Of a DNA stretch of 21,588 nt, positions 1 to 21,588 are shown piece after piece. Source of the stretch: Corynebacterium rhinophilum (GTDB taxonomy: Bacteria > Actinomycetota > Actinomycetes > Mycobacteriales > Mycobacteriaceae); the NCBI RefSeq assembly GCF_030227225.1, contig NZ_JASPHQ010000026.1:1-21588 (forward strand). The letters run 5' to 3'. How positions within the stretch are numbered: the stretch's first letter is position 1; each line of letters begins with the position of its first letter. The notes under the pieces are model-generated. The model was not told where the DNA came from and searched no databases. It saw nothing but the letters and a program-made list of their open reading frames with translations. Both the position numbers and the translations under genes were made by a program.

Positions 1-655
1 TGATTCATCGTTGGTGAACTGCACCCTGTTGCGGGTAGCTTTACGCAGTTCATTGTTGAATGATTCAATCGAATTCGCCGTCATAGATTACCTTTCTGAC
101 TGCTGGCGGGAACTGCAGAAACGGTACGAAACGCGCCCAAGCATCTCGCCAGACTTTGACTGAGCGTGGATACTTTTCTGCTAATTCAGAGGCTTCAAAT
201 TCGTCTAAAGCAACCTGTGCTGTGGTTTCATCCGCGGCGGTGTAGATCTTTTTCAACGCGGCCGATACGCCCCGGCGATCCCCGTAGGTGACCTGCCGGT
301 TAGCGGCACGAATCAGGTGCACGATACAGGTTTGCACCATAGAGTGCGGCCAGGTTGCCTCTACTGCTTCCGGCAGGCCTTTCAGCCCGTCACAGCAGAC
401 GATAAAGACGTCTTTGGCCCCACGATTAGCCAGGTTAGAGCACACCTGCGCCCAGAAGGAAGCACCTTCTTCTTTGGCAATCCACAACCCCACAATGTGC
501 TTAATACCGTCAAGATCCACACCAATTGCCATGTACGCGGACTTGTTGACCACTCGGCCACCGTCGCGGACTTTAATGCGCAGCGCATCCAGGAAAATGA
601 CGGGGTAGAATTCGTCTCACTGGCGGTTGTGCCAGACCATGACCTCATCGCCGAC
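1..655 (-). pseudogene. IS256-family (mutator-type) transposase remnant
   Basis: The minus strand encodes the middle of a DDE transposase of the IS256 family. The readable frame starts with DEFYPVIFLDALRIK (about 616-572), which carries the first catalytic Asp. It continues through VFIVCCDGLKGLPEAV (second Asp) to FPPAVRKVIY near 83. Two lesions are visible. An in-frame TGA at 617-619 sits where the family has a residue just before DEFYPV, and upstream of it only a short stretch (DEVMVWHNRQ) is recognisable. A one-base frameshift near 80-85 moves the last part (NSIESFNNELRKATRNR, with the catalytic Glu) into another frame, and the original frame stops at 65-67. The N-terminal DNA-binding part is missing and the C-terminus runs off the window. 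The copy should be inactive. The right boundary (about 655) is approximate. Confidence 0.88.
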
Positions 656-744
656 GCAAGCTGCTACTCTGAATAGTCCTAAAAAATGTCCGCATCCCCT
701 TTTGTCGTTTAGCCCAGGCGACCCACCCCTAGACCCAAAACACG

Positions 745-787
745 AAAAACCGGCACCCCAGAACAAAAACGACTGAGATGCCGGTTT
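745..787 (-). terminator. Rho-independent terminator-like hairpin
   Basis: CCGGCACCCCAG (750-761) pairs with CTGAGATGCCGG (773-784), 10 of 12 positions, with an 11-base loop. On the minus strand the stem is followed by TTTTTCG. On the plus strand only a short TTT follows. It may have ended the transposase gene of the IS481-like element, or it may now stop transcription leaving tRNA-Gly. Confidence 0.55.
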
Positions 788-828
788 GTCAACGATGTCG
801 CGACTGACCTGTCAAGCATGTCGCGACT
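787..828 (+). repeat. Imperfect direct repeat at IS481-like terminus
   Basis: Two 19-base copies, 787-805 and 810-828, differ at two adjacent positions (TGTCAACGATG against TGTCAAGCATG, both followed by TCGCGACT). Tandem copies of this type at an element end are typical transposase-binding sites. The repeat unit contains the palindrome GTCGCGAC. Confidence 0.7.
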
Positions 829-836
829 CATGACAA

Positions 837-910
837 TGGAGCCGACGACGGGAATCGAACCCGCGCCAGCAGCTTGGGAAGCTGCAGTTCTACCATTAAA
901 CTACGTCGGC
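837..910 (-). tRNA. tRNA-Gly (anticodon CCC)
   Basis: The minus strand folds into a standard cloverleaf. The acceptor stem is GCCGACG/CGTCGGC, the D arm contains TTTAATGGTAGA, the anticodon stem GCAGC/GCTGC encloses the loop TTCCCAA with anticodon CCC, and the T arm is GCGGG-TTCGATT-CCCGT. The discriminator T at 840 is followed by an encoded CCA (839-837). It reads GGG codons. It lies head to head with dcd and shares the short promoter region 911-973. An insertion-sequence end lies one base past its CCA. Confidence 0.95.
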
Positions 911-933
911 ACTGCGCTAAATGCGCTTTCCCT

Positions 934-939
934 ACTATA
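934..939 (-). promoter_or_regulatory. Probable -10 box of tRNA-Gly
   Basis: TATAGT on the minus strand lies 24 bases before the mature tRNA 5' end, a normal distance for a short tRNA leader. No convincing -35 box is visible about 17 bases upstream. Confidence 0.45.
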
Positions 940-960
940 CACCTTGGGCAGGCGATTGAG

Positions 961-966
961 TAGAAT
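961..966 (+). promoter_or_regulatory. Probable -10 box of dcd, leaderless transcript
   Basis: TAGAAT ends seven bases before the GTG start at 974, which would place the transcription start at or next to the start codon. No Shine-Dalgarno sequence precedes the GTG. Both facts fit a leaderless mRNA. The -35 region is not clear. Confidence 0.5.
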
Positions 967-973
967 CGGGTCC

Positions 974-1543
974 GTGCTTCTTTCAGATCGTGATATTCGT
1001 TCCGCCATTGATTCCGGAGAGCTGGGCATCGACCCCTTTGATAGTGAGCTTATCCAGCCTTCTTCCGTTGACGTGCGCTTGGATAAGTATTTCCGGGTAT
1101 TCAATAACTCCCGCTATACGCACATTGACCCCAAGGCGGAGATGCCGGAGCTTACCACGTTGGTGGAAGTAGAAGAGGATCAATCCTTCATTCTCCACCC
1201 CGGCGAGTTTGTCCTTGGCGCCACGCTGGAGAAATTCACCCTCCCAGCTGACCTTGCCGGACGATTGGAAGGCAAGTCCTCGCTGGGACGGCTGGGGCTT
1301 TTAACCCACTCCACCGCGGGCTTTATCGATCCTGGCTTTTCCGGACACATCACCCTGGAACTTTCCAATACCGCAAACCTGCCCATTGCGCTGTGGCCGG
1401 GGATGAAGGTGGGGCAGCTGGCCATCTTTAAGATGACCTCGCCGGCGGAAAGCCCCTATGGCACGGGTGCATTGGGATCGAAGTACCAAGGTCAGCGCGG
1501 CCCAACGCCATCAAAGTCTTACCTGAACTTCCGCAGGGATTAA
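974..1543 (+). CDS. dcd: dCTP deaminase, probably bifunctional (dUMP-forming)
   Basis: 189 residues starting (as Met) [21 protein letters not shown]. The protein converts dCTP towards dUMP for thymidylate synthesis in the cytosol. The family core [30 protein letters not shown] carries the catalytic Glu of ITLELSN and the nucleotide-binding residues. The C-terminus [16 protein letters not shown] is the flexible lid. Overall it matches the actinobacterial enzymes, of which the Mycobacterium tuberculosis one both deaminates dCTP and hydrolyses the dUTP formed; bifunctionality here is by family. I chose the GTG at 974 because homologues begin exactly there. An open frame reaches upstream to 818 but runs through the tRNA gene and cannot be coding. 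Expression is probably leaderless. ugd follows after 36 bases, possibly co-transcribed. Confidence 0.97.
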
Positions 1544-1579
1544 TCTGGTATTTACATAAAATCTCTAGGATGAGGTTTT

Positions 1580-2902
1580 ATGCGGATGACTGTTATTGGC
1601 ACCGGTTACCTGGGTGCTACCCACGCCGCCTGCATGGCGGAATTGGGGCATGAAGTATTAGGCGTCGATGTAGACGAGGATAAAATCTCCGTCTTGCAAT
1701 CGGGCAAGGTTCCCTTTTTTGAACCGGGGCTGCCGGAGGTGCTCGAGCGCAATATTGATGCTGGGCGCCTAGGGTTTAGCACGGATTATGACGAGGCCGC
1801 GCAATTCGCCAACGTGCACTTTCTCGGCGTGGGAACCCCGCAGCGCCGCGGTTCTTATGCGGCGGATATGACCTACGTTAAGGCCGTTATCACGGACTTG
1901 GTGCCTAAGCTGCGCGGGGAGCACGTCATCTTTGGTAAATCCACCGTTCCGGTAGGTACGGCGGCGGAACTACAAGAACTGGCGGATAGTTTGGCACCCG
2001 AGGGAACCCGCGTGGAAATCGCGTGGAATCCGGAATTTTTGCGCGAGGGTTATGCAGTGCACGACACCATCACCCCAGACCGCATCGTGTTTGGTACCCG
2101 TGAATCAGAATCGCGCGCGGAGGAGCTTGCCCGTGAGATCTACGCGCAGCCGTTAGCGCAGGATACGCCCTTCATCGTGACCGACTTGCAGACTGCAGAG
2201 TTAGTAAAAGTCTCAGCCAACGCTTTTTTAGCCACCAAGATTTCTTTCATCAATGCGGTCTCTGAGATTTGTGAGATCGCGGGTGCTGATGTGGTTGCGC
2301 TGGCGGATGCCATTGGCATAGACAAGCGCATCGGCCGCAAGTTCCTCGGCGCGGGCCTGGGCTTTGGCGGTGGTTGCCTGCCTAAGGATATTCGCGCCTT
2401 TATGGCGCGCGCCGGTGAGCTCGGCGCCGATCAAGCGCTGACCTTCCTGCGCGAGGTGGATGCGATTAATATGCGCCGACGCGACCGCATGGTGGATCTG
2501 TCTAAAGAAGCCTTCAATGGCTCGCTCTTGGGCCACCGCGTTACCGTGCTGGGCTGTGCTTTTAAGCCGAATTCGGATGATGTGCGCGATTCGCCGGCGC
2601 TCTCGGTTGCTGGGTCCTTGTCCTTGGCGGGTGCGGCTGTAACCGTCTATGACCCCGAGGGCATGGACAACGCCAAAAAGGTTTTCCCCACCTTGGACTA
2701 TGCCGCCGATACGGAATCCGCCTTGCGGGAGGCGGAATTAGTCATCCTGGCCACCGAATGGCAGCAGTTTAAGGAGCTGGACCCGAACGAGGCCGGCGAG
2801 CTCGTGGATATTAAGCACATCATCGATGGCCGCAATGTGCTCGACGTTGCGGCTTGGTCCAACGCCGGTTGGAAGATTCAGGCGCTGGGTCGCACGCTTT
2901 AA
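1580..2902 (+). CDS. ugd: UDP-glucose 6-dehydrogenase
   Basis: 440 residues. It oxidises UDP-glucose to UDP-glucuronate with two NAD+, feeding cell-wall or capsule sugar synthesis. The N-terminal Rossmann fold starts at residue 4 with VIGTGYLG, and Asp30 is placed to bind the NAD ribose. The middle domain has Lys210 and Asn214 (ELVKVSANAF) and the catalytic Cys266 in GFGGGCLPKD. The C-terminal UDP-binding domain starts near residue 320 (VTVLGCAFKPNSDDVRDSP). Length is normal for the family. The start ATG is preceded by AGGATGAGG at a good distance; an ATG two codons later would also fit. Its last four bases overlap the end of the convergent YibE/F-like gene, so no terminator separates them. 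Confidence 0.95.
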   Translation: MRMTVIGTGYLGATHAACMAELGHEVLGVDVDEDKISVLQSGKVPFFEPGLPEVLERNIDAGRLGFSTDYDEAAQFANVHFLGVGTPQRRGSYAADMTYVKAVITDLVPKLRGEHVIFGKSTVPVGTAAELQELADSLAPEGTRVEIAWNPEFLREGYAVHDTITPDRIVFGTRESESRAEELAREIYAQPLAQDTPFIVTDLQTAELVKVSANAFLATKISFINAVSEICEIAGADVVALADAIGIDKRIGRKFLGAGLGFGGGCLPKDIRAFMARAGELGADQALTFLREVDAINMRRRDRMVDLSKEAFNGSLLGHRVTVLGCAFKPNSDDVRDSPALSVAGSLSLAGAAVTVYDPEGMDNAKKVFPTLDYAADTESALREAELVILATEWQQFKELDPNEAGELVDIKHIIDGRNVLDVAAWSNAGWKIQALGRTL

Positions 2903-4230
2903 CGGCGGCGCGACGGAACCGTAAACGCGGCAATCAGCGTGGTAATCGGCACCGCGAGGGTCAGCGCCATGGCGCCGACGCCGGAGCGCAGGAGCTCGGT
3001 GGCGACGAGATCGCTGCTGAGGATTTGCCCCGCGGGGCGTTCGGCGGCGGTGATGAGCAGGAGTAGGGGCAATGCGGCGCCGGTATAGGTCAAAATGAGG
3101 GTATAGACCATCGAGGCAATGTGGTCGCGGCCGACCCGCATGGCGGATAAAAATAGCTCGAGCGGTGAGGCCGCGGGATCGGATTCGTGCAGCTCGGTGA
3201 TGGTGGAGGCTTGGGCAATGGCGACATCGGCAAGGCTGCCCAACGCGCCTACGACGAAGCCACACAGCAGCACGCCCAGGATGGAAACGTTGGGCATATA
3301 TAACAGCAGCTTGAGGTTGTCTTCGGAGCTATAGCCTTGCAGCTGCGAACTATCGATGGCCGCCCACGCAAGGAATGCGGCGATGGCGAGCGCAGTCAGG
3401 GAACCGCCCACCGCGGAGGCGGATTTCCAATTCACGCCGTGGACGAGGGGAACGGCAAGGAGAATGATGGCGGTACAGGCGGCAAGCGCCACCCATAGGG
3501 GATTGGTGCCCGCGATGAGCGCTGGGATGAGGAAGCTAAAGACGATGCCAAGGCTTAGCCCCAAGCCGATGATCGCGCGCACCCCATGCCAGGCCGCGAA
3601 AGCGATGATGACAATAGCGATGACCACTCCCCACAGAAGGAGGCTATTGCTGCGCTGATAATCGGCAAAGGCATACGAGACGGACCCGGTGGGATCGGTG
3701 GCCTTGGACAGCACGATATTATCGCCCGGCTGCAATTCTGGGTCGCCCGCGTTGCCGTAGGTGACCAATTGGGTCATCTTCCCCTCGTCCTCGCCGGAGG
3801 TGATCTTCACCAGCGCCCGGTCACAGTCCACCTCTTCCTTTTCCGGAATCAACGGCGGGGTATCGAAGGCCAGGCCGGTCTGCTCCGATTGGCACGCGGA
3901 ATGGTCAGTCTTTTCCACTGTTGCCTCAACCTGCGGGTGGTTCAGCGCGTAGGTGGACTCGAACTCCTCCGAGGTGTGCTTCGAGGCGGCACTAGACGGC
4001 CAGAGGAAGACGAGGCTTATCAGCATGGCGATGAGCGCCGCGCCGATGGCGGTGGCCAGCCCAACGCGCCACGGGTGGCCGGATACCTTCTGCGCCAGCT
4101 GACGTGGATGTAGGCGTTCCAACGCCGACTGGCCTGGCGCGTGCCCGCTGGGCTCCGATCGACGCTGCGCTTGCCGATGCCGCGAAGCCGAGCCCGACGT
4201 GGAATTAGAAACCGAGGAATGCCGTCCCAT
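2899..4230 (-). CDS. YibE/F-like family integral membrane protein
   Basis: 443 residues matching the YibE/F family (multi-TM proteins of unproven transport role). A basic, Ser-rich cytoplasmic N-terminus (1-53) leads to a first TM segment (about 57-77). A loop of about 118 residues (78-195), presumably extracytoplasmic, holds Cys113 and Cys136, which could form a disulfide. From about 197 there are six or seven further hydrophobic segments with the conserved NVSILGVLLCGFVVGALGSLADVAIAQ and MRVGRDHIASMVYTL motifs typical of the family. The tail ends in SRRR. It lies 52 bases downstream of alaT on the same strand. No Shine-Dalgarno is seen; CACAAT seven bases before the ATG may be a -10 box for a leaderless mRNA. 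The substrate is unknown. Confidence 0.85.
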   Translation of the reverse strand: MGRHSSVSNSTSGSASRHRQAQRRSEPSGHAPGQSALERLHPRQLAQKVSGHPWRVGLATAIGAALIAMLISLVFLWPSSAASKHTSEEFESTYALNHPQVEATVEKTDHSACQSEQTGLAFDTPPLIPEKEEVDCDRALVKITSGEDEGKMTQLVTYGNAGDPELQPGDNIVLSKATDPTGSVSYAFADYQRSNSLLLWGVVIAIVIIAFAAWHGVRAIIGLGLSLGIVFSFLIPALIAGTNPLWVALAACTAIILLAVPLVHGVNWKSASAVGGSLTALAIAAFLAWAAIDSSQLQGYSSEDNLKLLLYMPNVSILGVLLCGFVVGALGSLADVAIAQASTITELHESDPAASPLELFLSAMRVGRDHIASMVYTLILTYTGAALPLLLLITAAERPAGQILSSDLVATELLRSGVGAMALTLAVPITTLIAAFTVPSRRR

Positions 4231-4282
4231 ACGGTGTATTGTGAACGATTATTACTGCAATTACCAATCGCCTGCTGGGGTG

Positions 4283-5512
4283 CTATTGGCGGTAGCTTAC
4301 TAAGAAATTGCCCAAGCGTTCGATGGCGTTTTCTAATTGGGAGGCCCAGGGCAGCGTGACCACGCGGAAGTGATCCGGGTGCGGCCAGTTGAAGCCGGTG
4401 CCTTGGACCATGAGGATCTTTTCCGCCTTGAGGATGTCCAACATGAGCTTGGAATCATCGTGAATCTCATAGACATTGGGATCCAAACGCGGGAAGAGGT
4501 ACAGCGCGCCCTTGGGCTTTACCGCGGAAACGCCCGGAATCTCATTGAGCTTGTCATAAGCGATATTGCGCTGGCGCAGCAATCGTCCCCCAGCCCCGGT
4601 GAGCTCGTAGATAGATTGGCGCCCGCCCAGTGCCACTTGGATGGCGTGTTGCGCGGGAACATTCGGGCACAGGCGGGTACCGGCCAACAATTCGAGTCCC
4701 TCAATGAGCCCGTGCGCATGATGCTTCGGACCCGTAATGACCATCCAGCCCGCGCGGTAGCCGCATACTCGGTAGGCCTTGGACAGGCCATTAAAGGTAA
4801 AGGTCAAGAGATCGGGGGCCAGCGAGGCGATGGAGATATGCTTCGCATCGTCATAAAGGATGCGGTCATAAATCTCATCGGCCAAGATGAGCAGGTTGTG
4901 CTCGCGCGCGATATCCACGATTTGTTGCAGGACCTCGCGCGAGTACACCGCACCGGTTGGGTTATTCGGGTTGATGACCACGATGGCCTTGGTCTTTTCG
5001 GTGACCTTGGATCTAATATCCTCGATAGACGGATTCCATTCATCTTCCTCATCGCATAGGTAGTGCACTGGTGTGCCACCGGCCAGCGAGGTTGCCGCCG
5101 TCCACAGCGGGTAATCGGGCGCTGGGATGAGGATCTCATCGCCGTTATTGAGCAGCGCCTGGGTGGTCATGGTGATAAGTTCTGATACGCCATTGCCTAA
5201 GAAGACATCGTTGATATCAAAATGCGGGAAATCTTCGAGCTCATAGCGCGTGACGATGGACCGCCGGGCCGAGGTAATGCCCTTAGAGGTGGAATAGCCC
5301 TGGGAGGTGGGCAGGGCGCTGATCATATCGCGCATGATGACATCGGGTGCATCGAAGCCAAAGACGGCGGGGTTGCCGGTATTGAGCTTGAGGATGGTGT
5401 GGCCGTCCAGCTCCATTCTCTCCGCTTCCGCTGAGACCTCACCGCGAATATCGTAAGCGATGCCCTTTAATTTTTCGGACTGGTCAAAGATGCGGGGTTT
5501 GGGAGAAGTCAT
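4283..5512 (-). CDS. alaT: Alanine aminotransferase (class I PLP-dependent)
   Basis: 409 residues. It transfers amino groups between alanine/pyruvate and glutamate/2-oxoglutarate, with PLP bound as a Schiff base. The sequence follows Corynebacterium glutamicum AlaT closely: RIFDQSEKL and KLNTGNPAVFGFDAPDVI near the N-terminus, NPNNPTGAVY at 181-190, ADEIYD with Asp212 and Tyr215 for the cofactor, and the PLP lysine Lys245 in NGLSKAYR. The C-terminal VTLPWASQLENAIERLGNFL is also typical. It is shorter at the N-terminus than C. glutamicum AlaT, which has about 28 extra residues before RIFDQSEK; the ATG here fits the gene arrangement because CACAAT lies six bases upstream and suggests a leaderless start. 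Upstream is the DUF1707 gene (55-base gap), downstream the YibE/F gene. Confidence 0.95.
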   Translation of the reverse strand: MTSPKPRIFDQSEKLKGIAYDIRGEVSAEAERMELDGHTILKLNTGNPAVFGFDAPDVIMRDMISALPTSQGYSTSKGITSARRSIVTRYELEDFPHFDINDVFLGNGVSELITMTTQALLNNGDEILIPAPDYPLWTAATSLAGGTPVHYLCDEEDEWNPSIEDIRSKVTEKTKAIVVINPNNPTGAVYSREVLQQIVDIAREHNLLILADEIYDRILYDDAKHISIASLAPDLLTFTFNGLSKAYRVCGYRAGWMVITGPKHHAHGLIEGLELLAGTRLCPNVPAQHAIQVALGGRQSIYELTGAGGRLLRQRNIAYDKLNEIPGVSAVKPKGALYLFPRLDPNVYEIHDDSKLMLDILKAEKILMVQGTGFNWPHPDHFRVVTLPWASQLENAIERLGNFLVSYRQ

Positions 5513-5567
5513 GGCAATATTGTGCCATCTTTCACAGCGTTAAGAAATATTGCAGCGCGCCTCAGCG

Positions 5568-6218
5568 CTATTTATTATTCCACTTGTTGATTTGCTTCTT
5601 CGCCATTTCCATAGCCTGACCAGTAAGTTCACCGGCCTGTTGGCGGCGCTCGGCCCACTTTTTCTTTTCTAATTCTTTTTGGTGCGCCCGCTCGTGTGCC
5701 GTCAGCGCACGGATCTCGCGCTGCTGTTGGCGCTCAATCTGCCGCACCGAGGGGGCATGCCACGATTGCGGGCCCACCTTGGCCACGTACAAGAGGATCC
5801 ACACGATGGGAATGAGCGCTGCGGCTACGGCGCCACCCGCCAGCAACCAGGGGCTATTCATGGTGGCGCTGAGCATGACAAGAGTAGGAGATGCCGCGAT
5901 CAAAATGATCGAGCTGGTCAGGGCGGTAGCGATACGAGGCTTCTTCGCGGCATTAGCGGCGCGGTCCACATCGCCTTGGGAGTAGATCTTTACCTCTTGC
6001 GATCCGGTCGCAGGGATATCGCTGAAAATTGGTGCTAGGTCCTTGTGGGTAACGGCCTGCATGACGCTATCGGAGCGCTCCTCAAACTCGGTCATCGATA
6101 AGCGGCCTTCGCCCACTGCGCGGGCTAGATCCGTCAGGGCATCGTTGCGCTCTGAATCAGATAGACGCAGTGTCCGGTCATAGGGGGAGGGTCCGTAGCT
6201 ATTAGTCACAGTCACCAT
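5568..6218 (-). CDS. DUF1707 domain membrane protein
   Basis: About 216 residues. The N-terminal DUF1707 (SHOCT-like) domain reads LRLSDSERNDALTDLARA-VGEGRLSMTEFEERSD and ends near IFSDIP, a pattern found in many small actinobacterial proteins of unknown role. Two TM segments follow (SSIILIAASPTLVMLSATM and SPWLLAGGAVAAALIPIVWI). The last 70 residues are highly charged (QQQREIRALTAHERAHQKEL and on) and likely helical or coiled, probably cytoplasmic. The start is uncertain. A TTG at 6227, the ATG at 6218 and a GTG at 6209 are in frame, none with a Shine-Dalgarno. TATTAT at 6217-6222 looks like a -10 box, which would make GTG 6209 a leaderless start. No specific function can be assigned. Confidence 0.85.
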   Translation of the reverse strand: MVTVTNSYGPSPYDRTLRLSDSERNDALTDLARAVGEGRLSMTEFEERSDSVMQAVTHKDLAPIFSDIPATGSQEVKIYSQGDVDRAANAAKKPRIATALTSSIILIAASPTLVMLSATMNSPWLLAGGAVAAALIPIVWILLYVAKVGPQSWHAPSVRQIERQQQREIRALTAHERAHQKELEKKKWAERRQQAGELTGQAMEMAKKQINKWNNK

Positions 6219-6232
6219 AATAGACAAGCTGA

Positions 6233-6270
6233 TTCAAAAAGAATATGCCCTGCCGCGGTGGCAGGGCATA
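6233..6270 (-). terminator. Strong Rho-independent terminator after the antiporter gene
   Basis: TATGCCCTGCC (6244-6254) and GGCAGGGCATA (6260-6270) form a perfect 11-bp stem with a 5-base loop. On the minus strand it is followed by TTCTTTTTG. It lies 22 bases past the antiporter stop and separates that gene from the DUF1707 gene, so the latter needs its own promoter. Confidence 0.9.
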
Positions 6271-6292
6271 GCTTCTAGTGCGGAGTAAAAGA

Positions 6293-7600
6293 TTAGAGTT
6301 CTTGGGACTCTTCTTCCTTGTCGTCCTCGTTAGAATCCGATTTCTTCTTTGGGTCGGATTCATCAACCGTCTTGGAGTCTTTCCTTCCCACCAAGTTGGC
6401 CAGAAACGGGAAGATGGCAACGGTCAACGCGCCACCTGCAACGAAGATCGAGGCGGTTTCTTGCTTCATCAATTCGGAATTAACCGCCAGCGATGTCACA
6501 GCAACGATGATCGGCAGGCCGGTAGCCGTGTACAAACTGACCTGCAGGCGTTCGCGCACCGTTTCAATTTCGGAGCCGGTGTGACCCACATTCTCGCGCA
6601 GGAATACCGGCAGGCCGCGGGTAACGAGAATAAGCGCCGGGATGCCCAGTACCTTCCCCGGGTTATTAGCGATGGTATCCCAGTTAATCGTCATGCCAGA
6701 GACCACGAAGAAGACCGGGATGAGCATGGAGTGGAAGACCACATCGAGGCGGTGTTCTAGCCGGCGATGGAATTCATCCGGAATGATGCGGTTCAAGATG
6801 ATGCCGGCGGCGAAGGCACCCAGCACGATGTCTAGCTCAAAGACCGCCGTGATGGCCATGAGGGTGGCAAGGATCAGGATGATAAGGCGCAAAATGGTCT
6901 GGTTGGTGGACCCTGCACCGGAGATAAACGCCGCTTTAACCCACGGAATCGTCGTGGCAATGGCAGCCGGCATGATGGCGACGGCCACGGCGATGCCGAT
7001 GAACGCGAGCATAATTAGCAGCGTGGTCCACGTGGAGCGCGTGCTGAGCAGCAGGGCCATCGCGGTAATGGGGGCGACCTCACCAATAGCACCGTGAATC
7101 ATGACCGATTTGCCCACTTTGGTCTCGAGCACGCGATCCTGTTTCAACATGGGCTGAAGTGTGCCCAGTGCCGTGGACGTTAGCGCCAGCGCCACCACGA
7201 TGGCACCCGGGACATTATCGACCAAGAAGTACGCACCGACACCACAGGCCACGAGGCAGATAAGCCAGGTGGACAGCGCAGTTCCCGCTTCTTTGGTCTT
7301 GAGCGTAGAAATCTCGATTTCAAAACCGGCGAGCAAGAAGAGCGCACCGACACCCAGCTCTTTCAGCATGCTGATGCCGGCATCCTCATGCGCGACATCC
7401 AAAAGCGATGGGCCGATGACCATGCCAAAGATGATCAAAAGGGCAACGGCTGGCAGCCGATTGCCCAACATGAACGACACTATGGGCGCCAGTAGCGCCG
7501 CAAGCATGATCCAGGCAAAGGAAACGAGGCTAGTGGTGTTTTCCGTCGCACCTGCTGCCAGAACAAAAGTATCCGCAGCCCATCCCACATCTAATTGCAT
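6293..7600 (-). CDS. CPA2-type cation:proton antiporter
   Basis: 435 residues. The protein is a Na+/H+ exchanger-like (CPA2 fold) membrane carrier with about 12 hydrophobic segments. Recognisable family stretches are LPAVALLIIFGMVIGPSLLD, ELGVGALFLLAGFEIE, the unwound-helix region VVALALTSTALGTLQPML, and VFELDIVLGAFAAGIILNR. The acidic/Lys tail (residues about 405-435, DESDPKKKSDSNEDDKEEES) should be cytoplasmic and unstructured. No TrkA/RCK regulatory domain is attached. It lies 34 bases downstream of etfD but has no Shine-Dalgarno, and a -10-like TACGCT sits seven bases before the ATG, so it may have its own leaderless promoter. The ion (Na+ or K+) cannot be told from the sequence. Confidence 0.88.
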   Translation of the reverse strand: MQLDVGWAADTFVLAAGATENTTSLVSFAWIMLAALLAPIVSFMLGNRLPAVALLIIFGMVIGPSLLDVAHEDAGISMLKELGVGALFLLAGFEIEISTLKTKEAGTALSTWLICLVACGVGAYFLVDNVPGAIVVALALTSTALGTLQPMLKQDRVLETKVGKSVMIHGAIGEVAPITAMALLLSTRSTWTTLLIMLAFIGIAVAVAIMPAAIATTIPWVKAAFISGAGSTNQTILRLIILILATLMAITAVFELDIVLGAFAAGIILNRIIPDEFHRRLEHRLDVVFHSMLIPVFFVVSGMTINWDTIANNPGKVLGIPALILVTRGLPVFLRENVGHTGSEIETVRERLQVSLYTATGLPIIVAVTSLAVNSELMKQETASIFVAGGALTVAIFPFLANLVGRKDSKTVDESDPKKKSDSNEDDKEEESQEL

Positions 7601-7607
7601 GAATCAC

Positions 7608-7637
7608 AGCGTACGCACTCACCCCTGCACATGCCTA
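7608..7637 (-). promoter_or_regulatory. Candidate leaderless promoter of the antiporter gene
   Basis: On the minus strand TAGGCA (7632-7637) and TACGCT (7608-7613) are 18 bases apart, and the ATG begins seven bases after the -10. The -35 overlaps the etfD stop codon. The -10 fits the loose TAnnnT pattern of corynebacteria. Confidence 0.4.
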
Positions 7638-10475
7638 CTCGGTATTCGCGTCCTTCGGCGGCTCCGGTGGCTTGGGGGCCTTGGGAGCCTCTGCGCTTTC
7701 CGATGACGCCGGTGGTGCCGGTGGTGCCGGCGGAGCGGGCGGCATGGCCGATGCCGGCGGAGCAGGAGGCGCGGGTGGTGCCGCTGCCTCGGGTTTCTTG
7801 TCGGCCTGCGGTGGCTTTGGCGCTGCTGGAGCCTGTGGCGCCTTGGCAGCTTGCGGAGCCTTTGGTGGCTGTGGAGCTGCAGGTGGTTGTGGCGTAGTTG
7901 GTGCTTGCGAAGCAGCGGGTGGCTGCGGGGCCTTAGGCGGCTGGGGTGCCGCGGGTGCCTTGGCATTAGGTGCAGCCGGCGGAGTCGGGGCACCTGGAGT
8001 TGCCGGAGCACTTGGTGCTGCTGGAGCGCTCGGAGCCGCCGGGGCGCTCGGTGCCGAAGGAGCACTCGGAGCGGCAGGGACCTTGGGAGCCTTTGGCGGC
8101 GTGGGAGCACCCGGTGGGGTTGGCGCGCTAGGCGCGGAGGGAGCACTCGGTGCGCTGGGTGCCGAAGGGGCCTTGGGGGCAGCCGGGGTAGAAGGAGCCT
8201 TTGGCGCGGATGGAGCCGCAGCATTGGGGGCCGCGGGAGTCGTCGGAGCAGAGGGCGCGCTTGGAGCCGCCGGTGCCGAAGGAGCAGAAGGCGCGGCGGG
8301 TGGCGTGGTAGCGGTGGGGGTGTTGGTAGAGGAGGGGGCATCGGCAGGCGCGGGTGCCTTGGGGGATTCAGCGGTAGCGGTAGCTGAAGCCGCACGGTGG
8401 CGCACTGGGGTGCCCAAAAAGGCCTTGGGGCGGGGTTCTGGAAGGGTGCCCTTGTCATCCAGGGAAATGGAGTTGCGCAGCATGGTGGCCACGTCGTTGA
8501 CCTGTGTGGTGGGGGTGGACTCGGCGGCCAGAGACTTCACGCCGCCGGTCATCATGACATTGCAGAACGGGCAGCCAGTGGCGATTTCCTCGGCGCCGGT
8601 CTCCAGTGCCTGCTCCGTGCGGAACCCATTGATGCGAGACCCCAGCTTTTCTTCCATGAACATGCGCGCGCCACCAGCGCCGCAGCAAAAGGCCTCATCG
8701 CGGGACTTGTCCATCTCGCGCAGCTCCACGCCCGTGGCCTCGAGAAGCTCGCGCGGGGGATCGAAGACCTTATTGTGGCGGCCCAAGAAGCACGGATCGT
8801 GGTAGGTGATGGGCTTGCGGTTTTCCGGGGTGCGCGGAACCGGCTGCAGCAGTTTCTCGCGCACCAGGCGGTTGAGCAGCTGCGTGTGGTGGAAGACATC
8901 GAAATGCCCGTCAAAGTCCGGGTACTCATTGCGGATGGTATTAAAGCAGTGCGGGCAGGTCGTGATGATTTTCCGCTGGCCTTCCGGCACGCCCTCGAAA
9001 GCGTTGTTGAGTGTTTCAACGTTTTGTTGCGCCATCATCTGGAACAAAAACTCGTTGCCGGCGCGGCGGGCGGGATCGCCGGTGCAGGTCTCACCAGTAG
9101 AAAGCACACCGAATTTCACGCCGGCGGTGTGGAGAAGATCCACGACGGCGCGGATGGTGCGGCGGCCATTGTCATCATAAGCGCCGGCGCAGCCTACCCA
9201 GAGAAGGTATTCCATATCGGAGAAGTCCGCGGCATCCTCGCCAATGATGGGGACCTCGATGCCATCAGCACGCGCCTCATCAATCCAGGCGCGGCGCTCG
9301 GAATTATTGCGGCCCCAGGGGTTGCCCTTGGTCTCCATGTTCTTAAATAGGCCGGTAAGCTCCGATGGGAAATCGGATTCTGCCAAAACCTTGAAGCGGC
9401 GCAGGTCTGCAATATGGTCAATGTGCTCGATATCGGTGGGGCACTGATCCACGCAGGCACCGCAGTTGGTGCAGGACCACAGGACATCATCGTCGATGAC
9501 GCCAGCCATCGAGAGCACATCGAGGCCCTCGTGCGGGTTGTAATTATCTAGCGCGCCTTGGCGCAAGTCCATCATGACCTTTTTGGGGCTGAGCGGCTTA
9601 TCGGTATTCCAGGCCGGGCACAGCTCTTGGCAGCGGCCGCACTCGGTGCACGCGGTTGAATCCAGCAGCATCTTCCAGCTGCCAGGGGTGATGTCTTCTT
9701 CCAAGTCCGGGGTGGGCAGGGATTTGAGCGCCTTTTCCCCAGAGGTATTGCGCTGGAAAAAGATATTGAAAAACGCCATGAAGCGGTGCCACATGACACC
9801 CCACTGGAATTTGCGGGAAATAAAGAAGATGAAAAGGAGCCCGGATAGCAACTTGACCAAGGCGAAGAAGCTGACCAGTGCCGGGGATTCGGGCAGTGCC
9901 TTAGCTAAGTGAATAGTCAAGAAATCCGCGACTGCGGAACCGCCACCAAAAGCTGCGATTTTGGAGGCTTTGACCAAGAGCATGCTGAGGCCCTCGATGA
10001 AAACGATGGCCTCCACCCAGCGGGCCGCTGCCGTTTGGGAGTTGAAAAAGCGGCTGCCGCGCTCGGTATCGCCTAGTTTCAGGCGCACGCCGATGAGGAA
10101 GCAGATGCCCAGCACCGTGCCGATGCCAAGTACTTCTTCCACAAAGTGATACACCGGCCAGGTGCTTAAGCCGGGCCACCCTTTATCCGGGGCGAAGGTT
10201 TGAATATAGGCCTCAAACCACACCAGGATGCCGAATAAGAAGCCCACCATGACCGCCCAGTGGGCGGCATTGACCAATGGTTTTCCCTTGAAGTGGGTGT
10301 GGCCGAAGACCTCTGCCAGCACGCGCCCGAGGCGTTTTACGGGGCTATTGGTGCGCTCTAGTTGGGTTGGCCCGCCCGAGCGGATGAACTTAATGAGCGC
10401 GCCTATGCGGGCGAAAAAGTATAGCCACACCGGAATCGATGTGGCTATAGCAATCCAACCGGACACGGTTGTCAT
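7635..10475 (-). CDS. etfD: EtfD-like membrane Fe-S oxidoreductase with Pro/Ala-rich tail
   Basis: 946 residues. Residues 1-240 form a membrane anchor with about five or six hydrophobic segments. A ferredoxin-like domain has two 4Fe-4S motifs (Cys276/279/282/286 and Cys335/338/341/345). Two CCG domains follow, with Cys429, Cys507/510 and Cys562, Cys597-598, Cys635/638. This is the layout of HdrD/GlcF-like proteins and of mycobacterial Rv0338c (EtfD), which passes electrons from acyl-CoA dehydrogenases through ETF to the quinone pool; that role is inferred by family. The ATG at 10475 has a good AAGGAG. From residue 696 to the end the protein is low-complexity Pro/Ala. A palindrome sits in its likely promoter, so it is probably expressed separately from the DUF2236 gene upstream. 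Confidence 0.9.
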   Translation of the reverse strand: MTTVSGWIAIATSIPVWLYFFARIGALIKFIRSGGPTQLERTNSPVKRLGRVLAEVFGHTHFKGKPLVNAAHWAVMVGFLFGILVWFEAYIQTFAPDKGWPGLSTWPVYHFVEEVLGIGTVLGICFLIGVRLKLGDTERGSRFFNSQTAAARWVEAIVFIEGLSMLLVKASKIAAFGGGSAVADFLTIHLAKALPESPALVSFFALVKLLSGLLFIFFISRKFQWGVMWHRFMAFFNIFFQRNTSGEKALKSLPTPDLEEDITPGSWKMLLDSTACTECGRCQELCPAWNTDKPLSPKKVMMDLRQGALDNYNPHEGLDVLSMAGVIDDDVLWSCTNCGACVDQCPTDIEHIDHIADLRRFKVLAESDFPSELTGLFKNMETKGNPWGRNNSERRAWIDEARADGIEVPIIGEDAADFSDMEYLLWVGCAGAYDDNGRRTIRAVVDLLHTAGVKFGVLSTGETCTGDPARRAGNEFLFQMMAQQNVETLNNAFEGVPEGQRKIITTCPHCFNTIRNEYPDFDGHFDVFHHTQLLNRLVREKLLQPVPRTPENRKPITYHDPCFLGRHNKVFDPPRELLEATGVELREMDKSRDEAFCCGAGGARMFMEEKLGSRINGFRTEQALETGAEEIATGCPFCNVMMTGGVKSLAAESTPTTQVNDVATMLRNSISLDDKGTLPEPRPKAFLGTPVRHRAASATATAESPKAPAPADAPSSTNTPTATTPPAAPSAPSAPAAPSAPSAPTTPAAPNAAAPSAPKAPSTPAAPKAPSAPSAPSAPSAPSAPTPPGAPTPPKAPKVPAAPSAPSAPSAPAAPSAPAAPSAPATPGAPTPPAAPNAKAPAAPQPPKAPQPPAASQAPTTPQPPAAPQPPKAPQAAKAPQAPAAPKPPQADKKPEAAAPPAPPAPPASAMPPAPPAPPAPPASSESAEAPKAPKPPEPPKDANTE
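7638..8390 (-). repeat. Low-complexity Pro/Ala repeat region inside etfD
   Basis: The last 251 codons of etfD encode tripeptide-like repeats in three zones: APSAPSAP units (about residues 726-835), PQPPKAPQ units (about 845-895) and APPAPPAPP units (about 900-930), ending in a charged PKPPEPPKDANTE. Units vary in codon use, so this is protein-level repetition rather than an exact DNA tandem repeat. The tail should be extended and cytoplasmic. Confidence 0.9.
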
Positions 10476-10506
10476 TCGTGCTCCTTCACTACTAATGCTC
10501 CACGTT

Positions 10507-10535
10507 GTTATCTACCTTAAGGCCTCAAGGTGCAA
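10507..10535 (-). promoter_or_regulatory. etfD: etfD promoter with 18-bp palindromic operator
   Basis: ACCTTAAGGCCTCAAGGT (10514-10531) is palindromic at 16 of 18 positions. On the minus strand it lies between a -35-like TTGCAC (10530-10535) and -10-like hexamers (GATAAC 10507-10512 at 17-base spacing, or TAGATA 10509-10514). A dimeric repressor bound here would block RNA polymerase. The regulator is not in the window. Confidence 0.5.
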
Positions 10536-10581
10536 TCGTGGGAGTCAGTATTCAGTAACTATGAGTGAAGGGGTAAAGGCC

Positions 10582-11481
10582 TTAGTAGTGGAAACCGCCT
10601 TCAGCTTCCGCCTTCTCAAAGGCGCGGGTAGCAATAGGAACCATGCGTGCTTTACGCGGAAGGACGGAGAAGACGCCACGGACGGCGCGGGAGAAGATCT
10701 TGAGCTTGCGCTCATCCTTCTTGGTCCACTCCCAGCCAAGCTTGTTGCGCAGCTTGTCCGGAATCATGCCGATAGCAACCCACAACAGCAGGCGGGATGC
10801 GTAAGGTGCAATGGGCTTCCACAGCCAGTTGGGCACCTTGGGATCTGGGGTGTCGAGGGTGAGGCCGTTGATGATGCGGGAGCGCTCGATGGTTTCGCTG
10901 ATATCGAGGGTATCGATCATGTTGTCCACGTACTCTTCAAACTCAGCGTACGTCTTTGGCGCATCGTCGGGCTCTGCAACCTCGTAGAAGGTGTACCAGG
11001 TACGGGTCTCCTGGAAGAGCTGCTCGCGCTCCTCTGGGGTCAAAGGATCCATGAAGTTGCCGGCCAGCTGGTACGGCATTGCAGCGAAGGTGGCGTGTGC
11101 CCAGTAGTAAACATCCGGGTTCAGCGGGTGGTAGCGGCTTCCATCTGGGTGGGTGCCCTTGATGTCCTTGTGGAAGTCACGAATCATGACGCCAACTTCT
11201 GGGCCTTCATAGATCGTGCGGATGATCGGGAAGGCGGAGCGAACCAAGCGTGCAACCTCGTTATCAAAAACGTTGGAGTGCTGCACCAGGGACCGGCTGA
11301 CGTCACGCTGGGCAATCTGCAAAAGACCAGCAGACAGTGCGACGAATGCGGAGCGCCAGTCACCAAAGCGCTGCCACAGGATGGAATCTGGGCCCAGCTC
11401 AGGCAGGTTATCGGTATTGTTATCTGCGGTCTGGGTGTGCTTGTCGTTTACAGTGCTTTCAGGATTGCTCAGAGTAGTCAT
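10582..11481 (-). CDS. DUF2236 (MpaB/Lcp-like oxygenase family) protein A
   Basis: 299 residues with a DUF2236 domain, the family of MpaB and of the heme-containing latex-clearing protein Lcp. The core is IRDFHKDIKGTHPDGSRYHP followed by LNPDVYYWAHATF. His129 in WAHAT is the best candidate for an axial heme ligand, and His104 and His118 are also conserved in the second copy at 14119-15195. No signal peptide or Tat motif is present, so unlike secreted Lcp it should act inside the cell or at the inner face of the membrane. The ATG overlaps the flavoprotein stop by one base (TAATG) with AAGGAGG inside the upstream gene, which indicates translational coupling and a shared task. Substrate unknown; oxidation of a lipid or isoprenoid is inference. 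Confidence 0.85.
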   Translation of the reverse strand: MTTLSNPESTVNDKHTQTADNNTDNLPELGPDSILWQRFGDWRSAFVALSAGLLQIAQRDVSRSLVQHSNVFDNEVARLVRSAFPIIRTIYEGPEVGVMIRDFHKDIKGTHPDGSRYHPLNPDVYYWAHATFAAMPYQLAGNFMDPLTPEEREQLFQETRTWYTFYEVAEPDDAPKTYAEFEEYVDNMIDTLDISETIERSRIINGLTLDTPDPKVPNWLWKPIAPYASRLLLWVAIGMIPDKLRNKLGWEWTKKDERKLKIFSRAVRGVFSVLPRKARMVPIATRAFEKAEAEGGFHY

Positions 11482-12287
11482 TATGCCTCCTTAAGGGCAG
11501 TAGCGGACTTTTGTTGATTCTGGCGTTCAGACGAGGAGGACTCAGGGGCATAGTTGGATGCTCGCTTGAAATCATGGGCCGGTGCATCGAACCCTGCGAG
11601 CACTTCGCGGATTCCGCGTACGGTACCGGGCTGAACCAACCACTTATCGTGCTTGACGGTTAGTTCTCCTGGTCCACGAATCTCGAGCTGGCGGACGTAA
11701 CGACGGCAGTGATCGGCGCGGGCTTCGATGACAGCCAGTGGGCGACGTTTGAGGTAAGAGTCGCGCGGGGTGGGGCCGTCAACGAAGAGGGCATTAGGCA
11801 GCCCAAATACCTCTACACCGTGGTGGAGGTACATGTCGTCGACGCTGGCCTTTGACCGTCCCGGAACGGAAATCCACGGGGATTCCTCACCGGTGGCGCG
11901 AATCAACACATCGAAAGCTTGGGTTTCCTGACCAGAATCACCGAGGTAGGAGATTTCCCATTTGCCTTCTGCACGGTCGAATTCGGCACCCGTAACGGCA
12001 GTGGAACCACGGAACTCGGCGCCACTGGCAGCAACAGCCTCTTCAAGGTGGCGTACTACAGAAGCTGGCGAGCCATCAGTTTTGGTGAGGCGGAGGTACG
12101 GGGTACGGAAGTGGTACTTCCGGGAAACCTCGGTGGCTTCAGCGGAATTGAAGTGGCCGCCGATGTATGGTTCTTGTTCAAAAAGAACGGTGTCGAATCC
12201 AGAGAATGCGCATTCAGAAGCCGCGGCGCATCCGGCTACTCCGGCACCAACCACTGCGACAGTCGGTCGGCGGTATGGCTTGAACAT
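11481..12287 (-). CDS. Short FAD-dependent oxidoreductase lacking an NADPH domain
   Basis: 268 residues from the ATG at 12287, chosen because AAAGGAAC lies just before it; an in-frame GTG at 12308 has no such site. Residues 9-45 hold the FAD dinucleotide fold (VAVVGAGVAGCAAA, then Glu37, then IGGHF). DVLIRATGEESPWISVPG (126-143) is the second FAD motif of Baeyer-Villiger and flavin monooxygenases. The sequence then goes straight to EVFGLPNALFVDGP (159-172) and VIEARADHCRRYVRQL, which resemble the C-terminal FAD part of those enzymes. The NADPH-binding domain of about 170 residues that normally lies between them, and its FxGxxxH fingerprint, are absent. It may accept electrons from a partner or act as an oxidase. 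It is coupled to the DUF2236 gene downstream. Confidence 0.8.
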   Translation of the reverse strand: MFKPYRRPTVAVVGAGVAGCAAASECAFSGFDTVLFEQEPYIGGHFNSAEATEVSRKYHFRTPYLRLTKTDGSPASVVRHLEEAVAASGAEFRGSTAVTGAEFDRAEGKWEISYLGDSGQETQAFDVLIRATGEESPWISVPGRSKASVDDMYLHHGVEVFGLPNALFVDGPTPRDSYLKRRPLAVIEARADHCRRYVRQLEIRGPGELTVKHDKWLVQPGTVRGIREVLAGFDAPAHDFKRASNYAPESSSSERQNQQKSATALKEA

Positions 12288-12340
12288 ACTGTTCCTTTCG
12301 AGTTTCACAGGGCGCTTACTGGCCGCTGTGTGTTGTGCAA

Positions 12341-12370
12341 TTTATATTCCCAGAGGACACAATTCGTGAA
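12341..12370 (-). promoter_or_regulatory. Promoter of the flavoprotein-DUF2236 A operon
   Basis: On the minus strand TTCACG (12365-12370) and TATAAA (12341-12346) are separated by 18 bases, in a 166-base gap after the aldehyde dehydrogenase gene. The predicted mRNA leader is about 45-50 bases and ends in the AAAGGAAC ribosome site. Confidence 0.5.
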
Positions 12371-12375
12371 TATGT

Positions 12376-12389
12376 TGTGATCGTACACA
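12376..12389. promoter_or_regulatory. Operator-like palindrome TGTGATCGTACACA
   Basis: Inverted repeat TGTG-AT-CG-TA-CACA six bases upstream of the -35 box of the flavoprotein operon. A related but differently spaced palindrome lies in front of the other DUF2236 gene (15229-15244). The position upstream of -35 would suit an activator. Confidence 0.4.
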
Positions 12390-12453
12390 CATACCCATTG
12401 AATGTGAAGTGAGTTACTGAATTTAAAAGGTGGCTGGTTACGCTGCGCAGTGC

Positions 12454-14040
12454 TTAGGGGAGGAAGCGCAAGGCTTTTCCTAAGCGCAACGCGGAGCTCA
12501 GCAGGGTGCCGTAGTACTTATTGGGAAGCCAATTTGGTCCGCGCATCGGCATGATCCTTTGCGAGGAGATATTCTTTGCTTCCGTATATTTGGTCAATCC
12601 CTCGTGGCCATGGCGGCGACCAACGCCAGACTCCTTGACGCCACCCAACGGGGTGGAAATTGAGGCCCACGTGGAGGCGTAGCCGTCATTGATGGTCACG
12701 CTGCCTGCATCGATTTTCTCAGCGATGCCTTGCGCGGTTTCGGGTTGGCCGAATACAGAGGAGTTCAGACCGTAGGGCAATTTATTCGCCTGCTCGATGG
12801 CCTCTTCGACATCGCGCACGCGTTGCACGTACACCACGGGGCCAAAGACCTCTTGCTCTGCAAGCTCGGTGCCTTCTGCCAAATCAGTGAGAACCGTGGG
12901 CTCAAAGTGGTAGGGGCCAATATCCGGGCGGGGCTTGCCGCCGGTAATAACGGTGGCACCCTTATCTACGGCATCGTCGACAAAGTGCTGCACCACATCT
13001 AGTTGGTTTTGGCCGATGAGTGAACCCATCGTGTAGTCCCAGTTCAAACCGGAACCAAGTTTGATGGATTCGGTTGCCCGGCGGAATGCGGTAATGAATT
13101 GATCGAAGATGGCATCGGGGACGTAGATGCGTTCAATCGACACGCACAGCTGGCCCGAATTGGAAAAGCAAGCGGTAGCGATGGTGTCAATATGCTTGTC
13201 GATGTCCGCATCCGGCGCGATGATCATCGGGTTCTTACCACCCAGTTCTGCGGAGTATCCGACGAGGCGCTCGCCTACGGTGGCGCCCAAAATCTTGCCG
13301 GTCTTGGTGGAACCGGTAAACATCAGGTAATCGCAGTGTTCGGAGATGGCTGAGCCAACGACTCGACCGGAGCCGGTAACGATCTGCAGCAAATCCTTCG
13401 GCAGTCCTGCTTCCTTCAAGAGGTAGAGGGAAATCAGGTTAGAAAACGGGGTGGATCCATCGGGCTTGGCCACAACGCCATTGCCGGCAAGCAGTGCCGC
13501 AACGGCATCGGAAATGCCCAATGCTAATGGATAGTTCCACGGGCTGATTTGCCCCACAACGCCCTTAGGAACTCGCTGCAAGTGCGTTTTGGTGATGAGC
13601 GGAAATGCGCCCGGCTGCTTCTGGGTGGCCAATAGCTTTGGCGCATTATTTGAGTAATAACGCGCGTTATTTAGTACGTCGAGTACCTCATCAAAGGCGG
13701 CCGTGCGGTCCTTGCCGGTTTCCAATTGGATGAAATCCGCAAGCAGCTCGCGGTGTTTAGCCACGAGGTGGTGGAAGCGCTTCATTACCTTTACGCGCTG
13801 TTTAACGTCGGTATCGGCCCAGGCCTTTTGGGCCTGACGCGAACGGCGGAAAGCTTCATCTACGTCTTCTTCGGAACCTACTCCAACCCAGCCTAATTCT
13901 TCTTCAAATAAGGGGGAGTGGACCGCTTTGCGTTCGCCTTTATCCAGCGAACCGGTGGAGTAGTTAGTGGTGAGATGTTGTAGCTCAGTTAGTAATTGCT
14001 GTGGCAAGGGCCGTTCTTGTAGACGGCGTGGTAAAGACAT
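12454..14040 (-). CDS. gabD2: GabD2-type aldehyde (succinic semialdehyde) dehydrogenase
   Basis: 528 residues from the ATG at 14040, which has GGAG ten bases upstream; a GTG three codons earlier is less likely. It oxidises an aldehyde to the acid with NAD(P)+. Visible ALDH features are SPWNYP with Asn169, Lys192 in VVAKPDGST, FTGSTKTGK, the general base Glu265 in AELGGKNP, and the catalytic Cys299 in CFSNSGQLCVSIERIYV. The CFSNxGQLC, SIERIYV and GVGRRHGHEG stretches are shared with mycobacterial GabD2 (Rv1731), hence the symbol. True succinic semialdehyde activity is not assured: the neighbours suggest that its aldehyde could come from a DUF2236 oxygenase. It follows the longer DUF2236 gene after 78 bases that hold a hairpin. 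Confidence 0.9.
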   Translation of the reverse strand: MSLPRRLQERPLPQQLLTELQHLTTNYSTGSLDKGERKAVHSPLFEEELGWVGVGSEEDVDEAFRRSRQAQKAWADTDVKQRVKVMKRFHHLVAKHRELLADFIQLETGKDRTAAFDEVLDVLNNARYYSNNAPKLLATQKQPGAFPLITKTHLQRVPKGVVGQISPWNYPLALGISDAVAALLAGNGVVAKPDGSTPFSNLISLYLLKEAGLPKDLLQIVTGSGRVVGSAISEHCDYLMFTGSTKTGKILGATVGERLVGYSAELGGKNPMIIAPDADIDKHIDTIATACFSNSGQLCVSIERIYVPDAIFDQFITAFRRATESIKLGSGLNWDYTMGSLIGQNQLDVVQHFVDDAVDKGATVITGGKPRPDIGPYHFEPTVLTDLAEGTELAEQEVFGPVVYVQRVRDVEEAIEQANKLPYGLNSSVFGQPETAQGIAEKIDAGSVTINDGYASTWASISTPLGGVKESGVGRRHGHEGLTKYTEAKNISSQRIMPMRGPNWLPNKYYGTLLSSALRLGKALRFLP

Positions 14041-14072
14041 GTAATGCACGCTCCAGAAAGATCAATGAAAAG

Positions 14073-14098
14073 GTTCGTGAGCTAAAAAGCTCACGAAC
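14073..14098 (-). terminator. Hairpin between DUF2236 B and the aldehyde dehydrogenase gene
   Basis: GTTCGTGAGCT (14073-14083) and AGCTCACGAAC (14088-14098) form a perfect 11-bp stem with a 4-base loop. On the minus strand it is followed by CTTTTCATT, a poor U-run. It may be a partial terminator or an mRNA-processing site that lowers expression of the downstream aldehyde dehydrogenase relative to the oxygenase. Confidence 0.6.
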
Positions 14099-14118
14099 AA
14101 TAAGGAAGCCGGTATGTT

Positions 14119-15195
14119 TTAGAACGGGCAGCCGGCTGCACGGCGTGCGGCTACTGCATCATCGGAATCCGGTTTGTCGGTAGATTCCGCGGTGGCAGCA
14201 GAGTCCTTAGCCTGGGTGGCGTTGTAGCCTTGGATCTTCTTCGGCTCCTTGTACTTGCCCTCGATCATCCCGTTCTTGATCATCAAGGAACGACCCGGCT
14301 CCATGTAGCGCTTATCCTCTGGGAGGTGGTCCATGATGAAGCGAACGGACTTAGCGATGCGGTCGAAGCGCTTCTGGTCGCGCTTGGTCCACTTCAGCTC
14401 CAAGATGTCGCGGTACTTCTGCGGCAGGGTAGCCACAGTCAACCAGATGGCGCTGCGCATAATGGGCTTCCAGATAACCTTCCATACGGCCTCTGGAACG
14501 CCTTCCGGAGCCTTGACCGGCTCTACGCGTGCGGTGCGCAGTGCGAAGTCAACGGTCTCGTTGCGCTCAAGCACGGTGTCTGCCATCTCATCCATGTACT
14601 TGATCAAGTCATCGTAGTTATCAATGACCGGGCGCTCAGACATGCCGTACTTATCCCACCAAGTCACGCCCTCGCGAACGATTTGGTCGCGCTCTTCCTT
14701 GGTGAACGGGGTACCGAAGAGCTCTTGGGCGTAGATAACGCGGTAGACGAAGGTAGCGTGTGCCCAGTAGTAAGTCTCTGGGTTCAAGGAGTGGTAACGC
14801 TCGCCATTTTGCAGCGTGCCCTTAATAGTGACGTGGTAGTCGCGAATGCGCTCACCGATGTCCCCATCATCGTAGATGGACTCAATAATCTGCGGCGTAG
14901 AGCGCTGCAGGCGGGCGAAAGGTTCGTCGAAGAACTTCGAGTGGTCCAAAAGGGACTGACCAATCGCGGGGTGCATATTCTGCAAAATGCCGGTGTAGCC
15001 ACGCAGCAGCTGCAGGCGGTTATCCGAGCCCCACTTCCACAACAGGGAATCCGGTCCCAAAGGAGCGCGGCGCAGTTCGCGCTTTTCTTCCTTCTTGTCC
15101 TGAGCGTTTACTTCTTCTGCACCGGACTGAGGGGAATCAATGTGGGTATTTTCTTCGTTTGCCTGTGTATTTTCGGGTTTCAGTGAGTTGGACAA
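14119..15195 (-). CDS. DUF2236 (MpaB/Lcp-like oxygenase family) protein B
   Basis: 358 residues. The TTG at 15195 is chosen because AAGGAGGG lies five bases upstream; the open frame continues 26 codons further but through promoter-like DNA. Residues 1-45 are charged and Gln/Glu-rich. The DUF2236 core contains RIRDYHVTIKG, GERYHSLNPETYYWAHATF with His146 as likely heme ligand, then EERDQIVREGVTWWDKYG. It shares the RDxHxxIKG, YHxLNP and YYWAHATF motifs with protein A, and WTKRDQKRFDRIAKSVR matches WTKKDERKLKIFSRAVR there, so the two are paralogues. It has an extra C-terminal region of about 50 polar residues ending RRAAGCPF. No export signal. It is first in the minus-strand block and divergent from the DUF6230 operon. 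Substrate unknown. Confidence 0.85.
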   Translation of the reverse strand: MSNSLKPENTQANEENTHIDSPQSGAEEVNAQDKKEEKRELRRAPLGPDSLLWKWGSDNRLQLLRGYTGILQNMHPAIGQSLLDHSKFFDEPFARLQRSTPQIIESIYDDGDIGERIRDYHVTIKGTLQNGERYHSLNPETYYWAHATFVYRVIYAQELFGTPFTKEERDQIVREGVTWWDKYGMSERPVIDNYDDLIKYMDEMADTVLERNETVDFALRTARVEPVKAPEGVPEAVWKVIWKPIMRSAIWLTVATLPQKYRDILELKWTKRDQKRFDRIAKSVRFIMDHLPEDKRYMEPGRSLMIKNGMIEGKYKEPKKIQGYNATQAKDSAATAESTDKPDSDDAVAARRAAGCPF

Positions 15196-15228
15196 TTCGA
15201 CCCTCCTTAGTCGATAAAATCTGTTGAT

Positions 15229-15299
15229 TGTGTAGCGTAACACACACCGGTGCACACCTATTACATGGCGCACAAATTTGGGGGTGCAACTTTGTGCGC
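15229..15299. promoter_or_regulatory. Palindrome-rich control region upstream of DUF2236 B
   Basis: Three inverted repeats lie within 71 bases. TGTGTAGCGTAACACA (15229-15244) overlaps a possible extended -10 (TGTTACGCT on the minus strand). CACCGGTG (15245-15252) is a perfect 8-bp palindrome. GCGCACAAA (15268-15276) and TTTGTGCGC (15291-15299) are a perfect 9-bp inverted repeat with a 14-base spacer. No convincing -35 box is seen. Confidence 0.5.
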
Positions 15300-15607
15300 T
15301 GCAGGTTTAGTGGGGGGATTGGAAGTTGACAACGGCAGGGGGTGCGATAGTCTTCATTAAACATATGATCTGGACTACACCGTTGCGGGCGTATTTAATT
15401 GCACCCCTTTTTGTGTGATGTGTCTCAGGTAGTGTTAACGTGTGTTCAAGCTCATTTAATCAGTGGATTGCGTAGGTCTATTACTCATCCTCGGCCTGTA
15501 AATCTCTGGCCGCGGTAAAGAGTGGGCTGAAAAATTCACCGTAGACGGGGGATGCCGCTAAAACAGGCAGGGACCCCGCCTTTTCAATTCCACAGAAAGG
15601 TTCCTTC
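15300..15607. other. Intergenic region between divergent DUF2236 B and DUF6230 units
   Basis: With 15196-15299 this makes a 412-base gap without a firm gene. On the plus strand TTGACA (15326-15331) and TAGTCT (15348-15353), 16 bases apart, form the best promoter. A weaker TTTAAT lies near 15457. A 17-codon frame starts at ATG 15365. TTGCACCCC (15399-15407) mirrors GGGGTGCAA near 15281. A GAAAGG ribosome site precedes the ATG at 15608. The rest shows nothing recognisable. Confidence 0.5.
15326..15353 (+). promoter_or_regulatory. Candidate promoter of the DUF6230 operon
   Basis: A consensus -35 TTGACA and a -10-like TAGTCT with a 16-base spacer. If used, transcription would start near 15360 and leave a leader of about 250 bases before the DUF6230 gene, long enough for leader-level control. 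A nearer promoter cannot be excluded. Confidence 0.4.
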
Positions 15608-16186
15608 ATGGGCAGGATTAGTATTCCAAAGTTTGCAACCGCACTGACTGCCGGGCTTGCAGCTTTTGGTGTAACAGGTTTTGCGGTAGCCCAAGGCGGC
15701 TTGACCGCTAATATCGCACTTTCAGGAACCTTCTTTAAGGTGAACATGAGCCACCTGGAGGGCGAAGGACTGTCGATCTTCGTTGATAGGGACAAGATGG
15801 GAGAAGAAACCATCCCCGCCGCGCGCTTGAAGTTTGAGCACGCCGTGGCTTCCAACTTGTGCCTGTCCGCCAACCTTCCTGATGTCCCAGGGATTGGCGA
15901 GACCACCTTCGCCCTCCGTGCGAATGGTGATGACAGTGTGGAGGTAGAGAACCTCTTGGTTGGTGCTACCGACATTAAGGGTCAGCTGGATCTGACGAAT
16001 GCCAACGTGGGTATTGATGCCAGCCAGGTCAATGACAAGGCTGATCCAGGTTCGTGGGGATTGTACGCGCAGAAGGTGACCCTGAGCGCGGATGATATTC
16101 GCACGACCTCGGTGGGAGCAGAAAGGCTCGCTGCCTCTGGTGTGAATGTGACGGTGAAGAGGGGAAGCAACAACAATGGCTGCTAA
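15608..16186 (+). CDS. Secreted DUF6230 family protein
   Basis: 192 residues. A signal peptide covers residues 1 to about 28 (IPKFATALTAGLAAFGVTGF, then AVA-QG as likely cleavage site). The mature part matches the DUF6230 family known from Streptomyces: LSGTFFKVNMSHLEGEGLSI after the signal, two Cys (in SNLCLSANLP and at the very C-terminus), VEVENLLVGATDIKG, and ALYAQK-like GLYAQKVTLSADDIRTTSVG. Predicted to be mainly beta strand. The two cysteines could bond. The ATG has GAAAGG at a normal distance. It overlaps the next gene by 11 bases, and the pairing with DUF6114 is the same as in Streptomyces. The molecular role is unknown; it is presumably at the cell envelope. Confidence 0.85.
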   Translation: MGRISIPKFATALTAGLAAFGVTGFAVAQGGLTANIALSGTFFKVNMSHLEGEGLSIFVDRDKMGEETIPAARLKFEHAVASNLCLSANLPDVPGIGETTFALRANGDDSVEVENLLVGATDIKGQLDLTNANVGIDASQVNDKADPGSWGLYAQKVTLSADDIRTTSVGAERLAASGVNVTVKRGSNNNGC

Positions 16187-16943
16187 GTCTTCTGATGATG
16201 AGACTTTGCGCATGCCTGCGGTGAACGAAACCGGTACCGATAACGGCGAAGCTGCACGCAGCGCCCAAGATTCTTCCCAAGAGCCGGCCGGACATGCCGC
16301 TGGCGAGGCCGCCGCTGGCACCGATCACACTAGTGCTGCGGAGACGAAGGCCGACGGCACCGCTGATGCTGGTGCTGAAGCAACGGCTGCGGCGGAAAGC
16401 GATGGAGAGAACTCATCGCAGTCGGTAGCGGATGCGGTAAAAAGTGCTAATGAACCGCAGGATTCCGCAGCGAATAACAAAAATGACAAAGCCGTCACCC
16501 GAGTGGCCCCTAAAGAAAGCTGGTGGCAGCGGTTTAAACACTGGCGCAAGCGTCGTCCGTTCGCGGGTGGTTTGTTGCTTATCTTGTCCGGCATCGCCAT
16601 CGCAGCGCCGGCTTATATTACTGTGCGCATTTCTGATCTGCTGGTCATGATTTCCACGGTGTCTGGCGTTTCGACGCTTCTTATTGGTGCGGCACTAATC
16701 ATGTTCGGCTTTGGATCTTGGTTTAGGCAGGAGACATCGTCTTACCTGGGTGTTTTAGCCATCTTGGTAGCAATCATCGCGCTTCCCACCACAAACCTGG
16801 GCGGCTTCGTGATTGGTAGCCTTTTGGGCATTATCGGTGGTGCGCTCGCATTTGCCTGGCAGCCACAGGAGCGCCAGAAGTCTCCTAAGAAGCACAAGAA
16901 GAAGAAAAAGTCCCAGGCCAAAGAACTGGCGGTTTCAGCATGA
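16176..16943 (+). CDS. DUF6114 family membrane protein with long acidic N-terminus
   Basis: 255 residues. Residues 1 to about 107 are disordered, rich in Ala, Asp, Glu and Ser, and probably cytoplasmic. The DUF6114 domain starts at WWQRFKHWRKRRPFAGG (116-132). It has four hydrophobic segments (about 129-147, 153-175, 180-200 and 206-227), with TNLGGFVIGSLLGIIGGALA as the most conserved stretch. A Lys-rich tail follows (PKKHKKKKKSQAKE). The start lies inside the DUF6230 gene, with GAGGGG ten bases upstream, so translation is coupled. The acidic head and basic tail could contact each other or membrane lipids. Function unknown; it is presumably the membrane partner of the two secreted proteins encoded on each side. 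Confidence 0.85.
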   Translation: MAAKSSDDETLRMPAVNETGTDNGEAARSAQDSSQEPAGHAAGEAAAGTDHTSAAETKADGTADAGAEATAAAESDGENSSQSVADAVKSANEPQDSAANNKNDKAVTRVAPKESWWQRFKHWRKRRPFAGGLLLILSGIAIAAPAYITVRISDLLVMISTVSGVSTLLIGAALIMFGFGSWFRQETSSYLGVLAILVAIIALPTTNLGGFVIGSLLGIIGGALAFAWQPQERQKSPKKHKKKKKSQAKELAVSA

Positions 16944-17569
16944 AGCTATTCAGGCTGAGCTCACTACCGCGTCGTCGCTCTGCTCGTGTGGTAAAAGGTA
17001 GTGCGCTCGCAGTGCTCTGCGCTTTTACAGCGGTGTGTGCGGTGAACCAACCTGAGGAAACCCGTGCGCAGGAAGGCTTGGCCTTAGCGCAATCTGAACT
17101 CAGCACGGTGACTGCTGATAATGTCACCCTGACTGGGAACGTAAGCGCCTCGCTTATCACTGTGCCTACCGCACAGGGTGAGCAACGAGCGCTGAAACTC
17201 GTAGGTGACAAGTTGGCCGCGCGAAACCTGGCGTTGACCCTGCCCGCAGCTATGGGACAAGGCAAGCTAACCACTGGTGACGTGGAAACCACCGTCACGG
17301 ACGGGCCGGTCACCGTCCTGACCACTGGACTGCAGACAACACCCGCGGTGGTGGATCACCCCACCATCCCGGTAAACGTCGATTTATCCAACGGCGATCT
17401 CAACGCGGTGCTTGATCAATTGGGCGTTCCTGACCCGCACGTGGTGCCCGATGCTCCTATCCCGAACGTTCTGATGGAGCACATTTCGCTGCAAGATGTC
17501 ACCATGGAGCTGGTCAACCTGCAGGGCGCTAATTTGCACGCCCCGCAAGTCCAGCTCAACGTGAAGTAA
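16940..17569 (+). CDS. Secreted protein of unknown function, third gene of the DUF6230/DUF6114 operon
   Basis: 209 residues, not recognised. An Arg-rich start (LPRRRSARVVKG) and a hydrophobic core GSALAVLCAFTAVCAV form a signal peptide or N-terminal anchor; TAVC does not fit a lipobox. The mature part is rich in Thr, Val and Leu and looks all-beta, with repeated short strands (ADNVTLTGNVSASLITV, KLAARNLALTLP, HISLQDVTMELVNLQGANLH). This resembles the DUF6230 product in style, and it may be a distant relative. It overlaps the DUF6114 stop by four bases (ATGA), so the three proteins are very likely made together. It is convergent with the ABC gene, only 18 bases away, with no clear terminator. 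Confidence 0.8.
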   Translation: MKLFRLSSLPRRRSARVVKGSALAVLCAFTAVCAVNQPEETRAQEGLALAQSELSTVTADNVTLTGNVSASLITVPTAQGEQRALKLVGDKLAARNLALTLPAAMGQGKLTTGDVETTVTDGPVTVLTTGLQTTPAVVDHPTIPVNVDLSNGDLNAVLDQLGVPDPHVVPDAPIPNVLMEHISLQDVTMELVNLQGANLHAPQVQLNVK

Positions 17570-17587
17570 CCACGCTGCAGCTTCCCT

Positions 17588-19552
17588 TTAAGCCTTGTTG
17601 AACTGCGATTGGTGCAGGCGCCAATAAGAGCCTTGGGCGCGCAGTAGTTCTTCGTGCGAGCCTTGCTCGACGATGCCCCCGTTTTCCATCACCAAGATCA
17701 GATCAGCATCCCGGATGGTGGACAAGCGGTGGGCAATGACGAAGGAGGTGCGCTCAGCGCGCAGGGCATTCATGGCGTCTTGGACGAGTACCTCGGTGCG
17801 GGTATCCACGGACGAGGTCGCCTCATCCAAGATGAGCAATGCGGGCTGGGCCAAAAAGGCGCGAGCGATGGTAATCAGCTGGCGCTCACCGGCGGAGATG
17901 GCGCCGCCATCTTGGTCGATGACGGTGTCATACCCCTCCGGCAGGGAGTGCACGAAGCGATCCACGTAGGTGGCTTTGGCCGCGGCGATGACCTCATCGT
18001 CCGTGGCATCAAGCCGGCCGTAGCGGATATTGTCCATGATGGTGCCCTCAAAGAGGACGGCATCTTGTAGCACCATGCCCACCTGGGAGCGCAGGGCGGT
18101 GCGGGGCATGTGGGCGGTATCGTGGCCATCGATAAGAATGCGCCCAGAATCGATGTCATAAAAGCGCATGAGCAGGTTGACCATGGTGGTCTTGCCCGCG
18201 CCGGTAGGGCCCACGATCGCCGCGGTTTGCCCCGGCTCCACGCGCAGGTTGAGCCCGGTAATAAGTTCCTTCTCCGGCGAATAGGAAAAGTCAACGTCCT
18301 GAAACTCCACGCGGCCGCGGGCTCGGCCGGCTAGCTCATCGCTGGTGTTCTCCAACGTTTGCTCTTCGGCGTCGAGGAACTCGAAGACGCGCTCGGCAGA
18401 GGCCACGCCGGATTGCACCTGTTGCATCATGCCGCCCAATTGGCCCAACGGCTGGTTAAATTCGCGGGAGTACTGGATAAAGGCGGTGACCTGGCCCAGG
18501 GTCATCTGCCCGTTGGCCACGCGCAGGCCGCCGAGGACGGCGATGGCCACATAAGACAAGTAGGACACGAATTGCATGATGGGCATCATGATGCCGGAGA
18601 GGAATTGCGCCAGCGCGGAGGAGCGGAAGAGTTCGTCATTGCGCTCATCAAATTGGCGCGTCATATCCTCAGTGCGGCCAAAGACGACGCCCAGATCACG
18701 GCCGGAGAAGGACTCCTCCACCTGCCCATTGAGCTGGCCGGTAGCGCGCCACTGGGTTTTGAATTGGCGTTGCGAGCGTCCGCCAATGACCCCGATGATC
18801 AGCGCGGTCAGCGGCAGCGCCAAGAGTGCCACCAGGGCAAGCTGCCAAGAGATGCTAAACATCATCACGGTGATGCCCAGGATCATCAGGATATTATAAA
18901 ACAGCTGGGAGAGTGCCTGTTGGAGGGCCTGTTGCACATTGTCGATGTCATTGGTGGTGCGCGAGAGGATATCGCCGCGCTGGTGGGAATCGAAGTAATT
19001 CAACGGCAGCGCATGCACCTTGGCCTCTACGCGCTGGCGCAGCTCGTAGACCGTGTCGACGGTCAGGCGGTTTAAGATGAGCCCTTGCCAGAGCTCGAAG
19101 GCGGCAGAGACGATGTACATCGCGATCACCGCGATGATAAGCGTGCCCAAGCGGGTAAAGTCGATGCCCTCGCCGGGAGTGAAGTCCATGCCGGAGGCCA
19201 TATCGGCCACCTGATCCTGGCCCTGGGCGCGCATGCCGTCGATGGCTTGCTGCGCCGAGATACCAGATGGCAGCTCGCGGGAGATAACGCCGGAGAAGAT
19301 GACGTCCATGGCATCGCCCAAGACCTTGGGTGCGAAGACCGCGAGGAAGACGCAGACTATGTTCATCGCCGCCACTACCGCTAGCAGCCGCTTATAGGGC
19401 ATGAGAAGTAGTAGCAAGCGTTTAGCAGAGGGCCAGAAATTCTTGGCCTGGCGGGGCGCGGAACCGGACCATTCATCGGCGGCGACCTTGGCCTCAAGCT
19501 CCTGGAGCTCGGCGTCCTCAGCGGAGGAGTTGTGTGTGGTGTCCTTGGCCAT
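17588..19552 (-). CDS. ABC exporter half-transporter with canonical Walker B and degenerate signature
   Basis: 654 residues: a TM domain (about 40-395, six segments) fused to an ATPase domain. Motifs are Walker A GPTGAGKTT (448-456, Lys454), Walker B LLILDE with catalytic Glu577, H-switch His608 in IAHRLST, but the signature is ISAGE (552-556) instead of LSGGQ. An unusual insert of about 45 residues (90-135, presumably outside the membrane) separates TM1 from TM2. It is the partner of the ABC gene just upstream, whose ATPase has the reverse defects. Its ATG overlaps that stop by one base (TAATG). The pair resembles mycobacterial Rv1272c/Rv1273c and the bacterial TM287/288 and LmrCD exporters. 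The substrate is unknown, likely a lipid or drug. Confidence 0.92.
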   Translation of the reverse strand: MAKDTTHNSSAEDAELQELEAKVAADEWSGSAPRQAKNFWPSAKRLLLLLMPYKRLLAVVAAMNIVCVFLAVFAPKVLGDAMDVIFSGVISRELPSGISAQQAIDGMRAQGQDQVADMASGMDFTPGEGIDFTRLGTLIIAVIAMYIVSAAFELWQGLILNRLTVDTVYELRQRVEAKVHALPLNYFDSHQRGDILSRTTNDIDNVQQALQQALSQLFYNILMILGITVMMFSISWQLALVALLALPLTALIIGVIGGRSQRQFKTQWRATGQLNGQVEESFSGRDLGVVFGRTEDMTRQFDERNDELFRSSALAQFLSGIMMPIMQFVSYLSYVAIAVLGGLRVANGQMTLGQVTAFIQYSREFNQPLGQLGGMMQQVQSGVASAERVFEFLDAEEQTLENTSDELAGRARGRVEFQDVDFSYSPEKELITGLNLRVEPGQTAAIVGPTGAGKTTMVNLLMRFYDIDSGRILIDGHDTAHMPRTALRSQVGMVLQDAVLFEGTIMDNIRYGRLDATDDEVIAAAKATYVDRFVHSLPEGYDTVIDQDGGAISAGERQLITIARAFLAQPALLILDEATSSVDTRTEVLVQDAMNALRAERTSFVIAHRLSTIRDADLILVMENGGIVEQGSHEELLRAQGSYWRLHQSQFNKA

Positions 19553-21294
19553 TAGTGCTCTCCTCCAGCTACTCCGGCGGTTTCTTGGGATTCAACGATT
19601 TCCTGGTACACGCCCGAGGATTTCAGTAACTCAGTGTGGGTGCCGCGGGCGACAATCCGTCCTTTATCGATGACCAAAATCTGATCGGCATCCTGGATGG
19701 AGGCCACGCGCTGGGCGACGATGATGGTGGTGACGTCCTCGCCGCGCTCGGCAAAAGACTTGTGCATGGCGGCGCGCACGTTGGCATCCGTAACCACATC
19801 CAGCGCGGAGAAAGAATCATCGAAGAGATAAATGCGCGGCTGGGCTACGAGCATGCGGGCGATGGATAGGCGCTGGCGCTGCCCGCCCGATACATTGGTA
19901 CCGCCTTGCGCGATGGGCATGTCCAAGTCATCGACGAAGTCCGCCTGCGCCACGCGAAGCGCCTCCCATAATTCATCATCGGTGGCCTCGGGGCGGCCCA
20001 ACCGCAGATTGGAGGCCACCGTGCCACTAAAGAGGTAGGCCTTTTGCGGCACGAGCGAAACACGGCTGACGATGTCCGGGCGGGAGAGGGAGGTTGTGGG
20101 GGTGGCATCGATAAGCACCTCGCCCTCGCTTGGGACGTACAGGCGCGGGATGAGGGAAAGCAGCGTAGTCTTGCCCGCGCCGGTAGAACCGATGATCGCG
20201 GTGGTGGTGCCGGGAGTGGCGGTAAAGGAAATATCCTCTAGCACTGGGGCATCCGCCCCGGCATAGGAGAAGCTGACATTGCGAAATTCCACCGTGCCGG
20301 AATTGGTCGCCGGGGTGACGGTATCTTTCGGCGGGGTAATGGACGGCTCGTGGCTTAAGACGCCGGTGATGCGGCGGGCACACACGAGGGCGCGCGGAAG
20401 CATCATCGCCATAAACGTGCCCATCATGACCGCGGCGAGGATTTGCAGCAGGTACTGCAGGAAAGCGGTGAGCCCGCCGACATCGACAAGCCCGGCATCC
20501 ACGCGCTGGCCGCCAAACCACAGCACTGCGCCCGTGGCCACGTTCAAAATGACGGTGATAATCGGGAACATGAGGACAAAAAGCTGGCCGATTTTCAGCG
20601 AAAGCTGGGTAATGTCCTTATTGGCCTTGGTAAAACGCTCAGTTTCATAAGCCTCGCGCACAAAGGCGCGCACGACGCGGATGCCGGTGATTTGCTCGCG
20701 CAAGGTGCCGTTGATGGTGTCCAATTTGTCCTGCATAGAACGAAAAAGCGGCATAAGCCGCGCGATGAGGACGGAGATGGTGCCAAGCAGAACCGCGACA
20801 GAAACCCAGACCAACCAGGACAGTCCGGCGTCCTCGCGGATGGCCATGATGATGCCGCCTATGGACATAATGGGTGCTGTGACCATGAAGTTCAGCATCA
20901 TCATGTAGACCATCTGCACCTGCTGCACGTCATTGGTGCCGCGGGTAATAAGCGTGGGCGTGCCGAACTCGCTCATATCTTCTGCGGAGAAGCTGGTGAC
21001 CTTGCGGAAGACCTCGCTGCGCAAATCCCGCCCCACGCCCATGGCGGTGCGGCTGCCGAACCACACCGCGCCGATGGCGGTAATGACCTGGACAAAGGCT
21101 ACGATGAGCATGATTCCGCCGGTGCGCCAGATATAGTCGATATCGCCCTTGGACACGCCTTCATCAATGATCTTGGCGTTCAAGGAGGGCAGATACAGGG
21201 TCGCTGCGGTGGACAGCGCTTGCAGGATAAGTACCGCTATGACGTAGAGCGTATAAGGCTCCGAGCGGGTGAAGAGGATTCGGACTAGATCCAT
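19552..21294 (-). CDS. ABC exporter half-transporter with degenerate Walker B and canonical signature
   Basis: 580 residues: a six-TM domain (about 15-310) and an ATPase domain. Motifs are Walker A GSTGAGKTT (369-377, Lys375), Q-loop Gln417, a canonical signature VSGGQ (468-472), a Walker B ending Asp492-Asp493 where the catalytic Glu should be, and Gln528 in place of the H-switch His (IVAQRV). These are hallmarks of the regulatory half of heterodimeric exporters. The full ATPase site would form from its signature and the Walker A/B of the downstream partner. First gene of a two-gene operon. TATACT at 21337-21342 is a good -10. The ribosome site is weak (AGG seven bases before ATG). Confidence 0.92.
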   Translation of the reverse strand: MDLVRILFTRSEPYTLYVIAVLILQALSTAATLYLPSLNAKIIDEGVSKGDIDYIWRTGGIMLIVAFVQVITAIGAVWFGSRTAMGVGRDLRSEVFRKVTSFSAEDMSEFGTPTLITRGTNDVQQVQMVYMMMLNFMVTAPIMSIGGIIMAIREDAGLSWLVWVSVAVLLGTISVLIARLMPLFRSMQDKLDTINGTLREQITGIRVVRAFVREAYETERFTKANKDITQLSLKIGQLFVLMFPIITVILNVATGAVLWFGGQRVDAGLVDVGGLTAFLQYLLQILAAVMMGTFMAMMLPRALVCARRITGVLSHEPSITPPKDTVTPATNSGTVEFRNVSFSYAGADAPVLEDISFTATPGTTTAIIGSTGAGKTTLLSLIPRLYVPSEGEVLIDATPTTSLSRPDIVSRVSLVPQKAYLFSGTVASNLRLGRPEATDDELWEALRVAQADFVDDLDMPIAQGGTNVSGGQRQRLSIARMLVAQPRIYLFDDSFSALDVVTDANVRAAMHKSFAERGEDVTTIIVAQRVASIQDADQILVIDKGRIVARGTHTELLKSSGVYQEIVESQETAGVAGGEH

Positions 21295-21336
21295 AAACCT
21301 GCGCTTCTTTCGGGGTTGATAGGGGTTAGCCGCGCA

Positions 21337-21366
21337 AGTATATCTGGATAGCGCACGCGGGGCGAA
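21337..21366 (-). promoter_or_regulatory. Candidate promoter of the ABC exporter operon
   Basis: On the minus strand TTCGCC (21361-21366) and TATACT (21337-21342) are 18 bases apart, leaving a leader of about 35 bases before the ATG at 21294. The -10 is strong, the -35 weak. Confidence 0.45.
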
Positions 21367-21380
21367 CGATATTTATTTTT

Positions 21381-21407
21381 GGTACCTGCCCGTTCGGTAC
21401 CTGCCCG
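21381..21407 (+). repeat. 12-bp tandem direct repeat GGTACCTGCCCG
   Basis: Exact copies at 21381-21392 and 21396-21407, one and a half helical turns apart (15 bases). They lie just upstream of the ABC operon promoter and could bind a regulator as a tandem site. Each copy contains the palindrome GGTACC. Confidence 0.7.
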
Positions 21408-21418
21408 CAAGGCCGAAT

Positions 21419-21512
21419 CTAGACTAGGACGTGTGCCAGCTGTGCCTGAGCGATGACGCTGGTCCAGTCCTCAAAATCCGTGATTGGCGTGCACAGCCCC
21501 TCCCACGTGGTG
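21419..21512 (-). pseudogene. Possible 3' remnant of a gene cut by the IS3-like element
   Basis: The minus strand has an open frame of about 30 codons ending at TAG 21419-21421: TTWEGLCTPITDFEDW followed by TSVIAQAQLAHVLV. The amino-acid composition looks like a real protein C-terminus and the frame is open up to the IS boundary at 21513. No family is recognised. It could be chance in GC-rich DNA. Confidence 0.35.
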
Positions 21513-21588
21513 TGAACTGCTCCCCATTAGTTGGACTGAGAAATCAGTTACCGACTAGTAGGGAGTAGTTTTCTTTGAGAGCACGAAG
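21513..21588 (+). mobile_element. Left end of an IS3-family insertion sequence
   Basis: TGAACTGCTCCCCATTAGTT followed by GGACT is a typical IS3/IS150-group terminal repeat. Forty bases on, GGGAG (21561-21565) and a TTG at 21575 (reading Leu/Met-Arg-Ala-Arg) mark the probable start of orfA, which leaves the window after four codons. The element may be complete beyond the edge. Confidence 0.7.

Follow-up and report, generated by a model that had tools for sequence, protein, structure and literature searches.

Three genes, which lie in a row on the forward strand of Corynebacterium rhinophilum contig NZ_JASPHQ010000026.1 and encode a DUF6230 protein, a DUF6114 protein and a third protein referred to here as P3, very probably form one conserved unit. 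We tentatively propose that this unit is an exported module handling fatty-acid esters or lipids outside the cytoplasm, in which case a lipid ligand, a physical complex of the products and uptake would all belong to its function. The order of the genes, their conservation and co-occurrence, the fusion of two of them around a signal-like segment and the predicted export signals were read from sequence. The proposal would bring two Pfam families of no known function, and a domain that no family covers, under a single theme, the use of exogenous lipid, in corynebacteria and Streptomyces, and would account for a formerly unrecognized third gene as a conserved and sometimes fused domain.

The window (the whole stretch of DNA analyzed, 21,588 nucleotides of this contig) contains the three open reading frames with exactly the two overlaps that an earlier note on this DNA had described (Table 1). 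Taking the start codon closest to the stop, overlap of the DUF6230 and DUF6114 genes was observed in 44 of 47 Corynebacterium loci including the window, the loci being drawn from the best 80 of 170 DUF6114 matches plus the window. Since all three genes are conserved in relatives and the first overlap recurs at this frequency, the arrangement appears to be more than chance. Upstream of the trio, on the other strand, are genes for two MPAB/Lcp-type oxygenases, an aldehyde dehydrogenase and a flavoprotein, and downstream, also on the other strand, are two ABC transporter genes. A fragment of a Mutator-family transposase is found at the contig start (window positions 68-553, reverse strand).

Table 1. 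Positions of the trio, its predicted features and the upstream gene set within the window.
Feature	Position	Strand	Description and basis
DUF6230 (PF19741) gene	15608..16186	+	192 aa; Pfam 96.2 bits, curated cut-off 27.5; predicted to be a secreted beta protein; two Cys invariant
Predicted DUF6230 signal peptide, end AVA/Q	15608..15691	+	Sequence and hydropathy; putative cleavage place
DUF6114 (PF19609) gene	16176..16943	+	255 aa; Pfam 108.2 bits, curated cut-off 27.9
DUF6114 domain, four predicted transmembrane segments	16533..16862	+	Profile match and hydropathy
DUF6230/DUF6114 overlap, 11 bases	16176..16186	+	ORF coordinates
DUF6114/P3 overlap, 4 bases (ATGA)	16940..16943	+	ORF coordinates
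P3 gene	16940..17569	+	209 aa, predicted export signal; P3 domain fused to DUF6114 in many relatives
Predicted P3 signal peptide, end TRA/Q	16940..17068	+	Sequence and hydropathy; putative cleavage place
Mature P3 domain	17072..17566	+	Predicted mostly beta, strand order resembling DUF6230; AlphaFold, hhalign
Two MPAB/Lcp-type (rubber-oxygenase-like) proteins, flavoprotein, succinate-semialdehyde-dehydrogenase-like enzyme	10585-15273	-	Gene set upstream of the trio

The first two proteins score above the curated Pfam cut-offs of their families. Both DUF6230 and P3 start with signal-peptide-like sequences and gave AlphaFold models which were mostly beta (DUF6230 pLDDT 87.8), in agreement with the previous description of two exported beta-rich proteins. 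In the DUF6230 alignment two Cys residues and one Ser residue were invariant in 68/68 rows, while no His was conserved in at least 60% of these rows. An ordinary Ser-His-Asp esterase is unlikely for this reason, and membership of the alpha/beta-hydrolase esterases was considered and rejected, as there was no conserved His to complete a Ser-His-Asp/Glu triad and the model was mostly beta. The earlier description of the middle protein, four transmembrane segments plus an acidic head and a tail with many Lys, was confirmed, as it has four hydrophobic peaks in hydropathy analysis (residues 132-150, 157-175, 191-209 and 208-226), 21 D/E versus 8 K/R within residues 1-112 and a C-terminal tail rich in Lys. 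It thus shares the family score and the four predicted segments with DUF6114, and is set apart by the long acidic head and the Lys-rich tail.

The third gene, which the earlier note had grouped with the pair, proved to be conserved beside it. The locus set consisted of the window and 80 named loci, which ranked best among 170 DUF6114 matches. With an HMM seeded with the window P3 and iterated on the fetched loci, P3 was found adjoining the DUF6230-DUF6114 pair in 79 of these 81. Because loci next to DUF6114 also supplied the profile, this count is partly by construction, and whole-genome scans are the freer test. P3 was missing from Actinokineospora (L077) and from a Pseudonocardiaceae contig (L099). 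A different locus set had P3 in 96 of 99 loci but contained duplicates (L020-L037 versus L038-L117), and the 81-locus set was therefore used. Among 201 Corynebacterium genomes, P3 was present in 75 of the 76 which were DUF6230-positive versus 3 of the 125 others; the positive genome without it (G396) is 77% complete, and the three matches without DUF6230 covered 35 profile positions (G389), 115 of 158 (G498) and nearly the whole profile (G510). In a phylum-wide scan of evenly drawn genomes the P3 profile matched 11 of 296, all of them among the 19 DUF6230-positive genomes and, by printed coordinates, no more than about 2.3 kb away from DUF6230, while the scan gave no P3 match in the other 8 of the 19; in these whole-genome scans larger genomes had part of their first-look candidates scored (e.g. 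12 of 45). DUF6230 and DUF6114 were each over the cut-off in 18 genomes among 61 relatives, the same 18 as listed, and ten more distant DUF6230 loci had a DUF6114 match in 10/10 and P3 in 2/10. Copy number varied: genome G015 has two copies of the trio (L030, L037), with the DUF6230 gene of L030 broken by a frame change, and Corynebacterium genome G372 has three DUF6230 and three P3 matches. Locus L148 of genome G122 (5113-9618) contains three DUF6230 relatives by Pfam, two DUF6114 genes and a further secreted-looking protein, and the last of these DUF6230 relatives looked partly P3-like by eye.

No Pfam family was matched by the window P3 at E<=1. PF19741 was absent from the 18 Pfam families matched by 58 P3 rows, and P3 did not pass the DUF6230 cut-off. 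Profile-profile comparison with hhalign aligned P3 and DUF6230 colinearly, with probability 64 over 145 columns in one direction and 22.8 in the other, and the score of 37.0 compares with at most 21.8 across 298 column shuffles; subsets by taxon scored 14-28, most of them failing to beat the highest-scoring shuffle. The strand order of the AlphaFold models of P3 and DUF6230, compared by hand on printed output, agreed. For P3 this concerns the best of five models (pLDDT 83.8, pTM 0.78), the only good one, as the rest were at 75.7-69.7. Foldseek found no PDB match for either model at E<=0.001. The earlier suggestion that the third protein is a diverged DUF6230 relative is thus probable from the colinear match and the same strand order, with the taxon subsets giving a weaker signal, and the two proteins may have a common fold. 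The P3 alignment had a single invariant residue, P131. A metagenome protein from a 1068-base contig (P0006) joined the N-terminal end of P3 to the C-terminal end of DUF6230, which is probably an assembly artefact.

We also considered P3 as an LmeA-like phospholipid carrier, with the trio serving envelope transport of lipoglycan or phospholipid, which we judge very improbable. A reference cited in PMC7643837 describes LmeA as a phospholipid-binding protein of mycobacteria. One P3 orthologue, from C. tuberculostearicum, was just over the cut-off of Pfam LmeA (PF11209), with 27.7 bits against 27.3, and another four P3 proteins scored 21.2-25.2 bits, under the cut-off. The window P3, however, had no LmeA match, and neither did 3 of 8 P3 proteins tested, including L038 which is identical to the window P3 over the aligned part; 2 of 58 P3 rows matched at E<=1. 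Profile-profile comparison of P3 with LmeA failed (probability 7, 15 columns), and an LmeA profile made from 30 relatives reached P3 at an E value of about 0.9 only. Moreover, the genome from which the window comes has two LmeA genes over the Pfam cut-off elsewhere (G000:C7:3933-4577 and G000:C14:14744-15313).

A membrane partner for the exported proteins had been thought plausible, and natural gene fusions lend support to this. In 35 of the 81 loci (best 80 of 170 plus the window) one reading frame encoded DUF6114 and, C-terminal to it behind a signal-like segment, P3, and in 44 P3 was a separate ORF. Fused and split forms numbered 30 and 17 in Corynebacterium, all 27 Streptomyces loci were split, and the Pseudonocardiaceae had five fusions and two loci without P3 (same loci). 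Between the DUF6114 and P3 parts of the fusions, the 15-residue stretch of highest hydrophobicity averaged 1.8-2.8 on the Kyte-Doolittle scale, with net positive charge ahead of this stretch in 28/35. A loose signal-peptidase motif followed the hydrophobic stretch in 34/35 (1000 shuffles, mean 21.2, maximum 29), and the strict [AVSI]xA/Q motif was present in 21/35 (1000 shuffled segments, mean 2.8, maximum 12). Given the motif and the hydrophobic stretch, the fused gene resembles a split gene which has kept the signal peptide inside, and P3 might be cut free from the fusion at this signal-peptidase-like motif. The fixed product ratio that the earlier note proposed for the overlapping genes is putative, while a fused gene gives 1:1 synthesis of its DUF6114 and P3 parts. 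This is a possible natural example of an internal signal peptide within a bacterial fusion protein. A more specific version of our proposal is in our opinion doubtful. In it, DUF6114-P3 would be a natural bacterial polyprotein, a four-helix membrane protein with a C-terminal part that the internal signal peptide exports and signal peptidase releases, so that secreted partner and membrane half arise 1:1. With DUF6230 this would make up a heteromeric system for lipid capture, its fold having had no PDB match here, and lipid-dependent actinobacteria would use it to obtain fatty acids from esters of the host or the environment.

These fusions, together with the overlapping genes and the similar fold layout of DUF6230 and P3 by hhalign and AlphaFold, would also fit a structural envelope complex, a heteromeric surface structure made of the two exported proteins and held in place by DUF6114. 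We nevertheless consider such a complex quite improbable, since the signal-peptidase-like motif in 34/35 fusions, the patchy spread in Corynebacterium, unlike that of a core structure, and the occurrence of the trio in Streptomyces all speak against it, as would, if they belong to DUF6230, the proteins annotated as cholesterol esterase in the culture fluid of S. scabiei (PMC5158115). As to the mycolate outer membrane, in which the earlier note proposed to localize the proteins, Streptomyces do not have one, and because the trio is also found in these organisms a mycolate-specific structure is not supported and a specific role in that membrane is unlikely. Handling of exogenous lipid is the likelier theme.

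The pairing of DUF6230 and DUF6114 in Streptomyces was confirmed, as the gene order DUF6230-DUF6114-P3 of the window was common to 27/27 Streptomyces loci (best 80 of 170), where downstream of the trio, on the opposite strand, lay a gene from a cluster with a pyruvate kinase as representative. By Pfam, in locus L083 acetate kinase and phosphate acetyltransferase genes come past pyruvate kinase, while upstream of the trio lie genes for a thioredoxin-TPR protein and a TetR regulator. PMC7494193 gives pyk2 as SCO5423 and reports a 'cholesterol esterase', SCO5420, to be almost 37-fold up on Tween. As SCO5420 sits three genes before pyk2, the adjoining pyruvate kinase points to SCO5420 being the DUF6230 protein, and by synteny SCO5420, SCO5421 and SCO5422 would correspond to DUF6230, DUF6114 and P3. 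Within Pfam the two families do lack an assigned function, as stated earlier, whereas in Streptomyces 'cholesterol esterase' seems to be the annotation of the DUF6230 protein. Synteny and this annotation suggest that DUF6230 may be the actinomycete cholesterol esterase family of Xiang 2007. The founding papers behind the name are said to be Xiang 2006 and 2007, and a Streptomyces enzyme was reportedly purified. The DUF6230 protein of the window was 21-28% identical to 10 Streptomyces rows (alignment A3). In two further studies, S. scabiei proteins annotated as cholesterol esterase were extracellular, one of them being highest among the lipid-class rows shown (PMC5158115), which would favor an exported lipid module if they are DUF6230 proteins, and, against such a module, a putative cholesterol esterase of SirexAA-E was up on xylose and xylobiose, not lipid (PMC12772271).

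Alternatively, DUF6230 itself could be a secreted esterase whose active site is unusual, with DUF6114 and P3 as helpers in its export, folding or release. The annotation and Tween induction of SCO5420, the titles of the two Xiang papers as they appear among references, and the invariant Ser and two Cys agree with an esterase, while the family alignment without a conserved His does not, and esterase activity in corynebacteria is putative. A helper role also fits P3 less well than that of a second ligand domain, given its own export signal, its likeness to DUF6230 and its one invariant residue. Overall we regard this reading as unlikely.

In the lipid-handling module which we favor, DUF6230 would be exported and released by signal peptidase and would probably bind, and may hydrolyze, fatty-acid esters, as a member of the family of SCO5420 by synteny. 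P3 would be a second exported beta domain, probably from a DUF6230-like ancestor, which in many relatives would be synthesized at the C-terminal end of a DUF6114 precursor, to be freed or remain tethered at the internal signal peptide. The DUF6114 four-helix membrane protein would be their common membrane partner. Many corynebacteria live on skin, and in those which require lipid the module may help to obtain fatty acids from host lipids; if it does supply fatty acids to corynebacteria unable to make their own, their life on host lipids would rest in part on it.

DUF6230 was patchy in Corynebacterium (76/201 genomes), and with PF08354 as marker of FAS-I it was found in 36 of 52 FAS-I-less versus 40 of 149 FAS-I-positive genomes (odds ratio 6.1, Fisher p 1.2e-7). 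The genome from which the window comes had no FAS-I (PF08354) match. On an rpoB tree of 120 of the 201 genomes (150 with listed places), where the Fisher p was 0.0086, a model of dependent evolution gave LR 9.2 with 4 df (p 0.055). This tree took 45 of the 52 FAS-I-less genomes, 61 of the 76 DUF6230-positive and 44 of the 109 FAS-I-positive without DUF6230, and included genome G471 of the same species in place of the window's own genome, which was left out. With this tree-corrected p the association of DUF6230 with FAS-I loss is suggestive only; 16 of 52 FAS-I-less genomes are without DUF6230 and 40 DUF6230 genomes keep FAS-I, which counts against the lipid reading.

Relatives of all four genes upstream of the trio were found near it in 13 of 80 loci (best 80 of 170), in Corynebacterium, and none of the remaining 67 stretches, which extend about 6 kb each side at most, showed the complete set. 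In six of the 13 loci all four were upstream, in six there were two upstream and two downstream, and in one (L056) all were downstream. The set has thus stayed by the trio despite being rearranged, a hint that the two share a role in lipid oxidation, and we would guess that these oxygenases, flavoprotein and dehydrogenase oxidize host lipid, e.g. squalene.
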